DNA of 40,807 nt from Candidatus Peribacteria bacterium (GTDB taxonomy: Bacteria; Patescibacteriota; Gracilibacteria; Peribacterales; Peribacteraceae): the NCBI GenBank assembly GCA_009691305.1, contig SICS01000006.1, forward strand, positions 1 through 40,807, read 5' to 3'. The number at the start of each line of letters is the position of its first letter. Position 1 is the first letter of the stretch. Under the pieces are notes generated by a model. That model did not search any database and was not told where the DNA came from. It saw only the letters and a program-made list of their open reading frames with translations. Below are positions 1 to 40,807 of the stretch, in pieces. A program made the translations under genes and the position numbers.

Positions 1-258
1 AAGGCGCTCGTCGACCTATACTCACGTGGTGGTATCGCGGGCAACGGCAATATTTTCCGGCAGCAGCAGTTCCTGTCCACGGTGCAAAACGTGATGGCAG
101 CGAGAAGCACGATGCCAGGAGTTCTCCCTGTCACCGACGTCGCGACAGCTTCACAGGCGCAATATGCCATCGAACAAAGTCCCTTTGGCGGTACGCCTCC
201 TCCGATCCCCGGTCTCCAAAACCCATTGGGCACCGGCGGCCAGCCTCCAACACAATAA
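1..258 (+). CDS. C-terminal end of an unrecognised protein (5' truncated)
   Basis: Frame 1 is open from the left edge to a TAA at 256-258, giving 85 codons and no start inside the window. The peptide starts with a KALVDLYSRGG-like segment, has a Q-rich stretch (FRQQQFL) near residue 22, and ends in a Pro/Gly-rich tail (GGTPPPIPGLQNPLG, then QPPTQ). The third positions are GC-rich like those of neighbouring genes, and the frame closes exactly where a terminator hairpin begins, which supports real coding. The low-complexity tail suggests an exposed or disordered C-terminus. I do not recognise the family. Confidence 0.6.
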   Translation, partial: KALVDLYSRGGIAGNGNIFRQQQFLSTVQNVMAARSTMPGVLPVTDVATASQAQYAIEQSPFGGTPPPIPGLQNPLGTGGQPPTQ

Positions 259-291
259 AAACCCCGCACGCGTTTCCGCTGAGCAGGGTTT
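259..291 (-). terminator. Rho-independent terminator of rnj
   Basis: Read on the minus strand, AAACCCTGC pairs with GCGGGGTTT around a loop of about 15 nt with one mismatch, followed by a T-run (GGGGTTTTTATTG). The T-run lies on the minus-strand side, so the terminator belongs to rnj. It may also stop transcription from the truncated plus-strand gene, whose stop codon touches it. Confidence 0.6.
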
Positions 292-336
292 CCTCGGTAC
301 GCTTGTCGCTCCGCGCCGAGCTACTCGGAATGACAC
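290..336. repeat. Dispersed palindromic repeat, 'gagctactcgg-rtgac' type
   Basis: The segment has the pattern cctcgg...cgctccgcgccgagctactcggaatgaca. The same pattern occurs at 21444-21486 and, inverted, at 21505-21556. It is related to the tccttcgctccgctcaggatgac copies at 18512 and 23139. It lies between the rnj terminator and the second copy of the rnj tail. Confidence 0.6.
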
Positions 337-351
337 TTTTTCCAGTGCCTC

Positions 352-381
352 TCAGACCTCTACTATAAAGGGGACCACCAT
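352..381 (-). pseudogene. Second, recoded copy of the RNase J C-terminal nonapeptide
   Basis: On the minus strand these 30 nt read M-V-V-P-F-I-V-E-V-stop, exactly the last nine residues and stop of rnj (454-425). All eight codons after ATG differ at the third base from the rnj copy, and none differs at the first or second base. It lies 43 nt beyond the rnj stop, in another frame, with a palindromic repeat between. It is best read as the relic of an older or allelic 3' end of rnj. The reading is direct; the history is inferred. Confidence 0.75.
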
Positions 382-420
382 CCCACTTCGCTCGCCTACG
401 GCGAGCTTCGCGGGACAAGT
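382..420. repeat. Palindromic repeat, 'cccacttcgctc...gcgggacaag' type
   Basis: The segment is tcccacttcgctcgcc, tacg, ggcgagcttcgcgggacaag; the arms ctcgcc and ggcgag form a hairpin. Related copies are at 5840-5877 (same ending, cgcgggacaag), 15361-15391 (inside rnpB) and 31972-32007 (inside the tRNA-editing gene). It separates the two copies of the RNase J tail. Confidence 0.65.
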
Positions 421-424
421 CGGT

Positions 425-2446
425 TCAAACTTCAACGATGAAAGGAACGACCATGGGTTCGCGGTCGAGCTTCCGATCGAAGTACCTGAATAATGCGCCG
501 GTGACCGCGCGCTTGAGTTCTTTGCGGTCTTTGACGCCGCGATTGAGCTCTTCGTCGTACGCCTTGCGGGCGGTCTCGACGATCTCCTTGGTGATCTGCG
601 CCTGTTCGGACCCATAGAGGAGTCCGCGGGAGATCACTTCGGGGTCGGCGACGAGGCGCTTGCTCTCGGCGTAGGCCTTAAAGACCAAGACGATCGCGCC
701 CGAGTTGCTCATGATCTTGCGGTCATCCAGGGTTCGCGCGCCTTCGCCCGCCGATCCGCGTCCGTCGATGATGACGTCCCGGAACGTGAGCTTGCTCTTG
801 CTGCGGCGTGCGTCGCCCTTGGCGTCGAACTCGAGGATCTCGCCGTTGACCATCAGGTGGACCTGGTTGTCCGGGTAGCCGATACCTTTCACGAGGTCCG
901 CGTGCGCAACGCGCATGTGCGGTTCCCCGTGCTCAGGAATAACGTGCTTGGCCCGGACCAGGCGGTGCATCAGGAGCAAGTCCTGTTGGTAGCCGTGTCC
1001 CGTGGTGTGCAGTGCGAGTTCCGCATTCGTCTTCACGATGGCGCCCTGCAGGTGCAGGTTGTTCACCACCTTGGCGACGGCGCGCTCGTTGCCGATGATC
1101 GGGTTACTGCTCAGGACCACCGTGTCGCCCTTGCGGACGATGATGTGCCGGTGCGTACCCAGGCCCATGCGGGCGAGCCCGGCGACCTCTTCGCCTTGGC
1201 TTCCCGTGGTCAAAATCAGCACTTCGCGGTCGGGCAGTTTGTCCATGGCGGGGTTCACCTTTCGGATCATCCCGCGCGGGGCCTTGATGTAGCCCAGGTT
1301 CTGCGCGATCTCGATGTTGTTCTCCATGCTCCGTCCAGAGACGAAGACTTTGCGGTCGAACGCCTTGGCGTGTTCCACCACTTGCGCGATGCGGTTGAGC
1401 AACGAGCTGAAGGTGGAGATGACCACGCGGCCCTTGGCATCACGGATCAGACCGAAGAGTGTCTCGGAAATTTCTTTCTCACTCTTGCTCTGTCCAGGCT
1501 TGGTCGCGTTGGTGGAGTCGGCGATGATCGCCAGCACCCCTTCGTCACCCAACTGTGCCAGGCGCGAGAAGTCGGCGGGTGGCTCGTTCATCGGCGTCAT
1601 GTCGAACTTGAAGTCGCCGGTGTGCACGATTCTCCCGTAGGGAGTGGTGATCGCGATCGCGGCGGAGTCGGGGATCGAGTGAGTGACGCGGAGGAACTCC
1701 ACCTCGATCTTGCCGATGCGGACTTTCTGCCGGAAGTCGACGGTGTTGAGCCGTGCCTTGCTGGTCATGCCTTCCTCATCGAGGCGCTTTTTGACGAATG
1801 CCATCGTGAGTTTTGTGCCGTAGCAGGGCGGAAAATGCAGTTGCGGCAGCAAGTGCTGCACTGCGCCGATGTGGTCCAAATGCCCGTGGGTGAAGAGGAC
1901 CGCTTTGATGCGGCTCTCGCGTCCGCGGAGGCTGGACAGGTCGGGGATCAAATAGTCGATGCCAAGCATGTCCTCGTCCGGGAACTGGAGTCCCAGATCG
2001 ATGACGTAGAGGTCGCCATCGACATCGATGACGAAGCAGTTGCGGCCGACCTGCTCGAATCCGCCCAGCGGATAGAGTCGGAGGCCTTTGCCTGCGTTCG
2101 CCTGAACGATGGGTTCGGGGGCGATATTGGTGCGGTCATACACGCGGTCGGTTATGCCGATGGGCATCTTGTTGGGGGATGCAGCATCAGCCTGGGCCGA
2201 CTGCGGCGATGACGGTAATTGTGCGGGGCGATTGCCGCGCCCGCCTCCGCTAAAGCTTCGGTGGGCAGGCCCGCCTTCGCTAAAGCTTTGGTGGGCAGGC
2301 CCGCGACGGCGTCTCCGGCGACGGCCTTGTCCCGGGGGACGGGGGCCACCGACTGGTGACGTACGAAATGAGGGCCCTCCTGGGCCTTGTGAGGGGGCAG
2401 CTCCGTCCGCCTTGGCGGATGGTCCTCCTCCGGTAACCTCGAACAT
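425..2446 (-). CDS. rnj: Ribonuclease J (metallo-beta-lactamase/beta-CASP RNase)
   Basis: RNase J is a cytoplasmic 5'-3' exo- and endoribonuclease in mRNA turnover and rRNA processing. The product shows the MBL zinc motif FTHGHLDHIGA, then GDFKFD, the beta-CASP segment with STFSSLLNRI and VSGRSMENN, and the late histidine motif PEHGEPHMR, which is enough for an active site. The N-terminal ~110 residues are a low-complexity Gly/Pro/Arg/Ser extension with an Arg run, likely disordered and RNA-binding. Part of it is a 30-bp tandem repeat (2249-2304). I chose ATG 2446 because a TATTTT box lies 16 nt upstream; ATG 2485 and a TTG at 2512 are also in frame, so the start is uncertain. The gene ends MVVPFIVEV, a peptide repeated at 352-381. 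Confidence 0.95.
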   Translation of the reverse strand: MFEVTGGGPSAKADGAAPSQGPGGPSFRTSPVGGPRPPGQGRRRRRRRGPAHQSFSEGGPAHRSFSGGGRGNRPAQLPSSPQSAQADAASPNKMPIGITDRVYDRTNIAPEPIVQANAGKGLRLYPLGGFEQVGRNCFVIDVDGDLYVIDLGLQFPDEDMLGIDYLIPDLSSLRGRESRIKAVLFTHGHLDHIGAVQHLLPQLHFPPCYGTKLTMAFVKKRLDEEGMTSKARLNTVDFRQKVRIGKIEVEFLRVTHSIPDSAAIAITTPYGRIVHTGDFKFDMTPMNEPPADFSRLAQLGDEGVLAIIADSTNATKPGQSKSEKEISETLFGLIRDAKGRVVISTFSSLLNRIAQVVEHAKAFDRKVFVSGRSMENNIEIAQNLGYIKAPRGMIRKVNPAMDKLPDREVLILTTGSQGEEVAGLARMGLGTHRHIIVRKGDTVVLSSNPIIGNERAVAKVVNNLHLQGAIVKTNAELALHTTGHGYQQDLLLMHRLVRAKHVIPEHGEPHMRVAHADLVKGIGYPDNQVHLMVNGEILEFDAKGDARRSKSKLTFRDVIIDGRGSAGEGARTLDDRKIMSNSGAIVLVFKAYAESKRLVADPEVISRGLLYGSEQAQITKEIVETARKAYDEELNRGVKDRKELKRAVTGALFRYFDRKLDREPMVVPFIVEV
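2249..2304. repeat. Two-copy tandem repeat in the rnj N-terminal region
   Basis: The unit gctaaagcttYggtgggcag plus gcccgc occurs at 2249-2274 and 2279-2304, with period 30 bp and one C/T difference. Because 30 is a multiple of three, rnj stays in frame and gains repeated GGPAH-S-F blocks. A cgccttggcg palindrome lies nearby at about 2408-2417. Confidence 0.8.
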
Positions 2447-2589
2447 GTCTGTTGAGTTGGAAAAAATAGAACGAACTGCACACATGGTACGCCACCCGAT
2501 CCCGAAAAGCAAGAGGCGCGATGTCGAGTACCTTAGTTTTTGGCTTCTGGTTCACGAATTTTTAGTTGGGAAAATTGAAATCGTGTATC

Positions 2590-2690
2590 CCTAGCGCGGC
2601 CTTTCTGGCCGCATTCGCATAGGGCGCCTGACCGTGATTGCTGCGGCGAGAAACGCCGCGCTGGAACACCGAATAACGCCGCGCTGGCAT
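2590..2690. repeat. GCGGCC-type palindromes between rnj and the PP2C-like gene
   Basis: The segment gcgcggcctttctggccgc (about 2595-2613) matches the gcggcc-N-ggccgc family also found at 10936, 17387, 22711 and 30481. It is followed by two copies of aacgccgcgctgg, at about 2652-2664 and 2673-2685. The 2447-2763 intergenic region holds these repeats and the two divergent promoters; I see no gene in it. Confidence 0.5.
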
Positions 2691-2763
2691 CTCGAAAAAT
2701 TCCGCATGCCAGATCATATCTGTTCTTGCCCAATTCCTTTCCGAACGGTACCCTTCACTCCCG

Positions 2764-4776
2764 ATGGACATTGCCGTTCGTACAGGCGAAACGAAGTCGG
2801 GTTCCGGCACCACTCTTGCTGCGCTTTCGTTCACGTCGTCACATGGGGAGCATGCGTGTCTTCTTTTGCATGGCGAAGCGGAGAGTCGTGATGGCAAGAC
2901 GTTCGAACAGGAGTGCGCCACGATCATGCAGCAATCGCTGCTCGGGAGTGAAGGAGAGCCGTGGAGCCGTTTGGACGGTGCGCTCAAGGAACTCAATGGG
3001 CTTCTGAAGGGTTTTTTGGTGTCCGGAACGCTGGAGAACATCCATGCCGTTGTTGTTTTGGTCGACCGCGATGGCACGCTCCACGTGTCGGCCGCCGGCC
3101 GCGGCGAGGGCTATCTGGTTCGCGGCGGGTCTGCGAGCCAGGTCACCGAGTACACCAAGGGGAAGCCGATTTCGGCATTTGTGCATATCAGCACTGGATC
3201 GCTGGAACCGGGGGATACGGTCATCCTCTCTACCCAGCGCTTGCTGCGCACCCTCACGCCTGCGCAGCTGGCCTCTCTTAGCCATCCTGAACACCAGTTC
3301 ATCAACGAAGTCGTCGACGTTTTAGAAGGAGAAAAAGAGACCGCCGCCCTCGCAACGATCCACGTCCCCGGTGGAGCCGACCACTCCGAATCGTCCGAGG
3401 AGAAAGAGAGTAGCTCCCGCTCTCGCGCTGCCGCACTGCCGTCACGCCGCGGAGGCCGCAGGCACGGTAACGCCGCTATGGCGATGACACGCGACATGTG
3501 GGGACACTTCATCACCGCTGCACGCTCCGCAACCAAAGTGGGCGCGACGATGGGCAAGCGCGGTGCGGTAAAAATGTCCAAGGGATCATCCGGGCTCAGG
3601 ATGTTGCAGGAGAAGGGAATGGGGCTGATGGCCGACCTCAAAGATCCTAAGCGCAAACGCAGGGCCCACCTTCTCCTCTTCGCCGCTGCGATGGCCGCCC
3701 TGATCGTCCTGTATTTGATCGTGAGTCTGAGTACGAGCAGTCAGCGCAGCAAGACGCGCACCGAACTGGCCGAACTGATGACCCAGATCACCGAAGAGAT
3801 CCAGACGGCGGACAACCGCAGGCTTGCCGGCGATATGGATGGGGCCAACAGCCTCCTCGCGCGCGCGGAGGAACGCGCCAAACAGGTGATGGACAACGAA
3901 TCGGGGTATTTCCGAGCGGAGTCGCTCGACCTGCTCGACAAGATCCGCAGCAAGAGCGAAGAGATCAACAACATCCTGCGCGTCCCGGCGCGCGTCCTTG
4001 TGAACATGAGCTCCAAGAACTCTGGCGTCAGCGCCCAGGGCCTGATCGGGCTGGGGGAAGGGGAGTTCCTCGTCTACGACCGTCAGAACGCGTACCGCGT
4101 GCTCCTCAACCGTCTGGATGAGCCTAAGCGGTTAGTCGAGGATGACCTGATCCTCCAGGGTGCCGACTTCGCCCGCTACAAGTCACAGGTCTTCACGACC
4201 ACCGGCAACAGCGTGATCGAACTTTCGGCCAACCAGATCATCCCGATGAAGACCGAAGACCCGGCTGGCTGGATGACGGGCAAAGACATCGAGACGTACC
4301 TGCGTTATCTCTACATCCTCGCGCCCGACAAGCAGCAGATCTTCAAGTACGAACGCCTCAGCAACCGCTACGCCGCGCCTGTGCAGTACAACGTAAACGG
4401 CGACCTGACCGGAGCGATCGACATGGTGATCGACGCGAGCGCCTACGTGCTCAAGGAAAACGGCACGGTGCTCAAGCTGCTCCGTGGCGAGACGCAGCCG
4501 TTCGTGATCCGCCATGCGCCCGATGATGTGCTGAAGAACGTGACGAAGATGTTCAAGTCGCCCGAGAGCAACTTCTACTTCCTGGACCCCAAGAAGCCCC
4601 GCGTTATCGTGACAACCGACGGCGGCGGCACGGGCGAGTCGTCCTACGTGAAGCAGTACATCTTGGAGGGCGAGCAGATCGGCACGCTGCAGGACCTGTA
4701 TGTGGATCCGGAGGAGAGCCATCTCTATGTTTTGGATGAGAAGAGGGTCTATGTGATTGATCTGGCGACACAATGA
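2764..4776 (+). CDS. Membrane protein with a PP2C-like (probably inactive) domain and a propeller-like C-terminus
   Basis: There are 670 residues. Residues 1-200 follow the PP2C fold order: a VVVLVDRDG strand, AAGRGEGYLVRGG where PP2C has GDSR-Y-R, and GDTVILSTQRL where PP2C has GD-LLLCSDGL. The usual metal-binding Asp/DG residues are not visible, so this is probably a pseudophosphatase. A basic linker leads to one membrane helix near residues 300-322 (LLLFAAAMAALIVLYLIV). An acidic coiled-coil-like region follows, then about 300 residues of repeated beta-strand segments suggestive of a propeller. One membrane pass puts the two halves on opposite sides. A weak -10-like TACCCT (2749-2754) sits 9 nt before ATG. 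The stop overlaps the next gene (ATGA). A signalling or scaffold role is inferred. Confidence 0.7.
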   Translation: MDIAVRTGETKSGSGTTLAALSFTSSHGEHACLLLHGEAESRDGKTFEQECATIMQQSLLGSEGEPWSRLDGALKELNGLLKGFLVSGTLENIHAVVVLVDRDGTLHVSAAGRGEGYLVRGGSASQVTEYTKGKPISAFVHISTGSLEPGDTVILSTQRLLRTLTPAQLASLSHPEHQFINEVVDVLEGEKETAALATIHVPGGADHSESSEEKESSSRSRAAALPSRRGGRRHGNAAMAMTRDMWGHFITAARSATKVGATMGKRGAVKMSKGSSGLRMLQEKGMGLMADLKDPKRKRRAHLLLFAAAMAALIVLYLIVSLSTSSQRSKTRTELAELMTQITEEIQTADNRRLAGDMDGANSLLARAEERAKQVMDNESGYFRAESLDLLDKIRSKSEEINNILRVPARVLVNMSSKNSGVSAQGLIGLGEGEFLVYDRQNAYRVLLNRLDEPKRLVEDDLILQGADFARYKSQVFTTTGNSVIELSANQIIPMKTEDPAGWMTGKDIETYLRYLYILAPDKQQIFKYERLSNRYAAPVQYNVNGDLTGAIDMVIDASAYVLKENGTVLKLLRGETQPFVIRHAPDDVLKNVTKMFKSPESNFYFLDPKKPRVIVTTDGGGTGESSYVKQYILEGEQIGTLQDLYVDPEESHLYVLDEKRVYVIDLATQ

Positions 4777-5156
4777 AAGTCCTCATCTTCGGTACCTTCG
4801 ACCATTTCCATCCCGGCCATTCTTTCGTGATCACCGAAGCGATGAAGCGCGGCGACGTCTCTGTGGTCATCGCACGGGATCGGAACGTTGAGCGCATCAA
4901 AGGAAATTCCTCAGCCCAATCCGAACAGGAGCGTGCACATGTCGTCGCCGAAACGTTCCCCGACATCCGTGTCGTTCTGGGGGATCCCAAGGATTTCCTC
5001 ACGCCCGTCCGCTCAATCCAACCCGATCTCATCCTTTTGGGCTACGACCAGAAGATGCCGCCGGGTGTGAGTGAGAGCGACCTCCCGTGTGCTGTTGAAC
5101 GGTTGCCGGCGTTCAAGTCGGACGAGTTTAAGAGCAGCCTCCGGCGCCAAAAGTGA
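4773..5156 (+). CDS. Cytidylyltransferase-family nucleotidyltransferase
   Basis: This is a 127-aa single-domain protein. It opens with KVLIFGTFDHFHPGHSFVI, whose GTFD and HPGH form the nucleotide-binding HxGH signature of the cytidylyltransferase superfamily (TagD, RfaE-C, FAD synthase, CoaD). The C-terminal half has LILLGYDQ, which resembles archaeal-type FAD synthetases and TagD more than CoaD. It would transfer a nucleotidyl group to a phosphorylated small molecule; the substrate cannot be read from sequence. Its ATG overlaps the stop of the PP2C-like gene by 4 nt, so the two are translationally coupled. Confidence 0.8.
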   Translation: MKVLIFGTFDHFHPGHSFVITEAMKRGDVSVVIARDRNVERIKGNSSAQSEQERAHVVAETFPDIRVVLGDPKDFLTPVRSIQPDLILLGYDQKMPPGVSESDLPCAVERLPAFKSDEFKSSLRRQK

Positions 5157-5182
5157 CGATGGCTAAAAGTCCTGTTTTCGGC

Positions 5183-5188
5183 TATACT
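5183..5188 (+). promoter_or_regulatory. -10 hexamer TATACT, 8 nt before the start
   Basis: TATACT ends 8 nt before ATG 5197, so initiation about 7 nt after the hexamer would give an essentially leaderless mRNA. No clear -35 is visible. Confidence 0.55.
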
Positions 5189-5196
5189 AGTAAGAA

Positions 5197-5889
5197 ATGC
5201 CGATACCAACATCTCTCGTAAAACAACTTCTGGGTGCCCTCGCTGGCGCCACGATCGCCTTCGTCCTGTACCAGGGATATTCGTTCACGTCGTCGCACCT
5301 CACAGCCCTGATCACGCTTCCCGGAGGCGTACCTGCCGTTGACTTGCGCGCATCGCCCCGCAGAGACTTCCCGCGCCCCGTGGGCACGTGGGATTCGCCC
5401 GTTGTCGTGTCATCGGCATCCGCAGCGTCCTCCACCACGCTGTCGTCTTCGCGGAGTTCAGAAAACAGGCCGTACCTGGGCCCCTTCGGCACGCTGCGCG
5501 GGCTGAAGAAATTCTTTCAGGCTCCCGTCACGGAGTTGGCGAGTTCCTCTGCAGTCGCTCTCGTGATGGATATGGCGGGTTCATCTTCATGGTCCTCAAT
5601 CTCATCCACTTCCTCCACTTCCTCCGTGAGGATCCTCCGTCACGTATGGACGCGGATGGCACTGCAGGGAGGCACAGTGAGCTCTTTTGCGTCTTCACGT
5701 ACTCCACGTTCGATCCCCGTGCGCACGCCCGTCGTCGCTTCCATGCCGCAGGGTAGGGGAGCCCTCCCCCAGTCCGGATTCGGGATGGAGGTGATTGCCT
5801 TCTGTGCGCTCGGTGCCGTGATCGGGAGAATGCGCGCGATCCCACGCCGCTCCGAACGGAGCTCCGCGGGACAAGTGAAAAGGGTATAG
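5197..5889 (+). CDS. Ser-rich membrane-anchored protein of unknown function
   Basis: The product has 230 residues. Residues 8-27 (VKQLLGALAGATIAFVLYQG) form a membrane helix or signal anchor. A long Ser/Thr/Ala-rich low-complexity region follows, with runs such as SSASAASSTTLSSSRSS, and then a second hydrophobic segment near residue 200 (MEVIAFCALGAVIG). The last ~15 residues are encoded by a palindromic repeat (5840-5877), so the C-terminus looks extended by repeat insertion. It lies directly upstream of the prepilin peptidase and may belong to the pilus or envelope. Another frame is open in the middle (5388-5756), but this frame has the promoter and the hydrophobic start. I do not recognise the family. 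Confidence 0.5.
   Translation: MPIPTSLVKQLLGALAGATIAFVLYQGYSFTSSHLTALITLPGGVPAVDLRASPRRDFPRPVGTWDSPVVVSSASAASSTTLSSSRSSENRPYLGPFGTLRGLKKFFQAPVTELASSSAVALVMDMAGSSSWSSISSTSSTSSVRILRHVWTRMALQGGTVSSFASSRTPRSIPVRTPVVASMPQGRGALPQSGFGMEVIAFCALGAVIGRMRAIPRRSERSSAGQVKRV
5840..5877. repeat. Palindromic repeat at the 3' end of the Ser-rich gene
   Basis: The segment is gatcccacgccgctccg, aacg, gagctccgcgggacaag; ctccg and cggag form the stem. It shares the cgcgggacaag ending with the copy at 382-420. It is coding (residues IPRRSERSSAGQ) and lies just upstream of the -10 of pilD. Confidence 0.6.
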
Positions 5890-5890
5890 T
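5885..5890 (+). promoter_or_regulatory. -10 hexamer TATAGT of pilD
   Basis: TATAGT ends 7 nt before GTG 5898, so the pilD mRNA is predicted to be leaderless. No ribosome binding site is present. Confidence 0.55.
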
Positions 5891-5897
5891 TGCCTCC

Positions 5898-6644
5898 GTG
5901 CCGATTCATCCCGCATTCGTCGTCATCATCCTGGCCATGGGAATCTCGATGGGGAGTTTTGGGAATGTCCTGTTGTACCGCCTGCCGCTTGGCAGGAGCA
6001 TCGGGGGCAGGTCCCGGTGCCCGCATTGCAAGCACGTCCTCTCCCCCTGGGAACTCGTCCCGCTTATGAGCTTCATGGTCCTGGGCGCTCGGTGCCGCAA
6101 ATGCAGGCGGCCGATCTCGTGGCAGTACCCGCTGGTGGAGGCCGCCGCCGGCGCGGTCTTTCTTATCGCGTTCTTCCGGGAATTCCCGTCCATCCCGGCG
6201 GTCGCTCTCCTGGGGCTTTGCCTGTGGCTGCTCCTCCTGATCGCGGTGGTGGATGCGAAGACGGCCACGATCCCCGATGCGTTCAATATCCCGTTCCTCC
6301 TTCTTGCCGTTCTCCGGTCGTTCGTCGCCGGGGAGCCGTTCCTGATCGCCATGGTGATCGGCGCCGGCTTCTTTGCGTCCCAGTGGGCCTTTAGCAAAGG
6401 GAGGTGGGTGGGCAGCGGCGACATCATCCTGGCTGCGGGAATCGGCGCGCTCCTCGCGGAAGTGCGGCTGATCCTCCTGGCGTTGTGGGTGGCCTACATC
6501 AGCGGGGCCATCGTCGCCGTGTTCATGCTTTCCATGAAAAAGAAAAAGATGCGTAGCCGGTTGGCGTTCGGGCCGTTCTTGGTCGCCGGTGCCATGGTGG
6601 CGTTCCTCTTTGGGGAGAGAGTGCTGGGGATGGTTGGGTTGTGA
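5898..6644 (+). CDS. pilD: Prepilin peptidase (type IV leader peptidase, A24 family)
   Basis: This inner-membrane aspartyl protease cleaves the leader of type IV prepilins after the conserved Gly and may N-methylate the new N-terminus. The 248-aa product has the family order: a first helix ending GSFGNVLLYRLPLG, the zinc-type double CxxC loop (CPHCKHVL and CRKCRRPI), the catalytic Asp in VVDAKTATIPD, and the second in the GxGD motif VGSGDIILAAG. About seven membrane helices are visible. The start is GTG, fixed by the -10 box 7 nt upstream. Its likely substrates are the pilins at 12716-13681. Confidence 0.93.
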   Translation: MPIHPAFVVIILAMGISMGSFGNVLLYRLPLGRSIGGRSRCPHCKHVLSPWELVPLMSFMVLGARCRKCRRPISWQYPLVEAAAGAVFLIAFFREFPSIPAVALLGLCLWLLLLIAVVDAKTATIPDAFNIPFLLLAVLRSFVAGEPFLIAMVIGAGFFASQWAFSKGRWVGSGDIILAAGIGALLAEVRLILLALWVAYISGAIVAVFMLSMKKKKMRSRLAFGPFLVAGAMVAFLFGERVLGMVGL

Positions 6645-6647
6645 TAT

Positions 6648-6684
6648 AAAAATCAGGGCCTAACCCAGAAGAGTTATGCCCTGA
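6648..6684 (-). terminator. Intrinsic terminator of the 6.7-kb ncRNA
   Basis: On the minus strand, TCAGGGC (6684-6678) pairs perfectly with GCCCTGA (6659-6653), followed by TTTTT (6652-6648). On the plus strand the hairpin is followed by CGATATT, so it is oriented for minus-strand transcription and is not a pilD terminator. Confidence 0.8.
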
Positions 6685-6825
6685 CGATATTGTCAGCGCG
6701 CTTTTCTCAATAATGAGGGACCGCTCCCTCACCAACCCGAATTTACGTAACGGACAGGCAGCTCATCGAGGTGCCTAGTTGCTACGAACGCTCGGATTGA
6801 TGAGGGAAGATCGCACGCATCTGAC
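6648..6825 (-). ncRNA. Candidate structured small RNA, ~178 nt, 6S-like layout
   Basis: The promoter (TTGACA-N16-TATTAT) predicts initiation at G6825, and the terminator ends at 6648. G6825 is also the first base of a closing helix: 6825-6821 and 6817-6813 pair with 6692-6701 (10 bp, 3-nt bulge). Inside is a 16-bp helix, 6807-6792 with 6740-6725, held partly by G-U pairs. The 3' strand of that helix (6725-6730) can instead pair with 6715-6720 around a GCGG loop. A closing stem, an asymmetric internal bubble, a long terminal stem and an alternative hairpin in the 3' bubble strand recall 6S RNA. No tmRNA or SRP signature is present. The RNA is strongly supported; the 6S assignment is tentative. 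Confidence 0.68.
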
Positions 6826-6831
6826 CTGACA

Positions 6832-6859
6832 ATAATACGGCATTTTCTGCAAATGTCAA
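6832..6859 (-). promoter_or_regulatory. Sigma70-type promoter of the ncRNA
   Basis: On the minus strand a perfect TTGACA -35 (6859-6854) is followed by a 16-nt spacer and a TATTAT -10 (6837-6832). It is one of the best promoters in the window and faces away from smpB. Confidence 0.75.
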
Positions 6860-6915
6860 ATACACCTTTAGCCTTCCATAAGCCACAAAGTATGGGTCTA
6901 TGCCGTGTTTTACCT

Positions 6916-6921
6916 TACACT
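6916..6921 (+). promoter_or_regulatory. -10 hexamer TACACT of smpB
   Basis: TACACT ends 7 nt before ATG 6929, predicting a leaderless smpB transcript. Confidence 0.5.
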
Positions 6922-6928
6922 GGCAGCA

Positions 6929-7369
6929 ATGAAACTTGTCGCACAGAACCGGCGCGCGCGATTCGACTACGAGATCCTCGAGACCTTCGAGGCTGGGATG
7001 GTCCTCACAGGGCCGGAGGCGAAGTCGTGCCGGAAGGGGCACATCAGCCTGGCGGGGGCGTTCGTGTCTTTCCTCGGCGGCAAGCCGATCCTTAAAGGTG
7101 CCGGCATCAGCAAGTACGCGTTCACGGGGCCCGACGTGCTGCATGACGAGCATCGTGACCGCGCATTGCTGCTCAAGAAATCCGAACTCGGGAAGATCCA
7201 ACGCGCGGCGGAGGAGAAGGGAATGACGCTGATCCCACTCGAGGTGCGGTCGGGCAAATACATCAAGCTTCTGGTCGGCGTCGCGCGGGGGAGGAAGAAG
7301 ATGGACAAGCGGCAGGCGATCAAAGAGCGTGAAACGGGGAGGAGGCTGCGAGAGGGAAGGGAGATCTAA
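6929..7369 (+). CDS. smpB: SsrA-binding protein SmpB
   Basis: SmpB binds tmRNA and delivers it to stalled ribosomes for trans-translation. The 146-aa protein has the hallmark segments KLVAQNRRARFDYEILETFEAG (split here as KLVAQNRRAR and FDYEILETFEAG), VLTGPEAKSCRKG, the short LIPLEV strand with KLLVGVARGRKK, and the basic C-terminal tail DKRQAIKERE that enters the decoding centre. In most homologues the segment is GxEVKSLR, so AKSCRKG is slightly divergent. ATG 6929 is chosen over a GTG at 6905 because homologues start near this point and the TACACT box lies between the two. recR follows 71 nt downstream. I found no ssrA gene in the window. Confidence 0.95.
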   Translation: MKLVAQNRRARFDYEILETFEAGMVLTGPEAKSCRKGHISLAGAFVSFLGGKPILKGAGISKYAFTGPDVLHDEHRDRALLLKKSELGKIQRAAEEKGMTLIPLEVRSGKYIKLLVGVARGRKKMDKRQAIKERETGRRLREGREI

Positions 7370-7399
7370 ATCCTAAACATTGATCATTGATTGTCTTGG

Positions 7400-7436
7400 T
7401 TGTTGTTTAGAATTTAGGATTTAGAGTTTAGAATTT
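7400..7436. repeat. AT-rich degenerate tandem repeat upstream of recR
   Basis: The segment is made of variants of gtttagaattt (tttagaatttaggattta, then gagtttagaattt). It is much more AT-rich than its surroundings and resembles the aaattcgaaattcg block inserted in tsaB (23813-23855). I see no coding function. Confidence 0.5.
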
Positions 7437-7440
7437 CGCC

Positions 7441-8037
7441 ATGGCCTTACTCCCCCAGCAAATCACCAAGTCGATTGAAGAATTTTCCAAGTTGCCCGGC
7501 ATCGGTCCAAAGTCTGCCGAACGCCTCACATTTCATCTACTCCGCAGCTCCAAGGCGTCGCCGGAGGCGCTCGGCACGGCGCTGCTCGACCTCAAGCGTA
7601 ACCTCCAGTACTGCGCGACCTGCCAGATGGTGACGACGAGTGAGGAGTGTGAGATTTGCCGCGACTCCACCCGTGACCGTTCCACAGTCCTGGTTGTGGA
7701 GAATCCCCTCGACGTGGTCGCGTTCGAGAAGACCTCATACAAAGGGCTCTACCACGTGCTTCACGGCGTCCTCTCACCCATCGACGGGATGGGGCCCGAA
7801 CAGTTGAAGCTGAAGGAACTCATGGACCGAGCACGCGCCGGCGGCATCAGCGAAGTGATCCTCGCGATGAACCCGGACATTGAAGGCGAGGCGACCGCCA
7901 ACTATATCAGCAGCAAACTCCAGGGCCTCGTCCCCACCGTCACGCGCCTGGCACATGGGCTCCCGATGGGTGCCGACATCGAATTTGCAGATCAGGGGAC
8001 GCTAAGGGAGGCGCTGGCGGGGAGGCGAAGCCTCTAG
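7441..8037 (+). CDS. recR: Recombination mediator protein RecR
   Basis: RecR is the toroidal clamp of the RecFOR pathway and helps load RecA on gapped DNA. The 198-aa length is typical. Visible are the helix-hairpin-helix LPGIGPKSAERLTFHLL, a zinc finger with CATC (residues 60-63) and CEIC (71-74), and the Toprim domain starting VLVVENPLDVVAFE and continuing YHVLHGVLSPIDGMGPE and LAMNPDIEGEATANYI. The C-terminal TRLAHGLPMGADIEFAD is the conserved Walker B-like end. There is no Shine-Dalgarno; recR probably shares the smpB transcript. Confidence 0.96.
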   Translation: MALLPQQITKSIEEFSKLPGIGPKSAERLTFHLLRSSKASPEALGTALLDLKRNLQYCATCQMVTTSEECEICRDSTRDRSTVLVVENPLDVVAFEKTSYKGLYHVLHGVLSPIDGMGPEQLKLKELMDRARAGGISEVILAMNPDIEGEATANYISSKLQGLVPTVTRLAHGLPMGADIEFADQGTLREALAGRRSL

Positions 8038-8057
8038 TGTGTCGTTCCCCTCATCTA

Positions 8058-8750
8058 CTACACAGATTCTGCGTGGCTGCGCAGAGCAGTGTGGATACGT
8101 TCGTGCACTCTTTCCAGCCAATCCTTCTGGCTGAGGACCTTGACCATCGGGATGATGCGGGCGAGAGACTTGTCAGCCTGCTTCAGCATTTCCCGTACCT
8201 TCTTCATATCGGAACGCCGCGAGATGCCATTGCGGAGAATCTGCTCGCCCTGCAAGTTCCTCAGGTTCTTGATCAGGACATTCCTCTTTCTGGGAAGTTC
8301 CTGGGTATCAATGGCCTTCGGCACGGATCTTGATAATCGATTGAGCATAGGGACATATATTCCCCCGATAGCGGTATTGAGGTCCTGCAGGGCAATGATC
8401 CTAATATCTTCCGGCTGGTTCCCGAGAATTTCCCGGAGCGACATCATGTCTTGGACGACCGATGAGTTTAGGAGAATCTTCCGCATCTCGTCTTTCCCCA
8501 GCGGCAGTTCCTGTCCGTCTGCCGGTTCGGCATCGGGAATATTGTGAGAATCAATGTGTCTTTTCATGGGTTTGTCACCGTTCCCATCTTCATTTGTGAG
8601 GATGTAATTTACGCGGCCACGTGTGTTTGCCTGTACTCGTGCAGGCTTCCTTTCCTCATCTGTAGATTTCGGAATGGCATCAAACTCGAAAAAATCGGCA
8701 CCCGATCCTTCTTCATGATCAGAAGCAGGCGTTGGATGGGTGTTGTGCAT
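8058..8750 (-). CDS. Unknown hydrophilic 230-aa protein
   Basis: The first ~90 residues are acidic and disorder-like (HEEGSGADFFEFD; DAEPADGQELPLGKDEMR). The rest is basic and helical (SLREILGNQPEDIRIIALQDL; MKKVREMLKQADKSLARI). No membrane segment, signal peptide or known motif is visible. It has its own strong promoter, with a -10 7 nt before the ATG, and converges with recR 20 nt away. A nucleic-acid-binding or structural role is possible but unsupported. Confidence 0.65.
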   Translation of the reverse strand: MHNTHPTPASDHEEGSGADFFEFDAIPKSTDEERKPARVQANTRGRVNYILTNEDGNGDKPMKRHIDSHNIPDAEPADGQELPLGKDEMRKILLNSSVVQDMMSLREILGNQPEDIRIIALQDLNTAIGGIYVPMLNRLSRSVPKAIDTQELPRKRNVLIKNLRNLQGEQILRNGISRRSDMKKVREMLKQADKSLARIIPMVKVLSQKDWLERVHERIHTALRSHAESV

Positions 8751-8757
8751 TTGTTAT

Positions 8758-8785
8758 ATTATATCACTTTTTGTCATTTAATCAA
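8758..8785 (-). promoter_or_regulatory. Promoter TTGATT-N16-TATAAT
   Basis: On the minus strand a perfect TATAAT (8763-8758) ends 7 nt before ATG 8750, with TTGATT (8785-8780) 16 nt upstream. The transcript is predicted to be leaderless. Confidence 0.7.
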
Positions 8786-8789
8786 TCAT

Positions 8790-8821
8790 CCCTGAACCAC
8801 TCACTTCGTTCGGGTACAGGG
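8790..8821. repeat. Hairpin repeat downstream of purH
   Basis: ccctgaacc and gggtacaggg pair around actcacttcgttc; the actcacttcg core resembles the cacttcgctc repeat family. It lies at the 3' end of purH and may act as its terminator, although no T-run follows. Confidence 0.4.
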
Positions 8822-10360
<1,539 letters not shown>

Positions 10361-10366
10361 GGGGGA

Positions 10367-10372
10367 ATTGTA
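10367..10372 (-). promoter_or_regulatory. -10 hexamer TACAAT of purH
   Basis: TACAAT on the minus strand ends 6 nt before GTG 10360, predicting leaderless purH mRNA. Confidence 0.55.
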
Positions 10373-10467
10373 CGGTGTACGGGAGGGGAAAGAGTAGGGG
10401 AATTTGGTTGTGTAGCGCCCTTCCTTCATGGCACCATTTCTGCTATTCTAAGAGGAATTCAATCCTT

Positions 10468-10935
10468 ATGCCCAAAGAGAAAAATCCCACTGCTAAGGCT
10501 GCTGCAGCCCCTGCTGCACCGGACACCACCACGCCGGCCGTGAAGGACACGAAGGTCACGGACAAGCCTGCGGGGAAGGGCAAGCGGGTACTCATCATTG
10601 AAGACGAGCGCCCGCTTGCCCATGCTCTCGCATTGAAAATGGGCCACGAGGGATACGAAACCCAGATGGCGCTCAATGGTGCAGAGGGCCTCAAGGAAGT
10701 CGGCACGGGGAAGTACGACATCATCCTGCTCGACCTGATCATGCCGGAGATCGACGGCTTTACGATTTTGCAGGAAATGCAGGCCAAACACGTAAAGACC
10801 CCGGTGATCATTCTGAGTAACCTTGGCCAGGGCGAGGATCGCGAGCGCGCCAAGAAGCTCGGCGCGGTCGAGTACTTCGTGAAGGCGAACACGCCCATCG
10901 CGGAGATCCTGAAGAAAGTGAAAGAAATGCTCTAA
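10468..10935 (+). CDS. Single-domain response regulator (CheY-like REC)
   Basis: The 155-aa protein has a ~38-residue Lys/Ala/Thr/Pro-rich disordered N-terminus followed by one receiver domain. Acidic pocket residues are in VLIIEDERP, the phospho-acceptor Asp is in IILLDLIMPEIDG, the conserved Ser/Thr is in PVIILSN, and the Lys is in VEYFVKANTP. There is no output domain, so it acts by protein contact. Start ATG 10468 is preceded by TATTCT (10444-10449). It lies 42 nt upstream of pilB and near a hybrid-free sensor kinase (13779-15230); such REC proteins often control pilus motors, but the pairing is inferred. Confidence 0.9.
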   Translation: MPKEKNPTAKAAAAPAAPDTTTPAVKDTKVTDKPAGKGKRVLIIEDERPLAHALALKMGHEGYETQMALNGAEGLKEVGTGKYDIILLDLIMPEIDGFTILQEMQAKHVKTPVIILSNLGQGEDRERAKKLGAVEYFVKANTPIAEILKKVKEML

Positions 10936-10966
10936 TTCCGCGGCCGCGAAGGGCCGCTCCTACACC
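10936..10966. repeat. GCGGCC palindrome between the response regulator and pilB
   Basis: ttccgcggccgcgaagggccgctcctaca is the gcggcc-gaagg-ggccgc family seen at 17387, 22711 and 30481. It fills most of the 42-nt gap. Confidence 0.55.
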
Positions 10967-10977
10967 AACAAACACCC

Positions 10978-12557
10978 ATGCCACTCAAAGATTCCGAACT
11001 CGGCGAGATCCTCCTAAAGCTCAGCTATGTGAGCGAGGAAGATCTGAAGAAGGCCATGGATGTGGCAAAGGAACGCCAGGCCCCGCTGAAGGTGGCGCTC
11101 TTCGAAATGGAACTCCTGACGCAGGAGATCTTCGAAGGCGCGATGGCCGAACACTACAAGTTGCCGTTCTATGACATCCGCGTCGTGCCGCCCAACCCCG
11201 ACCTCGTCGGGACGCTGCCCGAGGAGATCGCCCGGCAATACGCTGCGGTTCTCGTGAAGCGTGAAGGCGATGCAGTGACGGTAGCGACGGCCGACCCCGG
11301 CAACCCATTCCTGGAGGAAGCGCTTCGCCTGAACATCGACCAGAAGAGCTCAAAGTTCCCCTAGAAGGACGAGGCGAATGCGGGCAGGGGCGATTCCTCC
11401 AAGAAGACGGCGTCGAGGTTTTCGTTCCCCGGTTCCAAAAAGTCGGAGGAGCGGAAAGCGTTTGCCGGCACGATACCTACAACTACGCGCCTCAGCACAT
11501 CATCGAGGCGCTCTACGTGCACTACCACAAGCCGCTTGCAACGCGCTTCCAGGCGATCATCAACGAGCAGAAGAAGGTTGCGCCGGAAATCATCACGGAA
11601 ATCTTCAACGACGCCATTGAGCTCCGCGCATCTGACATCCACTTTGAGCCGCAGGAGAAGATCGTGCTCATCCGCTTCCGCGTGGATGGTGTCATGCACG
11701 AGGCCGGACGTCTCCCGAAGGATTACTATGAAGGCGTCATCAACCGCATCAAGATCGAATCGAACATGCAGATCGACGAACACTATGCCGCGCAGGACGG
11801 CGCCATCCGCTGGTTGACGAAGGCCGGCAACCCCATGGACATGCGCGTCTCGATCGTCCCGATCGTCGACGGCGAAAAGATCGTCGTCCGTCTCCTCTCG
11901 GAGTACGTGCGTACGCTCACGCTGCAGGACCTTGGGTTCTCGGAAGAGTATCGCGCGATCCTGGAGACCGTCGCTCACAAACCGTTCGGCATGATCCTCA
12001 CCACGGGGCCGACCGGCGCGGGAAAATCCACGACGCTCTACGCGCTGCTCAAGATGCGCAACAGGCCGGACGTGAACATCTCCACCATCGAAGATCCGGT
12101 CGAATACAAGATTCCGGGCATCAACCACATCCAGGTGAACCAGGAGACGGAGCTGACCTTCGCCAAGGGTCTCCGTGCCCTCGTCCGCCAGGACCCGAAC
12201 ATCATCCTCGTCGGAGAAATCCGTGACGGCGAGACGGCCTCAATCGCGGTGAATGCCGCGCTCACGGGCCACCTCCTGTTCTCGACGCTCCACAGTAACG
12301 ATGCGCCGACGGCCATCCCACGTCTTCTCGACATGGGTGTGGAACCGTTCCTCCTCGCGTCCACGCTCGAAGTCATCATCGGGCAACGTCTCGTGCGCCA
12401 TATCTGCCCCTCCTGCCGCTACAGCTACTCGCTTTCGCTTGCCGAAGCGCAAAAGCTCTTCCCAGGTGCGAACAAGTACTTCGTCAAAAAGGAGGACGTT
12501 CGCCGATTACGCAGACCGAACACCCGCTCCAAGCAGCAAAAAAATGTGAATGCTTGA
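10978..12557 (+). pseudogene. pilB: Disrupted type IV pilus assembly ATPase PilB
   Basis: PilB/GspE powers pilus extension. The first open part (10978-11364) is the N-terminal MshEN-type domain. It is stopped by a TAG at 11362-11364. From about 11340 another frame is open and carries the whole ATPase core: YAPQHIIEALYVHYHKPLATRF, SDIHFEPQEKI, FRVDGVMHEAGR, Walker A GPTGAGKSTTLYALL, the Asp box STIEDPVEY, Walker B QDPNIILVGEIRDGETA and TLHSND. The ~50-codon linker between the parts reads more naturally in frame 1, so at least one frameshift plus a stop is implied. The C-terminus is also cut: CPSC is present, but the second zinc CxxC pair and final domain are replaced by RRLRRPNTRSKQQKNVNA. It is either a decaying gene or an assembly fault. 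Confidence 0.8.
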
Positions 12558-12715
12558 AACATTGGGAAATTGAATTCTGATCGCGCGTCGGATGTAGTGC
12601 TTTGTGGAGGAAACGAGAATGGGTCAAGAGCAAAGCCGTCAATGCATGCTGGAATTTGGTACAGTTTCGGCCAATGCGTGGGGGTATTCCCCCCACTTTC
12701 CCTTCCCACTTTCTT

Positions 12716-13189
12716 ATGCTGTCTCGTCTCTCCCGGGGGTTCCGTTCAGGCTTCACCCTCATCGAACTCCTCCTCGTCATCGGGATCATCGCGATCCTTG
12801 CCTCGATCGTCATCGTTGCGATCAACCCGACCAAACAGCTCGGCGATGCCCGCGATGCACAGCGCCGTTCGGATGTGAACACCATCCTGAACGCGGTGTA
12901 CCAGTACGCGATCGACAACAATGGAAACCTGCCAAGCGGCATCCCGACCAATAGCACCAAGGTCATCTGCCAGGCGACGTTGGATCCCACGACATGCATC
13001 GGCTCCGGCTATGACGGCGTCAACCTCCGCATGCTCACGGGTGCGTACTTGGTGAGCATCCCCCGCGACCCGCGCGTCACAGCCACCGGTACGGGCACCC
13101 GCTACAACATCGTCCAGGACACGGCCGGACGCATCACGGTTTCCGCACCCGGCGCAGAACGCGCAGCCAGCATCAGCGTGACCCGCTAA
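12716..13189 (+). CDS. Type IV pilin-like protein 1
   Basis: This is a prepilin with a short basic leader (LSRLSRGFRSG) cleaved before FTLIELLLVIGIIAILASIV, which shows the Glu+5 and the N-terminal hydrophobic helix. A ~115-residue globular head follows, with two Cys (CQATLDPTTC) that can form a disulfide loop. ATG 12716 is chosen because an upstream extension would place an implausibly long leader before the cleavage site. The mature pilin is extracellular, processed by PilD. It lies 30 nt upstream of a close paralogue. The 12558-12715 stretch upstream holds no recognisable gene and should contain the lost 3' end of pilB. Confidence 0.9.
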   Translation: MLSRLSRGFRSGFTLIELLLVIGIIAILASIVIVAINPTKQLGDARDAQRRSDVNTILNAVYQYAIDNNGNLPSGIPTNSTKVICQATLDPTTCIGSGYDGVNLRMLTGAYLVSIPRDPRVTATGTGTRYNIVQDTAGRITVSAPGAERAASISVTR

Positions 13190-13219
13190 CAAATTCATTC
13201 TTCTTCCCCTTCTCCTCCC

Positions 13220-13681
13220 ATGCGTTCACACCTCCGTTCGGGCTTCACCCTCATCGAACTCCTCCTCGTCATCGGGATCATCGCGATCCTTGCCTCGATC
13301 GTCATCGTTGCGATCAACCCGACCACGCAGCTGGCTGATGCGCGGAACACGCAGCGCCGTTCGGATGTGAACACCATCCTGAACGCGGTGTACCAGTATG
13401 CGATCGACAATAGCGGCAACCTGCCAGGCAACATTCCGGTCTCGACCGCGAAGCCTGTCTGCCAGGCGTCGTTGGATCCCACGACATGCATCGCAGCCGG
13501 TTACGAAGGCGTCAACCTCCGCATGCTCACGGGCGCGTACTTGGTGAGCATCCCCAAGGATCCACGCGTTAGTGCATCGGGCACAGGAACGCGCTACAAC
13601 ATCGTCCAGGACACGAACGGCCGCATCACGGTTTCGGCACCGGGCTCAGAACAGGGTGCGACAATCACCGTGACCCGCTAA
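13220..13681 (+). CDS. Type IV pilin-like protein 2
   Basis: This is a paralogue of pilin 1, in tandem. The leader MRSHLRSG precedes FTLIELLLVIG, with the cleavage site G|F and Glu+5. The head keeps the Cys pair (CQASLDPTTC), the GVNLRMLTGAYLVSIP core and TGTRYNIVQDT-GRITVSAPG. From 13241 to 13325 it is identical to pilin 1 at every base; the rest differs moderately, mostly in the loop near residues 65-80. A terminator follows at 13707. Start ATG 13220 gives an 8-residue leader, normal for type IV pilins. Confidence 0.92.
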   Translation: MRSHLRSGFTLIELLLVIGIIAILASIVIVAINPTTQLADARNTQRRSDVNTILNAVYQYAIDNSGNLPGNIPVSTAKPVCQASLDPTTCIAAGYEGVNLRMLTGAYLVSIPKDPRVSASGTGTRYNIVQDTNGRITVSAPGSEQGATITVTR

Positions 13682-13706
13682 TCTCTCCCGCGATTGAAAG
13701 CGAAAT

Positions 13707-13728
13707 ACCCCTCTCCGGAGGGGTTTTT
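13707..13728 (+). terminator. Terminator of the pilin pair
   Basis: ACCCCTC, loop TCCG, GAGGGGT, followed by TTTTT: a compact, strong intrinsic terminator 25 nt after the pilin 2 stop. Confidence 0.88.
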
Positions 13729-13733
13729 CGTAT

Positions 13734-13762
13734 CTGGCAAAATACCGTTTTTCTGCTATAAT
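13734..13762 (+). promoter_or_regulatory. Promoter CTGGCA-N17-TATAAT of the histidine kinase gene
   Basis: A perfect TATAAT (13757-13762) has a four-of-six -35 (CTGGCA, 13734-13739) at 17 nt. ATG lies 16 nt after the -10, so the leader is only about 9-10 nt. Confidence 0.65.
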
Positions 13763-13778
13763 CAGAGGAAAACAAACT

Positions 13779-15230
13779 ATGCCTACAAACGGCATTTCTC
13801 AGCGGCAACGCCCCTCCCCGGAGGCCCGGATTCTCTTCTCTCCGCGGGGTTCCATGCGTCGGAAAGTCCTTCGGCAGTCGGTGCTGCTTGTCTCCTTCTG
13901 CGTTCTGCTGCTCGGCGGGCTCTCCTTTACGATCATCCAGCAATTTCGGGAGAACATCCCGTCCGAAGCGGGCGTCGCGTTCGTCCAGTACCACCTACTG
14001 GGGCTGACCGTGCTTATTCTAAGTGGCCTACTCCTCGTCCTTGCGATTCTGCTTAGTACGCTGCTTGCACGCGACCTTGCTCGACCGCTGCAGGAGCTTT
14101 CCGCCAAAGTCCGGCTGCTCCAGCCTGGCACCTGGCTATTCCGCCGCACTGTCCATACCGACGATGAGGTCGAAGAGCTCGACCGCACCATCCTTCGCAG
14201 CATCGAGTACGGCGTCATCACGACAAATACCGGCGGTGCCGTTACCGACGTCAATCCTGCGGCGTGCCTTCTCCTTCAGCGTTCGCGTGATGAACTTATC
14301 GGACAGCCGGGGTCGGGGGTCATACCCCTTTTCCAGCGCAAACTGCAGCCGTTTACCGGAGTGCATCCCATCCAGCAGGTGCTCGAAAAGCGCGTGTCCT
14401 ACCGGTCGCATCCTTCGGAGCATCTGAGTGTGCAGCGCAAGGATGAGGCGATGGTGCCAGTCACTCTCCTTGTTGTGCCACTCATTTCCGATAACGAGCT
14501 TTTTGGGACGATCGCGGTGCTCCAGGAACAGTCGCTTGAACGCCAGATTGACTACATGAAATCTGAATTCATCTCGCTCGCAAGCCACCAACTGCGTACA
14601 CCGCTTTCTACCATCCGCTGGTACGTCGAAATGCTGGAGAGCGAAGAGGGTTCCTTTTCCGAGGAGCACAAGTCGTACCTGGACGAAGTCGACGTCGCCG
14701 CAAACCGCATGGCCAACCTCATCGACGCGCTGCTCCACGTGGCGCGGCTCGAAGACGGCGCTTTGGCCCAGAACAAGGAAAAGGTCGACATCACGTCGTT
14801 CTTCCAGCGGATTATCGAAGGTTGGTCGATCACGATGAAAAAGCAGGGGATTTCGTTCGTCTCCGACTTGCCGACGCAGCGAGCGGAGATCTTCACGGAC
14901 CCCGTGCTGCTCGAGATCGTCATGCAGAACCTCTTCACCAACGCCGTGAAGTATTCGCTCAGCAAGAAGGACATCATCCTCAAGATTCACGCCGATGCCC
15001 ACCAACTGCATATGTCCGTGCAGGACGAGGGCATGGGCATCCCCGAGGCCGAGCAGAAGCGCATCTTCCAGAAGTTCTTCCGCGCCAAGAACGTTCGCGA
15101 AGTCGATACTGACGGCTCGGGTCTGGGGCTCTACATGAGCAAGAAGATCTGCGAGAACCTGGGTGGCGCACTCAGCTTCAGTAGCAAGGAGGGGCAGGGG
15201 ACGACGTTTATGGTGGTGTTGCCTCTATAA
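13779..15230 (+). CDS. Membrane sensor histidine kinase (PAS, HisKA, HATPase)
   Basis: The product has 483 residues. Two membrane helices (about 33-52, VSFCVLLLGGLSFTIIQQF; and 68-95) enclose only a short external loop, so sensing is probably in the membrane or cytosol. A HAMP-like linker, a PAS domain (IEYGVITTNTGGAVTDVNPA) and a HisKA domain with the phospho-acceptor in SLASHQLRTPLSTIRWY follow. The HATPase_c domain shows the N box (QNLFTNAVKYS), G1 (DEGMGIP), the F box (KFFRAKN) and G2 (GSGLGLYMSKKI). All key residues are present, so it should be an active kinase. The likely partner is the REC protein at 10468-10935, by proximity only. Confidence 0.94.
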   Translation: MPTNGISQRQRPSPEARILFSPRGSMRRKVLRQSVLLVSFCVLLLGGLSFTIIQQFRENIPSEAGVAFVQYHLLGLTVLILSGLLLVLAILLSTLLARDLARPLQELSAKVRLLQPGTWLFRRTVHTDDEVEELDRTILRSIEYGVITTNTGGAVTDVNPAACLLLQRSRDELIGQPGSGVIPLFQRKLQPFTGVHPIQQVLEKRVSYRSHPSEHLSVQRKDEAMVPVTLLVVPLISDNELFGTIAVLQEQSLERQIDYMKSEFISLASHQLRTPLSTIRWYVEMLESEEGSFSEEHKSYLDEVDVAANRMANLIDALLHVARLEDGALAQNKEKVDITSFFQRIIEGWSITMKKQGISFVSDLPTQRAEIFTDPVLLEIVMQNLFTNAVKYSLSKKDIILKIHADAHQLHMSVQDEGMGIPEAEQKRIFQKFFRAKNVREVDTDGSGLGLYMSKKICENLGGALSFSSKEGQGTTFMVVLPL

Positions 15231-15259
15231 AAAGCGTCTCAGCCTTGGCTGACGACGCT
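15229..15259 (-). terminator. Terminator of rnpB, overlapping the kinase stop codon
   Basis: On the minus strand AGCGTC-G-TCAGCC pairs with GGCTGA-GACGCT around AA, followed by TTTTTAT. The T-run overlaps the TAA of the convergent kinase gene (15228-15230). Confidence 0.8.
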
Positions 15260-15266
15260 TCCTATA

Positions 15267-15714
15267 GTCCCGCTCTTCTATACGCCGGGTTTTGTACGCG
15301 ATGACGTGAGTCACCGGTGATGATCATCTCTCTGGGACCGGCATTGCTGCCGGCCTCTACCCCACTTCGCTCCTTGCGGAGCTACGAGGGGAATAGCGGA
15401 GGGGTATGTGGTCCGACGGAACCATCGGAGATCCCACTCACCCAAATCCTCCTTGCACGACCTAGAGTTTACCGATCGACCTTGCGGTCGGTCCTCCGTT
15501 CAAGCCGGAGGCGTTTCACATGCCCCAAATAATGAAATAAGGGGCTCGTCTCTGTGGCACTGGTCCGCATGCGCATTTGCCGTATATGGGGCGCATGGGT
15601 GGGCGTTACCCACTAAGCGTTCCTCTGACAAGGAGCTTGCGCTGAGCTTGTCGAAGCGTGCCCGGACGTTCCTCTACGCCTTCAAGAGGCGCAGCGATCA
15701 TCTAAAGAGCGGGA
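15267..15714 (-). ncRNA. rnpB: RNase P RNA
   Basis: This is the catalytic RNA that removes tRNA 5' leaders. On the minus strand the 5' P1 strand CCCGCTCTT pairs with the 3' end AAGAGCGGG. Universal blocks appear in order: GAGGAACGTCCGGGC (P4 5' strand), GTGCCACAGAGACGAG, the GGTAAACTC...GCAAGGAGGATTTGGG region, AGAGATGATCATC, and ACAAAACCCGGCGTAT (P4 3' strand). Two palindromic repeats (15334-15391) sit in the 3' half and enlarge it. Upstream, TACTGT lies about 8 nt before the 5' end. The ends are set by the P1 pairing and are accurate to a few bases. Confidence 0.92.
15334..15391. repeat. Two adjacent palindromic repeats inside rnpB
   Basis: gggaccggcattgctgccgg (ccggca/tgccgg stem) is followed directly by cccacttcgctccttgcgg with agctacgagggg (ctcc/ggag stem). 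The first belongs with the purH and secA palindromes, the second with the cccacttcgct family. They form stem-loops in the RNase P RNA outside the conserved core. Confidence 0.6.
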
Positions 15715-15790
15715 ATACACAGTATCGCATATTTAAGTCTTTTCTTCAATAACTTCCACTGATTTTTGAATACGGGTAATCTGCGAATAG

Positions 15791-15865
15791 GCCGCTGTAG
15801 CTCAGTGGTAGAGCAACGCACTTGTAATGCGTAGGTCACCGGTTCAAGCCCGGTCAGCGGCTCCA
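15791..15865 (+). tRNA. tRNA-Thr (anticodon UGU)
   Basis: Acceptor GCCGCTG pairs with CAGCGGC; the D arm is GCTC-AGTGGTA-GAGC; the anticodon arm is ACGCA-CTTGTAA-TGCGT with anticodon TGT; the T arm is ACCGG-TTCAAGC-CCGGT. CCA is encoded (15863-15865). The discriminator base is T rather than the A usual in bacterial tRNA-Thr. Confidence 0.96.
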
Positions 15866-15891
15866 TTTCGCGCCTGAGGTACACTCTCCCC

Positions 15892-17286
15892 ATGAAGAAA
15901 TCCGAAGCAATCTTCGGGGTGGCGAGAGTGCCCCTGGACGCCCTTGCCGTGCTCGCGGCGCTGCTCCTGGCGTTCCGCTTGCGGCAGCTGAATATCGACT
16001 TCATCCCCGGCCAGAATTTGCTCGATGCCAGCGGCACGCTGCCGGACATGGCGTGGTACATCGTGCACTTCATCGTGCCGAGCGTCGGGACTTTCCTGCT
16101 GTTAAGCGCCGTGCTCGGCCTCTACACGCTCGAGTCGACCATGAGCGCGTGGGTCGAGGTCGGTCGCGTGATCCTGGTGACTGCCCTCTGGGTGGTGCTC
16201 GTGATCGCGTGGTACTTCCTCGTCCGCAAACAACTGTTCTTCTCCCGCGCGCTGCTCCTCTATGGCACGGGGTTCATCGTGCTGTTTGTCGAGATCGGCA
16301 GGGCGGCGCTTACGATGCTGCAGCGGTCGTTCCTCCGTGCGGGCATGGGACGGCGCATTGTCGTGTCGCTGGGCACGCAGGGGCTTGCGGAAGCGGCGCA
16401 GGATATTCTGCAGCACGACGAGCACTACGCGTACCTGGGGCATATTCCTGACCTTGATGCCCTCAAGCGCATTCTCCACCAACAGACCGTCGACCTTGTC
16501 CTGCAGACCGATCCGAACCCAGGAGGTGATGCCACCATCACGTTGATCAACTACTGCCGCAGCCACCAGGTCGGCTATGCGTTCCTGCCGCCGGTGCTGG
16601 CCGACGTGCCGCATCAACTGCGCGTGGAACGTCTCGGCTTGCTTCCGATGATCCGCTTTCAACCGACGCCGTTGGATGGGTGGGGGAGGGTACTTAAGCG
16701 CGTGTTCGACATCATCGTGAGTTTCCTCATGATCATCCTTCTTTCGCCGCTCCTCCTCCTCTTTTCCCTGCTTGTCCTTATAGGCTCCGGCTGGCCCATC
16801 TTCTACGTATCCCAGAGGGTCGGTGAGCAGGGGCGCAAGAAGGTCTCGATCCTCAAGTTCCGATCGATGGTCCGCGATGCCGACCTCCACAAGGATGAAC
16901 TCCTCGCGATGAACCACCGCACGGATGGCCCGCTCTTTAAGATTCATAATGATCCGCGGGTCACGGGCATCGGCAAGATTCTCCGGCGCTTCTCGCTTGA
17001 TGAACTCCCGCAACTCTTCAACGTGTTCATCGGGAACCTCTCGCTCGTTGGGCCGCGACCGCATCTTCCGGCGGAGGTCGATCGGTACTCTCTAGAACAG
17101 CGGCGCGTGTTCGCGGTCAAACCCGGTGCCACAGGGCTCGCGCAAATCTCCGGCAGGTCGAGCTTGAGCTTTGATGAGGAAGTGCGGCTCGATCTTCAAT
17201 ACATTGAAGAATGGTCACTGCTGCTGGATTTGTGGATACTGTGGCGGACGATGTTTACGGTGTTTTCGCGGAGGGGGGCTGACTAG
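15892..17286 (+). CDS. Polyprenyl-phosphate sugar phosphotransferase (WbaP/CpsE family)
   Basis: This membrane enzyme starts surface polysaccharide synthesis by moving a sugar-1-phosphate from UDP-sugar to undecaprenyl phosphate. The 464-aa protein has four or five N-terminal helices, a central CoA-binding-like domain (about 140-250), a re-entrant helix starting KRVFDIIVSFLMIILLSPLL, and the catalytic domain: ILKFRSMVRDAD, the DPRVTGIGKILRRFSLDELPQL segment (DPR...SLDELPQ), NLSLVGPRPHLP and PGATGLAQISGRS. TACACT (15880-15885) ends 6 nt before ATG. Its TAG overlaps the convergent exonuclease TAG (CTAG). Confidence 0.93.
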   Translation: MKKSEAIFGVARVPLDALAVLAALLLAFRLRQLNIDFIPGQNLLDASGTLPDMAWYIVHFIVPSVGTFLLLSAVLGLYTLESTMSAWVEVGRVILVTALWVVLVIAWYFLVRKQLFFSRALLLYGTGFIVLFVEIGRAALTMLQRSFLRAGMGRRIVVSLGTQGLAEAAQDILQHDEHYAYLGHIPDLDALKRILHQQTVDLVLQTDPNPGGDATITLINYCRSHQVGYAFLPPVLADVPHQLRVERLGLLPMIRFQPTPLDGWGRVLKRVFDIIVSFLMIILLSPLLLLFSLLVLIGSGWPIFYVSQRVGEQGRKKVSILKFRSMVRDADLHKDELLAMNHRTDGPLFKIHNDPRVTGIGKILRRFSLDELPQLFNVFIGNLSLVGPRPHLPAEVDRYSLEQRRVFAVKPGATGLAQISGRSSLSFDEEVRLDLQYIEEWSLLLDLWILWRTMFTVFSRRGAD

Positions 17287-19703
17287 AACATCGACAGTTG
17301 GTCTTTTGCTACTGATTTCTTTTTCGGGGTTTTCGCTTTCACTTCGGTTTTCAGCTCCTTGGCATCTTTGGCTTCGTTGGCATCATTACCGCGGCCAGGA
17401 ACGGCCGCTGCTATGTCTGAGAACTGTTCAAGGTACCCCCTCACCGTTTTCCCATATCCCTTCGTTTGAATTCGATCATCCAGCACGCGTGCGTCGCCGT
17501 CTTTCGTTTTGATCCGTGCATATGCTCGGAGCAATCGGAAGAGGCGGTGGAGTGTACGGGGGAGGGAGTAGTCGCTGAAGGCGTTCGCGTAGTACAGCGA
17601 GCGGCGGCCGAGGATGGGGTGGTTGGGGTGGTCGAAGGGGAGGGATTTCAGGACGAGATGGTCGACGGTGCCTTCGGGGAGGTCGGTGCCTTCGAACATC
17701 CACGGCGTCACGAGCCACAGGGCGGGTGCTTTGGCGGCAAGGAACTCGGCCTGCATGCGGCCCATGCCACCGTTCAATCCCTGACAGATCAGCGTCACGC
17801 CTTTCGCTTCTAGCGCTTCGGTGTATTTCACGTACTGCTCCTCGATCGCGCCTTTGCCAGGGAGGAGGATCACTGTTTTACCCGGCGGGGGATTTTTCAG
17901 AATTTCATCAAGATTCGGTTGTGCGTCGAAAGAGATGTGAATCATTGCATGGTCGTAGGGGCGAGCCACCGGCTCGCCCGTACTTTCCCCCGCCCGTACG
18001 CCCATGTGGGCTTTCGGAGGAAGAATCTCGGGAAGCATTTCCGCCGCACCTTGTGGGATGAGGAGCGTCGTTGGGAATCTTTTGAAGAGGTTCTCGCCGA
18101 GGAGCAGGCCGATCCGCTCCGGCACCGACTGGAGGAGTTGCCCGCCATTCGGCTTCTGCTCGATCCACGCGATGCGGTGCGGGAGGTTCTCCACCTGGAG
18201 GATCCGCTGGAGGTCACCCAAATGCTGCAGCAACTGCTCCGGCCACTTCTGGGACGTGAGCACTTCATCCAGGATTGTGCGCAACCCTTTCGTGTCCTGC
18301 GAACTGAGATCGGAATGGGCAAGGTAGCGGATATCCTGGAACTGCCGCACTTTCTCTATCCACAGCTGCAGCGTATCGACGAACTTCGTCATAAGGGGAT
18401 TCCCCTGCGCTGCGGCACGCACGTCATCGATCGCGCAGAACCAGCCGAAGGCTTTCGTCGCCGTATCTTCCAGCATCGAGGCGTCATCAATGATCACATG
18501 TGCCGCAGGTCGTCCTTCGCTCCGCTCAGGATGACTACCAGCGGCTATTCCCATTGATTTGGCGCCGGGGTGCTCCGGTTCCTGCAGAAACTCGAGCAGT
18601 TCACGGTGGTCGAGCAACACGACGTTTGGGAGTTCCTTGAACTGGTCGAGGTATGCCTTGGATGCCGCAGTGCAGCTCAACTTTCCATTCCACACCGCTT
18701 CTTCGCTTCCATGCATCGGGAACTCGTCGCGACGGCTGGGCTCGTACCACGCGAGCTTGAGCGCGAGAGTCGCTTCGTCCGCCGTGTAGGCCTCCTGCTT
18801 CGCGAACCGCTGCACGGCATCTACATCGATCAACGAATGCGGCGGGTAGAGGACGCGGATGTTCTTAAGTAGCGCATCGGGCAATCTCTGGAGGACGGGG
18901 CGCAGTCCCTTCACGGCGATCCAGTGGCGCGTTGACGTATCCTTGAGCGCGCCTTCGATCACCGATTGCAGGTGCAGGGGATCCAGTGGCTCATCAATTA
19001 GGCCGGGTGACGGGGAGGGGGCGGGGATGGTGAGATGGCTGGATACTGCGGATGACTTTTCGCGTGCTTTCGAGAGGGAGAGCCACTTCGGTTCCTTCTT
19101 TGCGGTTGGCGCAGGCAGTGCTTCAAAGAGCATCCGATAGCCCTTAGGCGCACGTGCCATGATCGCGTCGGCCAGGTCGCGCAGGTCTTTAGGCAGTTCC
19201 ATCAATCGCTCCCAGCATTTTCCCAGCAGTTCCGTCGTCGCACGCACGTCGCCGAGCGCGCGATGCGGAGGATTGTGGTTGAGATCCAGAACAGTGCTCA
19301 AGTATCCGAGCGAGTAGCTCTGGAGTTCCGGGAACACGAGCGACGAGAGCATGGACGTATCGATGTACGGTCGCTCACTGAGGTCGAGCCCTTCGCCCTT
19401 CAGCATCCCGATATCGAACGGGATGTTCTGTCCCACGAGCAACGCATCGTCGGGCAGGTGCTTTAGGACCGTCTTCAATTCATCCGCGAAGGCAGGCTTC
19501 CCCTTCAGGTCCGCCGTCCGGATGCGCGTGAGTACTTCCACTGTCGGTGGTACCCCCGCATGATGGAAGAGCTGTTCGTATTCTGTCGCCACCTTTCCAT
19601 CTCGCACTTCCGCCGATGCGAACTCAATCACCCGATGCACCCGCGGCACGAAGCCAGTGGTCTCCGTATCCAGGACGACGAGGGGGAGGGAGGGGAGCTT
19701 CAT
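17283..19703 (-). CDS. DnaQ-type 3'-5' exonuclease fused to a degenerate DinG-like helicase
   Basis: The 806-aa protein opens with an active-looking DEDDh exonuclease: VVLDTETTGF, NIPFDIGML and HRALGDVRATTELL, plus conserved surroundings. The rest aligns by order with DinG/XPD helicases, but the key motifs are lost: no GxGKT Walker A follows HLQSVIEGAL, DEAH is replaced by VIIDDASML, and the last motif reads LHRLFRLLRAYAR instead of Q-GR-IR. Recognisable are LWLVTPWMFEGTDLPEG and LKSLPFDHPNHPI. It probably acts as a DNA exonuclease with an ATPase-dead arm. Three repeats are inserted in frame (17387, 17954, 18512). The start is ATG 19703, 6 nt after TATCCT. Confidence 0.82.
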   Translation of the reverse strand: MKLPSLPLVVLDTETTGFVPRVHRVIEFASAEVRDGKVATEYEQLFHHAGVPPTVEVLTRIRTADLKGKPAFADELKTVLKHLPDDALLVGQNIPFDIGMLKGEGLDLSERPYIDTSMLSSLVFPELQSYSLGYLSTVLDLNHNPPHRALGDVRATTELLGKCWERLMELPKDLRDLADAIMARAPKGYRMLFEALPAPTAKKEPKWLSLSKAREKSSAVSSHLTIPAPSPSPGLIDEPLDPLHLQSVIEGALKDTSTRHWIAVKGLRPVLQRLPDALLKNIRVLYPPHSLIDVDAVQRFAKQEAYTADEATLALKLAWYEPSRRDEFPMHGSEEAVWNGKLSCTAASKAYLDQFKELPNVVLLDHRELLEFLQEPEHPGAKSMGIAAGSHPERSEGRPAAHVIIDDASMLEDTATKAFGWFCAIDDVRAAAQGNPLMTKFVDTLQLWIEKVRQFQDIRYLAHSDLSSQDTKGLRTILDEVLTSQKWPEQLLQHLGDLQRILQVENLPHRIAWIEQKPNGGQLLQSVPERIGLLLGENLFKRFPTTLLIPQGAAEMLPEILPPKAHMGVRAGESTGEPVARPYDHAMIHISFDAQPNLDEILKNPPPGKTVILLPGKGAIEEQYVKYTEALEAKGVTLICQGLNGGMGRMQAEFLAAKAPALWLVTPWMFEGTDLPEGTVDHLVLKSLPFDHPNHPILGRRSLYYANAFSDYSLPRTLHRLFRLLRAYARIKTKDGDARVLDDRIQTKGYGKTVRGYLEQFSDIAAAVPGRGNDANEAKDAKELKTEVKAKTPKKKSVAKDQLSMF
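17387..17415. repeat. GCGGCC palindrome in the exonuclease-helicase gene
   Basis: ttaccgcggccaggaacggccgctgctat encodes IAAAVPGRGN near the C-terminus, before a Lys/Ala-rich tail. Same family as 30481-30511, which has nearly the same ggaacggccgctgcta. Confidence 0.65.
17954..17983. repeat. Palindrome gggcgagccaccggctcgccc in the exonuclease-helicase gene
   Basis: gtaggggcgagcc, acc, ggctcgcccgtac is an almost perfect palindrome. It encodes TGEPVARPYDHA in a non-conserved linker. The gtagggg/ccc-tac ends match the repeat in sufC at 31284-31313. Confidence 0.65.
18512..18535. repeat. HPERSEG-encoding repeat, copy 1
   Basis: This 24-bp sequence, starting gtccttcgctccgctc and ending aggatgac, is identical to the one at 23139-23162. 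Read on the minus strand it gives HPERSEG, here inserted just before the Walker B-like VIIDD strand. Confidence 0.85.
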
Positions 19704-19709
19704 GGAGGG

Positions 19710-19715
19710 AGGATA
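19710..19715 (-). promoter_or_regulatory. -10 hexamer TATCCT of the exonuclease gene
   Basis: TATCCT on the minus strand ends 6 nt before ATG 19703, predicting a leaderless transcript. Confidence 0.5.
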
Positions 19716-19772
19716 GGCCGGGGAAAGGGCTAGGGATAGGGCTATGGCTACGCTAGGAGCTTGAGCTATTTC

Positions 19773-19801
19773 TTGCCAATTTTCATGCAATCATGAATAA
19801 T
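19773..19801 (+). promoter_or_regulatory. Promoter TTGCCA-N17-AATAAT
   Basis: The -35 is at 19773-19778 and the -10 at 19796-19801. The -10 ends 7 nt before ATG 19809, so the small gene has a good promoter and no leader. Confidence 0.65.
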
Positions 19802-19808
19802 CGATCCT

Positions 19809-20105
19809 ATGGCAATTACCTCAGCATCGTATCCACCGTTCGCTTCGAATCCGGGAGCTCTCAGTGATGCTCTTCCAGATCGGCTAGTAGCCAGTGTTCC
19901 CGATATCTATCAACGAACGGATTCCGCCCCAACCACGATGGCAGAATTTTCAGAAGTGGTGTTGCATTCAGGGATGTCGCCGGATGCTCTCTATCTGATA
20001 CAGCAACAACAAGTCGAGCGTGCAAAGCAGGAAGCACAAAGAATATTATTCATGATACAAAAGCATGCAGCCTATGAAAGACTCATGCAGACAAGCATGA
20101 ATTAG
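19809..20105 (+). CDS. Small unknown protein, 98 aa
   Basis: The N-terminal half is Pro/Ser/Ala-rich (SASYPPFASNPGALSD). The C-terminal half is a likely helix rich in Gln, Ala and charged residues (LYLIQQQQVERAKQEAQRIL). It is cytosolic, with no membrane segment. It has its own promoter and converges with nusA, separated by an inverted repeat (tagtcc at 20103 with ggacta at 20153). It is somewhat similar in style to the small gene at 39816-40028, but I see no clear homology. I do not recognise it. Confidence 0.6.
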   Translation: MAITSASYPPFASNPGALSDALPDRLVASVPDIYQRTDSAPTTMAEFSEVVLHSGMSPDALYLIQQQQVERAKQEAQRILFMIQKHAAYERLMQTSMN

Positions 20106-20158
20106 TCCGTCAGTTCAAACTTCCATAGGGGTAAGAAACTCAATTGAAGGGAAGGACT
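20103..20158. terminator. Inverted repeat between convergent genes (possible terminator)
   Basis: TAGTCC...TTCAA pairs with TTGAA...GGACTA across about 25 nt. There is no T-run, so a terminator role is uncertain. Confidence 0.3.
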
Positions 20159-21432
20159 AGACCGCCTGTGCGCCTTCGCCGGCCACGGGTTGGTCGACAT
20201 CAGGTGACAGCGAATCATTCACGCCGGGTTCGCCTGAGGGAGGTGGCATGGGGTCGCCAACACCGGGAATGTGTTCGGTTCCATCCGCAGCCGTGGAAGG
20301 CTGCTCTGCTGTCATCTCGGGCATCGGTTCACCGCGCAGTTCTGCCAGCTTCGCCTTGAAGGCCGGTAGCTCCGCGTAGTTGTACATGTCGAGTTCGAAA
20401 CCGGAGAGCTGGGTGGCGAGGCGGATGTTCTGGCCTTTCTTGCCGATGGCCATCGGGCGCTGCGCTTCCTCTACAAAGACCGCGGCGCGCTTCTTCACTT
20501 TGCGGCCCTGGTCGTCGATACGTTCCTCGTTGTTCACGATGATCACTGCCGAGATTGCGGCGGGCTGGAGTGCAAGGGAGATCAGCTTGATCGGGTCATC
20601 CGACCACTCGATCATGTCGACGCGCTCACCGTTGATCTCTTCCATCACGGCCTGGATGCGCACGCCCTTCTGGCCAACGCATGCGCCGATCGGGTCGATC
20701 CTCGGGTCGTTGCTCTTCACGGCCACCTTGCTGCGGAAGCCCGCGTCGCGCGCGATGCCTTTGATCTCTACGTCGCCGTTGCGGACTTCGGGGATCTCGA
20801 GCTCGAGCAATTTCTTCACCAGGTTCTGGTGTGTGCGGGAGATGCGTAGCTGCGGACCCTTGCCTGTCAGCTCAACCTTATCCAGGTACACGCGGATGCG
20901 CTTGCCGGTGTAGTAGTGCTCGCCGGGGATCTGTTCCCTCCAGGGCAAGCTCACGGTCATGCCTTCGATCTCGAGCGTCACCCAGTTGGGGTCGACCTTC
21001 GTCACGGTCGCCGTCAAAAGTTCCTCTTCGCGGTCCTTGAACATCTCGTACAAGCTTTGCTTCTCCGCCTCCTGCAGCTTCTGCAAGATCACCTGCTTGG
21101 CCGCCTGCGTGGCGATGCGGCCGTACTCGAGCGGCGTCACGTCGATCGCGATCTCGTCGCCCACATCGGAGTCGGGTTTGATCTTCTTGGCGTCCTTGAT
21201 GCTGATTTCGAAGTTGTCGTTCTCGACGTTCTCCACCACTTCTTTCACGAGCAGAATCGACGGCATGTCGCGGCCCTCTTCGAGCTCGACCCGGATCTCC
21301 TGTTCCTTGTTGCCGAAGTCTTTGCGGTACGCGGTGGCGATGGCCTGTTTGACGGCCTCAATGACCTGGTCCGGCTTCACGTTCTTCTCGGAACAGATCT
21401 GGTTAATGGCGGCGAGGAATGATGCTTTCATA
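20157..21432 (-). CDS. nusA: Transcription termination/antitermination factor NusA
   Basis: NusA binds RNA polymerase and nascent RNA and modulates pausing, termination and antitermination. The 424-aa protein has the N-terminal polymerase-binding domain (NQICSEKNVKPDQVIEAVKQ; AYRKDFGNKEQEIRVEL), an S1 domain (about 140-205), KH1 with LLELEIPEVRNGDVEIKGI and VKSNDPRIDPIGACVGQKG, and KH2 with AQRPMAIGKKGQNIRLA. A ~55-residue acidic/Pro-rich tail replaces the acidic repeats of proteobacterial NusA. The start is ATG 21432, from homology (KASFLAAINQ). The leader contains two palindromic repeats. Confidence 0.96.
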
Positions 21433-21443
21433 GGTGGTGGGCC

Positions 21444-21486
21444 CCTCGATACGCTCAGCGCTCCGCACTGAGCTACTCGGGGTGAC
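21444..21486. repeat. Palindromic repeat in the nusA leader, copy A
   Basis: cctcgatacgctcagcg, ctccg, cactgagctactcggggtgac: gctcag and ctgagc pair. Same family as 290-336. Confidence 0.65.
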
Positions 21487-21504
21487 AAAGAAGTAAAAGG
21501 GGGT

Positions 21505-21556
21505 GTCATCCCGAGTAGTTCGCGACGGAGTCGCGAACGTAACGAGGGATGAGAGG
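21505..21556. repeat. Palindromic repeat in the nusA leader, copy B (inverted)
   Basis: gtcatcccgagtagttcgcga, cggag, tcgcgaacgtaacgagggatgag: ttcgcga and tcgcgaa form a perfect 7-bp stem. With copy A, 19 nt away in opposite orientation, it forms a composite structure just upstream of nusA. Confidence 0.65.
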
Positions 21557-21663
21557 AACGGTGAAGCCACCATTCCAGAATTGGAATAGTGTCAATAAAG
21601 ACAACCGTTGATGGACAGACTATAGACCTGTTTCCCGAGCCTCGGCAAGCCCTAAACAAGCAT

Positions 21664-22566
21664 TTACGCCTTCCTCTTGGCCTTCGCTTCTTTCGGGAGA
21701 TTCTTCAGCACATACCCCATCCAGACGAGGAAAATGACGGTGAAGAGGAAATTGACGTGGAACCGGAAGATGACTTCCAGCAAGCGATAGCAGATGGGGA
21801 GTGTGAGGCCGTACATCGAGAGCCAGTAGAGGTCGCCGTATGTGCGCGGGGCTTTGATCACGATCGCGATGATCCACAGGATGCCCACCGCCACGAGGAG
21901 GTAGAGGAGGTAGCCGAGCAGCGTGACACCGGCGAACAGGAACGGCAGGAAGAGGATGATGCAGCCGATGCCGACGGTAGCAATCGTCGGGAGCAGATCC
22001 AGGTACGGCAGTACATTCGAGATGACTTTGGTGTAGAGCTGCTTGGTGATCGTGATGTTCCCGACGTCCTTGAGCGAGTAGAACTTCACCGTGTCATTCT
22101 CGTCGGGGATGACGATGGACTGTTTGGTCAGCAGAATGAAAGTATTCTTCTTGGGGAAATCCTCTGCGCGGGCGCGCGTATCGATCACGAGCAGGTGGGG
22201 GGCCGCGCCCGTTTCCTCCTTGGATGCGAGCTCGCGCCACTTGGGTGGCAGTTCGATCGCATACGGCTCGCGTACATTGGTCGACACGTTGCCGTCCTTG
22301 ATGGTCACCACCAGTTCCGCCGGGTAGAGCGTGGGCGCGACCTCCTTCAAACTGGCGACGGCTGCACGCACATGGGGCAGAGCGATGAGGATCGCAAACG
22401 AGAGGGCGATGCTCGAGAGGAAACAGAGGATCCACAGCGTGCCATACAGGTGCCGGATCGACTTGGGAGAATGCTTCTTGGCGCGGTCGGCGAAAAACTT
22501 CACGTCATACGCGCTACGCGCGGTGTCCGAGAACCAGGTGCGAATCCATTTGAGCATGCGTGTCAT
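21664..22566 (-). CDS. DUF1189-like integral membrane protein
   Basis: The 300-aa protein has an N-terminal amphipathic segment, a helix near residues 44-66 (LWILCFLSSIALSFAILIAL), then a ~110-residue external domain with PAELVVTIKDGNVSTNVREP and a VIPDENDTVKFYSL strand. Four more helices follow (about 170-285). The KDG-STN block and this topology match DUF1189-type proteins, whose function is not established. The C-terminus is basic (PKEAKAKRKA). It is on the same strand as nusA and the GT2 gene but has intergenic gaps on both sides. A second ATG nine bases later (22557) is also possible. Confidence 0.75.
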   Translation of the reverse strand: MTRMLKWIRTWFSDTARSAYDVKFFADRAKKHSPKSIRHLYGTLWILCFLSSIALSFAILIALPHVRAAVASLKEVAPTLYPAELVVTIKDGNVSTNVREPYAIELPPKWRELASKEETGAAPHLLVIDTRARAEDFPKKNTFILLTKQSIVIPDENDTVKFYSLKDVGNITITKQLYTKVISNVLPYLDLLPTIATVGIGCIILFLPFLFAGVTLLGYLLYLLVAVGILWIIAIVIKAPRTYGDLYWLSMYGLTLPICYRLLEVIFRFHVNFLFTVIFLVWMGYVLKNLPKEAKAKRKA

Positions 22567-22605
22567 GGTAATAGATTTTTGCCGGAGAATGAAGGCATTT
22601 TCAAT

Positions 22606-23466
22606 CTACTTCGCATCCAGCCCCGTGAGGAATGCTTTTGCGTGCGCTCCTCGCATCCCCGGCAACATCGAGGCAATGCGATACTTGAAGAGCTTCCAAC
22701 CTCTGGGCACGATTTCCGCGGCCTGGAAGGCCGCGCTGTCTTTCGATACCAGGCGCTCCATCTCCATCGCCGATTCCCCGAGCGTCTCCATTCGTTCCAA
22801 TGATTCCTCCATCGTCATCGCGTGGTGATGGAACGCACGCGCATCGGGTTCATAGAAGAGGGGAATGCCCACCTCCTTCAATCTCCATCCCCACTCGACG
22901 TCTTCCCACCCGTAGAGCATCACATCTTCACGGAAGGGGAACTTCTTCGCGATCTCCGTCGGGAGGCTGATGTGCGAAGTGTAGGAAAATTTGTGTTGGA
23001 TGGATGTCGGGATCACCTGATGACTGAACTGCTTGATCATCGGATAGCCGAATTGCCAACCGGACTTCTCGAGCCAGTGCATGACGGGGGTGATCTCCAA
23101 AGCAGGATCCCATGTCGTAAATCCGAGGACTGCTGTCGGTCCTTCGCTCCGCTCAGGATGACATCCAAGATGTTTCTCGCATGCATGCGGCGCTAAGAAG
23201 ATGTCATCGCCAATGAAGATTACGTACTTCCCTCGCGCGACCTCCACTCCTTTATTGCGGGCCACACCTTGATGGCATGGAGGAACATCCAGCACGCGTA
23301 CATCCAGATTTCCCACGTTTAGGTTCACCTTTTCAGCATCATTTACGACGATCACCTCTATTTGATCAGCAATCGTTTGTTCCCGGATGTGATCAAGACA
23401 ACGCTGCAGGATCGCAGGGCGACCGTGGGCGGGGATGACGATGGAGAGAAGGGGGGTTGAATGCAT
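22606..23466 (-). CDS. Family 2 glycosyltransferase
   Basis: The 286-residue GT-A protein begins LLSIVIPAHGRPAILQRCLD, with the nucleotide-binding EVIVVNDAE and VARNKGVEVARGKYVIFIGDDI (IGDD is the metal-binding DxD equivalent). MLYGWEDVEWGWRLKEVG matches the acceptor/catalytic ED-E region. There is no membrane helix; it probably acts at the cytosolic face in polysaccharide synthesis. Two repeats are inserted in frame: HPERSEG (23139-23162) and SAAFQAAEIVPRG (22711-22740). ATG 23466 is chosen from homology; the gene diverges from tsaB with only 25 bp between start codons. Confidence 0.9.
   Translation of the reverse strand: MHSTPLLSIVIPAHGRPAILQRCLDHIREQTIADQIEVIVVNDAEKVNLNVGNLDVRVLDVPPCHQGVARNKGVEVARGKYVIFIGDDIFLAPHACEKHLGCHPERSEGPTAVLGFTTWDPALEITPVMHWLEKSGWQFGYPMIKQFSHQVIPTSIQHKFSYTSHISLPTEIAKKFPFREDVMLYGWEDVEWGWRLKEVGIPLFYEPDARAFHHHAMTMEESLERMETLGESAMEMERLVSKDSAAFQAAEIVPRGWKLFKYRIASMLPGMRGAHAKAFLTGLDAK
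22711..22740. repeat. GCGGCC palindrome in the GT2 gene
   Basis: gatttccgcggcctggaaggccgcgctgtc: gcggcct pairs with aggccgc. It encodes DSAAFQAAEI. Confidence 0.65.
23139..23162. repeat. HPERSEG-encoding repeat, copy 2
   Basis: Identical over 24 bp to 18512-18535. It encodes HPERSEG between KHLGC and PTAVLGFTTW in the GT2 protein, a position just after the GDD motif. Confidence 0.85.
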
Positions 23467-23477
23467 GGCGGACTCGG

Positions 23478-23483
23478 TACACG
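23478..23483 (+). promoter_or_regulatory. -10-like hexamer TACACG of tsaB
   Basis: It ends 8 nt before GTG 23492. It overlaps a minus-strand TACCGA (23479-23474) that ends 7 nt before the GT2 start, so two face-to-face promoters are implied in 25 bp. Confidence 0.35.
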
Positions 23484-23491
23484 CTACCACA

Positions 23492-24124
23492 GTGAAAACT
23501 CTCTTTGTAGATTTGGCTTCCCATCAAGGATGCTTGGCGTGCGTGGAGGACGACCGTGTGGTCGCATCCTTTCCTGTCGACCATCGCATCGATGACGCCG
23601 AACTCATGACGCACGTCGAAGACCTGCTCTCAAGAGCCAAGTGGTCCTACCCGGACCTCACGAATATCGCCTGTGTTGTGGGCCCCGGTGGGTTCACGAG
23701 TTTGCGTGTAGCGGTGGCGTTGGCGAATGCGATGAGCCATGAGCTGGGGGTTCCGTCGGTGGGGGTTCATCTGAGTGACCTCTACGGAACGCGAATTGCG
23801 GATTACGTATTGCGAAATGAAAATTCCGAAATTCGAAATTCGAAATCCGAAACGATTTGGTTACATTCCACAAAGAAAAACGAACTCTTCATTCGAGAGG
23901 TATCAGCCCCAGAAGCTCGGTGTATCACGATTGATGAATTGAAAACGACCCTCAAGAGAGGAATGTGGATGGGGGAGTTGATCCCGGAGCATCGGACGAT
24001 CGTCGATGCAGCAGGTGTGACAGAGGCACCACTGAGGCCGGCGGAAGATATCCTGCCTGCCTTCCTTCAGCAGCAGATGTACAAGAGGCAGATCCTGCAG
24101 CCGTGGTACGGGAGGGGGTGGTAA
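23492..24124 (+). CDS. tsaB: tRNA N6-threonylcarbamoyladenosine protein TsaB
   Basis: TsaB is the inactive ASKHA partner of TsaD in t6A37 synthesis on ANN-decoding tRNAs such as the tRNA-Thr in this window. The 210-aa protein opens KTLFVDLASHQGCLACVED and contains the family signature VVGPGGFTSLRVAVALANAM. GTG 23492 is preferred to earlier ATG codons because homologues begin with this strand and a -10-like hexamer precedes it. An AT-rich tandem block (23813-23855) is inserted after RIADYVLRNE and encodes NSEIRNSKSE. The C-terminus has a Tyr/Trp-rich end (QPWYGRGW). The stop abuts the convergent vapC-like stop. Confidence 0.9.
   Translation: MKTLFVDLASHQGCLACVEDDRVVASFPVDHRIDDAELMTHVEDLLSRAKWSYPDLTNIACVVGPGGFTSLRVAVALANAMSHELGVPSVGVHLSDLYGTRIADYVLRNENSEIRNSKSETIWLHSTKKNELFIREVSAPEARCITIDELKTTLKRGMWMGELIPEHRTIVDAAGVTEAPLRPAEDILPAFLQQQMYKRQILQPWYGRGW
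23813..23855. repeat. AT-rich tandem repeat inside tsaB
   Basis: It is made of variants of gaaattc (aaattccgaaattcg, aaattcgaaatccg). It encodes ENSEIRNSKSE in the middle of tsaB, where the composition changes sharply from GC-rich coding DNA. Confidence 0.7.
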
Positions 24125-24514
24125 TTATCCGGGAACAACAGTCCTCAGCCCTGTGAACGCAGTGAAGTCTTTGGGGTTATTGGTGACGAGGGAGACGTTC
24201 AGGAAAAGGGCAGTTTGGGCGATGATCGTATCCGAGGCACCGGGGTGACGAAGGCCCTTTCGCTTTTTTTGGCGGACCCATCCTGCAACCTCTTGCGCGA
24301 TGGGGATACTCAGTGGCACAACTTCAAAATTGTCTAGAAATATCCGCAGGTCCTTCTCTTCGCTGTCATCGTGCGCACCGATGAGGACTTCCATATACGT
24401 GATAATGCTCATGCCGACGGTTTTCCCTGCGATTGTTCTAAGAAAATGCAGATATGTAGGATGCCCATCGAACAAATAAATGAAGATATTCGTATCGAAG
24501 AGAACATCAACCAT
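24125..24514 (-). CDS. PIN-domain toxin (VapC-like)
   Basis: This is a putative Mg-dependent RNase of a type II toxin-antitoxin pair. The 129-aa protein shows the PIN acidic residues in order: VDVLFDTNIFIYL (Asp near residue 7), YMEVLIGAHDD (Glu near 43), GASDTIIAQTALFL (Asp near 96) and VTNNPKDF (Asp near 114). ATG 24514 is 4 nt after the upstream antitoxin-like stop, so the two are cotranscribed. Longer in-frame starts would run into the antitoxin frame. Confidence 0.88.
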   Translation of the reverse strand: MVDVLFDTNIFIYLFDGHPTYLHFLRTIAGKTVGMSIITYMEVLIGAHDDSEEKDLRIFLDNFEVVPLSIPIAQEVAGWVRQKKRKGLRHPGASDTIIAQTALFLNVSLVTNNPKDFTAFTGLRTVVPG

Positions 24515-24518
24515 AATT

Positions 24519-24761
24519 TTAGGAAAATAGGGTATCGAAAATCCTTTTGCGCGGAAGGCGAAGGGGCCGTTTGGGCTTAGGCCGGGTCTCAAGATACCGC
24601 AGTAGTTCTCCTGCCGTGTGCTTGCGATGCCGTACGGAAAGCTCCAGTTGCTGGTCATCGCCGATGTCGATGACAACGTACTGGATACGGCCGCTGGTCA
24701 GCTGCCCCTTGAGCGCCTTGAAGTTCCTGAGCAGTTCCCGAGTTTTGACAGATTTAATCAT
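24519..24761 (-). CDS. Antitoxin-like protein paired with the PIN toxin
   Basis: The 80-residue basic protein starts [21 protein letters not shown], consistent with a Phd/YefM-like DNA-binding N-terminus (strand-helix, 'R-LR-NF'), followed by a strand ([16 protein letters not shown]) and a Pro/Arg-rich tail ([14 protein letters not shown]) that may wrap around the toxin. ATG 24761 is set by the consensus promoter whose -10 ends 6 nt upstream. It very likely represses its own promoter. The family assignment is moderate. Confidence 0.75.
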
Positions 24762-24767
24762 GTCTCC

Positions 24768-24796
24768 AGTGTATCTTTTTGTCAGACATTTGTCAA
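24768..24796 (-). promoter_or_regulatory. Consensus promoter TTGACA-N17-TACACT with operator-like repeats
   Basis: On the minus strand the -35 is 24796-24791 and the -10 is 24773-24768, ending 6 nt before the ATG. The spacer contains a second TGACAAA, so TTGACAAA and CTGACAAA form direct repeats about 10 bp apart, a likely autorepression site. The transcript would be leaderless. Confidence 0.75.
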
Positions 24797-24863
24797 ACAT
24801 TTTGCCCATGAACCCCCGCACGAATACTCATTTCCAAGCCTTCTCTATCCCTTGCATAATCGC

Positions 24864-24869
24864 TACAGT
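24864..24869 (+). promoter_or_regulatory. -10-like hexamer TACAGT of secA
   Basis: TACAGT ends 9 nt before ATG 24879; the predicted leader is 0-3 nt. Confidence 0.4.
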
Positions 24870-24878
24870 AAGACGTCC

Positions 24879-27686
24879 ATGGCCATCTTCGACATCCTTA
24901 ACAAGCTCCTCGGCGATCCCAATGAAAAAGAGCTCAAACGGCTTCGTCCGCTCGTACCCCAGGTGCGAGAGTTTGAGCAGCGACCGGAGATTCGGGCACT
25001 GACGCGAGAGGACTTGCCCAGGAAGACGGCGGAGATGAAGGCGCGGGTGCAGAAGGAGGTCGATGCCGGAAAAAAGCCTGAGGACGTGCTCAACGATATC
25101 CTCCCCGAGGCGTTCGCCGTGGTGCTCCGCGCATGCGAGCTGATCCAGGGCGACAAGGTGCAGATGGGGAAGCAGGAGTTTACATGGGACATGAAGCCAT
25201 TCGATGTGCAGATCATCGGAGGTGCCTCGCTCCACCGTGGGAACATCGCCGAGATGCGGACGGGTGAGGGAAAGACGCTCGTGTGTACGCTCCCTGTCTA
25301 TCTGAATGCGCTGCTCTGCAAAGGCGTGCACGTGGTCACGGTCAACGACTACCTCGCGCGCCGCGATGCCACGTGGATGGGCCTCCTCTATACCGCGCTC
25401 GGCCTCACGGTCGGCGTGATCGTCCATGGATTGCCCAACCCCGGCCGCCGCTCCGCCTACGACTCTGACGTCACGTATGGCACCAACAGCGAATTTGGCT
25501 TCGACTACCTGCGCGACAACATGGCGACTTCCCTGGAGCGCCAGGTCCAGCGTGGCCTGCACTACGCGATCGTCGACGAAGTGGACTCGATCCTCATCGA
25601 CGAGGCGCGTACGCCGCTGATCATCAGCCAGCCCGCGGAGGAATCGACCACCAAGTACGTCCAGTATGCGCAGCTTGTCTCGCAGCTGAAGGAAACCGAG
25701 CACTACACCAAGGACGAGAAGCAGCGCGCCGTGGTCCTGACCGAAGAAGGCATCCGGAAGATGGAGCAGTTGCTCGGCATTGAGAACATCTACACCGAGC
25801 GTGGCTTCCAAGAGGTGCACCACATTGAGCAGGCGCTCAAAGCGCACGGAATTTTTGCGCGGGACGTCGACTACGTGATCAAAGACGGTGAAGTGATCAT
25901 CGTCGACGAGTTTACCGGCCGTCTGATGCCCGGTCGCCGCTACAGCCACGGTCTGCACCAGGCCATCGAAGCCAAGGAGGGCGTCACCGTGCAGCGCGAG
26001 AGCAAGACGCTGGCCACCATCACGTTCCAGAACTACTTCCGCCTGTTCACCAAGCTTGCCGGCATGACGGGTACGGCGAAGACCGAAGAAGAAGAATTCG
26101 AATCGATTTATCGTCTTAGGGTCATCACCATCCCCACGCACCGCAGCACCGTGCGCGACGACAAGGCCGATGCGGTCTATCGCACGGTCAGCGCCAAGTT
26201 CAAGGCCGTTGCGGCGCTCGCCAAGGAGAAGTACGCGACGGGCCAGCCGGTGCTGATCGGTACGACCTCCGTCGAGAAGTCGGAAGCGATGAGTCTCTTG
26301 CTCGAAAAGGAAGGCGTGCCCCACCAGGTCCTCAACGCCAAACAGCACGAAAAGGAAGCCGAAATCGTCGCGAACGCAGGCCAGGCCAAGAGCATCACGA
26401 TCGCCACGAACATGGCCGGACGCGGCACCGATATCAAGCTTGGCGCAGGTGTGAAAGAGCTTGGCGGTCTCGCGATCTTCGGCACCGAACGCCACGAGGC
26501 GCGGCGCATCGATAACCAGCTGCGCGGACGTGCGGGACGCCAGGGCGACCCCGGCGAGAGCAGGTTCTTCGTCTCCATGGAGGACGACCTCATGCGCCTC
26601 TTCGGTGGCGACCGGCTCAAGTCCATGATGGAACGGCTCAAGGTCCCCGATGATGTGCCGCTGGAGAACGGCATGGTCAGCCGCAGCATCGAGAGTGCGC
26701 AGAAGAAGGTGGAAGGCCGCAACTTTGATATCCGCCGCCATGTGCTGCAGTACGACGACGTGATGAACACGCACCGCGAGATCATCTATAAGAGGAGGCA
26801 GAAAATTTTAGAAAAGATTGTAGACAATACCCCCTCCCCCGGCCCCTCCCCCACGCTTCGCGAGGGAGAGGGGGGCGATTGGCCCCTGCATGAAGAAGTC
26901 CTTGCAGCCATGCGTCGCGAGGCTCACGGCATCGTCGACATGCACGCGCGGACAGACGATCCCGAGGAATGGGATGCCAAAATGATGTCCGAGATGATCG
27001 GCGCGATGCACAGCGAGTTCCAGAAGGAATTCACGCTCAAGCGGATCCAGGCGTTCACCGACCGCGAAGTGCTCAAAGACGAACTCACGATGCTCATCCA
27101 TCGCTTTTACAAACAGAAATGTGATGGTGTAGCGCAGCATGCTGCGCCACTCGTCGGGCGAGCGGAGAGCGTTGTGACGCTGCGCTCCATCGACGCGCAC
27201 TGGATGGATCATATCGACGACATGTCGCACCTGCGCGAGCAGGTGGCGTTCTCCGGCTACGCGCAGCGCGACCCGCGCATCGAATACCAGGACCAGGGCT
27301 TCCGCCGTTTCCAGACATTGATCGCGACGATCGATTCCACCATCGTCCGCACGCTCCTCCAGTCCGACTTCGCGCTCTTTGCGCCGCAGAAGATGGTCGA
27401 ATTTGACGAAGAGGACCGTGGTGCGCTCACGACGAACCTGGACGAGATCGAAGGCTCACTCACCGGTGGGGGAGGGGGCACCACCCTCGAGCTGTCCCCC
27501 AATGACCCGGATGTCCCGTTCGCCATGCAAATGCCCCATTCCAGTCAGGCTTCCGGTCTTCCGGTACAGGGCAGGCCCGGCTCTGCCCGTCCTCAGCAGC
27601 GCTCAACCCAGGAGATCGGGCGCAACGATCCCTGCCCCTGTGGCAGTGGGAAGAAGTACAAGAAATGTCATGGGAAAAATGCGTGA
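24879..27686 (+). CDS. secA: Preprotein translocase ATPase SecA
   Basis: SecA drives preproteins through SecYEG. The 935-aa protein starts [20 protein letters not shown]. Visible are Walker [38 protein letters not shown], Walker [18 protein letters not shown], the preprotein cross-linking domain, NBD2 with [11 protein letters not shown] and [24 protein letters not shown], the helical scaffold ([14 protein letters not shown]), and the C-terminal zinc motif [17 protein letters not shown], which binds SecB or ribosomes. Two palindromic repeats are inserted in frame (26829-26876, 27126-27152). ATG 24879 follows a TACAGT box. It lies between two PIN toxin-antitoxin modules on the other strand. Confidence 0.98.
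26829..26876. repeat. CT/GA-rich hairpin repeat inside secA
   Basis: accccctcccccggcccc, tcccccacgcttcgcgag, ggagaggggggcg. It encodes [16 protein letters not shown] between [11 protein letters not shown] and [10 protein letters not shown]. It is the same type as purH 9664-9726. Confidence 0.75.
27126..27152. repeat. Palindrome gcgcagcatgctgcgcc inside secA
   Basis: ggtgtagcgcagcatgctgcgccactc has a perfect gcgcagcatgctgcgc core. It encodes [10 protein letters not shown] between FYKQKCD and the conserved RSIDAHW block. Confidence 0.65.
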
Positions 27687-27697
27687 GGAATTTTTCC

Positions 27698-28147
27698 TTA
27701 CGCCGCAAATATCTCCACTCCTGCCTCTTTTGCAGCTGCGCGCAATTTTTTATCGAGTGTCGCAAGTGGCAATCCGCGCCGTATGGCCAATTCCAGATAC
27801 GCAGCGTCGTAGGCGGTGAGCCCGTACTTCCGAGCAATAGGGAGGATGGAATCGAATGTCCATGGATCACTGCGGTCGTCCGTGCGTATTGGAAGGTTTT
27901 CCAGATACCATGTCCAATTGGCGGTATCGGCTTGCTCAGAGCGCCCTTTCCTCTCGCCCGTCAGCAGACAGCTCATCACTTCGATTCGCCAGAGCACGGG
28001 AACGGTTGCCTCACAGCTGAGCAATGCTCCGGCCACGCGAAGAGAGTACGTGTCCTGCTCATCTCGAAAGCACCACGCAAGAGCCACCGAGGCGTCCAGC
28101 ACGAAGCCCTTTCTTTCACGTTGCCTGCGCTTGATTTGTTTGCCCAT
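27698..28147 (-). CDS. PIN-domain toxin 2 (VapC-like)
   Basis: The 149-aa protein begins GKQIKRRQRERKGFVLDASVALAWCF, with the first PIN Asp in LDAS, then the Glu in RIEVMSCLL, the Asp in YDAAYLELAIRRGLPLATLD (two acidic residues: YDAAY and TLD) and a KLRAAAKEAG helix at the end. All four acidic positions are present, so it should be an active RNase. ATG 28147 is 14 nt after the antitoxin stop; a TTG at 28165 overlapping that stop is an alternative start. It converges with secA. Confidence 0.9.
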   Translation of the reverse strand: MGKQIKRRQRERKGFVLDASVALAWCFRDEQDTYSLRVAGALLSCEATVPVLWRIEVMSCLLTGERKGRSEQADTANWTWYLENLPIRTDDRSDPWTFDSILPIARKYGLTAYDAAYLELAIRRGLPLATLDKKLRAAAKEAGVEIFAA

Positions 28148-28161
28148 ACGAAGTGAGTGAG

Positions 28162-28413
28162 TCAAAAGCGTCGGCCCTCTTCAATCATCTCCTTGATTGT
28201 CATGGAGCCCGTCGTTCTGTTTTGGCTGTCACGATAGGCAAGCATCCTCTGAACCACGCTCGCGGTGTCCGCCTTGGCAGTCTTGTGAGGCGGAGCGATA
28301 CGGCCCTTAATTTTGCCATTTTTTGTCACTTCAAATTCTTCGCCAAGAGCAGCCTTTTCCATCAGCTCCGAGAAATGGGTTTTCGCATAGTAGATTCCAA
28401 CAGTAGTAGGCAT
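28162..28413 (-). CDS. Phd/YefM-type antitoxin
   Basis: The 83-aa protein has the classic Phd/YefM N-terminus TTVGIYYAKTHFSELMEKAALGEEFEVTKNG (strand, helix, turn, strand: YAKTHFSELMEKA, then EEFEVTKNGK), followed by IKGRIAPP and a helical acidic/basic tail (MTIKEMIEEGRRF) that would bind and block the PIN toxin downstream. Two 11-bp direct repeats just upstream are the likely binding site for self-repression. Confidence 0.9.
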   Translation of the reverse strand: MPTTVGIYYAKTHFSELMEKAALGEEFEVTKNGKIKGRIAPPHKTAKADTASVVQRMLAYRDSQNRTTGSMTIKEMIEEGRRF

Positions 28414-28429
28414 AGGAGATGGGGGATAA

Positions 28430-28452
28430 AAACTAGTCTACAAACTAGTCTA
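28430..28452 (-). promoter_or_regulatory. Direct-repeat operator upstream of antitoxin 2
   Basis: AAACTAGTCTA occurs at 28430-28440 and 28442-28452, separated by one base (period 12). Each contains the palindrome ACTAGT. A likely antitoxin-binding operator overlapping the promoter. Confidence 0.7.
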
Positions 28453-28542
28453 TATGAAATCTGTATGCGAGTCAATGCGTACGATGGAAATCGACGCAAT
28501 CAGGCAAAACAGAGTATTCTAGCCTCTCCACTTCCGATCTCC

Positions 28543-29514
28543 TTGAACTCACCCTCAGCAATCCTCGGCCACCGCGCGCAGTTTGCTGCGTTGCGACAAG
28601 ATCTTGAGCAGGACAACGTCACGCACGCGTACATCTTCTCGGGTGCGCCGCACCTGGGGAAATTCACCGTTGCGCAGTGGTTCGGGCGGCAGTTGCTCTG
28701 CCATGGCCGGAGTGATGCGGAGTGCAGGGCGATCGGCGAGCAGGTCGACCGGCTCCTCCATCCGGATTTTCTCGTGATTGATCAGCTCTGGATCGAGGAC
28801 GTGTGCGAAGACTTCTCCGTGATCGCACGGTCATCGAATATTCCACAGCAGCATCGCAGTAAGGATTCGCCGGCCAAGACCGACACCATCAGTATCGATG
28901 ACATCCGCGCAGTGCAGGAGCGTCTGCATGAAGTAGGGGACGGCAAATTCCGCGTCTGCATCATCCGCTCCGTCGAACGCATGCAGACAGCTGCGGTGAG
29001 CTCTCTGCTCAAGATCCTCGAAGAGCCGCCGGAGGGAGTGGTCTTTCTCCTTACGACGCAAAATCTTGCGTCGCTCCTGCCAACACTTGTCTCCCGAGCG
29101 CGGACGCTCCGCTTCACACGCCTCACCGATGCCGACCTGGAGCCTGCACTCGCAGGCGCAACCGATGAGGAGCGGCAGTTTCTCCTTCGCATCGCCCAGG
29201 GCGCTCCGGGCGTGGTCCGGCGCCTGCGCGACAACCCCGATCTCCTCCGCGCCGAGCGCCAGGCGTACTCCAGCGCTCTCGCGTTCTGGCACAGCCGATC
29301 GCCCGTCGAACGTTTGCAACTCCTAGCGCCCCTCCATGAACGTTCGGACGCGGCCACGCAGTTTCTGCTCCACCTCTCGCTCGCATTCCGCGAAGAACAC
29401 GACGAACTCCCGCCGTCGAACGTGGCGCACCTTATGGATCTGTGCCGGAACCTAGAGACGAATGTGAACAGGCAATTGCTGACCCAGGAGTTTGTGTTGG
29501 CGCTGTCGGACTGA
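28543..29514 (+). CDS. holB: DNA polymerase III delta' subunit-like AAA+ clamp-loader protein
   Basis: The clamp loader opens and loads the beta clamp at primers. The 323-aa protein has SAILGHRAQFAALRQDLE, the P-loop GAPHLGKFTVAQWFGRQLL (delta' P-loops are often altered), the delta/gamma-type TISIDDIRAVQERL, VCIIRSVERMQTAAVSSLLKILEEPPEG (Walker B region and helix) and LVSRARTLRF (the SRC motif has become SRA). The zinc-finger cysteines are reduced to CHGRSDAEC. Start TTG 28543 is inferred from homology and from TATTCT at 28515-28520; the frame runs open much further upstream without similarity. Confidence 0.85.
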   Translation: MNSPSAILGHRAQFAALRQDLEQDNVTHAYIFSGAPHLGKFTVAQWFGRQLLCHGRSDAECRAIGEQVDRLLHPDFLVIDQLWIEDVCEDFSVIARSSNIPQQHRSKDSPAKTDTISIDDIRAVQERLHEVGDGKFRVCIIRSVERMQTAAVSSLLKILEEPPEGVVFLLTTQNLASLLPTLVSRARTLRFTRLTDADLEPALAGATDEERQFLLRIAQGAPGVVRRLRDNPDLLRAERQAYSSALAFWHSRSPVERLQLLAPLHERSDAATQFLLHLSLAFREEHDELPPSNVAHLMDLCRNLETNVNRQLLTQEFVLALSD

Positions 29515-29682
29515 TGATCAAGACTCCAGGATCCAGGATCCAAAAACCAAGTAAGGGCAGGAAGAGGTAGAGAGACAGGTTGAGCCTTCCCTTTGGCTTT
29601 TCCATTTACTTGGCATTTGGAGCCTGGAATTTGGCTCCTGTAAGCCTCTATTGCCATTTTCCATGCCGCTTGCTATTCTCAT
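29515..29682. other. Intergenic stretch with repeat-like sequence
   Basis: It begins with a short tandem (ccaggatccaggatcc) and contains AT-rich tttggc/tttggag blocks, in the style of the tandem at 7400-7436. A TATTCT (29674-29679) at its end is the likely -10 of the next gene. I see no gene in it. Confidence 0.4.
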
Positions 29683-29703
29683 TTGTCCGTTCTAAATCTC
29701 ACT

Positions 29704-30468
29704 GTGCTCTACGTCCTCGTCCTCTCCGGCTCACTTTTGGGAATTCTCCTGCTGTTTGGATTCAGGGTCTTGCTCCGTAACCGTGCGGTGCGTCGTTTTG
29801 TGCGGTCGGTGAAGCAGCGCTTCCATCTGGCAGAGGAGCGCGGCGTGCTGATGGTGGAGGAACGGGTGGTGTTGCGTTCGCGGAAATCTCCCCGCACGTC
29901 TGCGATTGAACTCCAACAAGTCCGCTCATTGATCCGCCACGCGGAGAAGGCGATCGCACAGGAGAAGATGGAGGAAGCTGAGCGGCTCTTTATTCAGGCA
30001 CTCACCGTGCAGCCGCATGCCTTCGACGTGCAGGCGATGCTTGCGAAGCTCTACCTGACCACCGCGCGCGAGAACAAGGCGGAGGCGATGTACCGCGAAC
30101 TCCTCCAGAACCGCGACGATGTGTCGTTTCACAGCAACCTCGGGCTCGCATACTACCGACAGGCCAAATATGTGGATGCGTGCCATGCGTACCAGGAGGC
30201 GCTCAACCGTGATCCCCAGACGCCCGAACGGTCCGCCGCCCTTGGCCGCGCGTGCATTGCCGCACATCGGTACGAAGAGGCCGCGCCGCTGCTCGAGAAG
30301 GCTTCCCAGCGCCTTGCCCGCAGCACCGAACTGCTGCACCTCCTTGCGGAGTGCTATCTCCAGTTAGGTGCGGTCGATAAGGCGGAGGAGACGTACCGGA
30401 GGATCAACAAAATCGAGCCGTATGATGAGGAAGTAAAAGCGAAGCTCTTGAGTTTGGCGAGGGTCTAA
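29704..30468 (+). CDS. Membrane-anchored TPR protein
   Basis: The protein has about 254 residues. The N-terminal helix VLYVLVLSGSLLGILLLFGF anchors it in the membrane, followed by a very basic segment (RNRAVRRFVRSVKQR) on the cytosolic side. From about residue 80 there are four TPR-like units, such as AEKAIAQEKMEEAERLFIQAL and HSNLGLAYYRQAKYVDACHAYQEAL, ending AEETYRRINKIEPYDEEV. It is probably a scaffold for a membrane complex. Start GTG 29704 is preferred because TATTCT (29674-29679) implies a transcript beginning near 29686; a TTG at 29683 is in frame. Confidence 0.8.
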   Translation: MLYVLVLSGSLLGILLLFGFRVLLRNRAVRRFVRSVKQRFHLAEERGVLMVEERVVLRSRKSPRTSAIELQQVRSLIRHAEKAIAQEKMEEAERLFIQALTVQPHAFDVQAMLAKLYLTTARENKAEAMYRELLQNRDDVSFHSNLGLAYYRQAKYVDACHAYQEALNRDPQTPERSAALGRACIAAHRYEEAAPLLEKASQRLARSTELLHLLAECYLQLGAVDKAEETYRRINKIEPYDEEVKAKLLSLARV

Positions 30469-30480
30469 GCAGCAGCCCTT

Positions 30481-30511
30481 TGTGGCCGCGGCCGGGAACG
30501 GCCGCTGCTAA
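30481..30511. repeat. GCGGCC palindrome between TPR and ferredoxin genes
   Basis: ggccgcggccgggaacggccgctgcta: cggcc/ggccg stem. It sits between convergent genes and could stop both transcripts. Confidence 0.6.
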
Positions 30512-30517
30512 TTTCTT

Positions 30518-30802
30518 TCAATACTCAATAACTTCAATCGTCACATCTCCCTGCACCTGACTCTGACAACTGAGCCGATCGGGATCCTCCGTGATACCCA
30601 TATTCTCCTCGCGGTCATTCCGTGGACTCAGATTCTCCATACCCTGCTTCACCTTGCACATGCAGGTGGTGCAGAAGCCGTTGCCGCCGCAGGCGTGCTC
30701 CATCGGGATGCCGGAGTCGAGTGCGATCTGGAGGATCGCCTGGCCCGTCTCGGCCTCGACGGTCTTGATCTGGCCGTTGTAGTGGAAGGTGACTTTCGGC
30801 AT
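30518..30802 (-). CDS. [2Fe-2S] ferredoxin
   Basis: The 94-aa plant/adrenodoxin-like ferredoxin has VTFHYNGQIKTVEAETGQAIL, the cluster ligands in CGGNGFCTTCMC (first three Cys at the family spacing C-x5-C-x2-C) and the fourth in RLSCQSQV. It carries one electron in the cytosol. It lies 150 bp from sufC on the opposite strand, which fits a role with Fe-S cluster assembly, though its partner is not shown. ATG 30802 is from homology; TACTCT lies 12 nt upstream. Confidence 0.93.
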   Translation of the reverse strand: MPKVTFHYNGQIKTVEAETGQAILQIALDSGIPMEHACGGNGFCTTCMCKVKQGMENLSPRNDREENMGITEDPDRLSCQSQVQGDVTIEVIEY

Positions 30803-30872
30803 AGGGAGGGCAATAGAGTAGCAGAAGCCAATGTCATGGTGAGCGGAACGAACCATAGACATTGGCGTGTCG

Positions 30873-30915
30873 TCTTTCGCTCCCTGCCTGCCGGCAGGCA
30901 GGCGCTCAGGATGAC
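30873..30915. repeat. Composite repeat upstream of sufC
   Basis: tctttcgctcc...gcgctcaggatgac is the HPERSEG-type repeat, interrupted by the perfect palindrome ctgcctgccggcaggcag. It looks like one repeat nested in another. Confidence 0.7.
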
Positions 30916-30951
30916 ACTCTGGTCAATTATTCTGTTATCCTATGTTCTCCC

Positions 30952-31725
30952 ATGCAACCTCTCCTTCTCTCAATCACCAGCCTTCATCTTTCCGTCGAAG
31001 GGAAAGAGGTCGTCAAAGGCATCGATCTGAAGGTGCGTGCTGGCGAGATTCACGCGATCATGGGGCCCAATGGGTCGGGCAAGTCCACGCTGGTGAACAC
31101 GCTGATGGGGCACCCCAAGTTCACGGTCAATTCTGGGAGTGCGGAATTCCTCGGCAAAGACCTGTTGTCGCTCTTGCCGTCCGACCGCGCGCAGGCCGGG
31201 CTTTTCCTCGCATTTCAGTATCCCAAGGAAATCGCCGGCGTGACACTGCGCAGTTTCCTCTTCGCCGCGTACAAGGCGCAATCGGTAGGGACAGTTCGCG
31301 AACCGCCCCTACCGAAAATTATTTCTCCGATCAAATTCAAAAAGCATCTCGAGGACAAAATGAAAGACCTCCACATGGACACGGCGTTCGCCGAGCGGTT
31401 CCTCAACAAAGGATTCTCCGGTGGTGAAAAGAAGAAGGCCGAGATTCTTCAGATGTCCATCCTCAAGCCAAAACTTGCTCTTCTGGATGAGACAGATTCG
31501 GGTTTGGATATTGATGCGCTCAAAGTGGTCGCGGAGGGTGTGAATGCAATGAGGTCACCAACGTTCTCCGCTGTGCTCGTCACCCACTACGCGCGGCTTC
31601 TCGACTATGTGAAGCCTGACCATGTGCACGTGATGGTGGATGGGAAGATTGTGGAAAGTGGAGGGATGGAATTGGCACAGGAACTCGAGAGAGGGGGATA
31701 CAAGAAGTATGGCGTGAAGGAGTAA
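30952..31725 (+). CDS. sufC: Fe-S cluster assembly ATPase SufC
   Basis: SufC is the ABC-type ATPase of the SufBCD scaffold. The 257-aa protein shows Walker A MGPNGSGKSTLVNTL, the Q loop in FLAFQYPKEIAGV, the ABC signature FSGGEKKKAEILQM, Walker B LALLDETDSGLDIDAL and the switch His in VLVTHYARLLDYV. Start ATG 30952 lies 10 nt after TATCCT; an upstream frame would translate the repeat. A 30-bp palindrome is inserted in frame (31284-31313). sufB and sufD lie 5-8 kb away instead of next to it; no cysteine desulfurase is in the window. Confidence 0.96.
   Translation: MQPLLLSITSLHLSVEGKEVVKGIDLKVRAGEIHAIMGPNGSGKSTLVNTLMGHPKFTVNSGSAEFLGKDLLSLLPSDRAQAGLFLAFQYPKEIAGVTLRSFLFAAYKAQSVGTVREPPLPKIISPIKFKKHLEDKMKDLHMDTAFAERFLNKGFSGGEKKKAEILQMSILKPKLALLDETDSGLDIDALKVVAEGVNAMRSPTFSAVLVTHYARLLDYVKPDHVHVMVDGKIVESGGMELAQELERGGYKKYGVKE
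31284..31313. repeat. 30-bp palindrome inside sufC
   Basis: ggtaggg-aca-gttcgcgaac-cgc-ccctacc: nested perfect arms. It encodes SVGTVREPPLP between AAYKAQ and KIISPIKF, in a region of low conservation. The ends match 17954-17983. Confidence 0.75.
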
Positions 31726-31742
31726 TTCATTTCCCGTCTTCT

Positions 31743-32276
31743 ATGGATATCTACGCCTTCCTCGACTCGCACGGCATCAGTTACCAGCGCTTCGACCACG
31801 AAGCAGTGTTTACGTGCGAGCAGGCGAAGGAAATCCGGACCGAGCCAATGCCCGGCAAGGATACAAAGAACCTCTTTCTCCGCGACGAAAAAGGGAAGAG
31901 ACACTTCCTGGTGACTGTCGGGCACGAGAAGCAGGTCGATATCAAGGCGCTCAAGAAAATTTTTGACGTTCACCCCCCTTCGTCCGCTGCGGCGGACTAC
32001 GGAGGGGTAAAGAAACTCTCCTTCGCATCACCGGAGCGTCTCAAAACGTATCTTGGCGTTGATCCGGGATCCGTCACTCTTCTCGGTTTAGTGAATGATA
32101 CTGACCACGCGGTCGAAGTCTTCATCGACGAGGCGATATGGAAAGCAGACGCCGTCTGCTGCCATCCGCTTGTCAATACTGCGACACTGGTGATTGCCCA
32201 TGCTGGACTGGTGAAATTCCTTCAGGCAACAGGGCACGCAGCAACCGTCATCAACGTGCAGACTATCCAAATATGA
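31743..32276 (+). CDS. YbaK/ProX-type aminoacyl-tRNA editing protein
   Basis: It is a free-standing trans-editing domain that deacylates misacylated tRNA, in this subfamily typically Ala-tRNA(Pro). The 177-aa protein shows ISYQRFDHEAVFTCEQA, GKDTKNLFLRDEKGKRHFLVTVGHEKQVD (the K-N-L-F-L-RD core and a catalytic-type Lys) and LGLVNDTDHAVEVFID, with CHPLVNTATLVI near the end. A palindromic repeat (31972-32007) is inserted as HPPSSAAADYGGV. It lies 17 nt after sufC, probably on one transcript. Its 3' end overlaps the convergent permease by 14 bp. Confidence 0.85.
   Translation: MDIYAFLDSHGISYQRFDHEAVFTCEQAKEIRTEPMPGKDTKNLFLRDEKGKRHFLVTVGHEKQVDIKALKKIFDVHPPSSAAADYGGVKKLSFASPERLKTYLGVDPGSVTLLGLVNDTDHAVEVFIDEAIWKADAVCCHPLVNTATLVIAHAGLVKFLQATGHAATVINVQTIQI
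31972..32007. repeat. Palindromic repeat inside the tRNA-editing gene
   Basis: ccccccttcgtccgc, tgcg, gcggactacggagggg: gtccgc/gcggac stem. Same family as 382-420 and 15361-15391. It keeps the frame. Confidence 0.7.
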
Positions 32277-34041
32277 TCCGCACGCCTCCCAGATCCGAGT
32301 AATCAAACCGGTGTTCGCGATGAATGGATCCAATAAAAATTCGGTTTTTCTTCATATGGAACAGTTTGGACACTCGGTCGATCGTTCCCGGTCCGAAGGG
32401 CATATCGATTTCGCGCAATTCAATGGTCAAGTGCGGGTAAAAGCCCGCTTTCTTCAGGTGCGGCAGCGCGTTGCGAATGGCGTCAAATGCTTTCTGGTTT
32501 TTGGTGCCATCCACATTCTTACAGTGAAACAGCGTGATCTTCCGGCCGGTCTCGTTGCGGTTGATGTAATCGAGGATCGGTTGCAGACGACTGACCTTGT
32601 GAATGAATACGCCAAAATGTCGGTCGATAATGTGACGGAAGTCCTGTTCAAGACTCCGATGGAGTGTCGGGAGGAACCGTGTGATCCTCAAGAGAAAAAT
32701 GAGCACGTAATCGAGGTAAATGACCGTCAGCACTATCGCAATAGTCGGGACAAAGTAGATGCAGAAGTACAGAAAATTTCGTGGGTCGATCTTGATGTTC
32801 CCGGCGATGCCGATGATTGTCGCGGTCATGGCAAGCACCACGAGCAGGACCGGTGCCCGATAGGTGCGCTTGAGGTCGGCACGGGAGTCTTTGAGGACCA
32901 GATTGCCGAACGCGAAGAGCGTCATCACGCCCAGGAAAGAGATGGTGTACACGCCGGCGAGTGAGAGCAGTTCGCCCTGTGTGACGACCAGGATGGAACT
33001 GCAGAGAAGAAAGAACAGGATGACGATCCTTGGGAACGTGCCACGCCGATTTTTCTTGCCAAAAAATGCTGGCAGACAGTTGTCGGCGCTCATGCGGTGG
33101 AGGAGCCCGCTCACGCCGATGTACGACGTGAGTACGGCTCCGGAGAGCACCAGGAATGCATCAATGGCCACCAGGTACTGGAGCGGCGTACCGCCGATTG
33201 CAAGCGCTGCATCCGCGAGGAGAAAATCCTTCGCCGACACAATGGCGTCATACGGCATGCTCTGCAGAACGATGAGTGCGATGAGAGGATTGAAGATGGC
33301 GACGCCGATCAACATGTTTCTGAGAGTTTTGCGGAATACACCTTTATCCTGTTCCTCCACAAAGTTTGCTGAACTCTCAAACCCCGAAACGCCCAAGAGT
33401 GATGCGGAGAATGCGAGAAAGAACATCGGCAGTAGTCCACTTTTCTGCACGGTCAACACTCCGGTCCGTGCAAAATTCTCCATAAAGTATGAGTGGCCGT
33501 TCAGCACGGCGTATAAGCCTACTCCCAGGAACAATATCAGCGTGACGATGTGAATGATAAAGATCCCAAGCGCGACGCGCGCAGAGTCTTTGACACCCGC
33601 GATCACGAGCACCGCAAAGAACAGGAGTACGCCAATCGTAACGGGGAGAATAGGAAGGCTGCGTCCGATACCGACGACATATGCACTCCCGTTCACCACC
33701 ACGATATTCAGGTACTCCACACCGATTTTTGCCGAGATGACGGCTGTCGCGATGTACGAGAGCAAGGTCATCACCCCTGCCACTGCTGCGATGCTCTTCC
33801 AGGTGCCGTTGAGCAGGCAGTTGTATGCACCACCGTTGAGCGGCAGCGCTTCCACCACTTCGGTGTAGACCTTCTTGTAGAGGTACAGGACTCCACCAAT
33901 CAAAAGCAGCACAAGCGGCGCGTAGACACCTGCAAAAATGATCGCGATGCCTGAGACGTACAGGGCAGAGCTCAGGATATCGTTGCCACAGATGGCTGTG
34001 GCGAACCACTGAGAGAGCTTTTGATGTGAGTGACGAGGCAT
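32263..34041 (-). CDS. APC-superfamily amino-acid permease with cytosolic C-terminal domain
   Basis: The product has 592 residues. Residues 1-430 contain about twelve membrane helices in APC order: WFATAICGNDILSSALYVSGI (helix 1 with the broken GNDIL segment), ALPLNGGAYNCLLNGTWK and FAFSASLLGVSGFESSANFVEE. The last ~150 residues are soluble (HRSLEQDFRHIIDRHFGVFIHK...) and end in a small alpha/beta segment. Homologues are proton-coupled importers of amino acids or related metabolites; the substrate is unknown. Import fits an organism that probably lacks many amino-acid pathways. Confidence 0.85.
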   Translation of the reverse strand: MPRHSHQKLSQWFATAICGNDILSSALYVSGIAIIFAGVYAPLVLLLIGGVLYLYKKVYTEVVEALPLNGGAYNCLLNGTWKSIAAVAGVMTLLSYIATAVISAKIGVEYLNIVVVNGSAYVVGIGRSLPILPVTIGVLLFFAVLVIAGVKDSARVALGIFIIHIVTLILFLGVGLYAVLNGHSYFMENFARTGVLTVQKSGLLPMFFLAFSASLLGVSGFESSANFVEEQDKGVFRKTLRNMLIGVAIFNPLIALIVLQSMPYDAIVSAKDFLLADAALAIGGTPLQYLVAIDAFLVLSGAVLTSYIGVSGLLHRMSADNCLPAFFGKKNRRGTFPRIVILFFLLCSSILVVTQGELLSLAGVYTISFLGVMTLFAFGNLVLKDSRADLKRTYRAPVLLVVLAMTATIIGIAGNIKIDPRNFLYFCIYFVPTIAIVLTVIYLDYVLIFLLRITRFLPTLHRSLEQDFRHIIDRHFGVFIHKVSRLQPILDYINRNETGRKITLFHCKNVDGTKNQKAFDAIRNALPHLKKAGFYPHLTIELREIDMPFGPGTIDRVSKLFHMKKNRIFIGSIHREHRFDYSDLGGVRIIFG

Positions 34042-34110
34042 AGGAGCTACAGATCAGAAGAGAAGGGAATCGACAGGAACGAAATAGTGTTGCTTCTCTG
34101 GCCAGAAATG

Positions 34111-34848
34111 TCACGCATGCGATGTGGGATGCGCCAGTGGACGGTCAGGCAAACTGTAGACAATGGTGTTCGATGGTTTATCGAGGATTTGCACTAGATA
34201 GTCGCACGGCGGAAGCCACTGACCCTTGGCGGGAATGACCCGAACATTGTGTGCCGAAACATCCCCCGCTGTTGCCATTGATTCGTGGACGTCCTTGAAA
34301 ATCGCATGAATGAGTCTTCCTCCTGGAATAATGGTAGTAAGAATCTCACGATAGAATTCCACCTGCGCATCCTTAGGAAGCATCGGAACCGTCGTGAGTG
34401 CGATATCTATTGATTCTGGGGGAACAATTGTGGGCAACTCTGAGGAGAATTCTGCGTGCAACCTGAAGCGGCTGTCTTTCACAGTTTCTTTAAAAAATCT
34501 GGCGAACGGCTCGTGCGGCTCAAGGGCATCCCATTGTTGAAGGTGTGAAAAACGATGTGCGTGTTTTCCCAGGAGAATATCGCGCTCAAAAACTCCCGTT
34601 CCTGCTCCTACATTGAGAGCCCTTTTCGTCCCCTCCGGAAAATGTTTGAAAATCTGACTTCGTACCGCTTCGCAGGTTGGCCATATTGCTCCAACCCCAC
34701 TGAAGCTCCATCGAAAGAAAATATCGCTGAAAAATGCTTGTAAGAAAAGACGGCGTTCTCGTCCACATTGCAGAACAGTAAGACCTGGAGCAAGGGTGGT
34801 AATCCCACTCTCGGGAGTATCGATAGCTGCATCGGGGGGAAGGTTCAT
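34111..34848 (-). CDS. Class I SAM-dependent methyltransferase
   Basis: The 245-aa protein has motif I RALNVGAGTGVFERDIL, the acidic motif II loop in QWDALEPHEP, the ESIDIALTTVPMLP motif IV and IIPGGRLIHAIF motif V. There is no membrane helix or nucleic-acid-binding domain; the substrate cannot be read. TATACT (34863-34858 on the minus strand) ends 9 nt before ATG 34848. It is on the same strand as the permease and may be cotranscribed with it (69-nt gap). Confidence 0.85.
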   Translation of the reverse strand: MNLPPDAAIDTPESGITTLAPGLTVLQCGRERRLFLQAFFSDIFFRWSFSGVGAIWPTCEAVRSQIFKHFPEGTKRALNVGAGTGVFERDILLGKHAHRFSHLQQWDALEPHEPFARFFKETVKDSRFRLHAEFSSELPTIVPPESIDIALTTVPMLPKDAQVEFYREILTTIIPGGRLIHAIFKDVHESMATAGDVSAHNVRVIPAKGQWLPPCDYLVQILDKPSNTIVYSLPDRPLAHPTSHA

Positions 34849-34885
34849 CGGAAGGTGAGTATACCAGCCGCAGTCCGGAACATTT

Positions 34886-35032
34886 TTACGCCCTCATCTT
34901 GTAATGCCCCACCATCCACTGATCCACTTCTCGCATCGTGATCATCTCCTGCTCCATACGAATGTTCGTTGCCGGTATGGCCTTCGTGACTCTCTCTATG
35001 GAGCGGTTCTTCTTCTGTGCGGTTATAGGCAT
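34886..35032 (-). CDS. Small protein, 48 aa, previously easy to miss
   Basis: The ATG at 35032 opens 48 codons: PITAQKKNRSIERVTKAIP, then ATNIRMEQEMITMREVD and QWMVGHYKMRA. The peptide is basic and looks helical, with no membrane segment. It has a strong promoter (35061-35088) and a leader of about 20 nt. The end lies 23 nt upstream of the -10 of the methyltransferase gene. A competing frame starting at 35060 is also open, so the assignment is moderate. No family recognised. Confidence 0.5.
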   Translation of the reverse strand: MPITAQKKNRSIERVTKAIPATNIRMEQEMITMREVDQWMVGHYKMRA

Positions 35033-35060
35033 GGAAGGGGAGAAACGGAGATGAGCACAT

Positions 35061-35088
35061 ACAATACTCGATTTGAATGGTATGTCAA
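35061..35088 (-). promoter_or_regulatory. Promoter TTGACA-N16-TATTGT
   Basis: On the minus strand a perfect -35 (35088-35083) and TATTGT (35066-35061) are spaced by 16 nt. It serves the 48-aa gene and perhaps the genes behind it. Confidence 0.7.
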
Positions 35089-35095
35089 GTACTGA

Positions 35096-36667
35096 TCACT
35101 GTAGCAGTCCTGCCTTTCTCTCATCTTCCAGCCAATGTTGAGGCTCATATATTCCAAGGGTATCCGGGCCACGGTAGATGGTGAGGACGTCCAGTCCGTC
35201 CACAGAAATCGCGTGGATCTTCCGGTCATCGGGCAGCGTGGGTGCGTAGTTGTTCCCCCGGAGATTGTCGAGAATATAGCTTGCCTGGTCTGGCGTGCTC
35301 CATTCGATGCGCGCCCATCCGTTCAGTGGCAACAGATCGGAGGCGATCCGGGCGATGCGTGCAGAAGGATAGACCTTGATGACGGGGGTACGGTCATGGT
35401 CGAGTATCCACTGCAGGCTCTCTCGTGCGCCGAGGTTCCAGTAGTCAAGGTCGAAGTTCCCGCGCACGAAGCGCGAGGGGATGCTGAAGTACATGTACTG
35501 GTAGGGATGACGTGTCACCATCCAGTAGCCGGTGAGTGTCAGACTGGTGGCGATGACTGCGGAAAGGATTTGCGCCCTCATGCGCGCGTTCCGGAGGTGC
35601 CACCTGTCGACCACTTCGAAGAGCCGCTCAATGCCCCGCATTCCAATCAGTAAGAACGCCGGGTAGATGAATAGCACGTGCCGCCATTCGTCGAAGATGC
35701 CGATGTGCAGCACGATCAATACGGCAGTAGGAAGGAAGAACCATACGAGCAATACCAGGTCAGTCTTCTCCTGCAGCGTACGGAGCGGTGCACGCACCAG
35801 GTCATGGGTCATCACGCAGCAGCCTGTGAGGAACGCTGCCGAATAGAGGAGGGGCGTGGTGATGGCCATCCACACTGGCAGGTAATGCCAAGGGTTTCCG
35901 CTGATCTGCCGGCCAAAGTAGAACCCTCCACCCGTGCGCGAGCCGCTGTTGAGCAGTGCCTCCAGGAACCGTGCCAATGGGTTCGCGTCCCACAGGACTG
36001 GCCAAATGGCGACAATCAGGACGCAGAGGAGGATGCCATAGATAGCTGCGTCTTTGATACCAGCTATCCGTGCGTTTCCCTTTCCATGGGGTATGGCGTC
36101 ACATAGGAGAAAACTGACGGTGAGCAGCGGGATGATCAGCCCGAACATCCGCATGCTGATGAGCACCGCGCAACAGAGAGCGTGGAGGATCATGGTCACG
36201 ACCGACCTGTGCCGCAGGAACAGGAGCATCGTCCAGACGGCAAACACAAAGAACACCATCGCCGGCATGTCCTTGGGGTTGTGGAAGGAGTGCGCGAAGA
36301 TCCGCGGGCTCAGCATCAGGAACACCGACGCAAGCAGCGCAAACTTTTCGTTCCGAAGACACTGCCTTGCAATGGAGTAGAACGCCATTATCCCTACAAA
36401 GAAGAGCGTGAAATTCAGGAAGTGTCGTAGCAACCACAACATCCTCCCATCGGGGCCGCCGACCATCTGGTTTGCGGCGGCGAGGAACAGGTGCCACGCT
36501 GGGCCGTAGAACGTCCAATCAGGGAACGGCGGCACTGGTTGTCCCATGAACAGGTAGCCGTACGTGTGATAGCCGAACCACAGCCCCATCGGCTCGTCCG
36601 CGGAAATCCCGTAGTCCCGGAACGCCAGCATTCCCGCGACGAAGAATGCCGCAAATACAAGCAGCAC
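35096..36667 (-). CDS. GT39/ArnT-like membrane glycosyltransferase
   Basis: The 523-residue integral membrane protein of the GT-C fold has about 10-11 helices in the first 390 residues and a soluble C-terminal domain. The first periplasmic loop after helix 1 carries the acidic catalytic pair of the family (FRDYGISADEPMGLW, with D and DE). It would transfer a sugar from a polyprenyl-phosphate donor to an external acceptor, in line with the other glycan genes here. GTG 36667 is the first normal start; the frame also reads LHFLTHRRLVLLV upstream, a better N-terminus, after an ATC at 36697 that lies 7 nt behind TACACT. Confidence 0.8.
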   Translation of the reverse strand: MLLVFAAFFVAGMLAFRDYGISADEPMGLWFGYHTYGYLFMGQPVPPFPDWTFYGPAWHLFLAAANQMVGGPDGRMLWLLRHFLNFTLFFVGIMAFYSIARQCLRNEKFALLASVFLMLSPRIFAHSFHNPKDMPAMVFFVFAVWTMLLFLRHRSVVTMILHALCCAVLISMRMFGLIIPLLTVSFLLCDAIPHGKGNARIAGIKDAAIYGILLCVLIVAIWPVLWDANPLARFLEALLNSGSRTGGGFYFGRQISGNPWHYLPVWMAITTPLLYSAAFLTGCCVMTHDLVRAPLRTLQEKTDLVLLVWFFLPTAVLIVLHIGIFDEWRHVLFIYPAFLLIGMRGIERLFEVVDRWHLRNARMRAQILSAVIATSLTLTGYWMVTRHPYQYMYFSIPSRFVRGNFDLDYWNLGARESLQWILDHDRTPVIKVYPSARIARIASDLLPLNGWARIEWSTPDQASYILDNLRGNNYAPTLPDDRKIHAISVDGLDVLTIYRGPDTLGIYEPQHWLEDERKAGLLQ

Positions 36668-36867
36668 AAGACGTCGATGAGTGAGGAAATGGAGGATGGA
36701 GGGAAGTGTAGCACGGTGGCGGGGTCATTTTCCGTTCGACCAGTGGTCGGTTGATGCGTGTTCCATACTCGGGCATATGATCGAAGGCGGACATTATAAA
36801 CAAAACAGCGAACATAACCTTGTTGTTTTGTGTGCTGTTCCCCTCCCTAGGAACTCACGTTTCCCGC

Positions 36868-36873
36868 TATACT
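36868..36873 (+). promoter_or_regulatory. -10 hexamer TATACT of sufB
   Basis: TATACT lies 12 nt before TTG 36886. Upstream, acaaaacagc and gttttgt (36801-36835) form an inverted repeat of unknown role in the otherwise gene-free 36698-36867 region. Confidence 0.5.
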
Positions 36874-36885
36874 GACGCTTCCCCC

Positions 36886-38289
36886 TTGTCCTCCACCCCC
36901 ATCTTCTCCGGCCTCAATCGTTCGACCTTCGACGAAGCCAACCCGTCTCCGTACACGGATGGCGTCAAAAAAGGCGTGAGCGAAGAACTCGTCCGCCGCA
37001 TCAGCAAAGACAAGAACGAGCCAGAGTGGATGCTCGAACATCGATTGCTCTCCCTCAAGATCTTCAAAGAGAAGCCGATGCCCACATGGGGCGCAGACCT
37101 GAGCAAGCTCGATCTCGACGACATCATCTACTACGCAAGCGCGGGAGCGGGCAATAGCGAGACGTGGGCGGAAGTTCCGGAAGACATTCGCAAGGTTTAC
37201 GATCGGCTCGGTATTCCCGAGGCAGAAAGGACGATGCTCGCGGGCGTCGGTGCGCAGTACGAGAGCGAGATGATTTACCACAACCTCAAGAAGGAATGGG
37301 AAGACCTTGGCGTCATCTTCTTGGATATGGATGATGCCGTGCACTCGCACTCCGAACTCGTGCAGAAATATTTCATGAAATGTGTGCCGCCGACGGATCA
37401 TAAATTCGCGGCGCTGCATGGGGCTGTGTGGAGCGGGGGAACGTTCCTCTACGTTCCCAAAGGCGTGAAAGTCCGTGATCCGCTGCAGGCGTATTTCCGC
37501 ATGAATGCCAAGAACATGGGGCAGTTTGAGCACACGCTGATTATCGTCGAAGACGAAGCGGACGTGCATTACATCGAAGGCTGCAGTGCTCCCAAGTATG
37601 GGTCACAAGCTCTGCATGCAGGTCTCGTCGAGATCTTCGTGAAACCCGGTGCCAAGGCACGCTATAGCTCCGTGGAGAACTGGAGCCGCGATACGTATAA
37701 CCTCAACACCAAGCGTGCCATCGTCGAAAAGGATGCGACGATGGAATGGATCGGTGGGAACATGGGCAGCGGCGTCACGATGCTCTATCCGTGTTCGGTC
37801 CTGGTGGGCGAAGGCGCGCGGTGCGACCACATGGCCATCGCGTTTGCCAATGCGGGGCAGTGGCAGGACACGGGTGCCAAAGTCTTCCATATGGCCCCGC
37901 ACACGAGCTCCAAGGTCATCTCAAAATCGGTCAGCAAGGGGGGTGGCACCGCCATCTACCGCGGGCAGCTGAAGATTGCGCCCCACGCGCATGACTGCAC
38001 TGCCAACGTGGAATGCGATGCCCTGCTCCTCGACGAGATCAGCCGCACCGACACCATTCCCGACATCCAGATCCGCAACAACGATGTGACCATCGCGCAC
38101 GAAGCGACCGTCGGAAAACTCTCTGAAGAAGATCTCTTCTACCTCCAGAGCCGCGGCATTGCGCTGGAAGAAGCGCGCGCCATGATCGTCAACGGATTCA
38201 TCGAACCGATCGTCAGGTTACTTCCGCTGGAATATGCGGTCGAAATGAACAGGCTGATTGAGATGGAGATGGAGGGGAGTGTGGGCTAG
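36886..38289 (+). CDS. sufB: Fe-S cluster assembly scaffold SufB
   Basis: SufB is the scaffold subunit where SufBCD builds Fe-S clusters. The 467-aa protein has the family blocks MLEHRLLSLKIF, GAGNSETWAEVPEDIR, GAQYESEMIYHNL, HGAVWSGGTFLYVPKGVKV, VHYIEGCSAPKY (with the conserved Cys), WIGGNMGSGVTMLYP, HTSSKVISKSVSKGGG and ECDALLLDEISRTDTIPDI, ending EATVGKLSEEDLFYLQSRGI. A TTG start at 36886 is inferred from the TATACT box and from homology, because no ATG or GTG lies near. It is separated from sufD by two small minus-strand genes. Confidence 0.95.
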   Translation: MSSTPIFSGLNRSTFDEANPSPYTDGVKKGVSEELVRRISKDKNEPEWMLEHRLLSLKIFKEKPMPTWGADLSKLDLDDIIYYASAGAGNSETWAEVPEDIRKVYDRLGIPEAERTMLAGVGAQYESEMIYHNLKKEWEDLGVIFLDMDDAVHSHSELVQKYFMKCVPPTDHKFAALHGAVWSGGTFLYVPKGVKVRDPLQAYFRMNAKNMGQFEHTLIIVEDEADVHYIEGCSAPKYGSQALHAGLVEIFVKPGAKARYSSVENWSRDTYNLNTKRAIVEKDATMEWIGGNMGSGVTMLYPCSVLVGEGARCDHMAIAFANAGQWQDTGAKVFHMAPHTSSKVISKSVSKGGGTAIYRGQLKIAPHAHDCTANVECDALLLDEISRTDTIPDIQIRNNDVTIAHEATVGKLSEEDLFYLQSRGIALEEARAMIVNGFIEPIVRLLPLEYAVEMNRLIEMEMEGSVG

Positions 38290-38582
38290 GCTGACGGCTC
38301 ATCATTCTTCTTATCCGGCTTTTTCTTGCCGTAATGGGCTTCGCCTTTTGCTCTCTCATTCTCTTTTAATGTATCGCGCAGTCGCAGTTCACCATCGATA
38401 TCCGTTGAAGAAGGAGCGGGCAGTGTCTCAGGTTCTTCCGGTGGGGCCGCAGGTTCTGGCTGCGTGGGCGTCTCCGCAGGCTTCTTCACTACCTCCTTTT
38501 CCTTTTTCTTCGTCTTCGTTTCCTGGGAAGGCGGCGGCGGATTCCCCGGTGGACTTGCCCCATGAATCGGCGGAATTTCCAT
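38286..38582 (-). CDS. Pro/Lys/Glu-rich unknown small protein
   Basis: The 98-residue protein starts MEIPPIHGASPPGNPPPP and continues with a Lys-rich block (TKTKKKEKEVVKK), a Pro/Glu-rich block and a charged helix (LRDTLKENERAKGEAHYGKK). It is almost certainly disordered, with no membrane segment. TATATG (38594-38589) lies 6 nt before this ATG; an ATG at 38591 is the alternative. Its TAG overlaps the sufB TAG (CTAG). No family recognised. Confidence 0.5.
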   Translation of the reverse strand: MEIPPIHGASPPGNPPPPSQETKTKKKEKEVVKKPAETPTQPEPAAPPEEPETLPAPSSTDIDGELRLRDTLKENERAKGEAHYGKKKPDKKNDEPSA

Positions 38583-38635
38583 TGAACCCATATAGCCACA
38601 GTTTCCTCTTTCGATTGGATTTGGCAATTCCAAGA

Positions 38636-38661
38636 AAAAAGCCCCGACGTTGGGGCTTTTT
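38636..38661. terminator. Bidirectional terminator
   Basis: AAAAAGCCCC, loop, GGGGCTTTTT: perfect 10-bp arms with T-runs on both strands. It ends the 39-aa gene (minus). Confidence 0.9.
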
Positions 38662-38676
38662 AATATCGAATTATGC

Positions 38677-38796
38677 TTAGTCCGTCAGCATATCCAGCAG
38701 AGCCCTTGCGTCCGGGTCGGCCTGAATATCCTTTGCAGGCGTGATTTCCTTTTTCGGAACGAGATTCTTAGGATCGATAGGTTCCATCGTTTCCAT
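38677..38796 (-). CDS. Small acidic/basic protein, 39 aa
   Basis: ATG 38796 opens 39 codons: METMEPIDPKNLVPKKEITP, then AKDIQADPDARALLDMLTD. The stop lies 16 nt before a strong terminator. The order start, short frame, stop, terminator and the soluble, helix-ending peptide support a real gene. No Shine-Dalgarno and no recognised family. Confidence 0.5.
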   Translation of the reverse strand: METMEPIDPKNLVPKKEITPAKDIQADPDARALLDMLTD

Positions 38797-38895
38797 AGTG
38801 ATTCGGGGGAACGAAATAAAACTGACCTCAGCCTACTCCCCGGCAGCCCCTCTGCAAGCAAAGTGCATGGAATCCGATTTTTGGCTTAAACATGC

Positions 38896-38901
38896 TATCC
38901 T
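38896..38901 (+). promoter_or_regulatory. -10 hexamer TATCCT of sufD
   Basis: TATCCT ends 6 nt before ATG 38908, predicting leaderless sufD mRNA separate from sufB. Confidence 0.5.
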
Positions 38902-38907
38902 TAGGGC

Positions 38908-39750
38908 ATGAAGACCAGGGAAATCCGTATTCCGGCCGGTGAACATACTCCTGATCCGGTTCATATCCGTTGGGAATTTCCTGACTGTGGCGCGGAGACA
39001 AAACTCTCTCTGCATGTCGGATCGGGGGCCAGGGTGATGGTGATTGAGGAGCTGGCGACGGGCTCGGGTCCGGGCTCGGAGTGGTCGCATGCTGTCGAAG
39101 TGCATTTGGAAGAAGGTGCCGACGTGGAATTCGTCAGTGAGCAGATCGCTGACGCATCGGTTCATCTCACACTCAGTCAACGGAGTCATCTCGGTGACAA
39201 CGCAAAGATCAGTTGGCGGAATGTGACGCTGGGAGGGAAAAACGTTGAGCATGAACTTACGTCAGAACTCACAGGAGCGGATGCAGTGAGCACGATCGAT
39301 TGGATGTTCTATGCGAAGAATGAGGAGAAGTATCAACTCAATGCAAGAAACATCTTCACCGGTCGTCACGGATCCGGAGAGATCACGATGAAGGGCGTGG
39401 CGGAGGGAAAAGGACACGTACAGTGCAACGGCAAGATCGAGATCGGTGTGGGAGGAGGGGAGACAGACACCTACCTCACGCAGGACGTTCTCATGCTCGA
39501 CAAGACCGCCAAGGTCGATGCCATCCCAGGTCTCGAGATTAAAACCAACGACGTCAAAGCCAGCCACTCGGCGACCGTCAGTCGGGTCACCGAGGAAGAT
39601 CTGTTCTACTTCGCCGCCCGCGGGATCATCGAAAAAGAGGCACGGAGAATGTTCGTGGAGGGGTTCCTGGGGGAGATGGTCGGCAAGATCGGGAGCCAGA
39701 CGGCGCGGGAGGAGATTTTGGCTTCGGTGGAAGGAAAATATGGAATCTAA
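38908..39750 (+). CDS. sufD: Fe-S cluster assembly protein SufD
   Basis: SufD forms the heterodimer partner of SufB in SufBC2D. The 280-aa protein is short for SufD, lacking most of the N-terminal helical domain. It keeps the beta-helix core (SGARVMVIEELATG; VEVHLEEGADVEFVSEQ; YQLNARNIFTGRHGSGEITMKG) and the C-terminal block KVDAIPGLEIKTNDVKASHSATVSRV with EEDLFYFAARGI. The His in VKASHSATV, which takes part in cluster assembly with a SufB Cys, is present. It has its own promoter. Confidence 0.93.
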   Translation: MKTREIRIPAGEHTPDPVHIRWEFPDCGAETKLSLHVGSGARVMVIEELATGSGPGSEWSHAVEVHLEEGADVEFVSEQIADASVHLTLSQRSHLGDNAKISWRNVTLGGKNVEHELTSELTGADAVSTIDWMFYAKNEEKYQLNARNIFTGRHGSGEITMKGVAEGKGHVQCNGKIEIGVGGGETDTYLTQDVLMLDKTAKVDAIPGLEIKTNDVKASHSATVSRVTEEDLFYFAARGIIEKEARRMFVEGFLGEMVGKIGSQTAREEILASVEGKYGI

Positions 39751-39815
39751 AGAGCGGAAATTTGCATTTCTTCTGCGATTGCTTACTATGCGATCTCGTT
39801 TTCTTTTCGCTATCT

Positions 39816-40028
39816 ATGTCTCCCTCCAATCTGCCTAATTCTCGTGAGTATCTGCTTACACAAGGTGCAGTAGCAGCCCATGAGCGTGATTTACAGGCCA
39901 ATCAGCAATTCGAACAGCGCGTTGCGGAGGCGCGCGAGCGATACGGAAACGTGTTCGAGTATCTTCATGAAGGAAAGAAGCACGTCGCACCGAGGCAGAA
40001 TTGTGACGTTGAATACGCACGATCATAA
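39816..40028 (+). CDS. Small unknown protein, 70 aa
   Basis: The peptide begins SPSNLPNSREYLLTQGAVAA and continues with a charged helix (HERDLQANQQFEQRVAEARERYGNVFEYL) and a basic end (HEGKKHVAPRQ). It is hydrophilic with no membrane segment. A promoter-like TTGCAT-N16-TACTAT (about 39762-39789) lies upstream. An upstream in-frame start gives a Phe/Cys-rich extension that looks spurious. No family recognised; the next feature downstream is the 16S 3' flank. Confidence 0.5.
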   Translation: MSPSNLPNSREYLLTQGAVAAHERDLQANQQFEQRVAEARERYGNVFEYLHEGKKHVAPRQNCDVEYARS

Positions 40029-40335
40029 AAAACAGTCACTCGTTCGCATTTGCTGCATGAGGATCGCCCTCAATCAAATCACATATGCCTTGCATGATGA
40101 CGTGTCCGGCATTCGGAGCACCTCAGGATGACATACGTTCAATTCACCTCATCGTGTAGTAGAGAAAGCTTACTTCAGGCTCCAAACCGCTGAGTCCCTC
40201 GCGATGAGGGAAGCAGGGGATTGGAGGTAACCCCTGATCAATGCAAATACATGATGACCGACGGTTACGGGTCAGAGCATGCAGGTTAAGCCGTTGGGCG
40301 CGAGCCGAAGCCCGTCCCTATTGCTAACTCCCTGG
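40029..40335. other. 3' flank of 16S rRNA; no tRNA or 23S seen
   Basis: This holds two hairpins (tccctcgcgatgaggga at about 40196-40212, caggggattgg with taacccctg at about 40213-40240), a degenerate copy of the ctcaggatgac repeat (40108-40133) and a T-run on the minus strand (40029-40034) that may end the transcript. No tRNA-Ile/Ala and no 23S start is visible. Confidence 0.6.
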
Positions 40336-40807
40336 TAAGGAGATGTTCCATGCGCAGGTTCTCCTACACATACCTTGTTACGACTTACTCCCAGTCAACA
40401 GTGTCACCGTGGTACCTCCTCTTGCGAGTAAAGGTCCTTCGGGTGCCCCTGTCTCCCATGAGTTGACGGGCGGTGAGTACAAGACCCAGGAACATATTCA
40501 CCGTAGTATCGCTGACCTACGGTTACTAGCGATTCCAACTTCATGCCGGCGAGTTGCAGCCGGCAATCCGAACTGAGAACGGTTTTGGTGGGATTGGCTC
40601 CCCCTTGCGGGTTCGCTGCCCTCTGTACCGTCCATTGTAACATGGGTGTAGCCCCAGACATAAAGGACACGCTGATCTGACGTCATCCCCACCTTCCTCC
40701 GCCTTGGAGGCGGCAGTCTCCCCTGAAAAAGCAACAGAGGATGAGGGTTGCGCTCGTTCGCTGACTGAACAGTACACCTCAAGGCACGAGCTGACGACGA
40801 CCGTGCA
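40336..40807 (-). rRNA. 16S ribosomal RNA, 3' portion (runs off the right edge)
   Basis: On the minus strand the universal blocks appear in order: GTCGTCAGCTCGTG, AACGAGCGCAACCC, GGAGGAAGGTGGGGATGACG, GGAATCGCTAGTAA, CACCGCCCGTCA and AAGTCGTAACAAGGTA, then helix 45 and a tail ending ATCTCCTTA at 40336. About 470 nt of the ~1500-nt gene are in the window. The tail and the 1396 position are divergent (see findings). Confidence 0.97.

Follow-up and report, generated by a model that had tools for sequence, protein, structure and literature searches.

The rnj gene, encoding RNase J, in a Candidatus Peribacteria genome is followed by a second copy of its own C-terminal tail that is synonymously recoded throughout, with a hairpin between the two copies. 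The original prediction treated this pair as a single curiosity at rnj, but the same architecture proved to be family-wide and to involve many genes, sometimes together with cargo genes. On balance, we favor the explanation that units ending in a hairpin insert close to the 3' ends of genes and bring a synonymous tail of their own, in a manner resembling integrons or integrative elements. The pattern points to an undescribed way of adding DNA beside essential genes without breaking them.

Duplicated tail at the rnj locus

The window, meaning the whole 40,807-nucleotide stretch analyzed, starts at the first base of a contig of a draft genome, and the duplicated site lies less than 500 bases from the contig end. 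The features at the locus are as follows.

425-2512, minus strand: rnj, RNase J (TIGR00649; Pfam RNase_J_C matched end to end)
425-454, minus strand: tail 1, ATG GTC GTT CCT TTC ATC GTT GAA GTT TGA, MVVPFIVEV-stop
382-424, minus strand: spacer and hairpin of the putative inserted unit, 43 nt, ACCGACTTGTCCCGCGAAGCTCGCCGTAGGCGAGCGAAGTGGG
about 378-418, minus strand: hairpin TTGTCCCGC-GAA-GCTCGCC-GTA-GGCGAGC-GAA-GTGGGATGG, from sequence and DNA fold
352-381, minus strand: tail 2, ATG GTG GTC CCC TTT ATA GTA GAG GTC TGA, MVVPFIVEV-stop
352-615, minus strand: 87-codon open frame through the hairpin into tail 2

Residues ~131 to 695 of RNase J could be aligned with relatives, whereas the N-terminal extension was poorly conserved, and 2512 is a putative start. 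The Pfam RNase_J_C domain reaches its final residue in tail 1, which is the functional C-terminus of rnj. We read tail 1 as the end delivered by an inserted unit and tail 2 as the older rnj end, displaced and in another frame. Rereading of the sequence and its translation confirmed the predicted MVVPFIVEV-stop copies at 454-425 and 381-352: all eight codons after ATG differ, each at the third base only, and every difference is silent. The copies are 43 nt apart (424-382) with the palindrome between them, and the 73-nt offset places them in different frames. Chance had been dismissed as an explanation, and this held, with the pair scoring 43 compared to a best score of 28 (one outlier of 49 aside) in a shuffled-tail control on 1.2 Mb of the relative G071.

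The hairpin consists of stem 1, a GAA/GAA internal loop, stem 2 and a loop, with a DNA fold z of -2.9. Its left end is TGTC, and its right arm abuts tail 2, overlapping it by 4 nt if wobble pairs are counted. The core occurs once in the genome at up to three mismatches, and an exact palindrome acting as a dispersed repeat was therefore rejected; the hairpin belongs to a recognizable type seen at other loci rather than to an identical high-copy repeat. An Rfam search of window positions 1-2600 gave no convincing match.

Several other hairpins were seen in the window. A second type (GTCATTCCGAGTAGCTCGG...CGAGGAA) lies downstream of tail 2 at ~290-334 and also precedes the duplicated tail of a GtrA-type gene on contig C27 of the same genome, and a terminator-like hairpin, likewise downstream of tail 2, occupies 256-290. 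The N-terminal extension of rnj contains, at 2238-2300, two palindromes in tandem and in frame that share the general type of the rnj hairpin (GCCCACCGAAGCTTTAGCGGAGGCGGGC on the coding strand, encoding GGPAHQSFSEGGPAHRSFSGGG). A further hairpin of the CCCTCCGTAG...GACGAAGGGGGG type was found at 31973-32006, with no duplicated gene tail recognized beside it.

Second rnj tails in the family

Comparison of rnj 3' ends and flanks in relatives, a check put forward with the original prediction, revealed a second tail downstream of rnj in at least 14 of the 72 family genomes with the gene. Thirteen of these tails were recognizable, with a score of 25 or more (G000, which is the window's own genome, G003, G006, G043, G046, G054, G055, G071, G074, G077, G080, G087 and G089, with G054 having it twice), and one was strongly decayed (G076). 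None of the 24 Gracilibacteria rnj loci examined had a second tail, and the rnj tail motif was not found outside the rnj locus in any of 74 genomes. The second rnj tail was abutted at the same codon by a hairpin whose right arm is G-rich (mostly GCGAAGGNGGR), with G087 as the exception. In the first ten genomes tabulated, the rnj tail differences at the three codon positions were 12/0/49.

Individual loci showed how these arrangements vary. The two further tail copies in G054 had the same DNA sequence starting with the second base of their first codon and appear to stem from a recent tandem event. G003 contained ~1 kb with an AbiEii-type gene between its functional end and its residual tail, and G087 contained ~1.25 kb with two ORFs in the corresponding place. 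The residual part in G003 has the same hairpin as the window, so the arrangement probably predates the split between G000 and G003. As a separate observation, the rnj stop overlaps the start of a HAD-type hydrolase gene (ATGA) in G074 (locus L109), G072 (locus L095), G056, G057 and G078; in G074, this overlap is kept by tail 2 and not by tail 1.

Duplicated tails in other genes

We compared the last nine amino acids of every ORF of at least 60 amino acids with downstream stops, covering 746 of 1,068 kb of the window's own genome and 1,200 of 1,248 kb of G071. Recoded gene ends at other loci, which the original prediction proposed looking for beside other repeats, were indeed present in the window's genome. 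A B12-dependent ribonucleotide reductase (RNR) gene had a second tail with 7/7 codons recoded, including a serine changed from TCT to AGT, and a GtrA-type protein had a duplicated tail with 13 identical residues. An ABC-F ATPase and a 65-amino-acid candidate ORF also had second tails. In G071, the scan returned, besides rnj, genes for a redoxin, a XerC/D-like recombinase (xer), a PBP, a PilT/GspE ATPase and a TrmA-type methyltransferase, all named from their sequences. The tail was recoded or duplicated in each, with a hairpin directly before it in nearly all. Family-wide and sister-species comparisons covered fewer than a dozen genes, in genomes that are nearly all draft or metagenome-derived; they added xer in G072, G073, G074, G082, G086 and G023, redoxin in G072 and RNR in G074.

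The units differed widely in content. Inserts ranged from ~30 nt to ~8 kb, some with toxin-antitoxin, NYN or AbiEii genes, and residual tails ranged from 6 to 52 codons, varying between genes and even at one gene. The residual TrmA tail of 52 amino acids in G006 lies 8.35 kb downstream. Three tails each, forming nested units, were found at G071 redoxin, G071 xer and G072 xer, and a RelB/YafQ pair lies between two tail copies at G072 xer, each copy preceded by a paralogous hairpin module. No ectopic tail copies were found in G071, neither free nor circular units were seen, and the viral contigs contained no units. At ~167491-167527 in G071 (locus L140), a hairpin lies beside the 5' end of a tRNA-like sequence, and the first 9 nt of this sequence recur on the far side of the hairpin, as though a tRNA had been the target of the same insertion.

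Native tail in sister species with empty sites

The TrmA gene of the sister species G075 has a single tail, GTGAGTCTGTTGCAGAGGAAGTAA, followed by the flank gtttccacctttgtcgcgac, and tail 2 of G071 together with its flank is nearly the same. The gene bodies of G071 and G075 share 90-93% identity in windows before the last 60 nt, after which identity falls to 70%. All of the last ten codons differ between tail 1 of G071 and the G075 tail, and tail 1 resembles that of G019. Judged by these identities, the G071 gene body is native, and only its last ~10 codons (~45 nt at most) are foreign. At rnj in genus g53, the flank after tail 2 of G071 likewise matched the flank after the sole tail of G073 and G075, with identities of 87.5% and 88.8%, respectively, over ~170 nt. 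Because the empty sites of sister species match tail 2 and its flank, the unit would comprise tail 1, the stop, the spacer or cargo and the hairpin, placed before the native tail. The earlier suggestion that the downstream copy is ancestral is thus supported at g53 rnj and at TrmA, whereas no empty-site flank was matched for the window's own rnj locus. The xer gene of G071 showed 94% identity to G075 over the whole gene compared to 73% to G073 or G072, and may have been replaced as a whole.

Silent differences between tails

In 19 tail pairs from several genes, 23, 8 and 104 differences fell at the first, second and third codon positions, respectively. Of the differing codons, 92 were silent and 19 changed the amino acid, against an expected 37-60 changing codons had half of the changes landed randomly on tail 2. 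For the window's rnj pair, the probability that all differences are silent is ~0.001 if half of the eight fell randomly on one copy. Serine codons switched between TCN and AGY in the RNR and TrmA tails. The silent excess over the 19 pairs indicates that both copies functioned as gene ends during most of their divergence. It speaks against plain duplication and decay at most loci, and fits tails that came from different lineages or alternated in use. Because the genome-wide scan selects for similar amino acids, the excess of silent changes is inflated at genes other than rnj; the rnj pairs, which were additionally checked by position, are less affected.

Hairpins and junctions

Hairpins of this type numbered a handful per 400 kb, compared to 0-2 in shuffled DNA, and 81 of 84 stem-1 positions were paired, compared to 68 with shuffled arms. 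The left ends were TTGTCC, CTCGTCC or CTGTCC at many units and CTCGCC or TGCCC at others, and the right ends ran directly into the tail, as in GGNGGR-TGG and GGGA-ATGC. DNA identity at the junctions was short and variable, at 2-10 nt and in most cases only 2-6 nt, which is below what tyrosine integrases normally require; it reached ~30 nt in G087 and G054. Some cargo-bearing units (G086, G073 xer and G087 rnj) had no clear hairpin.

Comparison with known systems

Bacteriophage 21 and the element e14 insert at the 3' end of icd and rebuild the gene. PAISt is reported as an integrative element at the 3' end of bacA (PMC4057263). The Peribacteria units similarly supply a replacement gene end and leave the old end at the other junction. 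As with integrative elements at gene 3' ends, the gene stays functional through the end that the element provides, its former end lies at the far junction, and the cargo includes toxin-antitoxin genes. However, the Peribacteria units can be as small as ~30-100 nt without genes, are hairpin-ended, and hit many core genes per genome. Their junctions of mostly 2-10 nt also contrast with the long identical core of those elements, and no integrase was seen.

The units also resemble the gene cassettes of integrons with their attI and attC sites (for example PMC2727003), with structured hairpins at the 3' end that contain an internal loop, a junction directly at the hairpin arm, variable loop length, arrays of successive units and toxin-antitoxin cargo. 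In contrast to integrons, the Peribacteria genomes had no IntI above the cut-off and no GTTRRRY core was seen. Furthermore, the counterpart of attI would here be the 3' end of a core gene, and the cassette begins with a coding copy of the tail. No GTT cleavage core common to the hairpin right ends, as in attC sites with R''/R' boxes, was apparent by inspection. Since neither IntI nor a GTT core was found, the integron-cassette geometry is a likeness and not membership.

A third comparison is with the CGTC-tagged palindromic repeats, which include the Rickettsia palindromic elements according to excerpts of PMC3733652. As portrayed there (PMC3733652), these repeats share with the Peribacteria hairpins the short stem-loop, the CGTC or TGTC left end (at many but not all units), the lack of a known dedicated transposase, and a location downstream of genes and in frame within ORFs. 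Unlike them, the Peribacteria hairpin forms the right border of a unit that starts with a recoded gene tail, and its stem contains a GAA/GAA or GTA/GAA internal loop. A literature search, in which subscription papers were thinly covered, found no title or abstract on recoded gene-end units in Peribacteria or on integrons in Patescibacteria.

Alternative explanations

The main and serious rival is homologous import of divergent gene ends, in which DNA of related species taken up by competence would recombine by homology within the gene and introduce the end of the donor gene along with the DNA downstream of it and a hairpin; its right end would be joined illegitimately in the last codons, and the resident tail would remain. 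The tails do resemble those of other lineages: in addition to the likeness of G071 TrmA tail 1 to G019, tail 3 at G071 xer has almost the same DNA sequence as the G073 tail. The entire G071 xer gene is xenologous with respect to most sisters, units occur only at the home gene, and the residual tail lengths vary. Illegitimate joining should scatter the junctions, however, and the right junction at rnj falls at the same codon in about a dozen genomes, directly at the hairpin arm; the foreign TrmA tract of at most ~45 nt on the gene side is also unfavorable to import. We regard this explanation as possible but rather unlikely. Among the options offered by the original prediction, an element carrying a recoded tail is the best supported, with homologous import standing as its serious competitor.

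Transposition of a REP/RPE-like palindrome that duplicates an 18-40 nt target, leaving tails that are identical at first and diverge later, would agree with the TGTC or CGTC left ends of many hairpins, as in excerpts on the CGTC superfamily (PMC3733652), with the identical tandem tails of G054 and with the 20 identical nt shared by the G071 PilT copies. A drifting copy should gain amino acid changes, yet only 8 of 135 differences fell at second codon positions, and the TrmA tails of sister species match tail 2, not tail 1. Such transposition would account for the hairpin and for G054 but leaves the silent differences unexplained, and is improbable. Tail 2 might instead serve as a functional spare C-terminus that ribosomes reach through frameshifting, hopping or re-initiation. 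Its amino acids are kept, and G071 and G074 share an rnj unit in which tail 2 is still coding in both genomes. However, the frame of tail 2 relative to rnj is 0, 1 or 2 among genomes, the second tails of other genes have no start codon, and several copies are decayed (G046, G076 and G003), which makes this role very improbable. Use of tail 2 by frameshifting or as a mini-ORF, including the 87-codon frame at 352-615 as a frameshift product, was rejected because the frames vary among genomes. The original prediction also considered an assembly chimera of two rnj alleles, to which the draft contig and the proximity of its end lend some plausibility. It was refuted because at least 13 other genomes, each assembled independently, show the architecture at rnj and several genes of this genome show it as well; its probability is negligible. 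Duplicated recoded gene ends in such genomes should be taken as real and not as assembly errors.

Insertion model and candidate recombinase

Under the favored explanation of hairpin-ended units carrying their own tail, a unit consisting of a recoded rnj tail, a stop, a spacer and a hairpin would have inserted 30 nt before the original rnj stop. RNase J would stay intact because the unit supplies a working version of the last nine codons. The original tail would be left after the hairpin, where it drifts or is reused after excision or recombination. Across Candidatus Peribacteria, many core genes would have such units at their 3' ends, in some cases two or three successive ones, and the units would range from hairpin-only forms of ~30-100 nt to cassettes with toxin-antitoxin or other genes. 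We infer that the units move between lineages and that a recombinase acts on them in trans. By analogy with attC in integrons, the junction between the hairpin and the start of the tail may be a recombination site recognized partly via the hairpin. Tentatively, the units could belong to a recombination system distinct from the known integrons: core genes would receive cassettes at their last codons, hairpins would mark the cassette end, arrays would grow and C-termini would be swapped synonymously.

If this is true, a large group of uncultured bacteria keeps mobile cargo, toxin-antitoxin pairs among it, at the ends of essential genes while leaving these genes undamaged, and does so in units much smaller than the integrative elements known so far. 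Successive insertions would have left a readable fossil record in the recoded tails, and the filled and empty sites of sister species make the mechanism testable through strain comparison.

The integron integrase model (TIGR02249) gave no match above its curated cut-off in any of 74 genomes, and no integrase was found in the cargo genes looked at. A housekeeping XerC/D-like gene is present in most of the 74 genomes and is not linked to the units. A tyrosine recombinase that matches the integron-integrase model in two separate blocks with ~115-135 bits, below the cut-off, was seen in G084, G046, G051, G014, G056 and about nine others, and is a candidate for acting on the units.
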